A DNA stretch of 64,000 nucleotides from Amycolatopsis marina. Its GTDB lineage: Bacteria; Actinomycetota; Actinomycetes; Mycobacteriales; Pseudonocardiaceae. Below the pieces are notes generated by a model, which ran no database searches, was not told the origin of the DNA, and was given only the letters and a program-made list of their open reading frames with translations. The stretch spans positions 248,001 to 312,000 of the forward strand of contig NZ_FOKG01000007.1 of NCBI RefSeq assembly GCF_900111885.1, read 5' to 3'. Made by a program: the position numbers and the translations under genes. Shown here piece by piece: positions 1 to 64,000 of this stretch (positions are counted from its first letter, which is position 1; each line of letters opens with the position of its first letter).

Positions 1-2
1 GG

Positions 3-1289
3 GTGTTCGCCGCGGCGGACGCCGCCGTGAGCACCGTGTCCAGGGCGCGCGCGGACGGACTGGTCCGGCTCGGCAGCACCGGCGCCCGGCAGCTCGCGCT
101 GGTGGTCGACGAGCGCAGGCGGCACATCAACCTGCTGTTGCTGCTCAGGATGGGCTGCGAACTCACCTCGACGGTGCTCGTGACCGTGGTGTGCCTGCGC
201 TGGATCAATCCGGACGGACTGGCCGTGACCGTCGCCGCCGTGGTGATGGTCGTCGTCAGCTACGTCCTGATCGGGGTCGGTCCGCGCACCATCGGCCGGC
301 AGCATCCGTACCGCGTCGGCCTGCTGGTGGCCGGCCCGGTTCGCGTGCTCGGCACGATCCTCGGGCCGTTGAGCAAGCTGCTCATCGTGGTCGGTAACGC
401 CATCACCCCCGGCAAGGGCTTCCGGGAGGGTCCGTTCAGCTCCGAGGTCGAACTGCGGGAGCTGGTCGACCTGGCCGAGGAGCGCGGGGTCGTCGGCACC
501 GAGGAACGGGAGATGATCCACTCGGTTTTCGAGCTCGGCGACACCGTGGCCAGGGAGGTCATGGTCCCGCGTACCGAGATCGTATGGATCGAGAACACCA
601 AGTCCGTCCGGCAGGCGCTCGCGCTGTCCCTGCGCACCGGGTTCACCCGGTTGCCGGTGATCGGCGAGTCCGTGGACGACATCGTCGGCGTGGTGAACCT
701 CAAGGATCTGGTGCAGTCCTCCATGGCCGAGGACGGTTCGGCCACGGCGGTGGGCGAGCTGATGAATTCGGCCAGCTACGTCCCGGACTCCAAGCGGCTC
801 GACGAGCTGCTCAAGGACATGCAGGTCTCGCACAATCACATGGCCATCGCCGTCGACGAGTACGGGGGCACAGCGGGGCTGCTGACGATCGAGGACATCC
901 TCGAGGAGATCGTCGGGGAGATCACCGACGAGTCCGACACCGAAGAACGCCCACCCGTTGAGCACATCGACGACAGCACCGTCCGGGTCTCCGCGCGCCT
1001 CGGTGTCGACGATCTGGCCGAGCTGTTCGGTCTGGACCTCGGCGAACAGGACGTGGAAACCGTCGGGGGGCTGTTGGCGCAGCGGCTCGGCAGGGTGCCA
1101 CTGCCCGGTGCGGAGGCCGAGGTCGAGGGCCTGCGGCTGCACGCGGAGGGCGGCAAGGACCGGCGTGGCCGAATGCGGATCACCACGGTCGTGGTGCACG
1201 CCAACGATGAGCGGATCGCCGGCCGCAGGATGCGCGTGTCCGGGACCGGCGACGACGACGAGCGGGACAGGAGTGTCGAACATGCCTGA
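3..1289 (+). CDS. CorC/HlyC-type hemolysin-family membrane protein with CBS pair (5' truncated by window)
   Basis: Membrane protein of the DUF21-CBS-CorC (CNNM-like) family, members of which are linked to Mg2+/Co2+ efflux. The visible part holds the end of the DUF21 membrane domain (hydrophobic segments around residues 45-65 and 73-95), two CBS motifs at about 190-310 and a C-terminal CorC/HlyC domain at about 335-405. The GTG at position 3 is internal: family members have more membrane sequence before it, so the gene begins outside the window. The stop overlaps the next gene by 8 bases, indicating an operon. The same gene precedes the Rv2365c-era segment in mycobacteria. Family assignment is firm; the transported ion is not known. 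Confidence 0.9.
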   Translation: MFAAADAAVSTVSRARADGLVRLGSTGARQLALVVDERRRHINLLLLLRMGCELTSTVLVTVVCLRWINPDGLAVTVAAVVMVVVSYVLIGVGPRTIGRQHPYRVGLLVAGPVRVLGTILGPLSKLLIVVGNAITPGKGFREGPFSSEVELRELVDLAEERGVVGTEEREMIHSVFELGDTVAREVMVPRTEIVWIENTKSVRQALALSLRTGFTRLPVIGESVDDIVGVVNLKDLVQSSMAEDGSATAVGELMNSASYVPDSKRLDELLKDMQVSHNHMAIAVDEYGGTAGLLTIEDILEEIVGEITDESDTEERPPVEHIDDSTVRVSARLGVDDLAELFGLDLGEQDVETVGGLLAQRLGRVPLPGAEAEVEGLRLHAEGGKDRRGRMRITTVVVHANDERIAGRRMRVSGTGDDDERDRSVEHA

Positions 1290-1641
1290 GGAGCTGGCGG
1301 AGATCGAGCTGGGGCCGGAGGACGAGAAGATCGTGATCCTCGCCAGGTCCGCGAGGGCCCGTACCCAGGCGCTGGAGGGCGCCGCCATCCGGGACACCGA
1401 CGGGCGCACCTACGCGGCGTGCAACATCGCGCTGCCTTCGTTCTCGCTCACCGCCATCCAGGCGGCGATCGCGGCCGCGGTGTCCAGCGGGGCCGAGGGC
1501 ATCGAAGCGGCCGCCATCGTCGGTGAGACTCCCCTGTTCGACCAGGCGTCGGTGCACGCGCTGCGGGACATGGGCGGCAGGGCACCGATCTATCTCGCCG
1601 ACCCGTCCGGCACCGTCCAGGAGGTTCTGCGGCCCGACTGA
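1282..1641 (+). CDS. Cytidine-deaminase-fold protein lacking the zinc ligands (Rv2365c-like)
   Basis: A 119-residue protein starting at ATG 1282 inside the end of the CorC-like gene. It aligns by eye along its whole length with small cytidine deaminases: a TYAACNI strand, the helix LTAIQAAIAAAV, and PIYLADPSG near the end. However, the zinc-binding Cys and the catalytic Glu of the usual C-A-E motif are replaced (I-Q-A), and the PCxxC ligand pair has become PLFDQ. It should therefore be catalytically dead as a deaminase. Its place between CorC and era is the same as for the conserved hypothetical Rv2365c. A structural or regulatory role in this operon is inference only. Confidence 0.75.
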   Translation: MPEELAEIELGPEDEKIVILARSARARTQALEGAAIRDTDGRTYAACNIALPSFSLTAIQAAIAAAVSSGAEGIEAAAIVGETPLFDQASVHALRDMGGRAPIYLADPSGTVQEVLRPD

Positions 1642-1700
1642 CGGCCGTTTCCGTGCGGGCCCGGTAACCCTCCGGGTCGGCGCGCGGGCCATAGGCGACA

Positions 1701-2615
1701 ATGCTGCGGGTGAGCACTCAGCCAGAGCACCGGTCCGGATTCGCCTGCTTCGTCGGACGTCCCAACGCGGGCAAGTCGACCCTGACCAACGCTCTTGTCG
1801 GGAGCAAGGTCGCGATCACGTCGAGCAAACCGCAGACCACCCGGCACGCGATCCGCGGGATCGTGCACCGGCAGGACGCGCAGCTGATCCTCATCGACAC
1901 ACCGGGCCTGCACCGGCCGCGCACGCTGCTCGGCCAGCGGCTCAATGATGTCGTGCACGCCACCTGGTCCGAAGTGGACGTCGTCGGGTTCTGTGTTCCC
2001 GCCGACGAGAAGATCGGACCCGGCGACAGGTACATCGCCGCGGAACTGGCCAAGATCGCCAAGCGCACTCCGGTGATCGGCGTCGTGACCAAGACCGACC
2101 TGGTGGGCCCCGAGCGGGTGGCCGAGCAACTGATGGCGCTGCAGGATGTCATGGAGTTCGCCGAACTGGTGCCGGTGTCCGCGGTGGACGGCTACCAGGT
2201 CGCCACCCTCGCCGATCTGCTGGTCCAGCGGCTGCCCGAGGGGCCCCAACTCTACCCGGACGGTGACCTGACCGACGAGCCCGAGCAGACGCTGGTGGCA
2301 GAGCTGATCCGGGAAGCGGCACTGGAGGGGGTCCGCGACGAACTGCCCCACTCGATCGCCGTGACCGTGGAGGAGATGCTGCCCCGCGAGGGCCGCGACG
2401 ACCTGCTTGACGTGTACGCGTTTCTCTACGTGGAGCGGCCGAGCCAGAAAGGCATCATCCTGGGCCACAAGGGTGAGCGGCTCAAGGACGTCGGCGCGCG
2501 GGCCAGGGCGCAGATCGAGGCCCTTCTGGGCAGCAAGGTGTACCTGGACCTGCATATCAAGGTCGCCAAGGACTGGCAGCGCGATCCCAAACAACTGCGC
2601 AGGCTCGGCTTCTGA
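1701..2615 (+). CDS. era: GTPase Era
   Basis: Essential GTPase that binds the 3' end of 16S rRNA and acts in 30S subunit maturation. The 304-residue product shows the G1 loop GRPNAGKS (19-26), the G3 motif DTPG (66-69), a TKTD variant of the G4 motif (130-133) and a C-terminal KH domain with a GHKG loop near residue 255. Length is normal for Era. ATG 1701 is used, but GTG 1710, whose product would begin VSTQPEH, is an equally good start. It lies 59 bases after the deaminase-like gene and has the same neighbours as in mycobacteria. Confidence 0.97.
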   Translation: MLRVSTQPEHRSGFACFVGRPNAGKSTLTNALVGSKVAITSSKPQTTRHAIRGIVHRQDAQLILIDTPGLHRPRTLLGQRLNDVVHATWSEVDVVGFCVPADEKIGPGDRYIAAELAKIAKRTPVIGVVTKTDLVGPERVAEQLMALQDVMEFAELVPVSAVDGYQVATLADLLVQRLPEGPQLYPDGDLTDEPEQTLVAELIREAALEGVRDELPHSIAVTVEEMLPREGRDDLLDVYAFLYVERPSQKGIILGHKGERLKDVGARARAQIEALLGSKVYLDLHIKVAKDWQRDPKQLRRLGF

Positions 2616-2699
2616 CATCCCGTCAGGTCTCGATGTGGTCTCGTGATCCGGAACCCGGCCGCGGCCGAGCGCGGTGATGCTCTACGGTTCGTCGGTTCA

Positions 2700-2734
2700 C
2701 ATCAGGATCCGGCGTCATCTATGGGATCCTGATG
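2700..2734. repeat. 11-bp perfect inverted repeat upstream of the CD225 gene
   Basis: CATCAGGATCC at 2700-2710 is repeated in inverse at 2724-2734 with a 13-base spacer. It lies in the 207-base gap between era and the CD225-type gene. It could end the era transcript as a hairpin (there is no T run) or serve as an operator for the following membrane-protein genes; the sequence alone does not decide. Confidence 0.55.
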
Positions 2735-2822
2735 GTCGCCGGAGTGCTCACCTTTGGTCTGTCGACTTCGGACATGGGGTAACGACAGGACACCGGGCGC
2801 GGCAGCAGGACCAGGAGGTTCA

Positions 2823-3251
2823 GTGAGCGACCAGTTCCCGCAGTACCCACAGAACTACGGGGGGCAGGACCCCTACGGCGGGTACGGACAGGGGCCGCAG
2901 CCGGGCGCGATGGGGCCAGGGCCCATGGGGCAGCCGTGGCCGTACGGTCAGCCAGGCACTTACGGCGGGTACGGGTACGGGCCGCCCCCGGAGAACCATC
3001 TGGTCTGGGCGATCCTGTCCACGGTGCTGTGCTGCCTTCCGCTCGGGATCGTCTCGATCGTGAAGTCCAACCAGGTGCAGACGCTGTGGGCACAGGGCTA
3101 TCCCGGCGAGGCGATGAAGGCCGCCGACGACGCCAAGAAGTGGGCGATGTGGTCGGCGATCGTGGCGGGGATCGGCGTGCTGCTCTACATCGCGTTCATC
3201 GTGGTTGGGTTGGTGATCGCGGGCGTATCGCTGCGGGACGCCGGGCCGTGA
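2823..3251 (+). CDS. CD225/dispanin-type small membrane protein
   Basis: A 142-residue protein with a Gly/Pro/Tyr/Gln-rich N-terminal tail (residues 1-55) followed by two hydrophobic segments. The first carries the dispanin-like features NHLVWAIL...CCLPLGIVSIVKS, with a conserved Cys pair and a basic turn; between the segments is a QVQTLWAQGYPGEAMKAADDAKKW loop of the CD225 type, here given only as its outline. The GTG start at 2823 has an AGGAGG site at 2813-2818. The stop overlaps the next gene as GTGA. Bacterial members are of unknown function; the eukaryotic relatives are the IFITM proteins. The downstream partners are also small membrane proteins. Confidence 0.82.
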   Translation: MSDQFPQYPQNYGGQDPYGGYGQGPQPGAMGPGPMGQPWPYGQPGTYGGYGYGPPPENHLVWAILSTVLCCLPLGIVSIVKSNQVQTLWAQGYPGEAMKAADDAKKWAMWSAIVAGIGVLLYIAFIVVGLVIAGVSLRDAGP

Positions 3252-3700
3252 CGGCAGGCGTCTACACCGGAGTCCCCGCGTCGGGTTGGCGCTCGCGACT
3301 CAGTGCGCTGGCGCCACCGATGGGCGTCGTGGGGGCTGCGGCGGTGGGATGCGCGGTCATCGCGCTCGCCGATCCCACGACGCCTGGCGGGATCCTGCCC
3401 ACGTGCCCGACGAAGGCGTTCTTCGGAATCGTCTGCCCCGGCTGCGGCGCGCTCCGGATGATCTACAGCGTCCTGCACGGTGACATCCCCGCCGCGATGC
3501 ACTACAACGCGGTGAGCCTCGCGGTGCTGGTCCTGTTCGCGTGGAGCACGATCGCGTGGACCGCGGGCAGGCTGCGGGGCAGCTGGGTGGCGAGTTGGCT
3601 GCACTGGCGCTGGACTCCGCTCGCCACGGGTGTCGTGGTGGGGGTGTGGGCGGTCGTGCGCAACCTGCCCTTCGCGCCGTTCCTCGCGCTGCGGGTCTGA
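3248..3700 (+). CDS. DUF2752 membrane protein, copy 1
   Basis: A 150-residue integral membrane protein of the DUF2752 family. It carries the family core CPTKAFFGIVCPGCGALR (about residues 52-69), in which the three cysteines and the G-C-G turn are conserved, followed by MHYNA and two further hydrophobic segments, and ends RNLPFAPFLALRV. GTG 3248 overlaps the previous stop by four bases, so translation is probably coupled. The next gene is a close paralogue. Function is unknown; the cysteines suggest metal or redox chemistry at the membrane, which is inference. Confidence 0.82.
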   Translation: MTAGVYTGVPASGWRSRLSALAPPMGVVGAAAVGCAVIALADPTTPGGILPTCPTKAFFGIVCPGCGALRMIYSVLHGDIPAAMHYNAVSLAVLVLFAWSTIAWTAGRLRGSWVASWLHWRWTPLATGVVVGVWAVVRNLPFAPFLALRV

Positions 3701-3703
3701 CAC

Positions 3704-4144
3704 ATGGAGCGGCCGACTCTGTCGAGCAACCTCCGGCGCGGCTCGCGTGCACTCGGACCGCCGATGGCGGCGCTGGCCGGGCTCGCGGGGTGCTGCGCGG
3801 TGGTGTTGTGGGCAGATCCGACGACGCCGGGAGGCGCGCTCCCGGTCTGCCCGACCAAGGCACTGCTCGGTCTCACCTGCCCGGCCTGTGGTGGTCTGCG
3901 GATGGTCTACAGCCTGCTGCACGCCGACGTGCCTGCGGCGCTGCACTACAACGCCCTCGGTGTGCCCGCCGCGGTGCTTTTCGTCTGGGGAATGCTCACC
4001 TGGACGCTCACCCGGCTGCGGGGGCGACCGGTGGCAGGCTGGCAGCACCAGCGCTGGACTTCGCCTGCCTTCGCCGTGGTGCTGCTCGCGTGGTTCGTCG
4101 TGCGTAACCTGCCGTTCGCCCCGTTCGTCGAGCTCCGCGTGTGA
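3704..4144 (+). CDS. DUF2752 membrane protein, copy 2 (tandem paralogue)
   Basis: A 146-residue paralogue of the gene just upstream, separated by only three bases. It repeats the same plan: a CPTKALLGLTCPACGGLR core, an LHYNA motif, and the ending VRNLPFAPFVELRV, which differs from copy 1 at few positions. The two copies clearly arose by tandem duplication. The similarity is limited to conserved blocks, so the duplication is not recent. Both follow the CD225-type gene and precede an RDD-family gene, making a run of four small membrane proteins between era and recO. Confidence 0.82.
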   Translation: MERPTLSSNLRRGSRALGPPMAALAGLAGCCAVVLWADPTTPGGALPVCPTKALLGLTCPACGGLRMVYSLLHADVPAALHYNALGVPAAVLFVWGMLTWTLTRLRGRPVAGWQHQRWTSPAFAVVLLAWFVVRNLPFAPFVELRV

Positions 4145-4237
4145 GCCGAATCGACCTTCCGGACCCGGCGTTGATCGACGATGTACGCTCCTGCACGCCA
4201 GGGTGCAGAACCGGGTGTGCATAGCAGGGGGAGACTC

Positions 4238-5101
4238 ATGACCAATCCATACGAGCCCCAGTCGTACGGGCAGCAGCCCGGCGGTTTCGGGCAGCCGTCC
4301 GGGGGATTCCAGGCACAGCCGGGACAGATGCCGGGACCGGCGCCGGGGCAGCAGGCGCCGGGCGCCTACGGCCACCCATCCGGCGCGTTCCCCGCCGCAC
4401 CCGGGCAGTTCCCCGGCCAGCAGCCGCCCTTCGGCGGTGGCGCTCCCGGTCAGCCGCCCTTCGGCGGACCGCCCGTAGCGCCACAGGGACTCGCGAGCTG
4501 GGGGCAGCGCGCCGGGGCATACCTGATCGACATGGCACCGCCGTTCGTCGTCATCCTGATCGGCGCGCTGGTGATGCTGGGCTCGACCACTGTCGGTGTC
4601 ATCGTGATGGGCATCGGATACCTCGGCACGTTCGGCTGGGCGCTCTACAACAGGTGGATCCAGGGTGGGAACACCGGCCAGTCGTTGGGCAAGCGGGTGG
4701 TGGGCATCCGGTTGCTCGGCGAGCAGACCGGCCGGCCCATCGGGGCCGGTATGGCATTCGTCCGCGATCTCGCGCACGCCCTGGACGGCCTCGCCTGCTA
4801 CATCGGCTTTCTGTGGCCGCTGTGGGACGAGAAGCGCCAGACGTTCTCCGACAAGGTCATGTCGACCCTGGTGGTCCAGTCTCCCGCGGGTCCAGGAGGA
4901 CCGGGTGGCGGACAGCAGCCGGGAGGCTTTCCTGCCCAGCCAGGTGGCTACCCCCAGCAGTTCGCGCCGCAGCAGCCCGGCGGTTTCCCGGGGCAGGGCG
5001 GCTACCCGCAGCAGCCGCAGCAGCCCGGTGGCTACCCCCAGCAGCCGGGCGGGTTTCCCCAGCAGCCTGGCGGTTTCGGCGGTCAGTACCCGCCGCAGTA
5101 G
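4238..5101 (+). CDS. RDD family membrane protein with Pro/Gln/Gly-rich tails
   Basis: A 287-residue protein starting at ATG 4238 behind a purine-rich site. Residues 1-85 are a proline-, glutamine- and glycine-rich tail. Residues 88-210 form an RDD domain: AGAYLIDMAPPF with the family Arg/Asp signature, two membrane helices, GNTGQSLGKRVVGIRLL, then FVRDLAH. The last 65 residues are repeats of the type GGYPQQ/GGFPQQ. RDD proteins are membrane proteins of mostly unknown transport role. The low-complexity tails resemble those of the CD225-type protein four genes upstream, suggesting that the two products act in the same membrane context. Confidence 0.85.
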   Translation: MTNPYEPQSYGQQPGGFGQPSGGFQAQPGQMPGPAPGQQAPGAYGHPSGAFPAAPGQFPGQQPPFGGGAPGQPPFGGPPVAPQGLASWGQRAGAYLIDMAPPFVVILIGALVMLGSTTVGVIVMGIGYLGTFGWALYNRWIQGGNTGQSLGKRVVGIRLLGEQTGRPIGAGMAFVRDLAHALDGLACYIGFLWPLWDEKRQTFSDKVMSTLVVQSPAGPGGPGGGQQPGGFPAQPGGYPQQFAPQQPGGFPGQGGYPQQPQQPGGYPQQPGGFPQQPGGFGGQYPPQ

Positions 5102-5173
5102 CGAGGGTGCCGGGACACGCTCTGGCGGCACGCTGAGCGCCCGGCTGTCACCCCGAGGTGGGACGATGGTGCG

Positions 5174-5947
5174 GTGAGTCTCTATCGCGACACCGGAGTG
5201 GTGCTGCGGGTGCACAAGCTGGGTGAGGCCGATCGGATCATCACCCTGCTCACCCGCAGGCACGGCAAGGTGCGTGCCGTGGCCAAGGGCGTGCGCCGTA
5301 CCACCTCCCGATTCGGGGCAAGGCTCGAGCCCTTCGGTCACGTCGACGTGCAGTTCTACACGGGTCGCACCCTCGATGTGATCACGCAGGTGGAGACGGT
5401 CGATGCCTTCGCGCTGCCGCTGGTGGCGGACTACCAGCGCTACATGGCAGCAAGCGCCATCACCGAGACCGCGGACCGGCTGGCCGCGGAGGAGGGCGAG
5501 CCCGCGCTCAAGCTGTACCTGCTGCTCACCGGCGCACTGCGCGCACTGGCAGCGGGCGAGCGCGACGCGTCCCTCGTGCTGGACGCGTTCTTCCTGCGGG
5601 CGATGTCGTTCGCGGGGTGGGCTCCCGCTATCGCCGAATGCGCCCGGTGCGGTGCTCCCGGTCCACACTCGGCGTTCCATGTGCAGGCGGGTGGTTCGCT
5701 GTGCGTGCAGTGCAGGACCGCCGGTTCCGTCCACCTCGCCCCCGAGGTGCTCGTCCTGCTCGAGTCGCTGCTGAATGGTGAGTGGACGGTCGCGGAGCAG
5801 AGCGTGCAGGGCACCCGGCGCGATGCCAGCGGCCTGGTCGCGGCGCACCTGCAGTGGCATTTGGAGCGTCAGCTACGGTCACTGCCCTTCGTGGAGCGCA
5901 GGGCCCACGAACGGCGTCCCCGTGAGGAGCCGGTGAGCGGCAAGTAG
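5174..5947 (+). CDS. recO: DNA repair protein RecO
   Basis: Recombination mediator of the RecFOR pathway; it anneals ssDNA and helps load RecA past SSB. The 257-residue product has the N-terminal OB-fold (SLYRDTGVVLRVHKLGEADRI) and a central helical region. A four-cysteine zinc site reads CARCGAP, then CVQC about 20 residues later (near 157-180). Length is typical. GTG 5174 gives the usual short lead into the OB-fold. It lies between the RDD gene and uppS, as expected from the mycobacterial order. Confidence 0.95.
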   Translation: MSLYRDTGVVLRVHKLGEADRIITLLTRRHGKVRAVAKGVRRTTSRFGARLEPFGHVDVQFYTGRTLDVITQVETVDAFALPLVADYQRYMAASAITETADRLAAEEGEPALKLYLLLTGALRALAAGERDASLVLDAFFLRAMSFAGWAPAIAECARCGAPGPHSAFHVQAGGSLCVQCRTAGSVHLAPEVLVLLESLLNGEWTVAEQSVQGTRRDASGLVAAHLQWHLERQLRSLPFVERRAHERRPREEPVSGK

Positions 5948-5986
5948 GGTCGGCAATTGCTCAGGTTCGCCGGCGAGGAGGTATCA

Positions 5987-6847
5987 GTGCGGCGCAGGGG
6001 ACGCACGACCGTGGTGTCACCAGGAGATCTGCGGGCTCCGGACCCGCACCCCTCCGGTGCGCGGCCACCGGACATCCCGCCGGAGTTGGTGCCACAGCAT
6101 GTCGCGTTGGTCATGGATGGCAACGGCCGCTGGGCCAACCAGCGCGGACTGCCGCGGATCGAGGGCCACAAGCGCGGCGAGGCCGTCATGATCGACGTCG
6201 CGAGCGGGGCCGTCGAGCTGGGCGTCAAGTGGCTGTCGGTGTACGCCTTCTCCACGGAGAACTGGAAGCGCAGCCCGGACGAGGTGCGTTTCCTGATGGG
6301 CTTCAACCGCGACACGATCCGGCGGCAGGTGGACTATCTCGGTTCGATCGGGGTACGGATCCGCTGGGCGGGTCGCAGGCCGAAGCTGTGGCGCAGTGTC
6401 ATCAAGGAGCTGCAGGTCGCCGAGGAGAAGACCAAGCACAACACGGCGATGAACATGACCATGTGCGTCAACTACGGCGGCCGGGCCGAGATCGGCGACG
6501 CGGTGCGCCGGATCGCGCAGCTGGCGGCCGACGGACAGATCAATCCGGACAAGGTTGACGAACGTACGATCGCCCGATATCTGTACCAGCCGGAGATGCC
6601 GGACGTGGACCTGTTCCTGCGTCCCTCCGGTGAGCAGCGCACCTCCAACTTCATGCTGTGGCAGGCGGCCTACGCTGAGTTCGTGTTCCAGGACACACTG
6701 TTCCCCGATTTCGATCGAACGCACCTGTGGCGGGCGTGCCTGGAGTACGCCAAACGGGACCGTCGCTTCGGTGCGGCGCTGGATCTGACAACTGAAACCG
6801 ACAGGACGGCTGCGACGTCTGCACCGTTCCCGGAGGGCGCATCATGA
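5987..6847 (+). CDS. uppS: Polyprenyl (decaprenyl/undecaprenyl) diphosphate synthase
   Basis: Cis-prenyltransferase that makes the long-chain lipid carrier for cell wall synthesis. The 286-residue product carries the catalytic block MDGNGRWA with Asp44, the FSTENW substrate motif, and the C-terminal [15 protein letters not shown] signature with the E-F-V-F region. GTG 5987 is chosen because GGAGG ends five bases before it; a TTG 30 bases upstream has no such site. Homologous to Rv2361c, whose product is decaprenyl diphosphate, so C50 rather than C55 is likely here. The stop overlaps the next ATG by four bases. Confidence 0.95.
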
Positions 6848-7287
6848 CCACGGAAGCCGCGGACACCGCGGACCTGCTTACCAGGGCGCGGGAGTCGCTC
6901 GAGCGTTACCTCGAAGTCCATGTGGACGACGACGGCGCGCTGACCTTCTCCCACGCCGACGTCCCGTGTGTCGTGCAGGCGACCCGGCTCGCGGAGGGGC
7001 TGACGATGCTCAGCCTGACCTGCGTTGTGGCCTGGGACCTGCCCGCCGATCCGGCGCTGTCCGCCGCGGTCGCCGAGCGCGCGGGGCAGGGACTGTTCGG
7101 GACACTGGGTACCGTCCACACCGATCGGGGTATCGATCTGACCCTGCGCTATGCGTTTCCCGCGCAGGGGATGGACCTCGCGCCGCTGGGCACGCTGCTG
7201 ATGCTGGTCGTGTCGACCGCCTCGCAGGTCCGTTCCGACCTGCTCGGGACCGAAGCAGGAGAGCCGGGTGCCGAGACCGGGCACTGA
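6844..7287 (+). CDS. Conserved actinobacterial protein (Rv2360c-like, YbjN/T3SC-like fold)
   Basis: A 147-residue acidic soluble protein overlapping the uppS stop (ATGA). The pattern of a helical N-terminus ([13 protein letters not shown]) followed by alternating beta strands and a helix recalls the YbjN or type-III-secretion-chaperone-like fold seen in many actinobacterial hypotheticals. It sits where Rv2360c sits next to Rv2361c. No catalytic motif is visible. Function unknown; the translational coupling suggests that it is needed together with UppS. Confidence 0.7.
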
Positions 7288-7295
7288 CTGGCATC

Positions 7296-8327
7296 ATGCC
7301 TCAAATGGAAACGGTTTCCGATGTCGCTGTACGTCCCGGTGAGCCGGACCGGCGACGGCGCGGCATCACCTCGGTCGAGGTGCTGTGCGCGGTCCTGCTG
7401 ATCGCGATTCTCGGTCAGACCTGGTTGCAGTCGACGCTGGACGTCCCCGCGCTGCGTACCGGAGCCACCGTGTTCGTCGCGGTGTGTGTGCAGGCGATGC
7501 CTTTCCTGGTGCTTGGTGTGCTGATCAGCGGCGGTATCGCGGCTTTCGTCCCGGCCAGGGTCCTGCGCAGGGTGCTGCCGCGCAGGGAGGGCGCCGCGGT
7601 GGGGGTCGCGGGCCTGGCCGGTGTTGCGCTGCCGGGGTGTGAGTGTGCTTCCGTCCCCGTGGCGCGCAGGTTGATCGGCCAGGGGGTGGCGCCCGCCGCG
7701 GCGCTGACCTTCCTGCTGGCCGCGCCCGCGGTGAATCCGGTGGTGCTCGTCGCCACCGCGGTCGCCTTCCCCGGCGAACCCGGCATGGTGATCGCCCGCT
7801 TCCTCGGCTCGCTCGCGACCGCGATGGTGATGGGCTGGTTGTGGGCGCGGTGGGGCAAGCTCGAGTGGATCGCCGAGCGGGCGCTGCGCCGTATGCCGGA
7901 TATCGCTGTGGGCAACCGCTGGCGCACCTTCGCCGAGACGGCGCGGGCCGACCTCGTCGACGCGGGTGGGTTCCTGGTGCTGGGCGCGTTGATCTCCGCA
8001 GCGATGGGCGTGCTGGTGCCCGGCGAGTGGTTCGGCGTGCTGGGCGAGCAAATCGTGCTCGGGATCCTGGTGATGGCCGTGCTCGCGGTGGTCCTGGCGC
8101 TGTGCAGCGAGGCCGACGCCTTCGTCGCGGCGTCCCTGAGCGCGCTGCCGCTGCTGCCGAAGCTGGTGTTCCTGGTGGTCGGCCCCGCGATCGACGTGAA
8201 GCTGTTCGCACTGCAGGCGGGAACGTTCGGCAGGTCGTTCGCGCTGCGGTTCGCGCCGGTCACCTTCGTGGTGGCGATCGTCTGTGCCGTGCTGGCCGGC
8301 TGGCTCGTACTGGGGGGTGTCCGATGA
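7296..8327 (+). CDS. Permease (COG0701/DUF318), probably zinc-regulated
   Basis: A 343-residue polytopic membrane protein of the COG0701 permease family, with about eight hydrophobic segments. Typical motifs are LPGCECASVPVARRLI in the middle, LLAAPAVNP shortly after, and LCSEADAFVAASL with VGPAIDVKL in the second half; the two halves resemble each other. ATG 7296 is used; ATG 7305 is the alternative, and a perfect palindrome lies directly over it. The stop overlaps the TIGR03943 gene by four bases, a pair conserved across Gram-positive bacteria. Because zur and smtB follow, a role in zinc homeostasis is likely, though the substrate is not established. Confidence 0.88.
   Translation: MPQMETVSDVAVRPGEPDRRRRGITSVEVLCAVLLIAILGQTWLQSTLDVPALRTGATVFVAVCVQAMPFLVLGVLISGGIAAFVPARVLRRVLPRREGAAVGVAGLAGVALPGCECASVPVARRLIGQGVAPAAALTFLLAAPAVNPVVLVATAVAFPGEPGMVIARFLGSLATAMVMGWLWARWGKLEWIAERALRRMPDIAVGNRWRTFAETARADLVDAGGFLVLGALISAAMGVLVPGEWFGVLGEQIVLGILVMAVLAVVLALCSEADAFVAASLSALPLLPKLVFLVVGPAIDVKLFALQAGTFGRSFALRFAPVTFVVAIVCAVLAGWLVLGGVR
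7307..7319. promoter_or_regulatory. Zur-box-like palindrome over the permease start
   Basis: GGAAAC-G-GTTTCC is a perfect 6-1-6 inverted repeat that overlaps the alternative start ATG 7305. Actinobacterial Zur boxes have the same odd-length, A-then-T-rich dyad design. The zur gene lies 2 kb downstream. A LacI-type operator is the alternative, but those are normally even-length with a central CG. Confidence 0.5.
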
Positions 8328-9070
8328 GACGCGAGACGCAGAACATCCTGCTGATCCTGCTGGGCGGGGCCCTGCTGAAGATCGCGTTCACCGGCGACTA
8401 CCTGCGCTACGTCAAGCCGTCTCAGCAGCTGTGGGTCATCGGTGGAGGCGCGGTCATGGTCGCGCTCGGCGCGATCGCCATAGGGCGTGACCTGCTGGCG
8501 GCACGGGCGGCGGCCGCTGCGGAGTCCACAGGGGACGGTTGCGGCGCCGAGCACCACCACTCGGCGCGCGCCGCGTGGCTGCTGATGGTGCCGGTGCTGG
8601 CGGTGTTCCTGGTCGCTCCGCCCGCACTCGGGTCCGACTCCGTCACCAGGACCCAGGCCAGGGCACCGCAGAGTTCGGCGGCTCGGGACGCCGCGGCGTT
8701 CCCGCCGTTGCCGGACGAGGAGGTCGTCCCGCTCGCCGTGTCGGACTTCGTGGCAAGGGCGGGCTGGGACGAGAACGGGACATTGACCGGCCGCACCGTG
8801 TCGCTGTCCGGCTTCGTCGTGCAGGACGGTGGCTCGACGCGGCTGGCCCGCATGGTGATCAGCTGTTGCGCGGCGGATGCCTTCCCGGTCACGGTACATC
8901 TGGCCGGTGGCAGCGGGAGTGAGTTGGCCGGACTGGAGCAGGACAGCTGGATCGAGGTCACCGGGCAGGTGGTGCCGGGGACGGCGACCCGGCAGAACAG
9001 CTACACCCCGGACCTCACCCTGCAGTCCCTGCGCCAGATCCCCACTCCCCAGAACCCCTACGAGTTCTGA
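8324..9070 (+). CDS. TIGR03943/DUF1980 family membrane protein
   Basis: A 248-residue partner of the upstream permease, starting at ATG 8324 inside the permease stop. Two membrane segments lie near residues 5-20 and 33-52, followed by a His cluster (GAEHHHSA) and a third segment at about 85-100. The extracytoplasmic domain carries the family motif VISCCAADAFPVTVHL and a final beta-rich region (DSWIEVTGQV). The paired cysteines and the His cluster are consistent with metal handling. Permease plus TIGR03943 pairs recur as two-gene units; the role in zinc supply is inference from the adjacent Zur and SmtB genes. Confidence 0.85.
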   Translation: MRRETQNILLILLGGALLKIAFTGDYLRYVKPSQQLWVIGGGAVMVALGAIAIGRDLLAARAAAAAESTGDGCGAEHHHSARAAWLLMVPVLAVFLVAPPALGSDSVTRTQARAPQSSAARDAAAFPPLPDEEVVPLAVSDFVARAGWDENGTLTGRTVSLSGFVVQDGGSTRLARMVISCCAADAFPVTVHLAGGSGSELAGLEQDSWIEVTGQVVPGTATRQNSYTPDLTLQSLRQIPTPQNPYEF

Positions 9071-9101
9071 CCCCCAACTCACCACCCGGCCGCAGCTTGG
9101 T

Positions 9102-9261
9102 GCGTCTGCAAGTACCCCCATGCAAGATCAACTACGCCGCCAACCGCTACCAACCCGGCGGTGCTGTCGTCTTGTGGCAGCGCCGCGTGACGCGGGGGAC
9201 GTCGATGTGTTGGTAGTGGTTGAGGCACATGTCGATCTTGCATGGTGGTACTTGCAGACGC
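9102..9261. repeat. Long imperfect inverted repeat (51-bp arms), dispersed family copy
   Basis: Arms at 9102-9152 and 9211-9261 match in inverse at roughly 41 of 51 positions, separated by 58 bases. The best-conserved outer part begins GCGTCTGCAAGTACC and runs through a CATGCAAGATC block; the inner end reads AACCRCTACCA. A third, single copy of the same unit lies at 43699-43746. It occupies the 3' gap between TIGR03943 and zur, two convergent genes. A non-autonomous mobile repeat or a shared terminator-like element are both possible. Confidence 0.7.
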
Positions 9262-9298
9262 TCCAACCGGCCACGCGCCCAGGTGACGAACAGGGATA

Positions 9299-9342
9299 GG
9301 GGGCGGGAGGGGCGGGAAGGGGTGGGGGGATGTGGGAAGGGG
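9299..9342 (+). other. G-rich purine tract with G-quadruplex potential
   Basis: The plus strand has eight successive runs of three to six G separated by one to four bases, directly downstream of the zur stop codon. The transcribed strand of zur would give a C-rich 3' end. It is a strong G-quadruplex candidate; no gene is present here. Confidence 0.6.
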
Positions 9343-9344
9343 GA

Positions 9345-9773
9345 TTAGGAGTAGCGGGCGCGGCAGGTGGCGCAGGTGCCGACGATCTCCACGGTGTGGC
9401 TGATGTCGGAGAAACCGTTGCCGTCGGCGATCTTGTCCGCCCAGCGCTCCACCGCCGGGCCCTCGATCTCCACGGTGTATCCGCAGTGCCTGCACACCAG
9501 GTGGTGGTGATGGTGCGAGGAGCAACGCCGGTAGATGGCCTCGCCGGAGTCCGTGCGCAGCACGTCGATCTCGCCCGCCTCGGACAGCGACTGCAACGTG
9601 CGGTACACGGTCGTCAGGCCGATACCCTCACCCCGCTTGCGCAGCTCGTCGTGCAACTCCTGTGCGGAGCGGAAGTCGTCGACCTCGTCCAGGAGTTCGA
9701 CGACCGCGGCCCGCTGCTTCGTCGCCCTGCGTCCCGGCACCGGCGCATGGCCGCGGGTGATGGGACCGCTCAT
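9345..9773 (-). CDS. zur: Fur-family regulator, probably Zur
   Basis: Zinc-dependent repressor of the Fur family, 142 residues. It has an N-terminal winged helix (ATKQRAAVVELLDE...IGLTTVYRTLQSL), then the His-rich metal segment HHHHHLVCRHCG and a C-terminal CATC pair, giving the two CxxC structural zinc motifs typical of Zur. Its start overlaps the stop of the ArsR gene, so both are made from one message. This smtB-zur pair on the strand opposite to the uppS and glyS genes is the same as Rv2358-Rv2359. Zur rather than iron Fur is supported by that context. Confidence 0.93.
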   Translation of the reverse strand: MSGPITRGHAPVPGRRATKQRAAVVELLDEVDDFRSAQELHDELRKRGEGIGLTTVYRTLQSLSEAGEIDVLRTDSGEAIYRRCSSHHHHHLVCRHCGYTVEIEGPAVERWADKIADGNGFSDISHTVEIVGTCATCRARYS

Positions 9774-10168
9774 GAGTGCCCGCCCTCCTGTACGTGAGTG
9801 ACCGCGTCGACCACGATGTGCGCGAGGTGGTCGTCGACGAGACGGTAGACGACCTCCCGTCCACGCCGCTCACCGTGTACGACACCGGCCGACTTGAGAA
9901 CCCGAAGGTGCTGACTGATCAGTGGCTGGGTGGTGTCCAGCGCGTCGACGAGTTCGTGCACGCAGCGATGCCCGTCGCGCAGCTGCAGGACGATCGCGAT
10001 CCGTACGGGGGCCGCCAGCGCGCGCAGCAGCTCACCGGCGTCGGTCAGCACTTCCGCGGGGGGTGGGGGAGTGGGCGGAGACGTCGGGCGGTCCGGCGGG
10101 TGCACGTGTTGTTCCGCCTCTCCGGGCGGCAGCCCGCCGGTTGCCGTCTCCGAACTCACCGTCGCCAT
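9770..10168 (-). CDS. smtB: ArsR/SmtB-family zinc sensor
   Basis: Zinc-responsive DNA-binding repressor, 132 residues, first gene of the smtB-zur operon. A Pro/His-rich N-terminus (residues 1-40) precedes the winged helix with TTQPLISQHLRVLKSAGVV. The last helix reads DDHLAHIVVDAVTHVQE, in which Asp, His, His and Glu have exactly the spacing of the SmtB alpha-5 zinc site (D104, H106, H117, E120). This predicts zinc sensing rather than arsenic or nickel sensing. Translational coupling to Zur suggests one protein reports zinc excess and the other zinc shortage. Confidence 0.92.
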   Translation of the reverse strand: MATVSSETATGGLPPGEAEQHVHPPDRPTSPPTPPPPAEVLTDAGELLRALAAPVRIAIVLQLRDGHRCVHELVDALDTTQPLISQHLRVLKSAGVVHGERRGREVVYRLVDDHLAHIVVDAVTHVQEGGHS

Positions 10169-10513
10169 TCGATCTCCAGCCGTTGTTTCAGACCCCGGAT
10201 GCGGTCGCGAGCGGATGACCGGTGTCGGGGGTTGTCACTCCATCCTAGTGTCGTGCCGGTGAGTGCCCCGCCCGTCGCGCCAGCCCGGTGTCGTTGCCAC
10301 GGCAGAGCTACTCCATTCGGGTGACATCCGGCCGAATTTCCACGTAACTGGAGTCCGGTCTTCGCCAGAGGTGAAAGTTTGTCGCGTGATCCGGCCAGGC
10401 GGCCCCGAGTTGTGTCATCGTCGTACTCCGGAGGTGGGGGTGGCACTGAAGGAGCAGTTCGAGGGACGCCGCGATCCGGTACGCCCACGAACGGGACCAG
10501 AAGCCGAGGAGAC
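10169..10513. other. 345-base gap between smtB and the secreted-protein gene
   Basis: No gene is recognisable. It must hold the promoter of smtB-zur leftwards and that of the secreted-protein gene rightwards. A copy of the CTAGTGTCG motif seen at 12370 and 15897 occurs at 10244-10252. GAGGAG at 10505-10510 is the ribosome binding site for ATG 10514. Confidence 0.6.
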
Positions 10514-11674
10514 ATGACTCGTTCCGTGATCAGGATGGTGGGCTGCGCCGCTGTCCTCGCCCTGGCGGCAGTGCCCGGTGTCGCCGCCGCCCAAGACGTC
10601 CGCACCGTGGACGCGGAGACCGGTCCCGTCGCATTCGCGAACGCCGTGGCCGTGAAGGTGGGCGAGGACGGGCAGGGTGGTGGCACGGTGATCACCGAGA
10701 CCCAGCGTTCGCCGGTGAGTCCGGGCGGTTCGAAGCTATCCCAGGATCGCTCCACGGTGCCCGCCTCGGATGGCGAGAAGAACGCCATCGGCCCGCACTA
10801 CGCGATCAACCTCGGCCGCTTCGAGCCAGGCGCGAGCCCGTTCCCGGCCGGCGTCACCAGCCGGGAGCACAACATCGTCGCGACGCTCAGGGACACGACG
10901 GTGCCCGCCGCCGTGGCCGAGAGCAACTACGCCCTCCGCGACCTCCGCGCCGAGACCGCCGAGGACTCCACGATCACCGAGGACTCCACGACCGCCGAGA
11001 CCACCGAGCCCTCCGGGGGTGCCGAGTCCGCGCCGGGCTCCTCGGTGGCGAGCACCGTGCTGGCGTTCGAGGGCGCACGCAGCGCCGTCGAGTGCGCCGC
11101 CGCCGACGACGTGACCGCCGAGACCACCGCCGACGCGCTCTGGGTACTCGGCGAGGACGGCGAACTCGCGCCCGCCGAACTGCCGCGGGGGGACGCCGAG
11201 CTGCGCCTGGAAAATCTGCCCTTGGGTGCGCCGCTGAACCTGCAGGACGCCGACGACGAGCACTCCACGTCCGACGTGGTGGTTCGCCGGGTGACCGAGT
11301 TCGACCAGCTGCTGCGCCAGGAGAAGTGGCGTGGGGGTGACGTCACCGCCGCCGCGGGATGGCACGTCGAGATCATCAGTCAGCTCCGCGACGCCGAGGG
11401 TGAGGACCTCGGCAAGGTGGTGCGCACCAGGATGGTCTTCGGCGGCGTCAGCTGCTCCCTGCCACACGGGTTTGCCGCGCTCCCTCCCCGGTCGCAGCAG
11501 CGGCCGGCCGTCCCGATCAAGATCCCCGCCGGTGTCTCGGTGCAGGAGTCCGGCCAGGAGCCGCTCGGGTACGCGCTGGTCGGGGCCGGCCTCGTACTCG
11601 GTGCCGCGGCGTTGCTGGTGCGGCGCCCGGCTCGTCGTCGCGGTTGCGAGCAGGTTCGGCAGAACGGCGAGTAG
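10514..11674 (+). CDS. Secreted, C-terminally membrane-anchored protein of unknown function
   Basis: A 386-residue exported protein starting at ATG 10514 behind GAGGAG. Residues 1-27 are a signal peptide ending GVAAAQD. A stretch near 110-140 is Thr/Glu/Ser rich with short repeats (TAEDSTITEDSTTAETTE). The body has single cysteines at a C-A-A-A-D-D motif and a GGVSC motif that may pair. The C-terminus has a membrane segment (ALVGAGLVLGAAALLV) followed by an Arg-rich tail, as in sortase substrates, but no clear LPXTG or LAXTG precedes it. The sortase gene follows after six bases. I do not recognise the family. Confidence 0.75.
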   Translation: MTRSVIRMVGCAAVLALAAVPGVAAAQDVRTVDAETGPVAFANAVAVKVGEDGQGGGTVITETQRSPVSPGGSKLSQDRSTVPASDGEKNAIGPHYAINLGRFEPGASPFPAGVTSREHNIVATLRDTTVPAAVAESNYALRDLRAETAEDSTITEDSTTAETTEPSGGAESAPGSSVASTVLAFEGARSAVECAAADDVTAETTADALWVLGEDGELAPAELPRGDAELRLENLPLGAPLNLQDADDEHSTSDVVVRRVTEFDQLLRQEKWRGGDVTAAAGWHVEIISQLRDAEGEDLGKVVRTRMVFGGVSCSLPHGFAALPPRSQQRPAVPIKIPAGVSVQESGQEPLGYALVGAGLVLGAAALLVRRPARRRGCEQVRQNGE

Positions 11675-11680
11675 CGCCCG

Positions 11681-12373
11681 ATGGACGACAGCGTGTCACC
11701 GTCCACACCGGACGAATCCGGACGAACTCGCCGCCCGCGACGGCGAGCCTGGCTCGCCGCGGCCCTCGGTCTGCTCGCGGTAGCCGTCACGCTCGCGGGT
11801 GTGGTCGTACTCGGCGCCCCCGAGCCGCCGCCCCCGGCTCCGGTTCGCGCGGTGCCAACGACAGGTGCCGAACTGGCAGCCGAGACGACGGCCGAGGCAA
11901 CCGTCGAGCGCCCGGTGGCGACGGTCCAGCGGCCGGGGACCGTCCGACTGCCAGAGGGCGGAACCGCGAGGCTGGTGCGCCGGGAGCTGACCGACGACGG
12001 CACGCTGCCGATCCCGGACAGCCTCGAGGAGGCCACCTGGTGGGGTGCCGGTCTCGGAGCCGAGCGTGGCGCGGCCCTGCTGTCCGGACACGTGAACTGG
12101 AACCGGGTGAAGGGGCCGTTCGACGAACTGTGGCGCAACCGGCCGGGGCAGGAGGTGCGGGTGGTCGACACCGAGGGCGGAGCGTGGACCTACCGGATCA
12201 CCGAGGTGGTCACGGTCGACAAGCACGATCTGCCGTCCGTCGCCGAGCGGTTGTTCGGGCAGGACGGCCCGCACCGGCTGGTTCTGGTCACCTGTGGTGG
12301 TGACTACGTCGGCGGAACGGACGGATACTCCGACAACCGGATCGCCACCGCGGAACTCGTGCGGCGGCCCTAG
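11681..12373 (+). CDS. Class E/F-type sortase
   Basis: Membrane-anchored transpeptidase of 230 residues. It has a basic N-terminus, one membrane helix (about 23-45), a Pro/Glu-rich linker and a sortase beta-barrel. The catalytic residues are visible as His137 (SGHVNW), Cys205 (LVTCGG) and Arg220 (SDNR). The compact domain and the SGHVNW and TCGG contexts fit the class F group of actinobacteria better than class A or E. It is probably co-transcribed with the secreted protein ahead. Its TAG stop lies inside the CTAGTGTC palindrome at 12370. Confidence 0.88.
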   Translation: MDDSVSPSTPDESGRTRRPRRRAWLAAALGLLAVAVTLAGVVVLGAPEPPPPAPVRAVPTTGAELAAETTAEATVERPVATVQRPGTVRLPEGGTARLVRRELTDDGTLPIPDSLEEATWWGAGLGAERGAALLSGHVNWNRVKGPFDELWRNRPGQEVRVVDTEGGAWTYRITEVVTVDKHDLPSVAERLFGQDGPHRLVLVTCGGDYVGGTDGYSDNRIATAELVRRP

Positions 12374-12387
12374 TGTCGGGACACTAG
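12370..12387. repeat. CTAGTGTC palindrome at the sortase stop codon
   Basis: CTAGTGTC-GG-GACACTAG is a perfect 8-2-8 dyad. Its first TAG is the stop codon of the sortase. The two-base centre is too small for a good RNA hairpin, so a DNA-level role (protein site or the end of a mobile element) is more likely than a terminator. Related CTAGTGTCG sequences occur at 10244 and 15896. Confidence 0.55.
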
Positions 12388-12475
12388 CCAGTCCCCTCGC
12401 GGAGCCGGTGTGACCGGCGGGATACTCTGACACCTTGTAGTCAAATGACCGTTCCCGCATGTCTGGAGAGCGTGG

Positions 12476-13864
12476 GTGCCCGCCAACACCATTGAGACCG
12501 TTGTCAGCCTGTGCAAGCGTCGTGGTTTCGTCTTTCCGAGCGGGGAGATCTACGGCGGTACGCGGTCGGCATGGGATTACGGCCCCCTCGGGGCCGAACT
12601 GAAGGACAACATCAAGCGCCAGTGGTGGAAGACGATGGTGCAGGGCCGCGACGACGTCGTCGGTCTTGACTCCTCGGTCATCCTGCCGCGTCAGGTCTGG
12701 GTCGCGTCCGGTCACGTCAACGCCTTCAACGACCCGCTCGTCGAGTGCACCTCGTGTCACCGGCGCTTCCGGTCGGACCAGTTGGCCGAGGAGTACTCCG
12801 AGCGCACCGGCAAGGAGGTCAGCGAGGACGACCTCTCGGACGTGCCGTGCCCGAACTGCGGCACGCGCGGTGAGTACACCGCGCCGCGCGAGTTCAACAT
12901 GATGCTCAAGACGCACCTCGGCCCGGTGGAGAGCGAGGAAGGTCTCGCCTACCTCCGCCCGGAGACGGCGCAGGGCATCTTCGTCAACTTCCTCAACGTG
13001 CAGACGACGTCCCGGAAGAAGCCGCCGTTCGGCATCGGCCAGATCGGCAAGTCGTTCCGGAACGAGATCACTCCGGGCAACTTCATCTTTCGCACCCGGG
13101 AGTTCGAGCAGATGGAGATGGAGTTCTTCGTCGAGCCGGGTGAGGACGAGACCTGGCACCAGTACTGGATCGACTTCCGCACGGACTGGTACACGAACCT
13201 GGGCATCAACCGGGACAACCTGCGCCACTACGAGCACCCGAAGGAGAAGCTCTCCCACTACTCCAAGCGGACCGTGGACATCGAGTACCGCTTCGAGTTC
13301 TCCGCGGGCCAGGAGTGGGGCGAGCTCGAGGGCATCGCGAACCGCACCGACTTCGACCTCACCACGCACTCGAACCATTCTGGCGTGGACCTGTCCTATT
13401 TCGACCAGACGTCCGGACAGCGCTACCGGCCCTTCGTCATCGAGCCCGCGGCCGGTGTCGGCAGGCCGATGATGGCGTTCCTGCTCGACGCCTACACCGA
13501 GGACGAGGTGCCCAACGCCAAGGGTGGTGTGGACAAGCGCGTCGTGCTGAAGCTGGACTACCGGCTCTCGCCGATCAAGGCCGCGGTGCTTCCGTTGTCG
13601 CGCAACGCAGACCTCACACCGAAGGCCCGCGATATCGCCACGAAACTGCGTCAGCACTGGAACATCGAGTTCGACGACGCCGGTTCGATCGGTAAGCGGT
13701 ACCGCCGCCAGGAGGAGATCGGCACGCCGTTCTGCGTGACCGTCGACTTCGACTCGCTCGACGACCACGCCGTGACGGTCCGCGAGCGCGACACCATGGC
13801 GCAGGAGCGGGTGGCCATCGACAAGCTGGAGTCCTATCTGGCCGCGCGGCTCATCGGCTGCTGA
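12476..13864 (+). CDS. glyS: Glycyl-tRNA synthetase (class II, alpha2 type)
   Basis: Charges tRNA-Gly. The 462-residue length and single-chain architecture match the dimeric eukaryote-like type used by actinobacteria. Visible features are the N-terminal [16 protein letters not shown] block, a zinc-type pair of cysteines (CTSCHRRF and [10 protein letters not shown]), the class II motif 2 region [24 protein letters not shown] and a C-terminal anticodon domain ([13 protein letters not shown]). GTG 12476 has GGAGAG at 12465-12470. A TACTCT hexamer at 12423-12428 is a candidate -10. Confidence 0.97.
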
Positions 13865-13910
13865 CGAGGCAACGGCGACGGCAGGCATACGTCACGGATT
13901 TGCTGCCATA

Positions 13911-14573
13911 GTGGAGCGGGTGATGTTCACACAGACGAACGGACCCGGCGTCGCGAGTTGGGTTCGCCGAACCGTGCTCGGTGCCGTGCTGATCGTGCTG
14001 CTCGTGATCGGTGGCACCGCGTTCCGGGTGTGGCAGGTCGCCAGGGTGGACGACCGCGCCGAGGCCGACGTCATCGTGGTTCTCGGAGCGGCCCAGTACA
14101 ACGGCAGGCCGTCGCAGATCCTGCAGGCGCGGCTCGAGCATGCCCAGCGGCTGTTTCAGGACGGGGTCGCGCCGATGGTGGTCACCGCCGGCGGCAGCAA
14201 GGCGGGTGACGCCTACACCGAGGCCGAAGCCGGAGCGCGGTGGCTGCAGGAGCAGGGGCTGCCCGCCTCGGCCACGGTGGCGGTGGGTGAGGGGCGGGAC
14301 ACCCTCGGCACACTGCGGGCCGTGGCCGAGCAGGCTCGGGAGAACGGCTGGGGCAGCGCGGTGGTGGTGAGCGATCCCTGGCACTCCCTGCGGGCAAGGA
14401 CCATGGCGAACGATCTCGGGCTGACGGCCTGGAGCTCACCGACGCACACCGGACCCGTGGTGCAGACCAGGGAAACGCAGGCCAAGTACATCTTCCGGGA
14501 GACCGGCGCCCTGCTGTACTACCGGCTGTCGAAGAATCCGGCCGACGACATCGGCGGTGCAGGCCTCGGCTGA
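13911..14573 (+). CDS. YdcF/DUF218-type membrane protein
   Basis: A 220-residue protein with one N-terminal membrane helix (about 18-40) and a DUF218 domain outside the cytoplasm or facing the membrane. Family motifs are ADVIVVLGA, TAGGS, EA-x6-QGLP, and VVVSDPWHSLRARTMA. Related proteins (SanA, ElyC, YdcF) act in envelope integrity or peptidoglycan precursor handling, with no proven reaction. GTG 13911 is used; ATG 13923 is the alternative. It stands alone between glyS and dgt. Confidence 0.85.
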   Translation: MERVMFTQTNGPGVASWVRRTVLGAVLIVLLVIGGTAFRVWQVARVDDRAEADVIVVLGAAQYNGRPSQILQARLEHAQRLFQDGVAPMVVTAGGSKAGDAYTEAEAGARWLQEQGLPASATVAVGEGRDTLGTLRAVAEQARENGWGSAVVVSDPWHSLRARTMANDLGLTAWSSPTHTGPVVQTRETQAKYIFRETGALLYYRLSKNPADDIGGAGLG

Positions 14574-14621
14574 GTTCGTTGGCGAGGTCTCGCTGCCGCT
14601 GTGCCCTCTAAGCTGGCATGC

Positions 14622-15899
14622 GTGGACCAGTACAGCGCGCACGACCAGGAGCGGTGGCTGCCGGAATCGGCCAAGGAGGCCGGGCTGCCGGGGGCGGGCG
14701 GTGACGGTCGCACATCGTTCGGCCGCGATCGCGCCAGGGTCCTGCACTCCGCCGCGCTGCGCCGGCTCGCGGGTAAGACACAGGTGGTGGGCCCTGGGGA
14801 GGGCACCGAGGTCACCGGTGTGCCGCGGACCCGGCTGACGCATTCGCTGGAAGTGGCCCAGATCGGCAGGGGCATCGCCGAGGAACTCGGCGCGGATCCC
14901 GATCTGGTGGACACGGCCGGCCTGGCGCACGACATCGGCCACCCGCCGTTCGGCCACAACGGGGAGCACGCGCTGAACCTCGCCGCGCAGGCTTGCGGAG
15001 GTTTCGAGGCCAACGCGCAGACCCTGCGGATTCTCACCCGGCTGGAACCGAAGGTGCTCGCCGGAAACGGCGCCGCCGCGGGGCTGAACCTGACCAGGGC
15101 CTGTCTCGACGCCGCCACCAAATATCCCTGGCCGAGGGGCCTCGGCAAGGATGCCGTCAAGTTCGGCGCCTACCCGGACGACGCCGAGATATTCGGGTGG
15201 ATGCGCGAGTCGGCGCCGGATCGGCAGCGGTGTCTCGAAGCGCAGATCATGGACTGGGCCGACGACGTGGCCTACTCGGTGCACGACGTGGAGGACGGCG
15301 TGCTGTCCGGACGGATCTCGCTGCGTGTGCTGACCGATCCGGGTGAGCGTGCCGCGGTGGCCGAACTGGCGGCCAAGCACTTCTCCACCAAACCGGTCTC
15401 GGCACTGGAGGGGGCCGCCGAGCAACTGTCGCGGCTGCCGGTGGTCGCGAACCTCGCCCGGCCGGGATACGACGGCTCACTGGCCGCCCAGGTGGCGCTC
15501 AAACGCCTGACCAGCGAGCTGGTCGGCCGGTTCGCCACCGCGGCGGTCAGCGAGACCCGTGCCGGGCACGGCGCGGGACCACTGTGCCGGTACGGAGCCG
15601 AGCTGTGCGTACCGGAGCAGGTCGAGGCCGAGGTCGCGCTGCTCAAGGCGCTGGCACTGCGGTACGTGATGAGTGATCCACGACGGCTGGCGATGCAGGA
15701 CGGGCAGCGGCAGATGCTCGCTGAGCTCGTCGACGTGCTCTGCAGGAGGGCACCAGAGGCGCTGGACCCCTTGTTCCACCCGTCATGGGAGCGGGCGGGT
15801 GACGACGAGGCGCGGTTGCGGGTGGTGATCGATCAGATCGCCTCGCTGACCGACGCGCAGGCCCACGCCTGGCATTCCTGGCACACCGGCTGGCACTAG
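14622..15899 (+). CDS. dgt: Deoxyguanosinetriphosphate triphosphohydrolase-like protein
   Basis: HD-domain dNTP triphosphohydrolase of 425 residues that cleaves dGTP (or other dNTPs) to the nucleoside and triphosphate. The metal site is seen as [12 protein letters not shown] followed by [14 protein letters not shown], and a later [20 protein letters not shown] 14622 is chosen because a TAAGCT hexamer ends eight bases before it, as expected for a leaderless promoter; GTG 14601 is also open. The gene precedes dnaG in mycobacteria; here about 6 kb of accessory genes separate them. Its TAG stop overlaps the left end of a MITE-like element. Confidence 0.94.
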
Positions 15900-16139
15900 T
15901 GTCGGGTGATTCTGCTCGTCTTACGTCTGCTGGGGCTCAGGCGGCGCCTCGCGGTGTTGTCGTCGGCCCGGATACAACAGCGGTATCCGGGCCTCCTGCA
16001 CGCGACCGGCACCGATGGTTGAATCGGGCACGGCAGTGAGCGTGGTGCAGCCCGCCGGCGAGTGAGGCGAAAACATCGCCTTGCGACGCACCACCTGATT
16101 CCCCAGCAGCCAGCAAGGAAACAGAATCACCCGACACCA
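15897..16139. mobile_element. MITE-like element with terminal inverted repeats
   Basis: GTGTCGGGTGATTCTG at 15899-15914 is perfectly repeated in inverse at 16122-16137. Imperfect inverse similarity continues about 35 bases inward (a CTGCTGGGG...TCAGG block on the left against its inverse on the right). The element is about 240 bases, has no coding sequence, and begins exactly at the dgt stop codon. TA on the left flank and CA on the right could be a decayed TA target duplication. Confidence 0.65.
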
Positions 16140-16197
16140 GCGCCCCGAGTTCGCGAAACTCGTCCGGCCGGTGTTTCGGTCTGCGAGGATTCTCGGT

Positions 16198-17217
16198 GTG
16201 GGCAGCTCGGATCCGGAGGCCAAACGCCGTGTGGTGATCGTCGCCTATGACGACGCGCAGATCCTCGATGTGGCCTGTCCGAGTGGAGCGCTGGAGGTCG
16301 CGAACTCCCATGGGGCCTCGCCGCCTTATGCGATCGAACTGGCGACGGTGAGCGGGCAGGGGGCTCGGACGTCGTCGGGGATCGTGCTCGCGGGCGCGCG
16401 GCGACTGGCTTCGGTGACCGGGCGGATCGACACGATCCTGGTGGTTGGCGGGAACGGCACCGAGGCGGCCGCCAAAGATGTGCGGATGCTGACTCAGGTG
16501 CGACGGCTGGTCGCCCGGAGCAGGAGGATCGCGTCGGTGTGCACCGGAGCGTTCGTGCTGGCCGCCGCTGGATTGCTGGACGGGCGGCGGGCTACCACGC
16601 ACTGGGGGTACGGCGACATGCTGGCGACGGTATTCCCCGATGTGGCAGTGGATCTGGCCCCGCTGTACGTCCGGGACGGCAACGTCTACACGTCGGCAGG
16701 GGTCACCAGCGCGCTGGATCTGACCCTCGCACTGATCGAGGACGACCACGGTCCCACGCTGGCCCGTGAGGTGGCCCGCGAGCTGGTGACCTACCTGCAC
16801 CGTCCGGCCGACCAGGCGCAGATCAGCATGTTCCTGTCCGCTCCACCGCCCGGTGACCGGCTGGTGCGGGATCTGCTCGGGTACATCGCCGCCCGGGTCG
16901 CCGAGGATCTGAGCCCGCCGGTGCTCGCCGCCCGGGTGGGAGTGAGCACCAGGCATCTCACCCGGTTGTTCGCCACGCATCTCGGCACGACCCCGGCCCG
17001 CGCCGTGCGGACTGCCCGGACCGAGGCCGCGGTGCACCTGGTGCGTGGGAGCGAACTGTCGCTGGCCGCGATCGCACGCCGATGCGGATTCCGCTCCGCG
17101 GAGAACCTGCGGCAGGCGTTCCTCGACCACTACGGGATGACGGGGGACCGAATTCGCAGGATGCCGGACATGCCCCAGCCACTTCGCCCGGAAGCCCGCC
17201 GGACTCCTGGAGCATGA
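16198..17217 (+). CDS. GlxA-family transcriptional regulator (DJ-1/PfpI + AraC)
   Basis: Regulator with an N-terminal amidase-like DJ-1/PfpI domain (about residues 8-165) and a C-terminal AraC helix-turn-helix pair (about 220-320). In the first domain the nucleophile elbow reads ASVCTGAFVLAAAGLLDGR, with Cys conserved, followed by TTHW. The second has VGVSTRHLTRLF and AIARRCGFRSAENLRQAF. GTG 16198 gives 339 residues; GTG 16171 would add nine. It lies just right of the MITE-like element and opens the accessory block between dgt and dnaG. The target genes are unknown; no obvious partner gene is next to it. Confidence 0.9.
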   Translation: MGSSDPEAKRRVVIVAYDDAQILDVACPSGALEVANSHGASPPYAIELATVSGQGARTSSGIVLAGARRLASVTGRIDTILVVGGNGTEAAAKDVRMLTQVRRLVARSRRIASVCTGAFVLAAAGLLDGRRATTHWGYGDMLATVFPDVAVDLAPLYVRDGNVYTSAGVTSALDLTLALIEDDHGPTLAREVARELVTYLHRPADQAQISMFLSAPPPGDRLVRDLLGYIAARVAEDLSPPVLAARVGVSTRHLTRLFATHLGTTPARAVRTARTEAAVHLVRGSELSLAAIARRCGFRSAENLRQAFLDHYGMTGDRIRRMPDMPQPLRPEARRTPGA

Positions 17218-17329
17218 GAAGCTGGCTTCGCTGCACCACATCCCGGTCTCGGTCCTGCTGTCCCTTGCCCGCACGGCAAACTCGAGCCGGGAGCAGCCGA
17301 GGGCCACTGGGGCACGGTAGCGTCGGGGG

Positions 17330-18448
17330 ATGGCTGACAGTGAGTCCGAACACGCTCATCTGGAGTTCGCCCTTGCCCTGCACCGGGAGCTGGCCGCGCC
17401 CGATGCGGACACGTGCTTCTCGCCGTACTCGGCTGCCGTTGCCCTGAGCCTGGTGGCGAAGGGGGCACGGGGTGAGACGGCCGACGAGCTGAGCGCGTTG
17501 CTGGCCGGCACGGGGACCGATGCCGGTGTGCAGGACCAGCTCCTGCTCGACGCGGCTGCGCTGCGCGCGCCCTCGGCCAGCGAGGAGGAGCCGGAACTCG
17601 CGGTCGCGAACACACTGTGGGCGTGGGACAAGCTGCCGGTCGAGGACGACTTTCGCGAGGAGCTGAGCCGCTGGAACGGGGGCTCGGTAGCGAGCGCTCC
17701 CTTCGCCGACGACCCCGAGGCCGCGCGCAAACTCATCAACGAGTCCGTCTCGGAGACCACTCGCGAGCTCATCCCGGAATTGCTTCTTCCAGGATCGGTG
17801 ACACCGGATACCGTGGCGGCGCTGGTCAACGCGCTGTATCTGCGCACAGGGTGGTCGTTCCCGTTCCAGAAGTCCGAGACCGTGGACGCCCCCTTCCGCG
17901 CTCCGGGCGGGCCACGCCAGGTGCCGACCATGCACCAGTCCGAGCGGTTCTCCTACGCCGCGGCGCACGGGTGGCAGCTGGTGGCGTTGCCAGCGGCCGG
18001 AGGAGCGCAGGCGCTGGTGCTGCTGCCCGACGGTGATCTCGTCGAGCAGGAGTCCACTCTGGACGCCGACACCCTGCTGGAGCTGATGTCGGGCGCACGC
18101 GAGGCGTTGGTGCATCTCGCCCTGCCCAGAGTGTCGGTGGACGTCCGCAGCGATCTCACCGCGGTACTGCGAGCCCTCGGTGTGCGCCGGATGTTCCAGC
18201 CGGACGCCGACCTCGGCGGACTGAGCGCGGATCCCCGGCTGCTCGTGTCCGATGTTGTCCACCAGGCGGTGCTCCGGATGGACGAGGAGGGACTGGAGGG
18301 CGCGGCGGCGACGGCGGTGATGATGCGCCTGGTGATGATGCCCGCAGGCGATCCCGTCACCGTACGGGTGGACCGCCCGTTCCTGTTGCTGGTCCGGCAC
18401 GTGGAGACCGGCGCGATCTACTTCCTCGCCAGGGTCGTCCGCCCGTGA
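17330..18448 (+). CDS. Serpin (serine protease inhibitor family)
   Basis: A 372-residue serpin, full length and without a signal peptide, so probably cytoplasmic. Family landmarks are FSPYSAAVALSLVAKGARGETADEL near the start, NALYLRTGW, TMHQSERF and the C-terminal RPFLLLVRH. The reactive-loop hinge reads EEGLEGAAATA, small residues as in inhibitory serpins, although the position usually Thr or Ser is Leu. The likely scissile region is hydrophobic (MRLVMMP), suggesting an elastase- or subtilisin-like target. Its stop overlaps the following membrane-protein gene by four bases. A TAGCGT hexamer just upstream suggests a leaderless message. Confidence 0.92.
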   Translation: MADSESEHAHLEFALALHRELAAPDADTCFSPYSAAVALSLVAKGARGETADELSALLAGTGTDAGVQDQLLLDAAALRAPSASEEEPELAVANTLWAWDKLPVEDDFREELSRWNGGSVASAPFADDPEAARKLINESVSETTRELIPELLLPGSVTPDTVAALVNALYLRTGWSFPFQKSETVDAPFRAPGGPRQVPTMHQSERFSYAAAHGWQLVALPAAGGAQALVLLPDGDLVEQESTLDADTLLELMSGAREALVHLALPRVSVDVRSDLTAVLRALGVRRMFQPDADLGGLSADPRLLVSDVVHQAVLRMDEEGLEGAAATAVMMRLVMMPAGDPVTVRVDRPFLLLVRHVETGAIYFLARVVRP

Positions 18449-20268
18449 GCCAGGCCACCACAGGACGTGTGGTGCCTGGAATACGGGCGGATCGGGAGCG
18501 GATGTCGCAGCGGGGCGGTCGGCTGCGCGATCCTGTCGTGCGTGGCCTGCTGGGCGACGGGCTTGTGCTGTTCGGCAGCCTGCTCACGGCGTTCCTCGTC
18601 TACCGTCCGTTGTGGATGAATCCGCGGCACGGGTATCTGACCGGCAGCGGGCAGGACCAGAACATGTGGGAGTGGTTCTTCGCGGTGTCCGCCGACGCCG
18701 TGTCGTCCTGGACGAACCCGCTGTTCTCCGATCTGCAGAACTTCCCGGACGGCGTGAACCTGATGTCGAACACGGTGATGCTCGGCATCGGCATCCCGTT
18801 CGCGCCGGTGACGTGGGTGTTCGGTCCCTCGGTGACCTGGGCGCTGGTGCTGACCGGGGGACTCGCGGCCACGGCCTTCGCCTGGTACTGGGTCCTGTCC
18901 CGGCACGTGGTGGACTCGCGGACGGCCGCCGCGGTCGGCGGGCTGTTCGCCGGGTTCGCGCCGCCGATCATCTCGCACGCGAACGCGCACCCCAACTTCA
19001 CCGCATTGTTCGTGCTGCCGCTGATGCTGGGCTGTGTCCTCCGGCTGGCGAAGGGCGGCCGGCCGGTGCGGACCGGGGTGTGGCTGGGTCTTCTCGGCAC
19101 CTGGCAGGTCTTTCTCGGCGAGGAACCGCTGCTGATCGCCACGTTCGCGTTCGTGGTGTTCGCGGTGGCGTTCGCGCTGGCGCGTCCGGAGCGGGTCGAG
19201 GACATGGCCCGCCCGCTGCTGAAGGGGATCGGCGTGGCGGCCGCGGTGTGCCTGCCGCTGGTGGCCTTCCCGTTGTGGTGGCAGTTCGCGGGCCCGCAGA
19301 GTTACGGTGCGCTGGAGCACGGCCCGGTGGGCAACGACGTGGCGGCCTTCACGGCGTTCGCGACGGAGTCGGCCGCGGGAAACCCCGAGACGGCCCGCGA
19401 ACTGTCGATCAATCGGACGGAGGAGAACGCGTTCTTCGGCTGGCCGCTGGTGCTGTTGATGATCTTCGTGACCGTCTGGCTGTGGCGCGACGCGGTGGCC
19501 AGGGCGGTCGCGGTGTCGATGTGGATGCTGGCCTGGATCTCCACCGGGGTGCTGCTCACCATCGACGGCACGGTCACCTCGATACCCGGTCCGTGGCTGG
19601 GCATGGCCCGGCTGCCGCTGCTGGAGTCCGTGCTCGAATCCCGGTTCGCGCTGGCGTGTGTGCCACTGATCGGCATTCTGCTCGCGCTGGCGACGTACCG
19701 TGTGCTCGGTGCGCGACCCCGGCTGCCGGAGTGGCGCATCCCACTGCAGGTGATCTGGTTCTCTGCGCTGCTTACCGCGCTCCTGCCCGTCGTGCCCACG
19801 GAGTTGCGGGTCAGCCAACGTCCCGAGGTGCCCGAGTTCTTCGCCGAGGGAGCCTGGCGCGGCCACGTCGATGACGGGGGGTGCGTGGTCATCGCCCCGC
19901 TGCCCGATCCGGGGAACGCGGAGGCCCTGCACTGGCAGGTGCGCTCGGGACTGGAGTTCCCGCTCGCTGAGGGGTACTTCGTCGGTCCGGGCGCCAATCC
20001 CGAGCGGGGCACGTACGGTGCGGTCCGCCGGGAGACGTCGGTGCTGCTGGACGAGGTCGCGGATTCCGGGGAGATCCCCGAGATCGGTGCGCAGGAGCGG
20101 TCCACCGCGCTGCGGGACCTGCGGTTCTGGCGGGCCGACGTCATCGTGCTCGCTCAGCAGCGCCATCGTGACGAGCTCAGGGAGACTCTCGACCTGCTGC
20201 TGGAACGGCCGGGACGGCTGGTGGACGGTGCTTGGTTCTGGGATGTCCGGGACCTCACTCCACCGTGA
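18445..20268 (+). CDS. Large polytopic membrane protein, GT-C-like
   Basis: A 607-residue membrane protein with about ten hydrophobic segments between residues 30 and 460 and a soluble C-terminal domain of about 150 residues. The first external loop contains GSGQDQNMWEWFF, recalling the acidic catalytic loop of GT-C glycosyltransferases that use polyprenyl-phosphate sugars. The family is not identified further. GTG 18445 overlaps the serpin stop, so the two are probably co-translated, an unexplained pairing. It converges with the small membrane protein at 20282. Confidence 0.75.
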   Translation: MSQATTGRVVPGIRADRERMSQRGGRLRDPVVRGLLGDGLVLFGSLLTAFLVYRPLWMNPRHGYLTGSGQDQNMWEWFFAVSADAVSSWTNPLFSDLQNFPDGVNLMSNTVMLGIGIPFAPVTWVFGPSVTWALVLTGGLAATAFAWYWVLSRHVVDSRTAAAVGGLFAGFAPPIISHANAHPNFTALFVLPLMLGCVLRLAKGGRPVRTGVWLGLLGTWQVFLGEEPLLIATFAFVVFAVAFALARPERVEDMARPLLKGIGVAAAVCLPLVAFPLWWQFAGPQSYGALEHGPVGNDVAAFTAFATESAAGNPETARELSINRTEENAFFGWPLVLLMIFVTVWLWRDAVARAVAVSMWMLAWISTGVLLTIDGTVTSIPGPWLGMARLPLLESVLESRFALACVPLIGILLALATYRVLGARPRLPEWRIPLQVIWFSALLTALLPVVPTELRVSQRPEVPEFFAEGAWRGHVDDGGCVVIAPLPDPGNAEALHWQVRSGLEFPLAEGYFVGPGANPERGTYGAVRRETSVLLDEVADSGEIPEIGAQERSTALRDLRFWRADVIVLAQQRHRDELRETLDLLLERPGRLVDGAWFWDVRDLTPP

Positions 20269-20281
20269 AAGGGGATGGAGC

Positions 20282-20545
20282 TCAGCCGTAGGCGTCCGCG
20301 GCGAGCAGCATCACCGTCAGCAGCACCTGCAGGAAGGCCACACAGGCGCCGGCCGCCGCTACCCAGTCGGTGCGCTCGTTCGCCGTCCTGAACAGCGCCA
20401 CGAGGCCGAGCACCATGGCGATCGCCCCGACGACGAGCTCCCCGACGGGTAGCACCCAGCTGAGCAGGGCCAGAGCGAGCGAGGCACGACCGAGCCAGGC
20501 CCGTTTGCCCCGACGGGAATCGGCAGGACGGCTGAGCATGTCCAT
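20282..20545 (-). CDS. Small membrane protein (DUF4190-like)
   Basis: An 87-residue protein with two to three hydrophobic segments (ASLALALLSWVLPVGELVVGAIA and VLGLVALF, then a third ending MLLAADAYG). The basic, short N-terminus and the LALLSW pattern resemble DUF4190-type proteins. Start ATG 20545 has a GGGAGA site upstream; it is divergent from the CMD gene. No function can be assigned. Confidence 0.65.
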   Translation of the reverse strand: MDMLSRPADSRRGKRAWLGRASLALALLSWVLPVGELVVGAIAMVLGLVALFRTANERTDWVAAAGACVAFLQVLLTVMLLAADAYG

Positions 20546-20615
20546 GGACCTGTCTCCCGTCGTCGTATGCCGTCTATCAAACCACCTCGTGGCGGCCGTC
20601 GTCCGTGACAGCTGC

Positions 20616-20642
20616 TGTCACGTCTGCTCGCGCTGTCCCGTC
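20616..20642 (+). promoter_or_regulatory. ECF41-type promoter for the CMD gene
   Basis: TGTCACG at 20616-20622 and CGTC at 20639-20642 are separated by 16 bases. ECF41 sigma factors recognise TGTCACA (-35) and CGTC (-10) at about this spacing. The site ends 34 bases before the CMD start, and the ECF41 sigma gene is the next gene downstream of CMD. Confidence 0.75.
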
Positions 20643-20676
20643 CATGGGGTGACGTTCGAAGAATCGGGAGGACGAC

Positions 20677-21264
20677 ATGTCACGAATTCCGCAGGTACCG
20701 GTCCGTAAAGCCGGCATGCTGGTCCGACTCGCGTACCGGATCGCACGAAGGCGCTACGGTGCGGTCCCGGAGCCGTTCGCCGTGCTGGCCCACCACCCAC
20801 GGCTGCTCCGCGCCGGTGCCGTGCACGAGCTGCTGGCCGAGAAGGCGGCCACCACCCTGCCCGCGCCGGTGCGGGAGCTCGCGGTGTACCGGACGGCCGT
20901 GCGGCTCGGCTGCTCGTGGTGCGTCGACTTCGGGACGATGCTGCAACGGCACGAGGGGCTGGACATCGAGCGGCTGAAGTCGATCGACGACTATGCGACA
21001 TCACCCGCGTTCAGCGAGCAGGAGCGGCTGGCGGTCGCCTACGCCGACGCCATGACGGCAAGCCCGGTGACGGTGACCGACGAGCAGGTCGCCGAGCTGG
21101 AACGAGAGTTCGGCCGCGCAGGCGTGCTGGAGCTGACCTACCTCGTCGCGCTCGAGAACATGCGGGCGCGGATGAACAGCGCGCTGGACATCACCGACCA
21201 GGGATTCACCTCGGGTGACGCGTGCCTGGTGCCGATGCCGGTCGAACGCTCACGGGAGGGGTAG
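20677..21264 (+). CDS. Carboxymuconolactone decarboxylase (AhpD-like) family protein
   Basis: A 195-residue AhpD-like protein. The redox-type motif CSWC (Cys79, Cys82), followed by VDFGTMLQRHEG, is the hallmark of peroxidase-related CMD proteins; the helical core ALENMRARMNSALDI is also typical. These proteins act in thiol-dependent peroxide or related stress chemistry. ECF41 sigma genes are usually linked to one gene for a CMD protein, oxidoreductase or epimerase, and here the sigma gene is convergent with a 15-base 3' overlap. An ECF41-type promoter precedes the gene, so it is the likely target. Confidence 0.93.
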   Translation: MSRIPQVPVRKAGMLVRLAYRIARRRYGAVPEPFAVLAHHPRLLRAGAVHELLAEKAATTLPAPVRELAVYRTAVRLGCSWCVDFGTMLQRHEGLDIERLKSIDDYATSPAFSEQERLAVAYADAMTASPVTVTDEQVAELEREFGRAGVLELTYLVALENMRARMNSALDITDQGFTSGDACLVPMPVERSREG

Positions 21265-22179
21265 CCGGCTCAGCTTGTCCGGGTTGGCGTGGTCGTAGAT
21301 CGCCACGATCCGGCCGTCGCGGATCGCGAAGGCGTTCACATGGTTGTCCAGATCGTGGTAGCCGTCGCCGCCGGGCGCGGCGGAAATGTGGACCCCCAGG
21401 TCGCCATTGACCAGTACCGGCCGGGCAGCTTCGAACGCTCCCGGCCGGTACTGCCGGAGCAGGCCGGTGAAGAACCGGATGATCCTGTCCGTCCCGGCCA
21501 TGATCTGCCGGGTGGTCCTGGCCTTGCCGTTGGAGTCGCCGATCAGGACCACGTCGGGGTGCAGGATCTCGGCGACGGTGCGGGCGTCCCCGCTGAGCAG
21601 CGCCGCGACGAACCGTTCGAGGATTTCCTGCTGCTGCGCCATCGACGCGCGCGGTGGCGGTTCGGCGTCAATCAGCGCGCGCCGTCCCCGCGATCCGTGC
21701 TGCCGGGCGGTGGCGGTGGAGCAGCCGAGGATCGAGGCGATCTCGTCGAACGGCAGCGAGAACGCGTCGTGCAGGACGACGGCGACCCGCTGTTCCGGGG
21801 TCAGCCGGTCGAGCACCACCATCGCGGCCATCCGCATGCCCTCGTCGCGAACGGCGATGTCGAGCGGGTCCTCACCGGGTGCGCCGGTGACCGGTGCGAC
21901 CACCGGCTCCGGCAGCCACTGGCCGACGTACTGCTCCCGCCGGACCATCGCCGAGCGCAGCCGGTCCAGGCAGATTCGCCCCACCACGGTCGTCAGCCAC
22001 GCGCGGAGATCGCGGATCGTGCCGCGCCGGTCCTCGGGCAGCGCGGCAAGACGCAGCCATGACTCCTGCACGGCGTCCTCGGAGTCCGACACCGATCCGG
22101 TGAGGCGGTAGGCGACCGCGACCAGGTGTGTGCGGTGGGTGGAGAACTCGGTGGCCAGCTGGTCCTGGGTGAGGCGCAT
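21250..22179 (-). CDS. ECF41-type RNA polymerase sigma factor (SigJ-like)
   Basis: A 309-residue sigma factor: region 2 (DAVQESWLRLA), region 4 (LGCSTATARQHGSRGRR) and a C-terminal SnoaL-like domain that replaces an anti-sigma factor. ECF41 hallmarks are the linker motif YVGQWLPEP and a DSNGKAR version of the DGGGK motif. The start at 22179 (ATG) is set by homology; the frame stays open far upstream only because it is antisense to dnaG. The SnoaL domain both activates and restrains the sigma factor in studied members. The ligand or signal is unknown. Confidence 0.93.
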   Translation of the reverse strand: MRLTQDQLATEFSTHRTHLVAVAYRLTGSVSDSEDAVQESWLRLAALPEDRRGTIRDLRAWLTTVVGRICLDRLRSAMVRREQYVGQWLPEPVVAPVTGAPGEDPLDIAVRDEGMRMAAMVVLDRLTPEQRVAVVLHDAFSLPFDEIASILGCSTATARQHGSRGRRALIDAEPPPRASMAQQQEILERFVAALLSGDARTVAEILHPDVVLIGDSNGKARTTRQIMAGTDRIIRFFTGLLRQYRPGAFEAARPVLVNGDLGVHISAAPGGDGYHDLDNHVNAFAIRDGRIVAIYDHANPDKLSRLPLP

Positions 22180-22221
22180 GCCAGCAGTATGGAACACGAG
22201 CCGCGCACTACAGTGGGGTCC

Positions 22222-24120
22222 GTGGCAGGACGAATCCGGGAGAGCGACATCGCGGAGGTGCGCGACCGAAACCGGATCGACGAGGTGGTCGGGGACTACG
22301 TGGCGCTGCGCCACGCCGGTGGGGGAGCGCAGAAGGGCCTGTGTCCCTTCCACGACGAGAAGACACCGTCGTTCAACGTTCGCCCGACGCACGGCACCTT
22401 CCACTGCTTCGGCTGTGGCGAGGGTGGCGACGTGATCAAGTTCATCATGAAGATGGAACTGGTCGGCTTCCCCGAAGCCGTCGAGCGGCTGGCCGACCGC
22501 GTCGGGTTCCGGCTCACCTATGAAGGTGGCGGCGGCAGTGTGCAGCGCGACCGGGGCACCAGGACCCGGATGGTGGAGGCGCACCGGATCGCGCAGGAGT
22601 TCTACGCCGAGCAACTGATGTCGCCGGACGCCCAACTCGCCAGGGACTTCCTGAACGAGCGCGGGTTCGACGCCGTCGCGGCGAAGACCTTCGGTTGCGG
22701 CTTCGCGCCGGGCGGCTGGGACCGGCTCACCAAGCATCTGCTGAGCAAGGGGTTCGAGCTCACCGAGCTGTACAAGGCGCAGCTGTGCAAGGAAGGCAGG
22801 CAGGGCCCGATCGACCGGTTCCACCGCAGGCTGCTGTGGCCGATCCGCGACCTCGGCGGTGACGTCGTCGGGTTCGGCGCGCGCCGGATCTTCGACGACG
22901 ACCCGATCCAGGCGAAGTACCTGAACACGAGCGAGAGCCCGATCTACCGGAAGTCGCACGTGCTGTTCGGGCTGGACCTGGCCAAGCGGGAGATCGCGCG
23001 CAGGCACCAGGTGGTGGTCGTCGAGGGCTACACCGACGTGATGGCCATGCACGCCGCCGGTGTCCCCACCGCCGTGGCATCCTCCGGGACCGCGTTCGGC
23101 GAGGACCACATGAAGATGCTGCGCCGGCTGCTGATGGACGACGACGCGTTCCGCGGCGAGGTGATCTTCACCTTCGATGGGGACGAGGCAGGGCAGAAGG
23201 CCGCGCTGAAGGCGTTCGAGGGGGACCAGACGTTCGCCGGGCAGACCTACATCGCGGTGGCGCCCGAGGGGATGGACCCCTGTGACCTGCGGCTGGCCAA
23301 GGGCGATGCGGCGGTGCGGGACCTGGTGGCCCGGCGCACCCCGCTGTTCGAGTTCGTGATCCGGAGCATCCTGCGCAACTACGACCTCGACTCGGTCGAC
23401 GGCCAGGTGGCGGCGTTGCAGCAGACCGTGCCGCTGGTGGCGCAGATCAAGGACAGAGCCAAGCGGGACGGGTACGCCGCGAAGCTGTCCTGGTGGGTTG
23501 GCTGGCAGGACGAGGCCATGGTGGTGCGCCGGGTGCGGGAGTCCGCGGGTGGCGGCGTCAAAACCGCGCCGCGCCGCGCCCAGACGGCGCAGAGCGCGGC
23601 GACCGGGGACGCGAACGAGATCCCCCGCCCCCCGCCCGGTGACCCACGGCTGCGAGCGCAGCGGGAAGTGCTCAAGGCCGCGTTGCAGGAGCCGGCGATC
23701 GCGGGTCCGGAGTACGACGCGTTGCCCGAGGAGGCGTTCACGCACCCGGCATACGTGGCGGTGCACCGGTCGGTGCTCGCGGCGGGCGGGACGGCGTGCG
23801 GTCTGGCAGGGCCGGCGCTGATCGACGCGGCGTCGGCGCATGCTCCACAGGGGACGATCCGATCACTGCTCTCCGAGCTGGCGGTGGAACCGTTGCAGGC
23901 CCAGGGGGAGGGCGAGGTCGACGTGCGCTACATCAGTGGTGTGCTTGCCGCGGTGCAGGAGAACCTGGTCGGCAGGCAGATCGGGGAGATCAAGTCGAAG
24001 TTGCAGCGACTGTCCCCGATCGAGGCCGCCGAGGAGTACCGGGCTCTCTTCGGTGATCTGGTGGCGCTGGAGCAGTACCGCAAGGCGTTGCGGGATCAGG
24101 CCATGGGCGGAATGGAATAG
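22222..24120 (+). CDS. dnaG: DNA primase
   Basis: Makes RNA primers at the replication fork. The 632-residue protein has the CHC2 zinc finger (Cys41, His44, Cys62, Cys65: CPFHDEKTPSF and CFGC), a catalytic core, a TOPRIM domain (VVVEGYTDVMAMHAAG; FTFDGDEAGQKAA) and a C-terminal helicase-binding region. GTG 22222 is chosen because TACAGT at 22209-22214 looks like a leaderless -10 and because IRESDIAEVRDR follows as in other primases. Its neighbours dgt and the 173-residue hypothetical fit the actinobacterial order apart from the inserted block upstream. Confidence 0.97.
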   Translation: MAGRIRESDIAEVRDRNRIDEVVGDYVALRHAGGGAQKGLCPFHDEKTPSFNVRPTHGTFHCFGCGEGGDVIKFIMKMELVGFPEAVERLADRVGFRLTYEGGGGSVQRDRGTRTRMVEAHRIAQEFYAEQLMSPDAQLARDFLNERGFDAVAAKTFGCGFAPGGWDRLTKHLLSKGFELTELYKAQLCKEGRQGPIDRFHRRLLWPIRDLGGDVVGFGARRIFDDDPIQAKYLNTSESPIYRKSHVLFGLDLAKREIARRHQVVVVEGYTDVMAMHAAGVPTAVASSGTAFGEDHMKMLRRLLMDDDAFRGEVIFTFDGDEAGQKAALKAFEGDQTFAGQTYIAVAPEGMDPCDLRLAKGDAAVRDLVARRTPLFEFVIRSILRNYDLDSVDGQVAALQQTVPLVAQIKDRAKRDGYAAKLSWWVGWQDEAMVVRRVRESAGGGVKTAPRRAQTAQSAATGDANEIPRPPPGDPRLRAQREVLKAALQEPAIAGPEYDALPEEAFTHPAYVAVHRSVLAAGGTACGLAGPALIDAASAHAPQGTIRSLLSELAVEPLQAQGEGEVDVRYISGVLAAVQENLVGRQIGEIKSKLQRLSPIEAAEEYRALFGDLVALEQYRKALRDQAMGGME

Positions 24121-24125
24121 ACGCG

Positions 24126-24647
24126 ATGGAGTGGATTCGACGGCTGCTCGGCGGCGGTGTGCCCGAGGTGCTGACGGAGGCGATGGACCGGGAGGAGCAC
24201 GTCGTCGGTCACGCCGCGACGGCCGACGGTGGCTACGTGGCCGTCACGCACCTCGGTCTCTGGGTGCCCGACGGTGGGGGAGTGCGCCGGATCGGCTGGC
24301 ACCTGATCAGCAAGGCCGCTTGGGCGGCGGGCACACTGACGGTCACCGAGGCCGAGGAATCGGGCCGAGCCGGTGCGGCCGTCCTGCTGACCGACCGGTC
24401 ACCGGTCCGGTTCGAGCTGGAGCGTCCTGGGACACTGCCGAAGCTGATCCGACAGCGGGTGGACGGTTCGATCCGCTCCCGATACCACAAGGAGCTGGCT
24501 GGTGGCGGCGCGTGGTTCGTGGTGCGCAAGGTGCCGGGCCGCGACGGTGTGGTGTTGCAGGTGCGGGCCGACCCGGGAACGGATCCGGAGGTGGTGACCG
24601 CGATCGCCAGGGAGGCGGCGGCCGGCATGAGCGATCCACGGACGTAG
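24126..24647 (+). CDS. Conserved actinobacterial hypothetical protein downstream of dnaG
   Basis: A 173-residue soluble protein, five bases after dnaG and thus probably in its operon. The sequence suggests a beta-rich N-terminal half (GHAATADGGYVAVTHLGLWV...RIGWHLISKAAWAAGTLTVTEA) resembling a PH-like fold and a helical C-terminus. No motif for catalysis or membrane insertion is visible. Function unknown. Confidence 0.75.
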   Translation: MEWIRRLLGGGVPEVLTEAMDREEHVVGHAATADGGYVAVTHLGLWVPDGGGVRRIGWHLISKAAWAAGTLTVTEAEESGRAGAAVLLTDRSPVRFELERPGTLPKLIRQRVDGSIRSRYHKELAGGGAWFVVRKVPGRDGVVLQVRADPGTDPEVVTAIAREAAAGMSDPRT

Positions 24648-24679
24648 TGCAGGCACTCGCCGCGCGGCACGCCGGTTTG

Positions 24680-24695
24680 CAGTACGCTCGTACTG
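24680..24695. promoter_or_regulatory. Palindromic operator candidate before the methyltransferase gene
   Basis: CAGTACGCTCGTACTG is a 7-2-7 palindrome, 17 bases upstream of ATG 24713, overlapping the likely core promoter (TACTGTAT). The design is typical of a TetR- or PadR-type operator. No regulator gene of these classes is adjacent. Confidence 0.5.
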
Positions 24696-24712
24696 TATGA
24701 CGGGAGGCGATC

Positions 24713-25546
24713 ATGTGGGACCCGGGGAAGTATCTGGACTACGACGACCTGCGTGCCCGGCCGTTTCATGACCTGATCGGGCGAATTGGCGCGAGGGCGC
24801 CCAGGCGGGTGGTCGACCTCGGCTGCGGGCCGGGGCATCTCACCGGGGTGCTGCGTGAGCGTTGGCCTGGTGCCGAGGTCGAGGCCCTGGACAGTTCGCC
24901 GGAGATGGTGGCGGCCGCCCGTGCGGCCGGTGTGGCTGCCGAGGTGGCCGACGTCCGGACCTGGAAGCCGCGCGCGGATACCGACGTGGTGGTGAGCAAC
25001 GCCGTGCTGCAGTGGGTGCCGGAGCACAGGGAGCTGCTCCGGCGCTGGGTCGGGGAGTTGCCGGAGGGTGCGTGGCTGGCGGTACAAATGCCGGGCAACT
25101 TCCGGGCACCGTCGCACGAGCTGGTGCGGTCGCTGGCCGAGCAGCCGGAGTGGGCGGACGCGCTGGCCGGGGCGGGGTTGCGCGCGGAGGACACCGTCGA
25201 TGACCCGATCGGGTATGCCGAACTGCTCGCCGAGGCGGGGTGCGCGGTGGACGCCTGGGAGACGACGTACGTGCAGCGGCTGACCGGCCGCGACGCGGTG
25301 CTGGAGTGGATCAGTGGAACCGCGTTGCGCCCGGTCAGAGCCGCGCTGGACGATGAGGGGTGGTCGCGGTTTCGCGAGCGCCTTGCCCCGCTGCTCGACG
25401 AGGCCTATCCGCCGAGAGCGGACGGCACCACGTGGTTCTCGTTCCGCCGGGTGTTCGTCGTGGCTCAGTGCCTTTCTGAGAACTCGGGTCCGCTATCGAG
25501 TCGCCAGGGCTCTGGCTTCCAGTCACTGTCCAGTCCTGCTGCATGA
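24713..25546 (+). CDS. tam: Trans-aconitate 2-methyltransferase-like SAM methyltransferase
   Basis: A 277-residue class I methyltransferase. It begins with [24 protein letters not shown], the signature of Tam, and has [12 protein letters not shown] for SAM binding and [13 protein letters not shown]. Tam methylates trans-aconitate, protecting aconitase. GGGAGG at 24702-24707 supports ATG 24713. The family normally ends shortly after [10 protein letters not shown]; here about 25 extra residues (QCLSENSG...) are read from an inverted repeat at 25489-25569, which looks like an inserted element that altered the C-terminus. Confidence 0.85.
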
Positions 25547-25569
25547 CGCCCTGTCGCCTCGATAGCGGG
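25489..25569. repeat. Inverted repeat overlapping the 3' end of the methyltransferase gene
   Basis: 22-bp arms at 25489-25510 and 25548-25569 match in inverse at about 19 positions (core CCGCTATCGAG), with a 37-base loop. It supplies the last codons and the stop of the methyltransferase. It may act as a terminator hairpin, or it may be a small mobile repeat. Confidence 0.6.
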
Positions 25570-25632
25570 ACTGCGTCGGCCGAGTTCCACAGATCACCTC
25601 GATCACGCATTCCACCGTTCCCAGACGCCCTC

Positions 25633-25884
25633 TCAGGCCTGAGTGGTCTGGGCTTCACCCCGTCCACCTGAGCCGTTGCCGCTGTGCACCGGCCTGCGCC
25701 GGGAGAAGGGGGCCTTCTCGCCGAGCTTCTCGCCGACCTTCGCCCTGGCCACCCCGGCCGCGCCCTGCACGGCGGGGTGGTCGGTGATCCGGCGGTAGTT
25801 GCGCACGATCTGCTCGTATCGCCCTCGGCCGGCTCGGGCACCCAGCACGTAACCCACGGCCGCGCCAAGTAGGAACTTCTTCAT
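25633..25884 (-). CDS. Small YtxH-like protein
   Basis: An 83-residue protein starting MKKFLLGAAVGYVLGARAGRGRYEQI, the glycine-rich membrane segment plus basic turn typical of YtxH-type proteins, followed by a helix (YRRITDHPAVQGAAGVARAKVGEKLGE) and a polar tail. ATG 25884 has GAGGAGG at a good distance; the GTG nine bases earlier is too close to it. Convergent with the methyltransferase gene. Function unknown; such proteins are often linked to envelope stress. Confidence 0.75.
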   Translation of the reverse strand: MKKFLLGAAVGYVLGARAGRGRYEQIVRNYRRITDHPAVQGAAGVARAKVGEKLGEKAPFSRRRPVHSGNGSGGRGEAQTTQA

Positions 25885-26051
25885 GCTCCGCACCCCTCCT
25901 CGTCCTCGTGTGCTCGACTACTCATTGTCCCTCACATGGCGGTGGCGTGCGCGTGAGCGGACAGCCGGGGGTGCCTGACAGGAGCCGATAGGTGATGCGT
26001 TAGAGTATTTCTCGTTGGGACGGAGCGATCCAGGCCAGCACAACAGCGTTC

Positions 26052-26124
26052 CCCTGTAGCTCAACTGGCAGAGCATTCGGCTGTTAACCGGAGGGTTGTT
26101 GGTTCGAGTCCAACCGGGGGAGCA
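26052..26124 (+). tRNA. tRNA-Asn (anticodon GTT)
   Basis: A full cloverleaf of 73 bases: acceptor TCCCCTG pairs with CGGGGGA, D arm GCTC...GAGC, anticodon loop CTGTTAA with GTT at 26085-26087, T arm GTTGG-TTCGAGT-CCAAC, discriminator G. CCA is not encoded. A TAGAGT hexamer at 26001-26006 is a possible -10. An intrinsic terminator follows at 26130. Confidence 0.97.
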
Positions 26125-26129
26125 CTCGC

Positions 26130-26158
26130 CCCAGGCCACAGGCCTGGGGCTTTTTTCT
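26130..26158 (+). terminator. Intrinsic terminator of tRNA-Asn
   Basis: A nine-base GC-rich stem (GCCCCAGGC with GCCTGGGGC) with a five-base loop is followed by a run of six T. It begins six bases after the tRNA. It is the clearest rho-independent terminator in the window. Confidence 0.95.
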
Positions 26159-26199
26159 GTCCGGGGGACGGGTGGCGGATCGCACGAAAACTACAGGTG

Positions 26200-26284
26200 G
26201 CACTTTCCCGCAAAAGTGCACGGCTTGAGACTCTCCGCCCCTGGTCATGGGGTTGACCTCTCGCACTTTCCCGGGAAAGTGCGA
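26200..26284. repeat. Two copies of a GCACTTT-N6-AAAGTGC palindrome
   Basis: The first copy is at 26200-26219 and the second at 26263-26282; the second extends to a perfect 24-base palindrome from 26261 to 26284. They lie about 60 bases apart in the gap between the tRNA terminator and the HNH gene at 26403. They could be regulator sites for that gene or members of a dispersed palindromic repeat family. Confidence 0.75.
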
Positions 26285-26402
26285 TGGGCGGCGGGTGCGG
26301 GCGCGCTGTCGGGGTGATCGGCCGGTGCCGCTTGTCGAGCGGGAATGACCGCTTGTCGACATTGCCCGTCGGTAGAACGGGTGTTCGAGTAGCGTCGGTG
26401 GT

Positions 26403-27659
26403 GTGGACGTTGACGAGCAGGTGATTCCGGCGTGGCAGCTCTCTGAGGGGGAGCTGCTCGGTGGGCTGCTCGAGTCCGAAAAGGTTTTGCGCCAGCAGTA
26501 CGGGCGGATGCTGGAACTTGTTGCAGAGACGGAGAAGCGGGGTGCCGCTGTCGCGCAGGGGTATGCGGGGACGGTGTCGTTGTTGATGGTGGCGTTGCAT
26601 CTGACTCGAGGTGAGGCGAAGGCCCGGGTGGCGCAGGCGACGACTCCGATGCCGGTGGTGGAGGAGGCTTTGCGGGCGGGGGAGATCGGTGCCGCGCAGG
26701 TGCGGGAGATTCAGAAGGTCCTTGCCCAGGCGCCGGATGCTCTTCCCGAGGTTGAGCGGCTCGCGACAGAGGACACCTTGGTGGAGCTGGGTCGGCAGGC
26801 CAGCGCGACCGAGGTTGCCAAGGTGGGGCAGCGGATCTTGGGCCACTGGGATGTGGAGAACGCCCCGCCGAAGGATCGGGAACGGTCTGCGGGGCCGTAT
26901 CGGGAGTTTTACGGCCGGTATCGCCGGGATGGGCAGTATGTGTTCTCCGGCCAGCTGGATCCGGAGTCCGCCGGGGAGCTGGAAGGCGTCTTGCATCCGC
27001 TGGCCAAGCCAGACCCGGCGGATGCCGACGGCACCCCGGATCGGCGCAGTATCGCGCAGCGGCAGGGCGACGCGCTGGCGGAGATCATCGATCGCACCGC
27101 CCGCGCCGACGATCTGCCCACCGCCGGCGGCGAACGCGCCGTGGTGACGGTGACCGTGTCGCTCGCGGAGTTGGAGCAGCGCGCCGAGACCGCGATGCTG
27201 AATGCGAGCGGCTACACCTCGATCAGTCAGCTCCGGCGCTGGTGCTGTGAAGCGAAGGTGCTGCCCGCCGTGCTCGGCAGGCAGGGCGAGGTCCTCGACC
27301 TCGGCCGTGCCCAGCGCCTCGCCACCCCGGCCCAGAGACGGGCCCTCGCCATCCGGGACCGGGGATGCGTCCGGCCGGGCTGCACACGCGGCCCGAAGTG
27401 GTGTCAGGTTCACCACGTGATCTCGTGGATCGACAACGGACTGTCCGATCTGGACAACATGATCCTCGTCTGCGCTCGCCACCATCGGGAGTTGCATCAC
27501 ACCGGCTGGACCGTCCGCATCCGCCACGGCACCCCCGAATTCATCCCACCCGAATGGCTGGATCCCGAGCAACAGCCACTCCGCAACACCGCCCATGATC
27601 TGCCCAGCCGACGCGTGCCACGCATACCGCGCCAGCGCCACGCGAGCCCAATTCCCTAG
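26403..27659 (+). CDS. HNH endonuclease signature protein with DUF222 (13E12 repeat family)
   Basis: A 418-residue protein of the actinobacterial 13E12/REP13E12 family: an N-terminal DUF222 helical domain (about 10-250) and a C-terminal HNH nuclease motif (about 320-370: RDRGCVRPGCTRGPKWCQVHHVISW, then NMILVCARHHRELH), complete with zinc cysteines and catalytic His. The family is often multicopy, with some copies serving as phage-like attachment sites in mycobacteria. GTG 26403 is used. It lies next to a tRNA gene and a decayed gene, as expected for a mobile or variable site. Physiological role unknown. Confidence 0.92.
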   Translation: MDVDEQVIPAWQLSEGELLGGLLESEKVLRQQYGRMLELVAETEKRGAAVAQGYAGTVSLLMVALHLTRGEAKARVAQATTPMPVVEEALRAGEIGAAQVREIQKVLAQAPDALPEVERLATEDTLVELGRQASATEVAKVGQRILGHWDVENAPPKDRERSAGPYREFYGRYRRDGQYVFSGQLDPESAGELEGVLHPLAKPDPADADGTPDRRSIAQRQGDALAEIIDRTARADDLPTAGGERAVVTVTVSLAELEQRAETAMLNASGYTSISQLRRWCCEAKVLPAVLGRQGEVLDLGRAQRLATPAQRRALAIRDRGCVRPGCTRGPKWCQVHHVISWIDNGLSDLDNMILVCARHHRELHHTGWTVRIRHGTPEFIPPEWLDPEQQPLRNTAHDLPSRRVPRIPRQRHASPIP

Positions 27660-27730
27660 TGGCGTGCTCTCGCGAGAACATCATGAACCCGGCTCTCCGT
27701 CGCGCCTTGAGTGCCGGAACCCGGCCGCGT

Positions 27731-28647
27731 TCACCGATTAGCGGCCAGCACTGCCGCGAGGCCCTCTTGTAGATCTTTGACGAATACTCGGGAACCTCCA
27801 GGGACGGGAAATGCCCCCCGCTTTCGGGCGACCTCCATCGGACGATCTGTCGGTACCGCTCCTGTGCCCAGGGGCGCGGAGACTTCTCGATGTCACGGGG
27901 ATACATACTGATTGCTGACGGGACGTCGACCCGAAGTTCGGGATTGACCGAGTTGTGGCTTTCATAGTAAATGCGGGCCGCCGATGCGCCGGTCCGCGTC
28001 AGCCAGTACAGGGTGATGTCGTCAAGAACTCTGTCTCTGGAAATCGTCTCGAACGGGCTGTCTTCGGTGTCTGACCACTCGGCGAACTTGTCGAGGATCC
28101 AGGCAAGAAGCCCGACCGGTGAGTCGACGAGCGAGTAGCCGATGGTCTGCGGCCGAATCGCCTGCTGCTTTGCGTACGCTGCGTGGTGGCGCCAGAGATA
28201 GCGGGTTTCCTCGGTCCACTTGCGCTCGACCGCTGTCAGCCCGCCCGTGGTCAATCCGGGCGGTGCCTCCGCGAACGTGGTGTGGATGCCGAGAACGTGT
28301 GCCGGGAACCTGCCGCCGAGAACCGTGGTGATGTTTCCGCCCCAGTCGCCGCCGTGGGCTACGAACTTGCTGTAGCCGAGCCTGCCCATCAGTTCCACCC
28401 ATGTGGCCGCGATCTTTTCGGTTCCCCACCCGGTGGTGGCTGGCTTGTCGCTGTAACCGAAGCCTGGTAGCGATGGAACCACGACGTGGAACGCTGGCGC
28501 GTTTGCATCTTTCGGATCTGCCAGCTCGTCTACCACATCAATGAACTCGGCAATGCTGCCCGGCCAGCCGTGGGTCAGGAGCAGAGGAGTGGCATCTGCG
28601 CGCGTGGACCGGCGGTGCAGAAAGTGGATTCCCAGTCCGTCAATGGT
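27731..28647 (-). pseudogene. Epoxide hydrolase remnant (5' truncated, frameshifted)
   Basis: An alpha/beta-hydrolase of the epoxide hydrolase family in decay. The reading frame starts abruptly at TIDGLGIHFLHRRS, so the N-terminal lid region of about 100 residues is missing, and an in-frame stop lies just before it (28648-28650). THGWPG, HGGDWGG with the nucleophilic Asp, and GGHFPSLEVPEY are intact. One T appears lost near 27785: the proper ending FVKDLQEGLAAVLAANR continues in another frame to the stop at 27731-27733. Without this correction the frame runs on to 27541 into unrelated sequence antisense to the HNH gene. It should not give a functional enzyme. Confidence 0.85.
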
Positions 28648-28907
28648 TCAGCTCGGCTTCCTGCGTGGAAGATGCCCTCAGCGTGATCGCCGCGGACGCG
28701 ATCAGCATCATCACAGGCGAACGAGATGGAAAATTGGCCTTGTGTGCGTCGCCAACCTGCCTTCTTCGACACCAGTCAGAGTCGCACCCGCAAACGGTGT
28801 GACAAAAACGCCAGATCAGCGGAGTGATCGTTACCTCGGTACATCCAAGTGGAATCCCCACGAGTAGCGGCATCGCGACAGGCAGCGTACTTGTTGCCAT
28901 TTCCCAC

Positions 28908-29747
28908 CTAGGGCAGACCCAGCCCCCGTGCCCATATGGCATCGAGCGTGCGGGTCGGTAGTGCGGCTCGCATTGCTGCCAGGGCGCGGGCGTCGCGCCC
29001 GACCAGGTGGCGGGCGTGCGGGCGTCGGTCGGTGAGTGCGCGCTCGATGGCGGTGGCGACCGTCGCGGCTGGTTTCGTCTGCCGCTGAAGTTTTTCGCAC
29101 AGCTTCCGTTGCCCGGCGTTGTGGATGGCATAGAGCTCGCGGTGCTCGGGGCTCATGTCCTCGACGACCCCGTCGAGCAGATCCAGCATGCCGCGCCACG
29201 GATCGGTGTCGATGCATCCCGGCTCGACGAGGACCACACGGATGTCCCACGGGCGCAGCTCGACCCGGAGGTTGTCGGCCAGCGCCTCGAGTGCGAACTT
29301 CGATGCGTTGTAGATGCCGGACATCGGGATCGCCACCCGCCCGTTGACCGAGGAGACGAACACGATTCGCCCTCGGCTCTTCCGCAGCCGTGGCAGCACT
29401 GCCTGCACGACCGCGACCTGGCCGATGACGTTGACCTCCAGTTGGTGACGCAGATCCGCGAGCGCGACTGTCTCGACCGGGCCGCCGACCGCGATCCCGG
29501 CATTGTTGACCACCGCGTCGAGTCGCCCCGGTAACACGTCCGAGAGCCGGGACAGGTGCTCCGCGACGGTGATGTCCAGCTCGATCGGGCGGATCCGTGG
29601 CGACTCGGCTGCGAGCGTCTTGCCCGCCACCTCGTCGCGGACACCGGCGATGACGTCCCACCCCGAGGCGGCCAGCTGCTGCGCTGTGGCACGCCCGATG
29701 CCACGGCCCGCCCCGGTGATCAACACCGTTCCCGGTTGGCCGTTCAT
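28908..29747 (-). CDS. SDR family NAD(P)-dependent oxidoreductase
   Basis: A 279-residue classical short-chain dehydrogenase: TGAGRGIG at 11-18 for the cofactor, NNAG at 81-84, catalytic Ser near 133, Tyr146 and Lys150 (YNASK). Residues ADNLRVELRPWDIRVVLVEPG fit the retinol-dehydrogenase-like group. The absence of an acidic residue after the second strand and the Arg there (VRDE) suggest NADPH preference. Its start overlaps the cupin stop (ATGA), so the two form an operon under the inverted repeat at 30262. The substrate is unknown. Confidence 0.92.
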   Translation of the reverse strand: MNGQPGTVLITGAGRGIGRATAQQLAASGWDVIAGVRDEVAGKTLAAESPRIRPIELDITVAEHLSRLSDVLPGRLDAVVNNAGIAVGGPVETVALADLRHQLEVNVIGQVAVVQAVLPRLRKSRGRIVFVSSVNGRVAIPMSGIYNASKFALEALADNLRVELRPWDIRVVLVEPGCIDTDPWRGMLDLLDGVVEDMSPEHRELYAIHNAGQRKLCEKLQRQTKPAATVATAIERALTDRRPHARHLVGRDARALAAMRAALPTRTLDAIWARGLGLP

Positions 29748-30205
29748 CGGCCTGCCGGTTCGGCGAAGGTCACCGCATTGCGTTCGGTGACGGCGAGTAC
29801 CAGCGGCATGATCTCCTCGAAGGGCCTGTCGATCGGCACTGTGCGGGCGAAGTCGGCGAAGAACGCACCCGCGCCGTCCCCGGTGGTGAACGCAAGGAAC
29901 CTGGCGCTTTCACTGGTGACCTCGAACGTGTTCGCGGTGCCAGCCGGAATGCTGATCGTGGCACCCGCGGCGAGTTCGAAAGCCCGGCCCTCCACTTGCA
30001 CCGTGACAGCGCCTTCGAGCAGATACAGGGTCGCGGCCCACGGAGAGCGGTGTGGCGGCGCGGCCGGGCCGCGCAGCGCCTGTACCTCGAACACCTCGTA
30101 GACGCCGCCGGTGTCCTCGGCGCTCACCTTGACGATGTGAACGCCGTCGATCATGGGCAGCCGGGCTCCCTCGCCCGGTCCGCTGTAGTGCGCTGTCGTG
30201 GTCAT
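29744..30205 (-). CDS. Cupin domain-containing protein
   Basis: A 153-residue small cupin. The first cupin motif is altered (PPHRSPWAATLYLLEGAVTVQVEG, with the usual HxH reduced to a single His before the Glu region), while the second reads IPAGTANTF without the expected final His. Metal binding is therefore doubtful, and a non-catalytic or ligand-binding role is possible. First gene of the cupin-SDR pair, with an 11-6-11 inverted repeat 57 bases upstream. Function unknown. Confidence 0.85.
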   Translation of the reverse strand: MTTTAHYSGPGEGARLPMIDGVHIVKVSAEDTGGVYEVFEVQALRGPAAPPHRSPWAATLYLLEGAVTVQVEGRAFELAAGATISIPAGTANTFEVTSESARFLAFTTGDGAGAFFADFARTVPIDRPFEEIMPLVLAVTERNAVTFAEPAGR

Positions 30206-30261
30206 GCTGACTCCTGCACAGATCGGTCGGTTCCGTCGAGTGTGTGGCGCTCGGCAGCTTT

Positions 30262-30289
30262 CGGTTCGAGTAACCGGCTACTCGAACCG
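30262..30289. promoter_or_regulatory. Inverted repeat CGAGTA-N6-TACTCG (site 1)
   Basis: 11-base arms (CGGTTCGAGTA and its inverse) with a six-base centre, upstream of the cupin-SDR operon and ten bases after the stop of the LAL regulator gene. The 18-base core has the same half-sites and spacing as the repeat at 34296. Probable operator; a hairpin ending the LAL message is the alternative, but no T run follows. Confidence 0.65.
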
Positions 30290-30299
30290 GCTTCTCAAC

Positions 30300-32918
30300 T
30301 CACTCGCCGTGGAGCAGCGCCGCGAACTCACCACGATCGTTGACACCCAGTTTGTTCCCGACCCGGTACAGGTGCCCTTCGACAGTCCGCACCGAGACGA
30401 CAAGCCGCGCGGCGATCTCCCGATTGGACAGACCCTGTGCGACCAGCGTGACGATCTCGCGTTCGCGTCCGGTCAGCGGCAACGGCCGTGCGGCGGCCAC
30501 CAGGTTGGGGGTCCGCGCACCTTCACATATCGAAGCGAGGTGATGCGCCCGCCCGGCAGCGGTATTCGCCGAACCCCGCAGCCCCCTGCGGCTGTACGCC
30601 CCCACGGCCTGGGCCGCGGCTTCAGCGGCCGCCAGCGGGTCGCCCATCTGCTCCCACCGCGCCGATACGGACATCAACGCGTCGCCGTCGTGTTCGGCCA
30701 GTGCCGCCGCATGTGCGGCCGCGGCGGGCGACCTCGGTCCCCGTACCACGGTCGCGAGTTCCGCGAGCCGCCCAGCAACGGTGCGGTCACCGAAAAAGAC
30801 AGCCGTCTGCAGGGCGAACATCTCGTAGGCGGGAGCACCCCGGTCCAGTGCGAGTGCGGCCGCCCCACGCGCGGCCGCGGTCGCCTCGGTCGTGGCACCC
30901 TCCGCCGCGGCCACCCAGGCCCTGGCCAGTAGCGTGTCCGGCTCCAGGAGGGTGTACGCAGGGTGCCGTTCCGCTTCCAACTCGGCCAGCACCGCCCGTG
31001 CGGCCACAGCGTTCCCGGCCATCGCGAGTGCCTGCGTGAGGTGCAGGCGGCAGCGAAACCGGAACTCGTGCGCCGCGACCGAGGTCAGTCCCGCCCTGGC
31101 CTCGCGCAGCCAGCGCGCGGCGGTGCGCACCTGCCCGGTGGCCAGCGCGGCCTGTCCCAGCAGCACCAGGCCCATCAGGTACGCAGGCCCGGGCACGTCC
31201 GCGCTGTGCATCCGGCGATCGCGCGCCACTTGTTCGATCTCGCGAAGGTCCCCGGACAACCTCAGCGCCAGAATATGGAAGTCGCCGAGGCCGAAACTCA
31301 TGACGCCGGCGTCGAACGACCGCGCCGCCGCTCGGTAGCCGACGGGCGCCGTGCGGCGGACATCGTCGATCCGCCCCATCACCGCGGCCGCGGCCACGAC
31401 GGCGCAGGCGGCCATGATCACGGTCTGGTCATTCGTGGGGCTCGAGGCCAGCACACGCATTCCGGCGTCGAGTGCCGGTCGCGGCCGGCCGAGGGCGGCG
31501 TCGAATGCCGCGCGTACGGCGGCCAGCGGGGCCAGGCCGTGCTCGTCGTGTGCCTCTGACGCAGCGGTGTTCAGCACGGCTTCGGCCTCGGTGGCTCTGC
31601 CCAGCGTCCAGAACAGATTCGCCGCTCGTGGGATGGCCACGCGTGCGCGCGCACCGGCACCGCACGCAGCAGCGTCCAGTTCGGACAGTATCTGTTCTGC
31701 CTCAACGCCCTTGCTCAACCACGAGAGTGCGTAGGCCAACGTCAGCTTCGCGTCGAACTCGCCCCCGGCCACGACCGCGGCGCGGGCAAGCCGTTCACCC
31801 AGTGCCAGGTCGAAAAGACGAATCGCGTGGTGCGCCGCAGCGACGAACAGGGCCGGATCCGGTTCGAGGTCGGAGTCCAGGGCCAGTACGGCACGGCGCA
31901 CGACGCCGTCCGGACCGTCGGGGTTGCGGCCGTCGTCGGCGAGTGCGGTAGCGATCAGGCCACGCAGCCTCCGCGCCCGCACCAACCCCATCTCGCCCCT
32001 GCGCACTTCACCGTAGAGCGGATGCGCCAGCCGAGCCTGAAAGCGGCGGCCGTCGATGTCGGTACGGACCAGTCGCCTGGCCTCGGCCTCTTCGACCGCC
32101 TGCCCGTCGGTCAACCCGGTCAGCAACCCGATGTCCAGTGGTTCGCCCACCGCGAGCAGGTCGACGACATCGTGCATCCGGCCAGGGAGTTCGCCCATCT
32201 GCCTGCGGACGATCTCGGCGAGTTCCGCGGAAATCGCCGGACTGTCCGACCAGCGCCACACCTCCTGGATCCGGCCGAGCCGTCCCGCTTCGAGTTCGCC
32301 GTCGACCAGGTGCCGGAGGAACAGCGCGTTTCCTCCGGTCAACGACCACAACCGGCCCGCGCTGCCGCTGTCGACCGGACCGCCAAGGACAGCCTCGAGC
32401 AGTGCGGCCGTCTCGGCCTCCGACAGGGGCTGGATCTCGAGCCGCTGGAGGTGTTCGTCCTTCCACAGCGCGGTAACGGCATCCGGCGCGGGTTCGCCCG
32501 TGCGGAGGGTGAGCACCACGGTCGCGGCGCTGCGAACGACCAACTGATGCACCGCCATCGCGGACAGGTCGTCGAGCAGATGTGCGTCGTCGACGCCGAC
32601 CACCACCGGCCCCGACTCCGGACTCGGCGCCAGTGTCTCGACTGCTCGGCGAACCAACCGCGCGGGATCGCCGTGAACGTCGAGCACCCCTGCGAACGCG
32701 CCGAGGGGCATCGCGCCTGCCGATGCCGTTCCGAGTACCCAGTGCACCGCCGCGCCGCGCTCGCCGGCCAGTGCCAAGGCCTCTCGTGCAAGACGGGTCT
32801 TGCCGACACCCGCCGCCCCGGCCAGCACGAGACCGGCAGTGCCCGTGGCAGGCCGCATGGCGGCGGCGATAAACCGCAGCTCTTCATCCCGCCCGGCCAA
32901 CGGCCAGTCGCGCGCCAT
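30300..32918 (-). CDS. LuxR-family regulator of the LAL type (ATPase + HTH)
   Basis: An 872-residue large ATP-binding LuxR regulator. The Walker A motif GAAGVGKTR lies near residue 34 after LAGRDEELRFI; the Walker B region is VVGVDDAHLLDDL. The middle is a helical repeat region. The C-terminal LuxR helix-turn-helix reads LTGREREIVTLVAQGLSNREIAARLVVSVRTVEGHL. ATG 32918 is supported by homology; a TACCCT hexamer just upstream suggests an almost leaderless message. It lies between the cupin-SDR operon and the amidohydrolase, each preceded by the same inverted repeat, and is the obvious candidate regulator. The ligand is unknown. Confidence 0.93.
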   Translation of the reverse strand: MARDWPLAGRDEELRFIAAAMRPATGTAGLVLAGAAGVGKTRLAREALALAGERGAAVHWVLGTASAGAMPLGAFAGVLDVHGDPARLVRRAVETLAPSPESGPVVVGVDDAHLLDDLSAMAVHQLVVRSAATVVLTLRTGEPAPDAVTALWKDEHLQRLEIQPLSEAETAALLEAVLGGPVDSGSAGRLWSLTGGNALFLRHLVDGELEAGRLGRIQEVWRWSDSPAISAELAEIVRRQMGELPGRMHDVVDLLAVGEPLDIGLLTGLTDGQAVEEAEARRLVRTDIDGRRFQARLAHPLYGEVRRGEMGLVRARRLRGLIATALADDGRNPDGPDGVVRRAVLALDSDLEPDPALFVAAAHHAIRLFDLALGERLARAAVVAGGEFDAKLTLAYALSWLSKGVEAEQILSELDAAACGAGARARVAIPRAANLFWTLGRATEAEAVLNTAASEAHDEHGLAPLAAVRAAFDAALGRPRPALDAGMRVLASSPTNDQTVIMAACAVVAAAAVMGRIDDVRRTAPVGYRAAARSFDAGVMSFGLGDFHILALRLSGDLREIEQVARDRRMHSADVPGPAYLMGLVLLGQAALATGQVRTAARWLREARAGLTSVAAHEFRFRCRLHLTQALAMAGNAVAARAVLAELEAERHPAYTLLEPDTLLARAWVAAAEGATTEATAAARGAAALALDRGAPAYEMFALQTAVFFGDRTVAGRLAELATVVRGPRSPAAAAHAAALAEHDGDALMSVSARWEQMGDPLAAAEAAAQAVGAYSRRGLRGSANTAAGRAHHLASICEGARTPNLVAAARPLPLTGREREIVTLVAQGLSNREIAARLVVSVRTVEGHLYRVGNKLGVNDRGEFAALLHGE

Positions 32919-33066
32919 AGGAGCAAGGGTACAAACCTGCTCGGTCCGTGCGAAGACGCTCGTCAGGGCGATTCGAGCCACTTCGGCAGTCGGTGATCCC
33001 CGAGCGGAAGCGTTGCTGGCGGCGATTCCGGGTGAGCGGCAGGAGGGATGAACGGGCAACCCGGCG

Positions 33067-34266
33067 TCAGCGCACCCGGACACCGCGTGCGAAGACCGCT
33101 CGGATCCGGTGGATGACGTCGGGATCGGTCAGCGGATTCCCCTCGACAGCCAGGATGTCGGCGTCGAACCCGGGCGCGAGCATGCCCTTCGTGTCGGCCA
33201 GCCCGCACACCCGGGCAGCCACCGCCGTCACGGTGCGCAGCGCCTCGGTGGGGTCGAAGCCGAGCGAGCCGAGTTGAGGTACGGCATGGCGGAGCACGTC
33301 GTGGGGTTTGATCGGGCCGAGTCCGGCGTCGGTGCCCACCACACACAGCGCGCCCGCGTCCCGCAGGGCCCGGAGGTTGGCGAGCATCAGCGGCAACCGC
33401 CGGAGAATCTCGACCGGAGGTTGGGCGCCGGCAGCTGGCGCCATGCCCAAGGTCATCCCGACGACGATCTGGTGGTCCACGATCGTCCGAACGGTGTCCG
33501 GCGGTGGTTCGTCGACACCGTCGAGGCTCCAGAAACTGACATGCTCCAGCCCGTCGACCCCCGCGGTGGCCGCGTCGACCACGGCGGCAGTGCCGTGTGC
33601 ATGCGCGGTGACCGGCAACCCGTGACGATGCGCCTCCGCCACCGCGGCCGCCAGTTCCCCAGGACTGAACTGTGCCAGGTCCTGCCGGGAACCAGGGGTG
33701 AGCTGCCCGCCGCTGGCCATGATCTTGACGACGTCGACGCCGCGCTCGGCGTGTTCCCGCACGGCGGCCCGGATGCCGTCCAGGCCCGGCATCGCAACGC
33801 CACCAAGGAAATGGCAGTGGCCTTCGGGGATCGTGATCGGCGGACCGGAGGCCAGGATGGTCGGCAACTCCGGCGATGCGGAGTCGCGAAGTTTCAGCGA
33901 AAGGTAGTCGCGGTCTCCGAGGTCCCGGACAGTCGTGACACCGCCCCGTAGCGCCAGTCGGGCTGCCTCGGCCATCGCGGCCAACGCCTCGGTGTCGTCA
34001 AGCGCGGCCAGTCGCCCGACGGGGTCCTCGCTCGCGTCGAACGCAAGATGCACATGGGTGTCGATGAGGCCGGGGAGCAAGGTCGCTCCCGAGAGGTCGA
34101 CGATCTCGGCGTCCTGCGGGTGGGCGATGCCATGTCCCGCGGCGACGATTCGGCGTCCCTCGATCAGGACGACGGCGTCGGGCTTCATCTCGTGGCCGTC
34201 GAACAACCACGTTCCCGTGAGAACGGTCGGCCGTCCGGTCTCGACTGCCGTCGTCGGTGTCGCCAT
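33067..34266 (-). CDS. Amidohydrolase family protein (imidazolonepropionase/prolidase-like)
   Basis: A 399-residue metal-dependent hydrolase. The metal site begins LPGLIDTHVH (His71, His73); the carboxylated-Lys region VDVVKIMASGG, TAHAHG, and VGTDAG with the last Asp follow in order. This is the pattern of the COG1228 group acting on cyclic amides, N-acyl compounds or dipeptides. ATG 34266 is preferred because the upstream TTG 34311 lies inside the inverted repeat at 34296-34323. Transcription is in the same direction as the LAL regulator but probably from its own promoter. Substrate unknown. Confidence 0.9.
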   Translation of the reverse strand: MATPTTAVETGRPTVLTGTWLFDGHEMKPDAVVLIEGRRIVAAGHGIAHPQDAEIVDLSGATLLPGLIDTHVHLAFDASEDPVGRLAALDDTEALAAMAEAARLALRGGVTTVRDLGDRDYLSLKLRDSASPELPTILASGPPITIPEGHCHFLGGVAMPGLDGIRAAVREHAERGVDVVKIMASGGQLTPGSRQDLAQFSPGELAAAVAEAHRHGLPVTAHAHGTAAVVDAATAGVDGLEHVSFWSLDGVDEPPPDTVRTIVDHQIVVGMTLGMAPAAGAQPPVEILRRLPLMLANLRALRDAGALCVVGTDAGLGPIKPHDVLRHAVPQLGSLGFDPTEALRTVTAVAARVCGLADTKGMLAPGFDADILAVEGNPLTDPDVIHRIRAVFARGVRVR

Positions 34267-34295
34267 CTGCGCATGGTGCTGCTGCCGGGCCGGAT

Positions 34296-34323
34296 GGATG
34301 CGAGTAGCCAACTACTCGCATCC
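34296..34323. promoter_or_regulatory. Inverted repeat CGAGTA-N6-TACTCG (site 2)
   Basis: A perfect 12-base inverted repeat (arm GGATGCGAGTAG) with a four-base centre, 30 bases upstream of the amidohydrolase ATG. The inner 18 bases share half-sites and spacing with site 1 at 30262. It lies 49 bases after the kinase stop, so a terminator hairpin is possible, though no T run follows. Confidence 0.65.
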
Positions 34324-34371
34324 ACGAGCCGACACCGGTGTGCCGGCGTCCCGGCGATCATCGCCGAACCG

Positions 34372-35790
34372 CTACCCGCCCTGGGTCTGGCTGTCGATGA
34401 GCCATCGGCCGTCCTGCTCGACGAGCGTGTAGGTGTGGCGTTCGCTTTGGGTGCCGCCGCCCGCCTCGGTGTAGGTGACCGTCGCCGTGACCGTGTTGTC
34501 ACCGCTCGCCTGCACCTCGGACACGTCAACGGCGCTCATCCGCCCCCAGAAGCCCTGGTAGTCGCCGAAAGTCGAAGCACGTGCGGCCTTGAAACCGTCG
34601 GAGAGCAGGGCATACGCCTCCTCCAGGTTCGCGGGCAGCAGCCCGTAGTAGTCCGCTACGGCTTTCTCGAGTCGACTCGCTCGATCCAGTACGGATGACG
34701 ACGGTGCGGCCGAGGTTTCCTCCTGCGCCGACGTGCTCGTCGTCTCCGCGCCCGGTTCGGTTGGACTGCTGGCCGGGGGCGGCGGGTCGGCGGCTCCCGG
34801 CTCGGCCGGGTCGGCTGGGATCAGCCAGGCCACCAGCAGCCCGCCGAGCGCGAGCAGGACCACGGCCGCGGCGAGCGCGGCGATTTTTCTGCGGGGGCCG
34901 GTTTTCGTGCCGACCGCTGCGTGCCCGCCTTGGGCCGCCTGCGGTACCTGGTCGCGGATCGCGGCCAGCGCGGCAGCGCACTCGGCCATTCCCGGGCGTG
35001 CCTTCGGGTCGATGTCAAGCAGACGCTGCAGCACCGGAGTCAGCGGGCCGGCCAGCAGCGGCGGATCGAACTCCCCGCAACTGACCCGGTACAGCTGGGC
35101 GATGGCGTTCTCGCCGAGACCGAAGGGGGGCCTGCCCTCCACCGCGTGGTACAGGGTCGCGCCGAGGGAGAACACGTCGGAGGCGAAATCGGCGTCGTCA
35201 CCCCTGGCGACCTCCGGAGCCAGGTAGCCGGGCGTACCCGCGACAATGCCGGTCGCGGTGACGGTGACGTCGCCTGCGGCGCGGGAGATCCCGAAATCGG
35301 TGATCTTCGCGGTCCCGTCCTCGGCGATCAGCACGTTCGCCGGCTTGATGTCGCGATGCACGATTCCCGAAGAATGCGCTGCCGCCAGCGCGACCGCTAT
35401 CTGCCTGCCGATCGCGGCGGCCTCGCCAGGACTCAGCCGGCCACGCTCGGCCAGCACGTCCGCCAGACTCCGTGACGGCAGGTACTCCATCACCAGCCAG
35501 GGGACGCCCCCGTCCTCCACCACATCGAACACCGCGATCGCGTTCGCGTGCATCAGCCGGGCCGCGATGCGTCCCTCACGCATCACACGGCTCTTCGCCT
35601 GGGTCGCCTGTTCGGGGTCCGGAACGTTCCGCAGCACGAGTTCCTTGAGCGCCACGTCGCGATGCAGCAGCTGGTCCTGGCCCTTCCACACCACGCCCAT
35701 CGCCCCTGAGCCGAGCGTCTCCAGCAGCCGGTATCTGCCCGCGACCAGCCTGTGCTCTTCAGAATTCCGCTCCGACACAGACCTCTCCAC
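34372..35790 (-). CDS. Receptor-type Ser/Thr protein kinase (PknB-like)
   Basis: A 472-residue membrane kinase. The cytoplasmic kinase domain (about 18-275) has a glycine loop GSGAMGVVWK, Lys49, HRD at 145-147, DFG at 165-167 and GTPGYLAPE. One membrane helix lies at about 306-330, then a Pro/Glu/Thr-rich linker. The external domain (about 375-470) has YYGLLP...YALLSDGFKA...VTATVTYTEAGGG...WLIDSQ, an NTF2/SnoaL-like fold rather than PASTA repeats. GTG 35790 is used; GTG 35778 is also possible. Divergent from the IclR gene. Ligand and targets unknown. Confidence 0.93.
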   Translation of the reverse strand: MERSVSERNSEEHRLVAGRYRLLETLGSGAMGVVWKGQDQLLHRDVALKELVLRNVPDPEQATQAKSRVMREGRIAARLMHANAIAVFDVVEDGGVPWLVMEYLPSRSLADVLAERGRLSPGEAAAIGRQIAVALAAAHSSGIVHRDIKPANVLIAEDGTAKITDFGISRAAGDVTVTATGIVAGTPGYLAPEVARGDDADFASDVFSLGATLYHAVEGRPPFGLGENAIAQLYRVSCGEFDPPLLAGPLTPVLQRLLDIDPKARPGMAECAAALAAIRDQVPQAAQGGHAAVGTKTGPRRKIAALAAAVVLLALGGLLVAWLIPADPAEPGAADPPPPASSPTEPGAETTSTSAQEETSAAPSSSVLDRASRLEKAVADYYGLLPANLEEAYALLSDGFKAARASTFGDYQGFWGRMSAVDVSEVQASGDNTVTATVTYTEAGGGTQSERHTYTLVEQDGRWLIDSQTQGG

Positions 35791-35901
35791 TACTCCCCAG
35801 CCCCGATCCTCACCCGGTGCGCGATGCTACCCGCCGCCGAAGCGACGCCCGGGGCCACAGCCGCTGCACCGAGCCTCCGCGACCGACTAGGGTGTTGCGT
35901 C

Positions 35902-36684
35902 ATGGGAAACTCGGACGGTGCCAAGGCACCCGCACTCGTGCAGTCCGTGGATCGCGCGATCAGCGTCCTCGAGTTGCTCGCGCACAAAGGTGAGGCCGGT
36001 ATCACCGAGATCGCGATCGAACTGGGAGTGCACAAGTCGACCGTGTCCCGGCTGGTCGGGGTGCTGGAGGCGCGTGGCCTGGTGGAGCAGCAGGGGGAAC
36101 GGGGCAAGTTCTCGATCGGTTTCGGCATTGTCCGGCTCGCCGGCGCGGCGACCGGCCAGCTCGATCTGGCACAGCTGGGTACGCCGGTGTGTGAGTCGCT
36201 TGCCGACATACTCGGGGAGACCGTCAACATCGCGGTGCTGGACGGTTCGGTAGCGATCAACATCAGTCAGGCCAGGGGCGGTGCCGCGGTTGCCGCGCAC
36301 AACTGGATCGGCAAACGTACGCCGCTGCACGCCACGTCCAGCGGCAAGGTGCTGCTGGCTTCTGTCGACGCACCGGAGCGGGAACGGCTCATCAACGCCG
36401 AGCACACCGCGTACACCCCGAACACGGTGACGGACCCGGCCAGGCTGAGGGAGATTCTGCGGAGCGTGACCGAGGACGGCTACGCGACCAGCTTCGAGGA
36501 ACTGGAAATCGGTCTGCACGCCGTCGCGGTACCGGTGCGCGGGCAACAGACCGGCGTCGTCGCGGCGATCAGCGCCTCCGGGCCCGGCTACCGGTTGTCC
36601 CACGACCGGATTCAATGGATCGTCGACGAACTGCGCCACGGCGCGGCCGAACTGTCCACGCAACTCGGGTACATCCGCCGATAA
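35902..36684 (+). CDS. IclR-family transcriptional regulator
   Basis: A 260-residue regulator: winged helix (GITEIAIELGVHKSTVSRLVGVLEARGLVEQ) and an IclR effector domain (ISQARGGAAVAAHNWIGKRTPLHATSSGKVLLA, then GYATSFEELEIGLHAVAVPV and GAISASGP-like ISASGPGYRLS). ATG 35902 is used. It converges with the one-carbon operon, leaving two bases between the stop codons, and is its most likely regulator; repeated TTGC half-sites lie in front of that operon at 43548. Effector unknown but presumably a methylated substrate such as dimethylglycine or betaine. Confidence 0.92.
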   Translation: MGNSDGAKAPALVQSVDRAISVLELLAHKGEAGITEIAIELGVHKSTVSRLVGVLEARGLVEQQGERGKFSIGFGIVRLAGAATGQLDLAQLGTPVCESLADILGETVNIAVLDGSVAINISQARGGAAVAAHNWIGKRTPLHATSSGKVLLASVDAPERERLINAEHTAYTPNTVTDPARLREILRSVTEDGYATSFEELEIGLHAVAVPVRGQQTGVVAAISASGPGYRLSHDRIQWIVDELRHGAAELSTQLGYIRR

Positions 36685-36686
36685 CG

Positions 36687-37244
36687 TCAGGGGCCCGCGG
36701 CTGCCCTTGCCACGTCATCCGCTGCGGTGGCCGCCTTTCTCGCCTGCTCGATCGCGTCGTCATCAGGGCAGTGCGCGGCCGTCAGGTTGATGCGGACCAG
36801 CACCGCCGCGCTGCGTGCGGCGCCCGCTGCGAGCAGCGCGGCCGCGACTACGTCCCCACGAGTGACGGGTTTACCCAGAACCGCCAGCGACTCGGCCATG
36901 CGCGCGACCCGCTCGCCGATCCTGGCCAGTTCGAGCGGTGGCCGCGCGGCGCGGGCGAGCGCGGCAGTGACGTCTCCGGCCGCCGATGCGCGCTGCGCGG
37001 TCAACACCTCGCGGTAGGCCGTCGCGTCCTCGGCGGCCAGTTCCATGGCACGCGCGGCGAGCGCCTCCGCCTCGGCGACCCGTTCGCCCGCATCATGCAG
37101 TTCGACCGACAGCCGGGCGCTCATGGCGACGAGCCCTGCCGCGGCGGCGGTGGTGACGGCGGCGACCCCGCCCGCACTCCACGCGGGCGTCGGCGCCGCC
37201 ACCTCGGCAAGAAAGTCGCGCAATCCGCCGTTCTCGGAAGCCAT
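36687..37244 (-). CDS. fchA: Cyclodeaminase/cyclohydrolase family protein (FchA-like)
   Basis: A 185-residue all-helical protein of the FTCD-C/FchA family. The signature is an N-terminal APTPAWSAGGVAAVTTAAAAGLVAM (glycine-rich folate site) and AATYREVL-like EDATAYREVLTA. In this operon it should act as methenyl-THF cyclohydrolase, forming 10-formyl-THF for Fhs. ATG 37244 is five bases after fhs. Last gene of the one-carbon operon. The alternative, a formimino-THF cyclodeaminase for histidine breakdown, has no support in the neighbourhood. Confidence 0.88.
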   Translation of the reverse strand: MASENGGLRDFLAEVAAPTPAWSAGGVAAVTTAAAAGLVAMSARLSVELHDAGERVAEAEALAARAMELAAEDATAYREVLTAQRASAAGDVTAALARAARPPLELARIGERVARMAESLAVLGKPVTRGDVVAAALLAAGAARSAAVLVRINLTAAHCPDDDAIEQARKAATAADDVARAAAGP

Positions 37245-37249
37245 GTCAG

Positions 37250-38947
37250 TCAATTCAACCCCGTCACCTCTCCGTGCTCGTCGATGTCGATGCGTTCGGC
37301 CGCGGGGTGCGAGCCGAGACCGGGCATCGTGCGCATGTCCCCGCAGATCGGATAGACGAAGCCCGCGCCCACCGACGCCCTGACTTCCCGAACCGGCAGG
37401 GTCCAGCCCGTCGGCGCGCCGACGAGGCTCGGGTCCGCACTCAGCGAGAGGTGTGTCTTCGCGATGCACACGGGCAGCCTGCCGAATCCGTTTGCCTCGT
37501 AGTCCTCGATCGCCCGCGCCGCCGAGCGTTCGTAGCTGACGCCTGCCGCGCCGTACACGCGCGTCGCGATCGTCTCGATCTTCGTGCGCAGGTCGGCCGA
37601 GTCCGGGTAGAGCAGCCGGAAGCGGCTGGGTTCCTCGGCGGCCTCGATCACGGCCTCGGCCAGTTCGAGTGCTCCCTTTCCGCCTCCGGTGAAGTGCTGG
37701 CTCGTCGCCACACGAGCGCCTGCTTCCTCGGCCACCGCGCGGATGACGTCGTGCTCGCTGGGATGGTCGGTGGGAAAGACGTTGATCGCGACGACAGGGG
37801 ACACGCCGTGCAACCGGATGTTGTCGATCTGCTTGCGCAGGTTCGCCGCGCCCGCCAGGACGTCGTCCGGATTCTCCGTCAGCAGTTCCTCGGGCAGGTC
37901 GCGCCCGGCCACTACCCGGAAGCGGCCCGAATGCGCCTTGAGCGCGCGCACCGTGGCCACCAGTACGGCGGCGTCCGGCACCAGGCCCGAGTTCCGGCAT
38001 TTGATGTTGAAGAAGCGCTCCGCTCCCATGTCCGCGCCGAAACCTGCCTCGGTGACCATGTAGTCGGCGCCGCGCGTGGCGATCAGGTCGGCCATGATCG
38101 AGGAGTTGCCGTGGGCGATGTTGCCAAACGGGCCCGCGTGCACCAGCACGGGCGTGTTCTCGACCGTCTGCATGAGGTTCGGTTTGATCGCCTCCCGCAT
38201 CAGCACCGTCATCGCTCCGGCGGCGCCGAGGTCCTCCGCCGAAACCGGCAGTCCGTCCTGCGTGTAGCCGACCACGATGCGGCCCAGCCGCATGCGCATG
38301 TCCCGTAACGAGGTGGCCAGCGCGAGGACCGCCATCACCTCACTCGCCGCGGTGATGTCGAACCCGGTCTGCTGTGGAGTACCGTCCGCCCTGCCGCCGA
38401 GCCCGGTGACCACCGACCGTAGCTCGCGGTCGTTGACATCGAGCACGCGCCGCCAGGTGATTCGATGTGGATCGAGACCGAGCCGATTTCCCTTGTGCAG
38501 ATGGTTGCCGACCATCGCGGCCAGCAGGTTGTGCGCGGCGGTGACCGCGTGCATGTCGCCGGTGAGATGGAGGTTGATCGCCTCCATCGGCACCACCTGG
38601 CTGTAACCGCCACCCGCAGCGCCGCCCTTGATGCCGAACGTCGGGCCCATGGACGGTTGCCGGATCGTCACGGCGGCGTTTCGGCCGAGCTGGCGCAGTG
38701 CCTGACCGAGACCGACCGTGGTGGTCGTCTTTCCCTCACCGAGCGGGGTTGGCGTGATCGCGGAGACCACGATGTACTTGCCGCGTGGACGTGTCGCCAA
38801 CTCGCCGACCGCGTCCAGCGAGATCTTGGCGACGTTGCGCCCGTAGTTTTCCAGCAGGTGTGGCCCCAAGCCGAGCGAAGCGGCGATCTCGTCAAGAGGC
38901 CGCATCGTCGCCGCGCGGGATATCTCCAGGTCGGACGGAATACTCAT
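37250..38947 (-). CDS. fhs: Formate-tetrahydrofolate ligase
   Basis: A 565-residue enzyme converting 10-formyl-THF, ADP and phosphate to formate, THF and ATP, or the reverse. Motifs include TPTPLGEGKTTTTVGL (ATP site), RQPSMGPTFGIKGGAAGGGY, LTGDMHAVTAAHNL and EAGFGADMGAEKF-like EAGFGADMGAERF. Length is normal. ATG 38947 has AGGAGG ten bases upstream and overlaps the stop of the MetF-like gene. In this setting the likely direction is from formyl-THF to formate with ATP gain, as in demethylation pathways. Confidence 0.96.
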   Translation of the reverse strand: MSIPSDLEISRAATMRPLDEIAASLGLGPHLLENYGRNVAKISLDAVGELATRPRGKYIVVSAITPTPLGEGKTTTTVGLGQALRQLGRNAAVTIRQPSMGPTFGIKGGAAGGGYSQVVPMEAINLHLTGDMHAVTAAHNLLAAMVGNHLHKGNRLGLDPHRITWRRVLDVNDRELRSVVTGLGGRADGTPQQTGFDITAASEVMAVLALATSLRDMRMRLGRIVVGYTQDGLPVSAEDLGAAGAMTVLMREAIKPNLMQTVENTPVLVHAGPFGNIAHGNSSIMADLIATRGADYMVTEAGFGADMGAERFFNIKCRNSGLVPDAAVLVATVRALKAHSGRFRVVAGRDLPEELLTENPDDVLAGAANLRKQIDNIRLHGVSPVVAINVFPTDHPSEHDVIRAVAEEAGARVATSQHFTGGGKGALELAEAVIEAAEEPSRFRLLYPDSADLRTKIETIATRVYGAAGVSYERSAARAIEDYEANGFGRLPVCIAKTHLSLSADPSLVGAPTGWTLPVREVRASVGAGFVYPICGDMRTMPGLGSHPAAERIDIDEHGEVTGLN

Positions 38948-39789
38948 GCTGGCACCTCCTGTACCCGGGCGGCGAGCTGGTGGCTCCACTCCCGAGTTCT
39001 GTTGACTTCGTTGAAGGTGAAGAAGTGCCATCCCGCTATCCGGTTGGCAGGATCGAGAACAGCCGGGGTGAGCTGGGTCAGCAGCTCCTCCGGGGTGTAT
39101 CGGGTGAGAAGTCTGCTGAGGACGGAATGCTGGGACCGCAGGTAGCGGACCGAGTCGCCGAGACCGATCTTCAGTGAGATACGGAGCAGCTTCGCCGCGT
39201 CCACCACACCCGGGGCACCGATGTGGACTGGCAGCGTTATTCCACGTGCCCGTACCGATCGCAGCCAGGTCGCGATGGTTGTGGGGTCGTAGCAGATCTG
39301 TGAGACGATGTAGTCGGCGTGGTGCGCCTTCTCGCTCATCGCTTGTATCGTGGCGTTGTCGGAGATGAAAGAGTGCCGTTCGGGATAACCCGTGATGCCG
39401 ACCCGTGCGGGCCTGAGACCGAGTTCGGTCATCGCCCGCAGCAGCGCGAGCGAGTCACCGAACTCCCCCACGGGCTTGTCGACGTCGCCCGCGACCACGA
39501 ACACCTCGTCTATGCCCAGACCGGCCGTCCGATCGAGCAGAGCCTCGAGTGCACGCCGATCCTCGATCATTCGGGCGGCCAGGTGGGGAACGACACGCAT
39601 ACCGATTCCGGCCAGCCGTTCCGCCGTGTCCAAAGTGGCCTCCGTACCTTTGCGTGGCGAGGAGGTGACGGTCACCGTGCTGCCCGCGGGCAGGTCCGAC
39701 GCCTGCTCGACGACGCCACGCAGCGGCAGCACCTCGAATCGCGCGTTCAGCAGGTAGTGCCGCAACAGTGCACTCTCGTGGGTACTCAT
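38944..39789 (-). CDS. Methylenetetrahydrofolate reductase-like protein (MetF family)
   Basis: A 281-residue TIM-barrel flavoprotein of the MetF family. Conserved outlines are FEVLP at the N-terminus with the catalytic Glu, VPHLAARMI in place of the usual HLTC region, VFVVAGDVDKP in place of LRGDxP, and GITGYPERH. It is more divergent than the biosynthetic MetF. Next to a GcvT-like methyltransferase it probably oxidises 5-methyl-THF to 5,10-methylene-THF, as proposed for metF genes linked to LigM and DmdA. Start ATG 39789 is 16 bases after the GcvT-like gene. Confidence 0.85.
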   Translation of the reverse strand: MSTHESALLRHYLLNARFEVLPLRGVVEQASDLPAGSTVTVTSSPRKGTEATLDTAERLAGIGMRVVPHLAARMIEDRRALEALLDRTAGLGIDEVFVVAGDVDKPVGEFGDSLALLRAMTELGLRPARVGITGYPERHSFISDNATIQAMSEKAHHADYIVSQICYDPTTIATWLRSVRARGITLPVHIGAPGVVDAAKLLRISLKIGLGDSVRYLRSQHSVLSRLLTRYTPEELLTQLTPAVLDPANRIAGWHFFTFNEVNRTREWSHQLAARVQEVPA

Positions 39790-39805
39790 CGGACGGGTAT
39801 CCCGG

Positions 39806-41008
39806 TCAGGCCGGCGCGGCTTCGCGCTCGAGGCGTTTGGGAATGTCCTTCGTCGGGTCCAGGAAGGGCTTCTCGACGACCACGGCGTCCTGCATGCCGT
39901 GCTGGGTTTCGACGAGCAGCCGGGTGCCGATCTCCTGGTAGCCGACCGGGACCATCGCGTAACCGATGTTGCGGTCCAGCCGAGGCGAGTGACATGCGGA
40001 GGTGACGTCACCGATGCGGGCGCCGCCCGGGTCGTACACGGCGAACACGTCGATCATCGATCCGTCGTTGAAGCTACCCACGCCAGGGCCGCCGATCTCG
40101 ACTCCCACGAGTTTCCGGCTGATGCCGGCCTGCTTGATCCGGCGCAGCGCTTCCTTGCCGACGAAGTCCGCTTCCTGTTCCAGATCGACCATCCAGGTGG
40201 ACTCGAAGCCGTAACCCACTTCGAACGGGTTGGTGTCGTAGGTGATGTCGTTGCCCCAGGACAGGATGCCGGCCTCGATACGCCGGATGTGGCACGGGCC
40301 GATCACCCGGAGATCGTGCGGCCTGCCTGCCTCCCAGATCCTGTCCCACAGCCGGACACCGTCCTGGCTCGCGTTGTGGAGGTAGATCTCGTAGCCGAGT
40401 TCCGCGGTGAACCCGGTGCGGGAGACGACCACGTCCATCCCGTCGAGCTGCCGTTGAACCGCATAGTAGTACGGCACATCCAGAATGGACTCGCCGAACA
40501 GGTCCACCATGACCTTGCTCGACCGTGGGCCCTGTACCTGCACCGGACCCACGTCCGGCTCGGAGATCTGGACGTTCATGCCGAGGTTGTGTGCGAGCCC
40601 CTTGGCCCAGAGCAGGACATCGCTGTCGGCCAGTGACAGCCAGAAATGGTTCTCGCCGAGCCGGAGCAGCACCGGGTCGTTGATGATCCCGCCGTCGGCG
40701 TTGGTGACGAAAACGTACTTGCACTGGCCGACCTTGCACTTCGACAGATCCCGGGGAACGAGCATGTTGGTGAAGTCGAAGGCGTCGGGGCCGGTGATTT
40801 CCACCTGCCGCTCGACACCGACGTCCCACAGGGTCACGGCCTCGAGCAGGTGCCAGTACTCACCTACCGGGTCGCCGTAGTGGCGTGGATGGTAGGTGTG
40901 GTTGTACACGCTGTAGAGCCCGACGTGATGCTTGCGCGAGGCGTAGAAGAAGGGTGACTTGCGAATCCGCGGGTACTGCAGGATTCCGGGTTCCGGATTG
41001 ATCGTCAT
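39806..41008 (-). CDS. GcvT-family THF-dependent aminomethyl/methyltransferase
   Basis: A 400-residue protein of the aminomethyltransferase (GcvT, DmdA, LigM) fold. Residues include the folate-site outline VQVQGPRSSKVM, RTGFTAELGYEIYLHN with the conserved Glu-Tyr, IRRIEAGILSWGNDI and FVGKEAL. The length, the absence of an FAD domain and the start PFFYASRKHHVGLYSVYNHTYHP separate it from both GcvT proper and the fused oxidases. It may take a methyl or methylene group from an O-, S- or N-methyl donor to THF. Which donor cannot be told from sequence. Confidence 0.85.
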   Translation of the reverse strand: MTINPEPGILQYPRIRKSPFFYASRKHHVGLYSVYNHTYHPRHYGDPVGEYWHLLEAVTLWDVGVERQVEITGPDAFDFTNMLVPRDLSKCKVGQCKYVFVTNADGGIINDPVLLRLGENHFWLSLADSDVLLWAKGLAHNLGMNVQISEPDVGPVQVQGPRSSKVMVDLFGESILDVPYYYAVQRQLDGMDVVVSRTGFTAELGYEIYLHNASQDGVRLWDRIWEAGRPHDLRVIGPCHIRRIEAGILSWGNDITYDTNPFEVGYGFESTWMVDLEQEADFVGKEALRRIKQAGISRKLVGVEIGGPGVGSFNDGSMIDVFAVYDPGGARIGDVTSACHSPRLDRNIGYAMVPVGYQEIGTRLLVETQHGMQDAVVVEKPFLDPTKDIPKRLEREAAPA

Positions 41009-41042
41009 GATGCGCTCCTTCGGGTCTTCGGCGGATGCGGTG

Positions 41043-43526
41043 TCACTGCCGCATCCGGGTCATGTCTGGATCCAGTACGGGGTCGGCGACGACCGTCGCC
41101 GGATGTCGCTGATCGAAATAGGACACTTCGAGCCGGGTACCCTCGGTGGCCAGGTCGGCGGGCAGCCAGGCGTAGGCAAGGCTGGCGCCGACGCTGTGGC
41201 CGTAGGCCGCGCTGGTGGTGAAGCCCACGACCCCGGGATGTGTGGGCGCGAACACGGCCTCCGATCCGAGCAGCACCGTGCCGTCGTCGATGGTGAGGCA
41301 CCGCAACCGCCGCCGTACCGGCTGCTCTCTGCGGCGCAGTAGCGCGTCGCGGCCGATGAACGCCCCCTTGTCGGGTTTGACGGCGAATCCCACCCCGGCC
41401 TCGTCCGGATCGTGCAGGCTCCACATGTCGGTGCCCCAGGCCCGGTAGCCCTTTTCGATGCGCATCCCGTTGAAGGCACCGCGACCGGCGGGGATCACCC
41501 CCTGTTCGGCTGCGGCCGTACTCAGTAGGTCCCACAGTCGCAGGCCGAACTCGGCGCCGGTGTAGATCTCCCAGCCGAGTTCGCCTACATAGGACAGTCT
41601 CAATGCGGTCACCGGAACCTCGGCGACGAAGAACTTCTTGGCGCGGAAGAACCGGAACTCCTCGTTCGAGACGTCGGCGCTCGCCAGCGGGCCGAGTACG
41701 TCCCTGGCGCGCGGGCCCCACAGCCCGATACAGCACGTGCCACCCGTGATGTCGCGAACGAATGTGGTTTCGTCGGCGTGTGCCCGCAGCCAGGCGATGT
41801 CGCGGCGACCGTTGAGCCCGACCTGGAAGGTGTCCCTGGAGAGCCTGGCCACCGTGATGTCGGCGCGGATTCCTCCCGTCGGCTCGAGCATCAGGGTGTA
41901 CGTGACGTATCCCGGCGGGCGGTCAAGCTGGTTGGTCGTCAGTCGTTGCAGCAGGTTCAGCGCACCCGTGCCGCTGACCTCGGCCCTGGCCAGGGAGGTC
42001 ATGTCGAACAGCCCGCCCCGCTCCCGGGTGGCGAGATGTTCGGCGGCGACCACGGGGGAGTGGTAGCGACCTGCCCACGGTCCTGGTTCGGCGATGGTTC
42101 GTCCTTCGGTGAGGGCGGAGTTCGTCTTGTACCAGTGCGGGCGCTCCCAGCCGTTCGCCTCGAGGAAAACACCACCGAGTTCGCGTTGCCGGGGGTAGAA
42201 GGGGCTGGTGCGCAACGGCCTCGGCTGCTCGGGGGGCTGCTGCGGATGGATGATGTCGTACACCTCGCGGAAGCTCTGCGCACCGCGGGTGGACACGTAG
42301 GACGGACTGTGGGCGAAGTCCTCGAACCGCCGCACGTCCGCTGAGCGCAGATCCATACTGGGGACGCCTTCGGCCATCCACTCCGCGACCGCGCGGCCGA
42401 CCCCGCCGCCGTGGGTGATCCACACCGCCTCCGCGAGCCAGAAGTTGTCCACCTCCCTGCTCGGCCCCAGCAGCGGCATTCCGTCCGCGGTGAACAGGAA
42501 CAGCCCGTTCATACCCTCGGAGATCTGGGTGTCCCCGAGGTGGGGCAGCAGCCGCACCGCGTCGTGCCACGGCTCGGCGAAGTCCTCGGCGGTGAACGGA
42601 AGCACCGAGGGCATGCCCTTCCAGGCTCCGCCCTCGGACGGCGCCTCGGTGCCAGTGCCCGGCGTGCTGACCGCTATCCGCTCGGCTCGGACGGGCATCA
42701 CCCGGTGCTGATAGGACCCGATCCCGTACCGGTCGTGAATCTGGCGGAAGTACATCGACCGGTCCTGATGACGCAGGATCGGCTGGGTCACCTCGGCCTC
42801 AGCCATCGCCGGATCCTTCAGTCCGGGCAGTGCGGTCGTCACCGCGTACTGATGTGCCAGTGGCTGAGCCGGTACCGAGACGCCGGCCAGTGCGGCGACC
42901 GCGGGACCCCAGATTCCGGCGCAGCACAGCACGCGTTCGACCGCGACCGGTCCCCGGGTCGTCAGTACCGCGCGAACCCGTCCGTGGTCGAGCTCGAAAC
43001 CGGTGACCCTGGTGTCGGCCTGGAACCGTACGCCTCGGGCCTGCGCGGCACGTGCCATCGCCTCGGCCGCCCGAACGGGTTTCGCGATCCCGTCGGTGGG
43101 TGTGTAGAGGCCGCCGTGGATTCGCCCGGGATCGATCTGCGGGATCCGGGCGTGCACGTCCGCGGGACCGATCAGGTCGGCGTCGATGCCCCAGGCCTGT
43201 GCCAGCCCGAGCTTGCGCTTGAGGTCCTGCCAACGTTGCGGGGTGGTCGCGACCTCGATGCCGCCAACCTGATGGAAGCAGGGTTTGCCGTCGACCTGGT
43301 CGGTGGTGAAGCGCTCAACCGTGTAAGCGGCGAGCTGGCTCAGCAGCTGCGCAGGGTTGATCTGGAACACCAGGCCAGGGGCGTGTGAGCTGGAACCGCC
43401 GGTGGCGAACAGTGGGCCCTGTTCGAGCACCAGCACGTCGGTGATGCCCAGCTCGGCGAGGTGATAGGCGGTGCTGCACCCGACGATGCCGGCACCGATG
43501 ACGACGGTCTGCGCGCTGGAGTCCAT
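41043..43526 (-). CDS. Dimethylglycine oxidase-like FAD enzyme with GcvT domain
   Basis: An 827-residue fusion: an FAD-binding DAO domain (about 1-390, beginning VVIGAGIVGCSTAYHLAELG and GSSSHAPG) and a THF-binding GcvT domain (about 430-815: GLFDMTSLARAEVSG, LSYVGELGWEIYT, MRIEKGYRAWGTD). The order and length equal those of Arthrobacter dimethylglycine oxidase (about 830 residues), which demethylates N,N-dimethylglycine and gives 5,10-methylene-THF. Sarcosine dehydrogenase is the alternative. ATG 43526 is first in the five-gene one-carbon operon, downstream of the TTGC repeats at 43548. Confidence 0.9.
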   Translation of the reverse strand: MDSSAQTVVIGAGIVGCSTAYHLAELGITDVLVLEQGPLFATGGSSSHAPGLVFQINPAQLLSQLAAYTVERFTTDQVDGKPCFHQVGGIEVATTPQRWQDLKRKLGLAQAWGIDADLIGPADVHARIPQIDPGRIHGGLYTPTDGIAKPVRAAEAMARAAQARGVRFQADTRVTGFELDHGRVRAVLTTRGPVAVERVLCCAGIWGPAVAALAGVSVPAQPLAHQYAVTTALPGLKDPAMAEAEVTQPILRHQDRSMYFRQIHDRYGIGSYQHRVMPVRAERIAVSTPGTGTEAPSEGGAWKGMPSVLPFTAEDFAEPWHDAVRLLPHLGDTQISEGMNGLFLFTADGMPLLGPSREVDNFWLAEAVWITHGGGVGRAVAEWMAEGVPSMDLRSADVRRFEDFAHSPSYVSTRGAQSFREVYDIIHPQQPPEQPRPLRTSPFYPRQRELGGVFLEANGWERPHWYKTNSALTEGRTIAEPGPWAGRYHSPVVAAEHLATRERGGLFDMTSLARAEVSGTGALNLLQRLTTNQLDRPPGYVTYTLMLEPTGGIRADITVARLSRDTFQVGLNGRRDIAWLRAHADETTFVRDITGGTCCIGLWGPRARDVLGPLASADVSNEEFRFFRAKKFFVAEVPVTALRLSYVGELGWEIYTGAEFGLRLWDLLSTAAAEQGVIPAGRGAFNGMRIEKGYRAWGTDMWSLHDPDEAGVGFAVKPDKGAFIGRDALLRRREQPVRRRLRCLTIDDGTVLLGSEAVFAPTHPGVVGFTTSAAYGHSVGASLAYAWLPADLATEGTRLEVSYFDQRHPATVVADPVLDPDMTRMRQ

Positions 43527-43547
43527 ATCGGCCGCCCTCTGAGCTAA

Positions 43548-43581
43548 TTGCGTATAGAGCAACTCATCGCGTCATACGCAA
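43548..43581. promoter_or_regulatory. Inverted TTGCGTAT repeats before the one-carbon operon
   Basis: TTGCGTAT at 43548-43555 is repeated in inverse at 43574-43581, with a further GCAA at 43559-43562. The region lies 22 bases upstream of the dimethylglycine oxidase start. TTGACG (minus strand, 43605-43610) is a candidate -35. A plausible IclR operator, since the IclR gene is at the other end of the operon. Confidence 0.55.
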
Positions 43582-43698
43582 CAGTGCTCCCAGATTCAGG
43601 TGTGCGTCAAGTCACGCCGTGTACTGCATTACGGTGACAATCGAGTCACCACTGTTGCGTTTCGTGCACAGCACCCCGTCGTGCGCCGCGATGGAGTG

Positions 43699-43746
43699 CC
43701 TGCAAGTACCCCCGAGCAAGATCACCCAGGTCGCCAACCGCTACCT
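43699..43746 (+). repeat. Third copy of the 9102-type repeat unit
   Basis: 48 bases that match 9105-9152 at about 40 positions, with the blocks CTGCAAGTACCCCC, GCAAGATCA and CGCCAACCGCTACC identical. There is no inverted partner here. It lies in the gap between the dimethylglycine oxidase gene and the phosphatase gene. Just upstream, 43633-43650 holds a GGTGAC-N6-GTCACC dyad. Confidence 0.7.
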
Positions 43747-43794
43747 GGCGGTCCCCCTGCCGGGTGGCCTCGAGTGCTCAGTGCGGGTGCGCGG

Positions 43795-44238
43795 TCAGGG
43801 CGAGGGGAATCGCAGTACCCAACGGCGCTGCCACGGCGTCTCGATGGCCTTGGGCTGGTAGGTCGACCGGGTCCAGGTGATGGCCTCTTCCGGCGACAGT
43901 CCGGCAAGGACGGCCAGGCAGGCCATGACGGTGCCGGTGCGTCCGACGCCTCCGTGGCAGGCGACTTCGACACGCTCGCCCGCGCGCGCTCGCTCATACA
44001 GGTCGTAGATGCCCTGTACGGCGTCCTTTCGGTCCCGGGGCAGCAGGAAGTCGGGCCATTCGACCCACCGGTGCGGCCAGGTCAGCGTGTGATCGTGCCG
44101 AGCGCGCAGGCGGCTGGTGCCGAGATAAAGACCGTAGTCGGGCTGTGCGCCACTCGGAGCAGGGCGGCCGAGCCCGCGACCGCGAACCCAGAAACCACTG
44201 GGCAGCTGTGTCGTGTCGTCGAGTCGCGGGCTGTTCAC
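43795..44238 (-). CDS. Protein-tyrosine/dual-specificity phosphatase-like protein
   Basis: A 147-residue phosphatase with the P-loop CHGGVGRTG (Cys94, Arg100) and a possible general acid in WPDF (Asp63). The fold resembles small dual-specificity or DSP-like phosphatases of actinobacteria. GTG 44238 overlaps the stop of a 21-codon reading frame by four bases. No kinase is adjacent, although a receptor Ser/Thr kinase lies 8 kb away. Substrate unknown. Confidence 0.85.
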   Translation of the reverse strand: MNSPRLDDTTQLPSGFWVRGRGLGRPAPSGAQPDYGLYLGTSRLRARHDHTLTWPHRWVEWPDFLLPRDRKDAVQGIYDLYERARAGERVEVACHGGVGRTGTVMACLAVLAGLSPEEAITWTRSTYQPKAIETPWQRRWVLRFPSP

Positions 44239-44300
44239 GCGCTCTGCGGTTCCTGTTCGCGGGGCGATCCGCTCGCGATCTGCTGGAGCTCGTCGGTCAC
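44235..44300 (-). CDS. 21-codon leader-like ORF overlapping the phosphatase start
   Basis: GTG 44300 opens a 21-residue frame (VTDELQQIASGSPREQEPQSA) that ends in a TGA overlapping the phosphatase GTG. TACGCT six bases upstream of the GTG is a leaderless-type -10. The layout suggests a translated leader that couples to the phosphatase. Short length leaves real doubt. Confidence 0.4.
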   Translation of the reverse strand: MTDELQQIASGSPREQEPQSA

Positions 44301-44371
44301 GACAACAGCGTACCCAAGAACCGGACCACAGCCCGCTAACGTCGCCGAGGGCGCGCGCTGGACGGCACGGG

Positions 44372-45301
44372 CTAGACCCAGCGCACCTCTTCGGGCAGGC
44401 GCAGGTTCTGGGATCGCGCGTCCACCAGCAGTTCCATCAGCGCCAGTGCGGTTCGGGACAGGGGACGTCCCGGGTCGTGGATCAGGCAGATGTCGCGTTC
44501 GACGACCGGTTCGGTCAGCGGGCGGTCCTCGACCCCGGCGAACCGCATCATCGGCAGCACGAGCCCTGGTACGACGGACACGCCTAGCCCCGCGGCGGTC
44601 AGTCCCGCCACTGCTCCGATGTTGCGGGCCTCCGTCACCGGTCCCAGTTCGATCCCGTGCTCGGTCAGCGTCCGGTCCACATAGGTCCGAATGCTGCTGG
44701 TGCGGTCGAACGCGACGAACGGCTTGCCCGTCAGATCTGTCCACTTGAGATTCTGTCGTGCGCCGAATCGGTGTCCGGGAGGGAATACGCAGACGAACCG
44801 GTCGACCGCGACATGGCGGGCGTGCAGTGTCGACGGCACGGTCGCGGCCACCGTCACGGCCATGTCCACCGTCCCCTCCGTGACATGGTCGAGGACCTCG
44901 CGGGAGAGACCGTCGCGAACGGACACGGTGACCTCCGGTCGTGCGCCCCGAAACGCCGACAGCACCGGCGGCAGCAGTGTCGCGGCCAAGGACGGCAGGG
45001 CGGCGATCGACACAGCTCCTCGTGCTCCGGCGAGGTATCCCTCGAAGTGGCTCAGCGCCGCGTCGAAGTCGGTCAGTAGTCGCCGCGCGATCGTCAGGAA
45101 CTGTTCGCCGTCCGCTGTCGGCCGGACCCTGCGCGTGGTGCGTTCGAACAGGGGGACGCCGAGCCGCTGCTCGACCTCGAGCACGGTGCGGCTCATCGAC
45201 GACTGCGCGACGTGGAACTCCCGTGCCGCCGCCGTATAGCTGCCCGCGTCGGCCACTGCCACGGTGGCCCGCAGATGCCGCATCTCCAGATTAATGCCCA
45301 T
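44372..45301 (-). CDS. LysR-family transcriptional regulator
   Basis: A 309-residue LysR regulator: N-terminal helix-turn-helix (AAAREFHVAQSSMSRTVLEVEQRLGVPLFERTTRRVRPTADG) and a substrate-binding domain (GAVSIAALPSLAATLLPPVL...VVPGLVLPMMRFAG). It is divergent from the transporter-AtuA-CocE operon with 137 bases between them, the classic LysR arrangement, so it probably activates that operon in response to its substrate. The ATG 45301 start is standard. Confidence 0.93.
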   Translation of the reverse strand: MGINLEMRHLRATVAVADAGSYTAAAREFHVAQSSMSRTVLEVEQRLGVPLFERTTRRVRPTADGEQFLTIARRLLTDFDAALSHFEGYLAGARGAVSIAALPSLAATLLPPVLSAFRGARPEVTVSVRDGLSREVLDHVTEGTVDMAVTVAATVPSTLHARHVAVDRFVCVFPPGHRFGARQNLKWTDLTGKPFVAFDRTSSIRTYVDRTLTEHGIELGPVTEARNIGAVAGLTAAGLGVSVVPGLVLPMMRFAGVEDRPLTEPVVERDICLIHDPGRPLSRTALALMELLVDARSQNLRLPEEVRWV

Positions 45302-45438
45302 GTCGCATCAATCTATCCGAAACCGATGTTGGACGGTGGGTGGTGGTGACGGTCACACTCTCGTTCGAGGTCACAGCGATGCGACCGACCGCCGCAAGCG
45401 GGGCCTCGTCCGTGAGCCGTCGAACGAGAGGCCGGCAG

Positions 45439-46854
45439 ATGTTGTCCCTGGTGGGTTTCCTGACCATCGGCGTGATCCTTGCGTTGCTGTTGACCAACCG
45501 GGTGGCCGCGGTGGTGGCACTGGCCGGTGTCCCGGTCGTCGGTGGTCTGGTCGCGGGCTTCACGCCGTCCGAGATCGGTGACTTCGTCGGCGACGGGCTT
45601 GGCGGAGTCGTCGGTGTCACGACGATGTTCGTCTTCGCCATTGTCTACTTCGGAGTGATGCGTGACGCGGGCATGTTCGACCCGGTCATTAGGCGCATTG
45701 TGACGTTCGCCGGGAACGCACCGGTCACCGTGTGCATGGCGACGACGGCGCTCGCCTGTGCGGCACACCTGGACGGCGCGGGCGCCACCACGTTCCTGAT
45801 CACGATCCCGGCGATGATGCCCCTGTTCGACCGGCTGGGAATGAGCCGGCTCGTCCTCACCACCTGCGTCGGTCTCGGTGCGGGCGTGATGAACCTGCTG
45901 CCGTGGGGCGGTCCGACCGCTCGCGCCGCGGCCGCGACCGGCGTGACGGCCAACGAACTCTGGGTGCCGCTGATTCCGGCGCAGGTCGCCGGAGTCGTCG
46001 CGGTCCTTGCCGTCGCGTGGTTCCTCGGGCGGCGCGAGCAGCGCCGGCTCACGGCCGGGAGCGGCGATATTCGCGAATCGGAGACCGTCCTCGCGGATGG
46101 GACACCGACCGCGCGGCCGGACGGCAAGGGCGGTTCGACGCACGTCCAGCAGGACGCGAACCCGGCGGAACGCTCAGCGCCGGGCAGCACACCGGTCGGC
46201 GACGAGCACAACGAGACCCTGCGCCGTCCGCGCCTGCTCTGGTTCAACATCCTGCTGACGGTCGCGGTCATCACCTGTCTCGTGGTCGCGGTGGCACCAC
46301 CGGAACTACTGTTCCTCGTGGCCGCGGTCATCGCCCTGTTGGTCAACTATCCGGGCCTGAACCGGCAGACCGCCCGGATCGAGGCGCACGCCAAGGGCGC
46401 CATGCTGATGGCAACGACGTTGCTCGCGGCAGGCGTGTTTCTCGGCATCCTCGAGGGCAGCGGGATGATCGACGCGATGGCGTCGAGTGCGGCCGGTGCG
46501 ATTCCCGACGGTGCAGCTCCCGCGCTACCGCTGATCGTCGGGGCGCTCGGCGTCCCGCTGAGCCTGGTGTTCGGTCCCGACGCCTACTACTTCGGGGTCA
46601 TGCCGGTCCTGATCGGTGTCGGCGAGCAGTTCGGCGTGCTGGGTACCCACATCGCCCAGGCCTCGCTCCTCGGCGAGGAGACGGTCGGTTTCCCGATCAG
46701 CCCGTTGACCGGGTCCTTCTTCCTGCTGGTGGGCCTCGGCGGAGTGCAGATCGGTAGACACATCAGGCATCTGATCGGCTGGGCGTGGCTGGTCAGCCTG
46801 GTGATGCTGCTCGTCGCCGTCGCCACGGGCGCCGTTCCGCTGTGGGCCGCATGA
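45439..46854 (+). CDS. CitMHS-family (citrate-Mg2+:H+ symporter) transporter
   Basis: A 471-residue secondary transporter with about eleven hydrophobic segments and a central hydrophilic loop near residues 195-265. Family motifs are CAAHLDGAGATTFLITIPAM, GGPTARAAAATG and VFGPDAYYFGVMP. ATG 45439 (MLSLVGFLTIG) is chosen with GAGAGG upstream; upstream starts lack a site and add a hydrophilic lead. Members carry citrate with divalent cations, but the AtuA partners suggest a different carboxylate here. The stop overlaps the AtuA gene. Confidence 0.9.
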   Translation: MLSLVGFLTIGVILALLLTNRVAAVVALAGVPVVGGLVAGFTPSEIGDFVGDGLGGVVGVTTMFVFAIVYFGVMRDAGMFDPVIRRIVTFAGNAPVTVCMATTALACAAHLDGAGATTFLITIPAMMPLFDRLGMSRLVLTTCVGLGAGVMNLLPWGGPTARAAAATGVTANELWVPLIPAQVAGVVAVLAVAWFLGRREQRRLTAGSGDIRESETVLADGTPTARPDGKGGSTHVQQDANPAERSAPGSTPVGDEHNETLRRPRLLWFNILLTVAVITCLVVAVAPPELLFLVAAVIALLVNYPGLNRQTARIEAHAKGAMLMATTLLAAGVFLGILEGSGMIDAMASSAAGAIPDGAAPALPLIVGALGVPLSLVFGPDAYYFGVMPVLIGVGEQFGVLGTHIAQASLLGEETVGFPISPLTGSFFLLVGLGGVQIGRHIRHLIGWAWLVSLVMLLVAVATGAVPLWAA

Positions 46855-48191
46855 GCGGCGCGGTCGTGCGGCTCGGCGCGGGGGCCGGGTTCGCGGGCGA
46901 TCGTCTCGACCCCGCCGTGGACCTGGCTCGCCGGGGCGACCTGGACTATCTGGTCTTCGAGTGCCTTGGCGAGCGAACCGTGGCCGCCGGGCACGCCAGT
47001 CGCCTGGACGATCCGGCAACGGGTTACGACCCACTCCTGGGTACCCGGATGCGCGCCGTGCTGCCGCACACCCTCGGTTCCGGCACCAAAGTGGTCACCA
47101 ACTCCGGGGCGGCGAACCCCGAGGCGGCGGGAAATCTGGTGGCGAACACCGCGGCGAGACTCGGTCTTCCGGCACGGGTCGCCGTCGTCACCGGGGACGA
47201 CGTCCTCGCCGCGGTGCGCCGCGCCGACCCGGTCGTCTGGGAGACCGGTGAGCCGTTGTCGACATGTCGCGACGAACTGATCTCGGCCAACGCCTACCTC
47301 GGTGCGGATCCGGTCGTCAGCGCACTCGAACTGGGAGCCGATGTGGTGATCACCGGGCGTCTCGCCGACCCAGCCCTCTACCTGGGACCGTTGCGGCACG
47401 CGCACGGCTGGGGCGCGGACGACTGGGACCCCCTCGGGGCGGGCACGGTTGTCGGTCACCTCCTCGAATGTGCGGGGCAGCTCACCGGCGGCTACTTCGC
47501 CGACCCGGTCACCAAACCGGTTCCCAATCTGGCGCAACTTGGATTCCCGTTCGCGGACGTCGCAGCCGACGGCACCGCCGTGCTCGGCAAACTGCCCGGC
47601 ACAGGCGGCAGGCTGGACACCCGCACCTGTGCCGAACAGTTGCTGTACGAGGTCGGCGAACCCAGTGCCTATCTGACGCCCGATGTCACCGCCGACTTCT
47701 CCCGCGTCGCGTTCACCACCGTCGGTGAGCACCGGGTGCAGGTGGCTGGCGCGAGCGGGCGGACCCGGCCGGAGCAACTCAAGGTCACCCTCGGGTTCCG
47801 CGGCGGCTGGCTGGGGGAGGGGCAGATCTCCTACGCGGGGCCCCGCGCTCTGGATCGCGCGAGACTGGCCGCGGACGTCGTGCGCGAACGACTCGTGAAG
47901 GTGCACGGACTGGCCGGGGAGGCGGTCGAGATCGAGTACATCGGGGCGGGTGCGGCGTTTCGCGGCTTGGCGCCCACAGGGGACCCGGTCGAGGTGCGGT
48001 TGCGGGTGTCCGCCCGCGTGCCCGATTCCGAACAGGCCGCGGCCGTGGGGTGGGAGGTGGAAGCGCTCTACACCAACGGTCCCGCCGGCGGTGGTGGGGC
48101 CAGAAAGGACAGTAACGAGGTTGTCGCGGTCCGGTCTTGCCTGCTTCCCCGACACCTGGTCACCCCCGCCGCGTACCTCGTGGAGGCATGA
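46851..48191 (+). CDS. Acyclic terpene utilization AtuA family protein (DUF1446)
   Basis: A 446-residue protein of the AtuA/DUF1446 family, named from a citronellol/geraniol degradation cluster of Pseudomonas. Typical blocks are LDYLVFECLGERT, VTNSGAANPEAAG, DVVITGRLADPALYLGPL and HLLECAGQLTGGYFAD. The C-terminal ferredoxin-like domain found fused in many members is absent here and is encoded by the next gene. ATG 46851 overlaps the transporter stop. The reaction catalysed by AtuA is not established. Confidence 0.9.
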   Translation: MSGAVVRLGAGAGFAGDRLDPAVDLARRGDLDYLVFECLGERTVAAGHASRLDDPATGYDPLLGTRMRAVLPHTLGSGTKVVTNSGAANPEAAGNLVANTAARLGLPARVAVVTGDDVLAAVRRADPVVWETGEPLSTCRDELISANAYLGADPVVSALELGADVVITGRLADPALYLGPLRHAHGWGADDWDPLGAGTVVGHLLECAGQLTGGYFADPVTKPVPNLAQLGFPFADVAADGTAVLGKLPGTGGRLDTRTCAEQLLYEVGEPSAYLTPDVTADFSRVAFTTVGEHRVQVAGASGRTRPEQLKVTLGFRGGWLGEGQISYAGPRALDRARLAADVVRERLVKVHGLAGEAVEIEYIGAGAAFRGLAPTGDPVEVRLRVSARVPDSEQAAAVGWEVEALYTNGPAGGGGARKDSNEVVAVRSCLLPRHLVTPAAYLVEA

Positions 48192-48550
48192 TGTCCCCAT
48201 TGGTTCTCGACGACCTCGCCGATGTCCGGGCGGGCGACAAGGGCGACACCCTGATGGTGTCGGTGTTCCCGCGCAGCCAGGCCGACCTCGACCTGCTCGA
48301 TGCCCATCTGACCGCGGACCTGGTGGCCCGGCACTTCGGCCCGCGAGTCCGAGGTGTGGTCACCCGGACCGTGCTACCACACCTGCCTGCGCTGGTGTTC
48401 TCGGTACCCGGAGTACTCGGTGGCGGCGTCACCGGATCCACCGCCCTTGACGGCCACGGCAAGACGCTCGGCTACCACCTGCTCACGCTGTCTCTCGATC
48501 CGCCGTCGACCACCACCGAAGGAGTTGCTGACCATGCCTCCACGTCCTGA
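48188..48550 (+). CDS. AtuA-related C-terminal domain protein (separate subunit)
   Basis: A 120-residue protein matching the C-terminal domain of long AtuA proteins: LDDLADVRAGDKGDTLMVSVF, an LTADLVARHF helix, LPALVFSVPGVLGGGVTGSTALDGHGKTLG. ATG 48188 overlaps the AtuA stop; ATG 48191 is the alternative. It would form a complex with the AtuA body. Its end overlaps the hydrolase start by 17 bases. Confidence 0.85.
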   Translation: MMSPLVLDDLADVRAGDKGDTLMVSVFPRSQADLDLLDAHLTADLVARHFGPRVRGVVTRTVLPHLPALVFSVPGVLGGGVTGSTALDGHGKTLGYHLLTLSLDPPSTTTEGVADHASTS

Positions 48551-50141
48551 GCCGACAGGGACACCGAAGTCGGCGAGGCGTCACCGGGCCGTCGGTGTCG
48601 CCGTAATGCTCGCCGCGTCGCTGGTGGTCACGGTTCCCGGTACCGCCCCGTCCGCGGTCGCCTCGCCCGTGCCCCAATCGGCAGGAGAACGCGCTGGCCT
48701 TCCCGGTGATCCGTTCTTCGCCTACAACCGTCCTGCGGAGTACCGGGTGGTGCGTGAGGACGTCGAGGTGCCGGTACGCGACGGCAGCAGGATCGCCTGC
48801 CAGCTGTACCGGCCGGGCCGCTCGGCCACTGAGCCCGCGGCGGGCAGGTTTCCCGGAATCGTGTACGAGTACACAGCTTATGCCGACAACGCGGATGCGT
48901 TCGGTGAGGGCGCCGCCTACTTCGTCAGCCGTGGCTACAACGCGCTGGTGTGCCAGGCGCGCGGGTCGGGAAAGTCGCCCGGGATCCTGGACCCGTTCAG
49001 CCCGCAGGAGCAGCGGGACAACTACGACGTCATCGAATGGCTCGCACGGCACCCGTCGTCGACCGGACGCATTGGACAGATGGGCCTGAGCTACGGTGGG
49101 CACAGCACCCTGCTGGTAGCGGTGAACCGGCCGCCGCACCTGAAGGCGATCATCCCGATGAACGGCATCCACGACTGGTACGAGAACACGATCTACCACG
49201 GGGGCATCTACTCGCCGAGGATCCGGGACTGGCAGCGAGCTGTCGCGCCGGGAACGCTGGAGAGCTACGCCGCCCATCCGCTCTATGACGACTTCTGGCG
49301 GGGACGCAGCGTCATGTCGCGCTGGGCCGACCTCACCGTGCCGACGCTGGAGATCAACGGCTGGTACGACCGGTACCGCGACGGCATGGTGAAGAACTAC
49401 CGTGCACGGCCCGGCAACGTGTGGCTGGTGTCCGGGCCGTGGGAGCACGGCTACCCCGAGGGGCAGTTCGCCGGTATCGGCAAGAACGCGTACCTCGCTT
49501 GGTGGGATCGCTGGCTGGGGGAGGATCAGCGGGCGCCCCTGCCCGCCACGCACGTCACCTCCTACGAGATTCCCGGCCCCGGTGCGGGAACCGGCTGGCA
49601 GCAGTTCGAGCAGTGGCCGCCACGGGACGCCAGGGAGATGAGCCTCCGGCTCGGTGCGGACGGAACACTAGGCAGGGCCGCCGGGCGGAAAGGTGTGGCG
49701 GAGTTCGACGTCAACACCGAAACGACGCCTCCCTCGGCGCACGAGCAGTTGCGGTTCAGCACGGCCCCGCTGCGCAAGGATCTGGTGCTCGCAGGGGACG
49801 TGCGCGCGAACATCCGTGCGTCGTTCACCGCCTCCGACGGAAACATCGCCGCGGTGCTCTACGACGAGGCTCCGGACGGGACCAGCACGCGGATCACCGA
49901 AGGCTGGCTCAAGGCCAGTCACCGGGATATGCACGCCAGGCTGTCGCCGGTCCGTCCCGGTGCGATCTACGACATCGGGGTGCACGTGTGGCCGACGCAC
50001 TACCGCCTGAGCGCGGGGCACAGCTTGGTGCTGCGTGTTTCCAGTGACGACCACCCGCAGATCGACTCCGACGCACCCGCGGGCAAGGTCGGGGTGCGGG
50101 TCGGCGCGACAGGATCGACGCTGCGGCTGACTGTGCGGTGA
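48534..50141 (+). CDS. Secreted CocE/NonD-type hydrolase (X-Pro dipeptidyl-peptidase S15 fold)
   Basis: A 535-residue exported alpha/beta hydrolase with a signal peptide (basic RRHR, hydrophobic core to about residue 44). The catalytic triad is visible as Ser186 (GLSYGG), Asp279 (INGWYDRY) and His305 (GPWEHG). The C-terminal jelly-roll X-Pro domain runs from about 385. ATG 48534 has AAGGAG ten bases upstream and overlaps the previous gene. The family cleaves esters or acyl bonds (cocaine esterase, glutaryl acylase) or peptides. Its place in the operon suggests that it releases the acid that CitMHS imports. Confidence 0.9.
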   Translation: MPPRPEPTGTPKSARRHRAVGVAVMLAASLVVTVPGTAPSAVASPVPQSAGERAGLPGDPFFAYNRPAEYRVVREDVEVPVRDGSRIACQLYRPGRSATEPAAGRFPGIVYEYTAYADNADAFGEGAAYFVSRGYNALVCQARGSGKSPGILDPFSPQEQRDNYDVIEWLARHPSSTGRIGQMGLSYGGHSTLLVAVNRPPHLKAIIPMNGIHDWYENTIYHGGIYSPRIRDWQRAVAPGTLESYAAHPLYDDFWRGRSVMSRWADLTVPTLEINGWYDRYRDGMVKNYRARPGNVWLVSGPWEHGYPEGQFAGIGKNAYLAWWDRWLGEDQRAPLPATHVTSYEIPGPGAGTGWQQFEQWPPRDAREMSLRLGADGTLGRAAGRKGVAEFDVNTETTPPSAHEQLRFSTAPLRKDLVLAGDVRANIRASFTASDGNIAAVLYDEAPDGTSTRITEGWLKASHRDMHARLSPVRPGAIYDIGVHVWPTHYRLSAGHSLVLRVSSDDHPQIDSDAPAGKVGVRVGATGSTLRLTVR

Positions 50142-50186
50142 GCCGCATGTGCCACTGGAACCGGCGTCGCCGACGAAACCTCCTCG

Positions 50187-50297
50187 TCAGGCGGCGAACG
50201 GCTTGGGAACGAAGCAACCCCACGCGACGAAGGTGGCGAGCCCGGGACAGACCAGGTTGAGCATGACCAACTTGTCCTGGCCAAGACGGTCCCGCAT
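50187..50297 (-). CDS. Short ORF, possible 3' gene remnant
   Basis: A 36-codon frame (MRDRLGQDKLVMLNLVCPG, then LATFVAWGCFVPKPFAA) with coding-like composition, in the 194-base gap between the CocE gene and the DUF2236 gene. No ribosome site is evident and a stop lies a few codons upstream. It may be the tail of a lost gene. I do not recognise it. Confidence 0.3.
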   Translation of the reverse strand: MRDRLGQDKLVMLNLVCPGLATFVAWGCFVPKPFAA

Positions 50298-50335
50298 CTC
50301 GAAGGTCAGGTGACGCTACGCCACAGTGCTGGCGC

Positions 50336-51145
50336 TCAGCTCGCGCCGATCGGCGCCCGGCCGTGTCGCAAACGCTTGCGCATGTCGCGAAGGTAGTACC
50401 GCTTCGGCGCCTCACGCAGCAGGACCGGCAGGCGGGGGTAGACGGCGACGCCGATCCGCATCAGCCGTTCGTACCGCCGTTGCCGTCGCTCGTCCCACTC
50501 GATCCCGAAGCCCTCCCGTAGCCGCGGCGCCAGCCATGCGGCGGTGAGCAGCCGGTTGAGCGGCATGGCCGCGCGGATGGCCACCGGTGCGCGCGAGGGA
50601 TACAGCAGATCGCGCGCTACCGACCGCGCGTGGTCCGTGACCTCGACCGTGGCGACCATGTGGTCCCAGTAGCCGCGGAACGCCGCTCGGTCCGCGGGCC
50701 ACATCTCGGGCGGTACCTGCAACGAGGTGGCCAGTACGGCGTACTCGCGGTAGATGCGCTCGGCGGCATCGTCCTCGATCGGGCCGAACATCTCTTCGTA
50801 GAGCAGGGTCGCGGTGTCGTACAGCGTCGCGGCGACCCACAGTTGCAGTTCCGGGTCTGTCGCGCGGTAGCCGGGGCCGCGCACCTTCGCGTGCACACGG
50901 TTGACCATGCGGCTGACCTGCCGGACCTCCTCCGGACTGCCGTAGGTCATGCAGTACACGTAGGTCAGTGTCGTCCGGAGCCGGTCGACCGGGCGGTACG
51001 CGAAGTCGCTGTGTTCGGCTACCCCTCGGCCGACACCCGGATTGGCCACCTGCAGCAGGATCGCCCGCGCGCCTCCCGCCAGCAGTACGCCCTCGCGGAC
51101 GACCCTGTGCATCTCGAGCGGTACCGGAACCGAATGCGAAGTCAT
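50336..51145 (-). CDS. Oxygenase MpaB family protein (DUF2236), copy 1
   Basis: A 269-residue member of the DUF2236 family, which includes fungal MpaB and the rubber oxygenase Lcp, heme or metal oxygenases. Blocks include GVLLAGGARAILLQVANPGVGRGVAEHSDF, where the usual His of the HP motif is Asn, YGSPEE, and MFGPIEDD. ATG 51145 is used. The 16-base site at 51158 lies just upstream and is shared with copy 2, so both should answer to the tandem-TetR regulator between them. Confidence 0.88.
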   Translation of the reverse strand: MTSHSVPVPLEMHRVVREGVLLAGGARAILLQVANPGVGRGVAEHSDFAYRPVDRLRTTLTYVYCMTYGSPEEVRQVSRMVNRVHAKVRGPGYRATDPELQLWVAATLYDTATLLYEEMFGPIEDDAAERIYREYAVLATSLQVPPEMWPADRAAFRGYWDHMVATVEVTDHARSVARDLLYPSRAPVAIRAAMPLNRLLTAAWLAPRLREGFGIEWDERRQRRYERLMRIGVAVYPRLPVLLREAPKRYYLRDMRKRLRHGRAPIGAS

Positions 51146-51157
51146 GACCGCACTGTA

Positions 51158-51173
51158 AATCTGAATTAACTTA
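51158..51173 (-). promoter_or_regulatory. Shared TetR-site candidate before DUF2236 copy 1
   Basis: On the minus strand this reads TAAGTTAATTCAGATT; the same sequence with one change (TACGTTAATTCAGATT) lies before copy 2 at 52519. It ends 13 bases before the ATG. AT content is much higher than in the surroundings. Confidence 0.7.
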
Positions 51174-51225
51174 CTGGGAAGTCCATAGGGATAAGTTGCA
51201 GGTAGATCGGCTGCATCGCACCGAC

Positions 51226-52422
51226 TCAGCTTGCGAGCGCGGCGAACACCAGATATTCGACCTGTGCGCTGTCCGTGATTCTGCGCCGGCTCATCGACAG
51301 GTCGTGCACGATGTTCAGCGCGGCGTGTACGACGAGGCGCGCGTGGGCGCCCCTGGTGTTCTCCCGGACGGCGGTCAGCAGCCGCACCCACTGCTCGACG
51401 TGCTCGCGTTGCACCTTGCGCAGCGTGTGCCGGTCGTCGTCGGGGAGATTCTCGTATTCCGACAGGTACACCGCCGCGAGATCGCTGTGCTCGAAGGCGA
51501 AGCCGACGTACGCGCGAACCAGTTCCCGCAGCACCGCTCCCGGTTCCCCGGCGTTCTCGATCGCGGCGTTCGTCGTGGCCGTGAGCCGGTCCGCCGCACG
51601 GTAGTAGACCGCGGCGAGCAGATCGGCCTTGCTCGGGAAGTGCCGGTAGACGCTCGACCCGCTGATCCCCGCGGCGACGCCGATGTCCTCCATGGTCACC
51701 CCGTGGAAGCCGCGTTCCCGGAACGGCCGCAGCGCCGCCGCGAGGAGCCGCTCCCGGCGCGAGCCGAACTCGCCAACAGCGGGCTCCGGTGCGGGCTGAG
51801 CCGGTTCCCCGGCCAGCCGGGGTGGGAGCCCCGTGGCCAACACCCCGAGTCCGACGGCACGCAGCCCCTCGGTCGCGGCACGCGCGGTCAGCGGCGTGCG
51901 ATGGGTGGACAGGCTCGCCACGGCGCTCAGTGCCGCCGATGCCAGTGTCCGGTGGTCGGCCGCGGGAAGCCGTGGCCGCACCTCGCCGAGCAGTTCGGCG
52001 ACGACGTCGACGAGTGCGGCGATCGCGGCGGTGAACCGGTCATGGTCCTCGCTGCCGAGATATCGCCGTTCCCACTGGTAGAGCTGCACACTGCGCCTGC
52101 GTTCGACGACGAGTCCGACGACCTCGGAGATGATGTTCTCGAGTCGTTCCCCCGGTGAACGGCCGGTGCGCGCCGCCGGGCTCGTCAGCCGCTCGAGAGC
52201 GGCCGAGAGGTCCGCCGTCGCGTAGGCGAGGATCGCCTGCTTGTTCCGGAAGTGGCGGTAGATCGCGGGCCCGGTGATCCCGGCCTCCGTGGCGATCTCG
52301 CCAAGACCGACGGTGTAGTACCCGCGCTCGCAGAACAGGTCGGCGGCGATCCTGGCGATTTGGGATTTGCGGTCACCGCGGCGCCGTGGCGGTGCCGCGG
52401 GCTCCGTGATCGACTCGCTCAT
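51226..52422 (-). CDS. Tandem-TetR transcriptional regulator (Mce3R-like)
   Basis: A 398-residue repressor with two complete TetR DNA-binding domains: the first at about 17-63 (AADLFCERGYYTVGLGEIATEAGITGPAIYRHF) and the second at about 219-265 (FRERGFHGVTMEDIGVAAGISGSSVYRHF), each followed by a helical ligand domain. This unusual double plan is that of Mce3R (Rv1963c, about 400 residues), the repressor of the mce3 operon. Here too it stands beside an mce operon. It lies between two DUF2236 genes that share a 16-base upstream site. A lipid or sterol ligand is likely. Confidence 0.92.
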   Translation of the reverse strand: MSESITEPAAPPRRRGDRKSQIARIAADLFCERGYYTVGLGEIATEAGITGPAIYRHFRNKQAILAYATADLSAALERLTSPAARTGRSPGERLENIISEVVGLVVERRRSVQLYQWERRYLGSEDHDRFTAAIAALVDVVAELLGEVRPRLPAADHRTLASAALSAVASLSTHRTPLTARAATEGLRAVGLGVLATGLPPRLAGEPAQPAPEPAVGEFGSRRERLLAAALRPFRERGFHGVTMEDIGVAAGISGSSVYRHFPSKADLLAAVYYRAADRLTATTNAAIENAGEPGAVLRELVRAYVGFAFEHSDLAAVYLSEYENLPDDDRHTLRKVQREHVEQWVRLLTAVRENTRGAHARLVVHAALNIVHDLSMSRRRITDSAQVEYLVFAALAS

Positions 52423-52493
52423 CCCGCACCTCCATCGGCAGTTCCTTGCCGCAGCGAACGATTTTCACTCTACGCGGCAGCGCGTCACGTCTC

Positions 52494-52534
52494 TTGACAA
52501 CGTGCCCTGTCAGTCGGCTACGTTAATTCAGATT
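52494..52534 (+). promoter_or_regulatory. Promoter and TetR-site candidate of the mce operon
   Basis: TTGACA at 52494-52499 is a perfect -35; TACGTT at 52519-52524 is a fair -10 at 19 bases. TACGTTAATTCAGATT (52519-52534) covers the -10 and equals the site at 51158 with one change. Repressor binding here would block RNA polymerase. Confidence 0.65.
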
Positions 52535-52572
52535 CGCATGGCCGCCCAGGATGCTCTCGCGGGAGGATGCCC

Positions 52573-53433
52573 ATGGACGACGACGTCCAGCTTGCTGCCG
52601 AGACACTTCCCGGCCCCGGCTCGGTCACCTGGCGGCGATTCGCCCGGGCCCCAGGTGTCCTTCTCGCCGGAACGGGCCTGCTGCTGCAGGTCGCCCACCC
52701 GGTTGTGGGCGCGGGCGTGCTGGAGCACTCCGACTTCCGCCGCCGGCCCTGGACGAGGGCGTGGCGGACCCATCTGTCGACCTTACGGTTCGTCTACGGC
52801 ATGGGCGAGGGTGCGCACGCCGAGGGGCGCAGGCTGATCGAGGTGCACAAGGGCATCAAGGGCGTCGACTCGGCGGGGCGGCGCTACCACGCACTCGACC
52901 CGCACGCGTACGCCTGGGTCCACCTGACCCTGGCCCGTTTCATGGTGGACACCGCCGCCCTGTTCGGCGATCCGCTGACCGAGCCCGAACTAGCGCAGAT
53001 GTGGCGCGAGTTCCGGATGATCGGGCTGGCGCTCGGACTGAAGGAACAGCATCTCGCGCCCGACTGGGCTGCCGCGAGTGCGCACTTCGACGCCGTGGTC
53101 CGCGACACCCTGGAGGCGAACGAGAGCACACGGGACGTACTGGAGGCGCTCACCGCGCCCGCAAAGCCGTCCCGGTTCCTCCCCGATCCACTGTGGAAGC
53201 TGCTCACGCTTCCCGCGGGCCGCGTTCTCCGGCTGACCACGGTCGGCTCGCTGCCACCGGTGCTGCGGCAGCGGATGGACCTGACCTGGACCGAGCGGGA
53301 CGAACGCAGTCTGGCGCGGCTCGCACGGGTCGTCCGCGCCGTCGACCGCAGGCTGCCGGAACCGCTGCGCTACCCACCGCTCGCCTACGGCGTCATCGTG
53401 CGGGAACGCCTGCGCCGCCGCAGGGCGGTGTGA
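52573..53433 (+). CDS. Oxygenase MpaB family protein (DUF2236), copy 2, first gene of the mce operon
   Basis: A 286-residue DUF2236 protein with the canonical LLLQVAHPVVGAGVLEHSDF block (His retained, unlike copy 1), YGMGEGAHAEGRRLIEVHKGIKG and LDPHAYAWVHLTLARF. ATG 52573 is six bases after GGGAGG; the ATG at 52567 abuts that site. Its TGA overlaps the YrbE-A ATG, so it is translated with the transporter. Oxidation of an imported sterol, terpenoid or rubber-like lipid is a reasonable inference. Confidence 0.9.
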   Translation: MDDDVQLAAETLPGPGSVTWRRFARAPGVLLAGTGLLLQVAHPVVGAGVLEHSDFRRRPWTRAWRTHLSTLRFVYGMGEGAHAEGRRLIEVHKGIKGVDSAGRRYHALDPHAYAWVHLTLARFMVDTAALFGDPLTEPELAQMWREFRMIGLALGLKEQHLAPDWAAASAHFDAVVRDTLEANESTRDVLEALTAPAKPSRFLPDPLWKLLTLPAGRVLRLTTVGSLPPVLRQRMDLTWTERDERSLARLARVVRAVDRRLPEPLRYPPLAYGVIVRERLRRRRAV

Positions 53434-54242
53434 TGGGCGCCGAGGCTCCACCCGGGCGGGGTGCTGTCGCGGACGCGTTCACCCAGGCAGGAATGTTGCT
53501 GGCCTTCGCCGTGCAGACCGGACGCGCGACCGTCCGCGTCGTCCTCCGGCGCAAGCTCGCCTGGCGGGAGGTGCTGGAGCAGTCCTGGTTCCTCGCGGCC
53601 GTGACCACCACACCTGCCCTCCTGGTGACGATTCCGCTCGGGGTCGTCGTGGCGCTCAACGTCGGCTCCATGGCAGGCCAACTGGGGGCGGAAGGCTACG
53701 GCGGCGCCGTGGTGGCGTTCGTCATCGTCGCGCAGGCCTCCCCGCTGATCTGCGCGTTGATGATCTCCGGTGTCGGCGGCTCCGCCCTGTGTGCCGACCT
53801 CGGCGCGCGCACCATCCGTGAGGAGGTCGACGCACTGGAGGTCATGGGCATCCCCGCGATCGAGCGCTTCGTCGTTCCCCGCGTCATCGCCGCGGTTCTC
53901 GTCACGACGGCACTCGCGTGCCTGGTCATGGCGGTCGGCATATCCGCCAGCTTCGCGTTCCAGGTGATCGTGCTCGACGACTCTCCCGGCAGTTTCCTCG
54001 GCACTCTCACCCAGTTCTCCCGCGTCGAGGACTTCCTGATCGCGGAGGTGAAGGCGGCGTCCTTCGGGGTGCTCGCCGCGCTCGTGTCCTGTTTCAAGGG
54101 GCTCACGGCCAAGGGCGGTCCCAGCGGGGTCGGCGACGCCGTCAACGAGGCGGTGGTGCTGTCGTTCATCCTCGTTTTCGTCGCCAACACCGTTCTCACC
54201 GAACTGTATTCCGTCATCGTGCCTGCGCGAGGGGCGTACTGA
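53433..54242 (+). CDS. yrbEA: MCE transporter permease YrbE-A (MlaE family)
   Basis: A 269-residue permease of the MlaE/YrbE family, one half of the membrane core of an Mce lipid importer. It has about five membrane helices and the motif DALEVMGIPAIERFVVPRVIA, the EAM-like loop that contacts the MceG ATPase. The gene overlaps the DUF2236 stop by one base. No MceG ATPase gene is in the window; in actinobacteria one ATPase serves several systems. Confidence 0.95.
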   Translation: MGAEAPPGRGAVADAFTQAGMLLAFAVQTGRATVRVVLRRKLAWREVLEQSWFLAAVTTTPALLVTIPLGVVVALNVGSMAGQLGAEGYGGAVVAFVIVAQASPLICALMISGVGGSALCADLGARTIREEVDALEVMGIPAIERFVVPRVIAAVLVTTALACLVMAVGISASFAFQVIVLDDSPGSFLGTLTQFSRVEDFLIAEVKAASFGVLAALVSCFKGLTAKGGPSGVGDAVNEAVVLSFILVFVANTVLTELYSVIVPARGAY

Positions 54243-55090
54243 TGGCCGTGCGTCCCCTCGGTGGCTACCCGGCGCGCGTCACCGCGCCGGTGGTCGACAC
54301 GTTCGCCGGGATCGGCAGGCACACCACCTTCTACGGACGGGTTCTGCTGCACCTGCCGAGCGCCGTCGTCCGGTACTGGCGGCACGTGCTCAAGCTCATC
54401 GGTGAGATCAGCTTCGGATCCGCCTCGCTGCTGGCGGGTGGCGGGACGATCGGCGTCGTCTTCGCCATGTCCGCCGTGGCCAGTACCCAGATCGGGCTGG
54501 AGGGCTACCGCGGGCTCGACCTCATCGGGCTTTCCCCGATGACGGGGCTGATGTCGGCACTGGTGAACACCAGGGAGATCGCTCCCGTTGTCGCGAGCAT
54601 CGCGCTGGCGGCCAAGGTCGGCACCGGCTTCACCGCGCAACTCGGTGCGATGCGGATCTCCGACGAGATCGACGCACTCGAAACGATGGCGGTGCCGTCG
54701 CTGCCGTTCCTCGTGAGCACCCGCATGGCGGCCGCGTTCATCTCGGTGATCCCGCTCTACCTGGTGGGACTGTTCGCCTCCTACGCCGCGACAAGCCTGG
54801 CCGTAGTCCACATCAAGGGCCAGTCCTCGGGCACCTACGACTACTACTTCCAGCTGCTGCTCACGCCGACCGACGTGCTGTACTCCCTGCTCAAGGCGGT
54901 CATCTTCGCGGTGATCATCACTTTGGTCCACTGTGGATACGGCTACTACGCGACCGGCGGGCCGGAGGGGGTCGGCAGGGCCGCGGGCAGGGCGCTGCGC
55001 ACGAGCATCGTCACCGTGACGATCGTCGACGTCCTGCTGACCATCGGGTTCTGGGGCCTGCGGCCCACCCTGCCAGGGCTGGGAGCGTAG
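54242..55090 (+). CDS. yrbEB: MCE transporter permease YrbE-B (MlaE family)
   Basis: Second permease, 282 residues, with the matching motif DEIDALETMAVPSLPFLVSTRMAAAF and about five helices. ATG 54242 overlaps the YrbE-A stop (TGATG). YrbE-A and YrbE-B pair as a heterodimer through which the lipid enters. The KVGTGFTAQLGAMRISDEIDAL stretch is well conserved. Confidence 0.95.
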   Translation: MAVRPLGGYPARVTAPVVDTFAGIGRHTTFYGRVLLHLPSAVVRYWRHVLKLIGEISFGSASLLAGGGTIGVVFAMSAVASTQIGLEGYRGLDLIGLSPMTGLMSALVNTREIAPVVASIALAAKVGTGFTAQLGAMRISDEIDALETMAVPSLPFLVSTRMAAAFISVIPLYLVGLFASYAATSLAVVHIKGQSSGTYDYYFQLLLTPTDVLYSLLKAVIFAVIITLVHCGYGYYATGGPEGVGRAAGRALRTSIVTVTIVDVLLTIGFWGLRPTLPGLGA

Positions 55091-55092
55091 CC

Positions 55093-56364
55093 ATGGCCTT
55101 ACAGACGAGCAGGGTCGCGCTGGCTCTCCGCGGGCTCGCCGCCGCTGTGGCGTTCGTACTGGTCGCCGTCGTGACGATCGCGGGAAGCGGCGGCGCGTTC
55201 GACGACGATCCCACCGTGAGTACCACCCTGCCCGCGTCGGCCGGGCCGGTGCGCGCCGATTCGCCGGTGCAGTACCTGGGGGTCACCGTGGGCAGGCTGG
55301 CCGCTGTGGACGGCGATCTCGACGGCGCGCGCCTCAGCCTGCGCATGCATGCCGACCTGCTGGAGCAGGTGCCGGCGAACGTACGAGCCAGGGTGCTGCC
55401 CCGCACGCTGTTCGGTGACCAGTACATCGATCTCGCCGTCCCGGCGGAATCGCGGGCGGAGGGAAACCTGGTCGAGGGGGCGGTGCTCGCGGCCGACACC
55501 TCGGGCGAGACCGTGCGGCTCTACGCCGCGTACACCCGCCTGTACGAACTGATCACCGAACTGCGGCCCGCGGACCTGCAGGTCGCCCTCACCGCCCTCG
55601 CCGACGCACTGCGCGGACGTGGCGCGGAGATCGGCACCATGATCGACGAGGCGAGCGAGCTCGCCGAGGACGCCGGGCCGCTGCTCGACTTACTCGGCGA
55701 GGACGTGAACACCGCCGCCCGGCTCGGCAGGGACCTCGCGGGGGCCGCACCGGACCTGCTTGCCTCGCTCGACGACGCGGTCGCGCTCTCCCGCACCGTG
55801 GTCGCGGAACGGCAGGCGCTGAGCGACCTGCTCACCGCGGGCATCGAGCTTTCCGGGCAGTCCGAACGGCTGCTCGCCGACCATGCCGATCGGTTCATCC
55901 AGCTCGTGCACGCGACCGGTCCGCTCGCGGAGGCGGTGACGCGCCACCCCGGAGCGGTCGGTGAGAGTCTGGACGCGGCGGATTTCTTCCTCGACGGCGC
56001 CAAGCGTGCCTTCGGTACCGGCCGGTTCGCCATCGATGCCGCCCTGACCTTCGACGACCCCTACCCGTACACCGCGGCGGACTGTCCCCGCTATCCCGGT
56101 CTGGACGGCGCCAACTGCGGCGACTCGGTGCGGGAGCGCGGGACGGGGGACGAAGCGGCCGCGGCACCGGCGGCACCACCGCCTCCGCTCCCGGAAACCG
56201 GCGGGCTCACCGGGCCTGTTGGTGGTGAGCGGGAGCGAGAGGTCATCCGGCAGCTCGCACCTCTGCTACCGGACGGCGACTCCACAGCCGAGGAGCAACC
56301 CGTGGACCAGTTGTCCCTGTTGCTCGGCCCGCTCGTGCGGGGGACGCGGGTGGTGGTGCCATGA
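55093..56364 (+). CDS. mceA: MCE family protein MceA
   Basis: A 423-residue secreted, membrane-anchored lipid-binding protein. An N-terminal helix (about 12-33) is followed by an MCE/MlaD domain (about 38-115: PASAGPVRADSPVQYLGVTVGRL...LFGDQYIDLAVP) and a long helical region (about 145-320) that forms part of the periplasmic tunnel in a hexamer of MceA-F. The C-terminal 90 residues are low in order. Two bases separate it from YrbE-B. Confidence 0.93.
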   Translation: MALQTSRVALALRGLAAAVAFVLVAVVTIAGSGGAFDDDPTVSTTLPASAGPVRADSPVQYLGVTVGRLAAVDGDLDGARLSLRMHADLLEQVPANVRARVLPRTLFGDQYIDLAVPAESRAEGNLVEGAVLAADTSGETVRLYAAYTRLYELITELRPADLQVALTALADALRGRGAEIGTMIDEASELAEDAGPLLDLLGEDVNTAARLGRDLAGAAPDLLASLDDAVALSRTVVAERQALSDLLTAGIELSGQSERLLADHADRFIQLVHATGPLAEAVTRHPGAVGESLDAADFFLDGAKRAFGTGRFAIDAALTFDDPYPYTAADCPRYPGLDGANCGDSVRERGTGDEAAAAPAAPPPPLPETGGLTGPVGGEREREVIRQLAPLLPDGDSTAEEQPVDQLSLLLGPLVRGTRVVVP

Positions 56365-57374
56365 GCGACCGGCATGTGCGTGCGACTCTGGTCAAGCTCG
56401 CCGCCTTCGTGGCGGTGTGCGTGTTCTCCGCGGTGCTGGTGGTGAACACGCTCACCGACCCGCTGACCGGGCGAAGCCACACCTACCACGCGGTGTTCAC
56501 CGATGCGCACGGACTGAATCCGGGGACGGACGTCACCGTCGCTGGTGTCCGGGTCGGCACGGTGACCCGACTGGAGCTTGTGGACGGACGCGCCCACGTC
56601 ACCTTCGACGCACGAGCGGACCAGCAGGTGCCCGCGGACGTCCGGGCCGTGGTGCGCTACGCCGACCTGCTCGGAGCCCGCCATCTCGCGCTGGTTCCGG
56701 GCGAGAGCGGGCCCGTGGGCGAACTCGAACCCGGCGCGACGATTCCGCTCGACCGCACCAGGCCCGCACTCGACCTCACGGCACTGTTCAACGGTTTCAA
56801 GCCGCTGTTCGACTCCATCGATCCCGCGGAGGTCAACCAGCTCGCCAGGGAGATCGTGGCGGTGTTCCAGGGCGAAGCCGGCTCACTGGACGGACTGCTC
56901 AGCAAGGTGGTGTCGCTGACCGCGGTCCTCGGCAGCCGGGACGACGTGCTCGGCGAGGTGCTGACGAACCTGAACGCGGTGCTGGACACCATGGGCGAAC
57001 ACCGGACCGACCTCGCAGGTCTGGTCGACGGCCTCGCCGAGCTGACCTCGTTCGCGGCGGACAGCCGCGAGCGGATCGCGGGGGCCCTGGACGGCGGTGC
57101 CGAACTGGCGGGTTCTCTGACCAGCCTGCTCGCCGACATCGGACCGGACCTCTCGACAGACGTGCGGCGGCTGCGGTCACTGACCTCGACCATGGTGGAG
57201 AACGAGCGGGAGTTCGAAGCCGTGGTGCGGGAGGCGCCGGAGTTCGCCTCCACGCTCGGGCGCACGCTGGACTACGGCTCCTGGGTCAACGTCTACGTCT
57301 GCAACCTCGGCGTCGACATCGGCGGCGAACCGATCGACCTCGGTGTGGGCCCGCATTCGGAGGTGTGCCGATGA
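56361..57374 (+). CDS. mceB: MCE family protein MceB
   Basis: A 337-residue MCE protein, overlapping MceA by four bases (ATGA). Features are an N-terminal helix (about 8-30), the MCE domain HAVFTDAHGLNPGTDVTVAGVRVGTV, a helical domain with heptad-like pattern (about 115-300) and a C-terminal Cys pair region (YVCNLG, EVCR) typical of MceB. One subunit of the Mce hexamer. Confidence 0.94.
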   Translation: MSDRHVRATLVKLAAFVAVCVFSAVLVVNTLTDPLTGRSHTYHAVFTDAHGLNPGTDVTVAGVRVGTVTRLELVDGRAHVTFDARADQQVPADVRAVVRYADLLGARHLALVPGESGPVGELEPGATIPLDRTRPALDLTALFNGFKPLFDSIDPAEVNQLAREIVAVFQGEAGSLDGLLSKVVSLTAVLGSRDDVLGEVLTNLNAVLDTMGEHRTDLAGLVDGLAELTSFAADSRERIAGALDGGAELAGSLTSLLADIGPDLSTDVRRLRSLTSTMVENEREFEAVVREAPEFASTLGRTLDYGSWVNVYVCNLGVDIGGEPIDLGVGPHSEVCR

Positions 57375-58375
57375 GCACAACCTCCGCGTGGCGCCGGATC
57401 CGGCGCGGACCGGCGTTCGACGGAGCCGTCGGTGCGGCGGTCCTCGTGCTGCTGCTCGCCGCCGCGGTCGCGATTCCGCAGTTGACGTTCCGCGCAGGTA
57501 CCAACGCGTACTCGGCGGAGTTGGCGAACGCGGCCGGCCTCACCGACGGCGACCAGGTCTACGTCGCGGGCGTGCCCGCGGGCCGTGTCACCGGAGTGGT
57601 GCTGGCGGGGGACCGCGTGCGCGTCGACTTCCGCCTCGACCGTGGCCAGTCAATCGGTGAGTCCACGTCGGCGGAGGTGAAGCTCGGAACCATCCTCGGC
57701 ACGAGGTATCTCGGAGTCCGCCCCGCCGGAAGCGTGATGATGCCGCAGGGCGCGACGATCCCGCTGGAGCGAACCTCGGTGCCCTACAGCCTGAACGACA
57801 TCGGTGCCGACGTCGTCAAGACAACCGCCGAACTGGACGTCCCGCTGCTGCGGCGGATGATCACCACCCTGAACCGGTCCACACCGGACGGCGATCTGCT
57901 CGGCCGCGCGCTCGACGGCATCAGCCAGGCGACCGGGATCGTCGGTGAGCGCAACGGCCAGTTCCGTGAGCTCCTCACCGGCGTGCAGGCCCTCACGACG
58001 TCGTTGCTGGACCAGCAGGACACCCTGGTGGCGCTCCTCGGCGATGCGCGGCTCGTCGCGGAAACCCTGGCGGACCGGCGGGAGACGATCCGCGCGCTGA
58101 TCACCGACGTACACACGCTGACCACCTCGCTCGACACCGTCGTCACCGAGAACGAGCCGCTGATCGGCCCACTGCTGGCCGATGTCCACACCGTCACCGA
58201 CACCCTGAGCCGCAACGAGGCCGCACTGTCGGAGACCCTCCGCCTGCTCGGGCCCGCGAGCAGGTACTTGGCCAACGCCACCGGAAACGGCCCATGGGGA
58301 GACGTCTCGGCCCCGGCGGGCCCGTTGCCGGACAACCTCCTGTGTGTGGCCGGACTGCTGGGAGGCTGCCGATGA
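57371..58375 (+). CDS. mceC: MCE family protein MceC
   Basis: A 334-residue MCE protein overlapping MceB by four bases. The N-terminal helix spans about 22-42; the MCE domain reads YSAELANAAGLTDGDQVYVAGVPAGRVTGV, with KLGTILGTRYLGVRP at its end; a long helical region follows. Ends LLCVAGLLGGCR with two cysteines, as in other MceC proteins. Confidence 0.94.
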   Translation: MSTTSAWRRIRRGPAFDGAVGAAVLVLLLAAAVAIPQLTFRAGTNAYSAELANAAGLTDGDQVYVAGVPAGRVTGVVLAGDRVRVDFRLDRGQSIGESTSAEVKLGTILGTRYLGVRPAGSVMMPQGATIPLERTSVPYSLNDIGADVVKTTAELDVPLLRRMITTLNRSTPDGDLLGRALDGISQATGIVGERNGQFRELLTGVQALTTSLLDQQDTLVALLGDARLVAETLADRRETIRALITDVHTLTTSLDTVVTENEPLIGPLLADVHTVTDTLSRNEAALSETLRLLGPASRYLANATGNGPWGDVSAPAGPLPDNLLCVAGLLGGCR

Positions 58376-59469
58376 CCCGTGGCCCGGAAAGGATCGTGGT
58401 CCTCGCATGTGTGCTGGGGCTCGTCGGAGCACTCGGCTGGTACGTCGTGCTCCGACCGGAACCGGTGCTGCGCATCGCGGCCGAGTTCACAACCGTGGAC
58501 GGGATCTTTCCCGGAAGCCGGGTCGCCGTGCTCGGGGTTCCGGTGGGCACCGTCGAATCAGTGGACGCGGCGGGTGCCACCGTGCGGGTCACGATGAGCC
58601 TGCCGGAGGGAACGGCGGTGGCCGAGGACGCGCACGCATACGTCATGAGCCCCGCGGTCGTGAGCGACCGGTTCGTCGAACTGGCTCCCGCGCACACCGG
58701 TGGCCCTGTCCTGCGGGACGGGGCGGTGATTCCGGTGCGGCGCACACATTCACCGATCACCTGGAACGAACTGAGCGATTCGCTGCACGAACTGCTCACC
58801 GCGCTCGGCCCCGGGGCGCCGGGCGAGGGGGAGGGACTCGGCGATCTCGTGCACAGCGGGGCGCGGTCGTTCGGCGGGAACGGACAGAAGATCCGTGACG
58901 CGGTCACCGGCATCGCCACCGCGACCGACCTGGTCGCGGACGGAACCGGCGACATCGGCGCCGTACTGGACGACGTGGACCGCCTCACCCGGCTGCTCGT
59001 CGAACATGGATCCACTGTGGACAGCGTGACCGCCACCGTGGCGGAGGCCGCACGGGACTTCGCCGGTCAGCAGGACGTGGTTGCCGAGTCGATCGGACAG
59101 CTCTCCCGCACGCTGGCGGCGTTGAGCAGGTTGCTGGACGAGCACGGTGCGGAACTGACCGGCGATCTCGCGCAGCTGACCGAGCTGAGCACGACACTGG
59201 TGGCGCGACAACAGGAACTCGCCGAAACGCTCGACACCCTGCCGCTGGCGCTGGACAACTTCGGCCGCGCGGTGACCGACGACCAGAGGCTTCGCATCCG
59301 GCTGGACATCTCGACGAACCTCGCGCAGTTCCCGGCCACCGCGAGGTTGTGTGCCCGGATTCCGCTGCCGCTCTGCTCCGGCGCGGGCATCGTCAACCCG
59401 ATCCCGTTCCCGCCGCACCTGCCGGATGCGCTCGGCCTCGACGCCGCGATGAACGGGGGTGGCCGGTGA
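58372..59469 (+). CDS. mceD: MCE family protein MceD
   Basis: A 365-residue MCE protein overlapping MceC by four bases. It has a short N-terminal helix (about 8-25), the MCE domain AEFTTVDGIFPGSRVAVLGVPVGTVES and VVSDRFVELAP, then an extended helical region (about 120-320). The C-terminus is proline-rich with paired cysteines (RLCARIPLPLCSG). Confidence 0.94.
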   Translation: MTRGPERIVVLACVLGLVGALGWYVVLRPEPVLRIAAEFTTVDGIFPGSRVAVLGVPVGTVESVDAAGATVRVTMSLPEGTAVAEDAHAYVMSPAVVSDRFVELAPAHTGGPVLRDGAVIPVRRTHSPITWNELSDSLHELLTALGPGAPGEGEGLGDLVHSGARSFGGNGQKIRDAVTGIATATDLVADGTGDIGAVLDDVDRLTRLLVEHGSTVDSVTATVAEAARDFAGQQDVVAESIGQLSRTLAALSRLLDEHGAELTGDLAQLTELSTTLVARQQELAETLDTLPLALDNFGRAVTDDQRLRIRLDISTNLAQFPATARLCARIPLPLCSGAGIVNPIPFPPHLPDALGLDAAMNGGGR

Positions 59470-60515
59470 TGCCAAGGCGACGTGCGCACGCCGCGATCGT
59501 GGCCGTGTTGCTCGCAGGTGCGATCGCGGGCTGCGGCGTCAGTCTGCAGAACACGGCCACGCTCGGCGGTCCGGGGTCACCGACCTACCGGGTGACGGCG
59601 GTCTTCGGTGACGCGGCCGGGCTCCCGCTCGGTGGGACGGTGCAGATCGGGCAGGCCACGGTAGGGCGGGTCGCGGATGTGCGGGTGGCGGACTTCCACG
59701 CGCACGTCGACCTGGACATCCACACCGACGTCGCACTGCCCGAGGACACGGGTGCGCGACTGGAGTTGACCTCCGCACTCGGTGAGGAGTTCGTGGTGCT
59801 GGAACCTCCGGCGGCACGGGCGGGCGGGGCGGCGCTGGCCGACGGGGCGGTGATCCCGCTGGAGCGCACCTCCCGGGGGCCCGACGTGGAGAACACCCTC
59901 GCCGCGGTGGGGGTGCTGCTCAACGGGTCCGGGATCGACCAGATACGCACGATCGTCGCGGAGGCCAACGCGGCCATCGGCGGCCGGGCGGGCAGGATCA
60001 ACGGCCTCATCGCGCAACTGGACACGATACTGCTCTCGCTCGACGACAGCAGCGACGAGATTCTCGGGGTCATCGACTCGATGCGCGACGTGTCCGCGCA
60101 ACTGGCCGAGAATCGCCCGACGCTGCGGGCGGCGTTCACCGAGATCGAACCGGCGATCCGGGTGCTGCTCGCCGAACGCGAGCGGTTCGGCACCCTGCTC
60201 GCGGACGTCACCTCGCTGGGCCGGACGACTCACGAACTGATCGAACGCAGCGGTCCCGACCTCACGCAGCAGTTTCGCGCGCTGCGGCCGGTGCTGGACG
60301 ACCTGCGGGCGCTGGACGGGAGGCTGGGTACGACCTTGAGCGGGCTGAACGAGTTCGCCGGGCTGTTGCGGCAGGCGACGCCGGGGGACTACCTGATGCT
60401 CGACGGGACGCTGGACGTGCCGCTCAGTGTCGCCGAGATCCTGAGCCCCGATCTGTTCGGCACGCAGCCGGAGCAGGGTGACGCCGCGCTGCTGCTGGAA
60501 GGCGGAACGCGATGA
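59469..60515 (+). CDS. mceE: MCE family lipoprotein MceE
   Basis: A 348-residue MCE lipoprotein. The signal peptide ends in the lipobox IAGC near residue 19, as expected for the E subunit (LprK type). The MCE domain is YRVTAVFGDAAGLPLGGTVQIGQATVGRV; a helical region follows from about 130. ATG 59469 (TGATG with the MceD stop) is used; GTG 59466 is the alternative. Confidence 0.93.
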   Translation: MPRRRAHAAIVAVLLAGAIAGCGVSLQNTATLGGPGSPTYRVTAVFGDAAGLPLGGTVQIGQATVGRVADVRVADFHAHVDLDIHTDVALPEDTGARLELTSALGEEFVVLEPPAARAGGAALADGAVIPLERTSRGPDVENTLAAVGVLLNGSGIDQIRTIVAEANAAIGGRAGRINGLIAQLDTILLSLDDSSDEILGVIDSMRDVSAQLAENRPTLRAAFTEIEPAIRVLLAERERFGTLLADVTSLGRTTHELIERSGPDLTQQFRALRPVLDDLRALDGRLGTTLSGLNEFAGLLRQATPGDYLMLDGTLDVPLSVAEILSPDLFGTQPEQGDAALLLEGGTR

Positions 60516-61717
60516 GAAGCAGGCTCGGGCTGGGACAGCTGGCTCTCTTCGCGGCGATCGGGCTGGTGTGCAGTTACTTCGTCGCGGCCGATGTGCTGGG
60601 TCCGCAGGCGTTCAGATCACCGATCACCGTGACGGTCCGTATGCCCGACACCGGGGGTCTTTCGGTCGCCTCCCAGGTCACCTATCGAGGAGTCGGTGTC
60701 GGCCAGGTCGCCGACCTCGGGATCGCCCCGGGCGGTGGAGTGGAGGCGACGCTGGAGATCAATCCCGGCGAGCGCATCCCGAGCGCGGCCGAGGCGGTGA
60801 TCACAATGGACAGTCCACTCGCGATCTTGCACGTCGATCTGCGGCCCAGTAACGACGCGCCGCCGTACCTGGAGGACGGCAGCGTCATCCCTGGAGAGAA
60901 CACCCGGCGCCCGCTGCCGCTGGAGACGTTGCTCGAGGACTTCCTCGCGGTGGCCGACAGCCTGCCCGCCGCGGACCTGGCGGTCCTGGGAGAAGCGCTG
61001 GCAACCGGGCTGAACGGGACGGCGCCGGAACTCGAGCGAATCCTCGACAACACCGAGGTGCTGCTGCGATTCGCGAAGGAGAGACAGCCGCAGATCGAGC
61101 GGGTGACCGGAAACGGGATGGCACTGCTGGGGGAGGGCGGTGCCCGGCTGCGGGAGTTCACCGAGGCGATGCGGGGACTCACGAGCGGCTTGCGGGCACA
61201 GGAGCCCGCGTTCACCGAACTGCTGCATGCCGCGCCGGATCCGGCCCGGCGAGTGGCCGGGATGATGGCGGACAACCAGCCCGCGCTCACCACGCTGCTG
61301 GGAAATCTGGTCACGACGACGCAACTGGTGAGTGTCCGCGCACCCGCGGTGGAGCAGACGCTGATCTCGCTTCCGGACACGCTGACGAAGCTCGGTGGCA
61401 TCGTCGAGGGCGACGCGGCGAACTTCTATCTCGTCGGAACGCAGGGGCCCGTGTGCTACAACGACACGCCGCGCAGGCCACCGCAGGACATCGCGGCGCG
61501 GGAACCGGTGCTGACGTGGCACTGCCCGCCGGGCCCCGACCTCGGGCAGCGGGGCGCGCGGAACGCGCCCCGGCCGGACACGCCTGTCCGACCTTCGCGA
61601 GCACACGATCCCGAAACCGGCCGACCGCTGCCGTTCGATGTGGGAACAGGCGGCGGACAGCACTCCGTGTTGGGGCCACGCTCGTGGTCCTCGATCCTTC
61701 TGCAAGGAGTTCAATGA
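60512..61717 (+). CDS. mceF: MCE family protein MceF
   Basis: A 401-residue MCE protein, last of the six. N-terminal helix at about 8-27, MCE domain VRMPDTGGLSVASQVTYRGVGVGQV, helical region to about 310, and a C-terminal tail of about 90 residues rich in Pro, Arg and Gly with two cysteines (VCYN, WHCPPG). It overlaps MceE by four bases and the Mam gene by four bases. Confidence 0.94.
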   Translation: MRSRLGLGQLALFAAIGLVCSYFVAADVLGPQAFRSPITVTVRMPDTGGLSVASQVTYRGVGVGQVADLGIAPGGGVEATLEINPGERIPSAAEAVITMDSPLAILHVDLRPSNDAPPYLEDGSVIPGENTRRPLPLETLLEDFLAVADSLPAADLAVLGEALATGLNGTAPELERILDNTEVLLRFAKERQPQIERVTGNGMALLGEGGARLREFTEAMRGLTSGLRAQEPAFTELLHAAPDPARRVAGMMADNQPALTTLLGNLVTTTQLVSVRAPAVEQTLISLPDTLTKLGGIVEGDAANFYLVGTQGPVCYNDTPRRPPQDIAAREPVLTWHCPPGPDLGQRGARNAPRPDTPVRPSRAHDPETGRPLPFDVGTGGGQHSVLGPRSWSSILLQGVQ

Positions 61718-62328
61718 TGAGCGACGTCGTCACGAAGAAGCCGAGCCCCTCGCCGCGGCCACGGACCACAGTGGACGAGGACGAAGCGGAGGAGGTGGCG
61801 GAGGAAGCTCCGGTCGAGGACACCTCCGATACCGCCGTCGACGTGAGGACCAGGTGGCGGCGCCCCCGGGTCTTGCTGGCCGTGCTGCTCATCGCGGTGG
61901 TGCTGGGCGGCGCGGTGTTCGTCGCGGTGCGGTACCTGTCGTTGCGTTCGACGGAGACGGCCCGTGCCGAGGCACTGGGAGCTGCCACCGAGTTCGCGAC
62001 GAACCTGTCGTCCTACGACTTCAACGACCTCGAGGGCAACTTCAGTGGTGTCACCGAGAACGCGACGGGACGGTTCGCCGAGCAGTACAGCCAGGTCGGC
62101 GCGAACCTGACCGAGCTGATCAAGCAGCACAAGGCGGTGTCCGAGGGAACCGTACTGGCGGCAGGCGCGGTCGAAGCGGAGGATGACCACGCGGTCGTGT
62201 TGTTGTTCGTGGACCAGACGATCACCAACACCAACAGCCCGCAGCCACGGGTGGACCGGAACCGGATGCGGATGACGCTGGTACGGCAGGACGGTCGCTG
62301 GCTGGTGGACGACGTCAAGCTGCTCTGA
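61714..62328 (+). CDS. Mce-associated membrane protein (Mam)
   Basis: A 204-residue protein with an acidic, Pro-rich cytoplasmic N-terminus (1-47), one membrane helix (about 51-72) and a small external domain (YDFNDLEGNFSGVTENATGRFAEQY...WLVDDVKLL) typical of Mam/Mas proteins. These stabilise Mce complexes (as Rv0199/OmamA does). AAGGAG at 61704-61709 serves ATG 61714 or 61717. Confidence 0.92.
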   Translation: MMSDVVTKKPSPSPRPRTTVDEDEAEEVAEEAPVEDTSDTAVDVRTRWRRPRVLLAVLLIAVVLGGAVFVAVRYLSLRSTETARAEALGAATEFATNLSSYDFNDLEGNFSGVTENATGRFAEQYSQVGANLTELIKQHKAVSEGTVLAAGAVEAEDDHAVVLLFVDQTITNTNSPQPRVDRNRMRMTLVRQDGRWLVDDVKLL

Positions 62329-62372
62329 GCCAGGGCGAGTTTCCGGAACCAGACTTGAAGAGGAGGCGCACG

Positions 62373-63515
62373 ATGACCGCCACGTTGACACAGGAGCAGC
62401 AGGATTTCGTTGCCGCGATCGGCGAGTTCTGCCGCAGGGAAGTGGGCAGCGCCGAGCAGCGGAACAGGCTCACGGACGGAGGCAGGTCGCCGCACAGCGC
62501 CGAGTTGTACGGCAAGCTGGCCGAGCTCGGCTGGCTCGGCATCGCGGTACCGGAGGAGCACGGGGGAGCGGGTCGGGGAATGGTCGATCTGGTGCTGTTC
62601 CTGGAGGAGACCGGCTACTGGCAGGTGCCGATCGGCGGGTTCGCGACGTCGGTCATCACCGCCGCGGCGATCGAGAAGTTCGGTTCGGAGGAGCAGAAAC
62701 GACGCATCCTCGGTGACTTCCTCAGGGGCAAGGTGCTGTCGATCTCCATGTCCGAGCCGGGGGCGGGCTCCGACGTGGGGGCGTTGACATGCCGGGCGGA
62801 GAAGCGGGGCGCGGGCTGGGTGATCAACGGTCAGAAGACCTGGTGCTCGAACGCGCACATCGCCGAGCACATCCTGCTCGTCGCCCGCACCTCGACGGCG
62901 GGCGGCAAGCACGAGGGACTGACCATGTTCGCGGTGCCGGCCAACGTGGACGGGCTGGCGGTGCACGGCATCGACACGATGGGCGGCAGGGAGGTAAACG
63001 ACCTCTACTTCACCGACTGCGAGCTGCCCGAGGACGCGGTGATCGGTGTCGAGGGCAACGCGTGGCCGCAGTTGATGGCCGGGCTGAATATCGAGCGGAT
63101 GCTTCTGGCCGCGTTCATGCTGGGTACCGCGAGGCGGGCGTTCGACGACACGGTGGCGTATGTCCGGGAGCGCGAGCAGTTCGGCCGTCCGATCGGCACC
63201 TTCCAGGCGCTGCGGCACCGGATCGCCGATCACGCGACCGAACTCGAGTGCACCCGGTTGCTGGTGCACGACGTCGCGCGCAGGATCGACGCGAGCCCCG
63301 GCGAGTTGTTCCCGCGCGAGGCGTCCATGGCGAAGCTGAAGGCCACCGAGTTCGCGAAGGCTATGGCGCTGGACGGGATGCAGATGATGGGCGGCTACGG
63401 CTACGCCACGGAGTACGGAATGGAACGGCTGCTGCGCTCGACCGTCGTGTCCACGGTGTACGGCGGCACGAGCGAGATCCAGCGCGACATCATCGGCAAG
63501 ACGTTCGGCCTGTGA
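62373..63515 (+). CDS. Acyl-CoA dehydrogenase
   Basis: A 380-residue FAD enzyme that introduces the alpha-beta double bond in acyl-CoA. Motifs: SMSEPGAGSDVG for flavin and substrate, INGQKTWCSNA, and YGGTSEIQRDIIGKTFGL at the end. The usual catalytic Glu of the YEGT type is absent; Glu241 in NIERMLLA on the G helix, as in isovaleryl- and long-chain enzymes, is the likely base. AGGAGG at 62361-62366 supports ATG 62373, 44 bases after Mam. Position after an mce operon suggests side-chain or fatty acid oxidation of the imported lipid. Its end overlaps the convergent CtaG-like gene. Confidence 0.94.
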   Translation: MTATLTQEQQDFVAAIGEFCRREVGSAEQRNRLTDGGRSPHSAELYGKLAELGWLGIAVPEEHGGAGRGMVDLVLFLEETGYWQVPIGGFATSVITAAAIEKFGSEEQKRRILGDFLRGKVLSISMSEPGAGSDVGALTCRAEKRGAGWVINGQKTWCSNAHIAEHILLVARTSTAGGKHEGLTMFAVPANVDGLAVHGIDTMGGREVNDLYFTDCELPEDAVIGVEGNAWPQLMAGLNIERMLLAAFMLGTARRAFDDTVAYVREREQFGRPIGTFQALRHRIADHATELECTRLLVHDVARRIDASPGELFPREASMAKLKATEFAKAMALDGMQMMGGYGYATEYGMERLLRSTVVSTVYGGTSEIQRDIIGKTFGL

Positions 63516-64000
63516 CGGGACCCGCGAGTCGGGTGCTCCGGTACCAGCGGAGGCAGACGAGTGCGAACAACGTGATCTCCACGGGAGCGCCGCCGTAGTA
63601 CATGAGCTGGCTGCCTTCGACCGCCTGCTCGGCCGGAACACCGGGAGGCGGGTCGGCGTAGAGCGACTTCGCCAGGATGTTGTGTGCCGCGACGGACAGG
63701 ACCAGGAAGCCAGCCCGCCACGACGGGCCCGGTGCGTGGGGCGCGGGGTCGGGCCCGGCGAGGATCGCGTATGTGAACAGGTACCCGGCCGCGAGGACGT
63801 GCAGGTGCACCAGGAAGGACACGGCCTGGTCGTCGGACATGAGAGGGTAGACGCCACCGCGATAGAGCAGCCAGAGCCCGCCGAGGTTCAGGGCGCTCGC
63901 GGTGGCGGGATGGGTGAGTACCGTGGCCGGCGCCGACCGGAGGACGTGACCAACCCGGCGTGCGCGCTCCTGGGGCAGGGCGCGCAGAGCGAGTGTCACG
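63490..64000 (-). CDS. Cytochrome c oxidase assembly factor CtaG-like membrane protein (5' cut by window)
   Basis: The C-terminal 170 residues of a Caa3/CtaG-type membrane protein: PLTLALRALP-like start (TLALRALPQERARR), THPATASALNLGGLWLLYRGGVYPL, FLVHLHVLAAGYLFTYAILAGPDP and AAHNILAKSLYA. At least four membrane helices are visible. The true start lies beyond position 64000, since the family has several more helices before this point. Its 3' end overlaps the acyl-CoA dehydrogenase gene by 26 bases, tail to tail. Confidence 0.85.
   Translation of the reverse strand, partial: VTLALRALPQERARRVGHVLRSAPATVLTHPATASALNLGGLWLLYRGGVYPLMSDDQAVSFLVHLHVLAAGYLFTYAILAGPDPAPHAPGPSWRAGFLVLSVAAHNILAKSLYADPPPGVPAEQAVEGSQLMYYGGAPVEITLFALVCLRWYRSTRLAGPVTGRTSCR

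Follow-up and report, generated by a model that had tools for sequence, protein, structure and literature searches.

A conserved 20-bp site as the probable operator of a tandem-TetR regulator between two divergent DUF2236 genes

The window analysed here, a 64,000-nt stretch of Amycolatopsis marina DNA, contains two divergent DUF2236 genes on either side of a gene for a regulator with two TetR domains. The same 16-bp sequence stands before both DUF2236 genes, which raises the question of whether it is the operator of the protein encoded between them, and whether this arrangement extends to other members of the family.

The repeated site and its neighbouring genes

The left DUF2236 gene (50336–51145, minus strand) encodes a protein of 269 residues and the right one (52573–53433, plus strand) a protein of 286 residues. 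An earlier note had named DUF2236 genes on both sides, and this assignment was confirmed by the MPAB_Lcp_cat domain (PF09995, formerly DUF2236, the MpaB/rubber oxygenase domain) in each of them, with E values of 9.2e-69 and 7.7e-63 and scores of 232.4 and 213.1 bits against a curated cut-off of 23. Aligned with one another over 255 columns, the two proteins share 35% identity. The right gene, whose start we chose by a GGGAGG sequence 6 nt before it, is the first gene of an operon with the mce gene order, in which two YrbE/MlaE permease genes (53433–54242 and 54242–55090, plus strand; PF02405 twice) are followed by at least two Mce genes, the first two of which were scanned (55093–56364 and 56361–57374, plus strand; PF02470 and PF11887 twice). 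The regulator gene (51226–52422, minus strand) encodes 398 residues. Its product contains PF17932 in two stretches and matches Mce3R, and the two TetR domains that had been described for it are borne out by TetR_N (PF00440), also in two stretches. The closest named relative is the protein from Amycolatopsis palatopharyngis, with 87% identity.

The left 16-mer (TAAGTTAATTCAGATT, 51158–51173, minus strand) and the right 16-mer (TACGTTAATTCAGATT, 52519–52534, plus strand) match with 0 mismatches, as the earlier note had stated, and each has the orientation of the DUF2236 gene downstream of it. These two are the only matches in the window at up to three mismatches, for which 100 shuffles gave a mean of 0.03. 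The window's own genome (7,019,024 bases, 7.02 Mb) contains no third match at up to two mismatches and three further matches at three. The extent of 16 bp holds for the exact match; among relatives, however, the conserved unit is 20 bp long, non-palindromic and of the form TANGTTAAYNNNNATTYRCA, and its middle four bases vary. The candidate right operator (TACGTTAATTCAGATTCGCA, 52519–52538, plus strand) and the candidate left operator (TAAGTTAATTCAGATTTACA, 51154–51173, minus strand) are both exact matches to this unit. In an alignment of the right intergenic region from 10 orthologous sequences, the longest invariant blocks are CTTGAC, GTTAAT and ATTCGCA, the last two within the operator. The corresponding blocks of the left region (six sequences) are CTT, AAGTTAAT and ATTTACA, again with the last two in the operator. 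The four spacer bases are the same in both window sites and variable in relatives; in A. palatopharyngis (L218) the right-site spacer is CCGA compared with TCAG in the window, and the left site is unchanged. Agreement of these four bases between two sites is therefore no rule, and the exact 16-bp identity of the window pair is partly accidental.

Association of the site with tandem-TetR genes

When 298 genomes of the order were searched with the 16-mer, matches adjoining regulator orthologues were found in two other genera. At up to two mismatches there were 24 sites in 23 genomes, with the window pair counted in, and two of them adjoin orthologues (G243 and G251). Relatives of the window protein were found in 109 of the 298 genomes (match at E <= 1e-30). 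Around 30, then 40 tandem-TetR loci, the motif TAnGTTAAYnnnnATT(C/A)GCA was recurrent about 50–200 bp upstream of the regulator. We scored the pattern TANGTTAAYNNNNATTNGCA in the 300 bp upstream of 105 tandem-TetR genes (100 loci, among them those from which the pattern was derived) and found it before 20, 43, 56 and 71 of the 105 genes at no mismatch and at up to one, two and three mismatches, respectively. At the same thresholds, 30 column-permuted patterns gave means of 0, 0, 0.03 and 0.73, the reversed pattern gave 0, and the background in 3169 further 300-bp stretches taken from these loci was 0, 1, 3 and 18. Divided by identity to the window protein, the site was present at up to two mismatches upstream of 47 of the 59 genes with at least 37.5% identity and 9 of the 46 below this value.

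Of the 48 named relative loci, L218–L241 were scanned for sites and L242–L265, which are weak, partial relatives, were left out; the scripted gene calls at relative loci are crude and some starts are wrong. Once the pattern had been fixed, 16 orthologue loci (L266–L281) were retrieved as a held-out set, and all 16 carry the upstream site at up to two mismatches. Overall, this site was identified at up to two mismatches in 28 of 30 orthologue loci, a count that includes some species twice and from which L227, a paralogue without the site, was excluded. The remaining two loci, from one Prauserella species, have it at three mismatches. Ten of the 30 also resemble the window in having a second site 3' of the regulator gene at up to two mismatches. 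Outside the order, the upstream site was found in one of eight loci at up to two mismatches and in six of eight at up to three, so the predicted operator code drifts with distance and fades in distant relatives. No such site was found for the C15 paralogue in the window's own genome (47% identity).

Two further arrangements were observed among the relatives. The loci L082, L090 and L102–L104, all of one genus, have two head-to-tail operators 19 bp apart before the divergent gene, which encodes an enoyl-CoA hydratase in L082, the one scanned. L063, and L142 with the same layout, contain at least two consecutive tandem-TetR genes beside thiolase and FadB genes.

The genes behind the site differ between loci. 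Of 29 orthologue loci, 24 contain a gene related to the right DUF2236 gene, and in 13 of these 24 a YrbE gene lies within the available DNA; with the mce genes this patchy, the right-hand target that is kept more steadily is DUF2236, and mce is variable. Neither YrbE nor Mce was found in the 6 kb of the Saccharopolyspora locus L226, and neither DUF2236 nor mce genes were found at L060/L220 (one species), where the site has three mismatches. At L281 the right site is intact, yet the scanned adjoining ORFs gave no Pfam match. In Prauserella cavernicola (L222), the right site precedes genes for FadD and an acyl-CoA dehydrogenase instead of DUF2236. In the window, L218 and L280 the gene behind the left-type site is DUF2236; in L226 and L279 its place is taken by an acyl-CoA dehydrogenase gene, and in L275–L278 and L281 by a gene of comparable length (judged by size only). 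In distant relatives, whose targets were judged from Pfam-scanned representatives and like-sized neighbours, the same plan is found before thiolase–FadB and enoyl-CoA hydratase–FadD pairs. At L151, where the site faces the regulator, the divergent genes code for FadD, an MpaB-type protein and a PETase-like hydrolase. Since the site is kept when the target changes, we consider it to belong to the regulator and not to the target.

The identified targets belong to acyl-CoA metabolism or to lipid uptake. More than one regulator is active in these processes, and the site could in principle be owned by another of them, with the tandem-TetR gene being merely its target or neighbour; an inverted repeat that adjoins the right site in the Amycolatopsis/Prauserella group would also be compatible with this. 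A global lipid regulator should, however, have many sites elsewhere. In the 21 genomes with an orthologue, TANGTTAAYNNNNATTYRCA at up to one mismatch gave 25 sites, of which 24 are beside the regulator gene (reversed control, 4), and the site follows the tandem-TetR gene through the target changes described above. We consider ownership by another lipid regulator improbable. The 25th site, the one outlier, belongs to the genome of the window and precedes a gene for an AMP-binding (FadD) protein; occurrence of the motif before unrelated genes, which the earlier note had named as a refutation, was checked in this way and did not refute the reading. In four of the 21 genomes the sites have two or three mismatches and none has fewer. 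Taken with its persistence through target swaps, this distribution upholds, on comparative grounds, the link of site and regulator in a predicted compact two-promoter regulon.

The relaxed pattern TANGTTAAYNNNNATTNRCA at up to two mismatches gave six sites in the window's own genome. Besides the window pair, these are a site upstream of the gene for a tandem-TetR paralogue (C24), a pair before FadD and a site on C20, which has two mismatches and has Clp_N and PP2C genes nearby instead of lipid genes. At up to three mismatches there were 78 sites and 79 for the reversal, which means that weak matches carry no information. The two sites before FadD are operator-like sequences 120 bp apart at L160 (C18:152858–152877 and 152978–152997). 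One of the pair is a weaker copy, and the second has a spacer-type geometry like that of the window's left site; this FadD gene is a possible third target. Elsewhere in the order, G175, from another family, has an exact 16-mer that overlaps the end of an ORF and lacks the complete 20-bp extension; none of the window's genes were found within 1.5 kb of it. Three 16-mer matches in one genus (L134, L050 and L051), each with two mismatches, are about 10 kb from a tandem-TetR gene. The one checked, at position 16530 of L134, has an mce operon on one side and a divergent DUF2236 gene on the other, a weak parallel in which the window's gene set appears in another order.

We also considered a terpene or sterol ligand on account of the neighbouring AtuA gene (46785–48191) and dropped it, as that gene has no site.

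Placement of the site relative to promoter-like sequences

Before the right DUF2236 gene, a candidate -35 element, TTGACA (52494–52499, plus strand), stands 19 bp before TACGTT (52519–52524, plus strand), which lies within the operator and, by its fit to TANNNT and its spacing, is the predicted -10; TTGAC is invariant in the 10 orthologous regions. On the left, a -35-like TTCCCA (51175–51180, minus strand; CTT invariant in the six regions) stands 17 bp before the putative -10, TACAGT (51152–51157, minus strand). As the ATG starts only 6 nt past TACAGT, in the window and in L218, the left-gene mRNA is probably leaderless. The placement of the site at both promoters that had been claimed thus agrees with the predicted elements, in registers that differ: the site is on the -10 on the right and between -35 and -10 on the left. 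An automated promoter scan, restricted to spacers of 16–18 nt, found none.

We extended this analysis to sites with up to two mismatches and enough flanking sequence, which came from 86 of 131 tandem-TetR genes and, after removal of near-copies, comprised 50 distinct sites pointing away from the regulator and seven pointing toward it. TTGACA (up to one mismatch) is located 17–19 bp before TAnGTT in 48 of the 50 away-pointing sites, with a spacing of 19 bp in 38, 18 bp in seven and 17 bp in three, whereas 225 of 40,000 random positions have this geometry and none of the seven regulator-facing sites has the -35. For left-type sites, the -10 in 13 of 14 rows is TACAGT or TACACT and is formed by the end of the site itself, L068 being different. 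The window's closer relatives have a TTCCCA/TTGCCA-like -35 17 bp before it, so that the operator fills the spacer; a -35 of this kind was not seen at the left-type sites of the more distant L064–L066.

A good -10 such as TAnGTT at this distance from TTGACA in nearly all away-pointing sites would need no operator at all if the shared sequence were just a strong and conserved core promoter, or were recognised by a particular sigma factor. Against this, the conservation extends past the -10 through ATTCGCA, left-type sites carry the same 20-mer in a different promoter register, and near-exact sites in the 21 genomes are almost confined to the surroundings of tandem-TetR genes. We judge a promoter element of this sort to be very improbable as the whole explanation of the site.

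Two other features of the right intergenic region were observed. An inverted repeat, TTGACA-N8-TGTCA (52494–52512), covers the -35 and is kept in most orthologues of the Amycolatopsis/Prauserella group but not in those of Saccharomonospora or Saccharopolyspora; it could be the site of a second regulator. TAGAGT (52467–52472, minus strand) is conserved too and is a candidate -10 for transcription of the regulator gene itself, from a promoter that would stand back to back with that of the target.

Relation to Mce3R and proposed mode of action

Among tandem-TetR proteins, Mce3R has reportedly been the subject of a footprinting study by Santangelo et al. It is also the best solved relative of the window protein (Rv1963c; 9b7y_A, residues 9–378 against 5–375, E 9.3e-37), and the two systems share one chain with two TetR domains and an adjoining mce operon. 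According to the available text of PMC11667970, Mce3R is a single-chain TetR protein with two unlike heads about 32 Å apart and a non-palindromic operator, and yrbE3A is preceded by two Mce3R sites of 25 bp each, 53 bp apart. A non-palindromic operator near the target promoter is therefore common to both systems, the one in the window being defined as a conserved sequence. In contrast, the window has one site at each of two promoters where that text gives Mce3R two spaced sites before yrbE3A, and the first targets in the window are DUF2236 genes, unlike those of Mce3R. Two unlike heads in one chain, as in Mce3R, would explain a non-palindromic site in the TetR family.

Orthologues of Mce3R were identified in 46 of 248 genomes of one genus, taken to be Mycobacterium. 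Motif finding in 12 of their intergenic regions (among L188–L208) gave a ATGTATYTTGATAATCCG-like site in 12 of 12, with a ATGTCYATGARCGATAYG-like second site 76–77 bp from the first shown for five of the 12. This separation is consistent with two 25-bp sites 53 bp apart as given in the available text of PMC11667970, and the two are probably the known Mce3R operators. That the window protein is itself a Mce3R orthologue and its site the Mce3R motif is scarcely credible in spite of the full-length match and the adjoining mce operon, as the orthologues of this genus are 70–88% identical to Mce3R and those of them among the matches listed for the order 33–35% to the window protein, their loci have the window site in 0 of 30 cases (1.5 kb upstream, up to three mismatches), and the consensus of the different conserved sites found there comes no closer to the window motif than shuffles do. 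Transfer of the Mce3R motif to the window was rejected on these 30 loci, and an ATGT...AT plan common to Mce3R sites and the window motif was dropped, being equalled by 61–64% of shuffles. The likeness to Mce3R that the earlier note had drawn holds for the protein but not for the site: by these comparisons the window protein is built like Mce3R yet does not have its operator.

Other TetR systems were compared with that of the window. KstR, KstR2 and BkaR share the TetR fold and catabolic targets and, according to the available text of PMC4482099, have palindromic operators; the window regulator has a non-palindromic site and both heads on one chain. The same text describes many TetR genes as divergent to their targets. 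The fadAB-linked tandem-TetR relatives (thiolase and FadB; for example, L074) have the same operator plan, TATGTTARTNNNNATTAGCA, and a TTGACA-19-TAnGTT promoter. They differ in having A at operator position 17 and proline in the second recognition helix, where the window has C/T and serine, and in targeting beta-oxidation (L074, by Pfam) where the window targets mce. Judged by gene sizes, L089 in the window's own genome is probably such a relative.

These substitutions bear on which head would read which half of the site. By alignment, the first recognition helix region of the window protein corresponds to residues 48–58 (GITGPAIYRHF; 52249–52281, minus strand) and the second to residues 252–262 (GISGSSVYRHF; 51637–51669, minus strand). 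With serine at residue 256, operator position 17 is C or T in 54 of 54 proteins; with proline it is A in 32 of 34, and in the other two (L092 and L116) it is A as well once the away-pointing site is read. In terms of short motifs, GPS in the second helix goes with ATTAG, and serine at that position with ATTC or ATTT. This covariation amounts to one single change on the tree, and for that reason we offer it only as a suggestion that residue 256 may read operator base 17. For the first helix, P52 accompanies GTTAA in 67 loci and GTGAA in two, S52 accompanies GTGAA in all three loci that have a site (one of them from another order), and alanine accompanies GTTAA in four and GTGAA in two. These small and mixed numbers are suggestive of a tendency of residue 52 to track the operator base that distinguishes GTTAA from GTGAA.

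Based on these results, we hypothesise that TANGTTAAYNNNNATTYRCA is very probably the operator of the tandem-TetR protein, which would occlude two divergent lipid-gene promoters until it is released by a ligand. The direct basis of this model is the site itself, its conservation, its place relative to promoter-like sequences and its link to the regulator gene, and from these we infer the promoters in use, binding, repression, the assignment of heads to half-sites and the ligand. One polypeptide would provide two unlike DNA-reading heads, for GTTAAY and ATTYRCA. With the half-sites about one helical turn apart and in fixed order, a single molecule would read the site in one direction. Regulator bound at 52519–52538 would cover both the -10 and the start region of the operon that runs from DUF2236 through YrbE to Mce, and regulator bound at 51154–51173 would occupy the -35/-10 spacer of the left DUF2236 promoter, such that ligand-free protein on both operators would keep RNA polymerase off both promoters. 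Release is expected to be brought about by a ligand of lipid origin; judging from the range of targets in the family, an acyl-CoA-type metabolite is the likeliest.

A -35/-10 spacing of 19 bp is over-long and typical of MerR-controlled promoters. With this MerR-like spacing in most of the away-pointing sites, tandem-TetR proteins might conceivably be switches and not only roadblocks. A wider version of the model, in which a family-wide code (GTTAA read by head 1, ATTNRC by head 2) applies, single operator bases separate the paralogues of one genome and ligand-bound protein may act as such a switch by also aiding RNA polymerase, appears to us unlikely, if worth stating.

In the open-access literature we found no tandem-TetR operator except that of Mce3R, whose sequence does not carry over to relatives of the window type. 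The analysis provides a testable predicted binding code for a class of repressors whose sites are poorly known, and short DNA for binding and ligand assays. Natural variants of operator and helix offer a route to the recognition code of a one-chain asymmetric TetR protein. A consensus that is valid for dozens of these proteins, together with its promoter register, would make unannotated regulators predictable switches of beta-oxidation, lipid import and DUF2236 genes.
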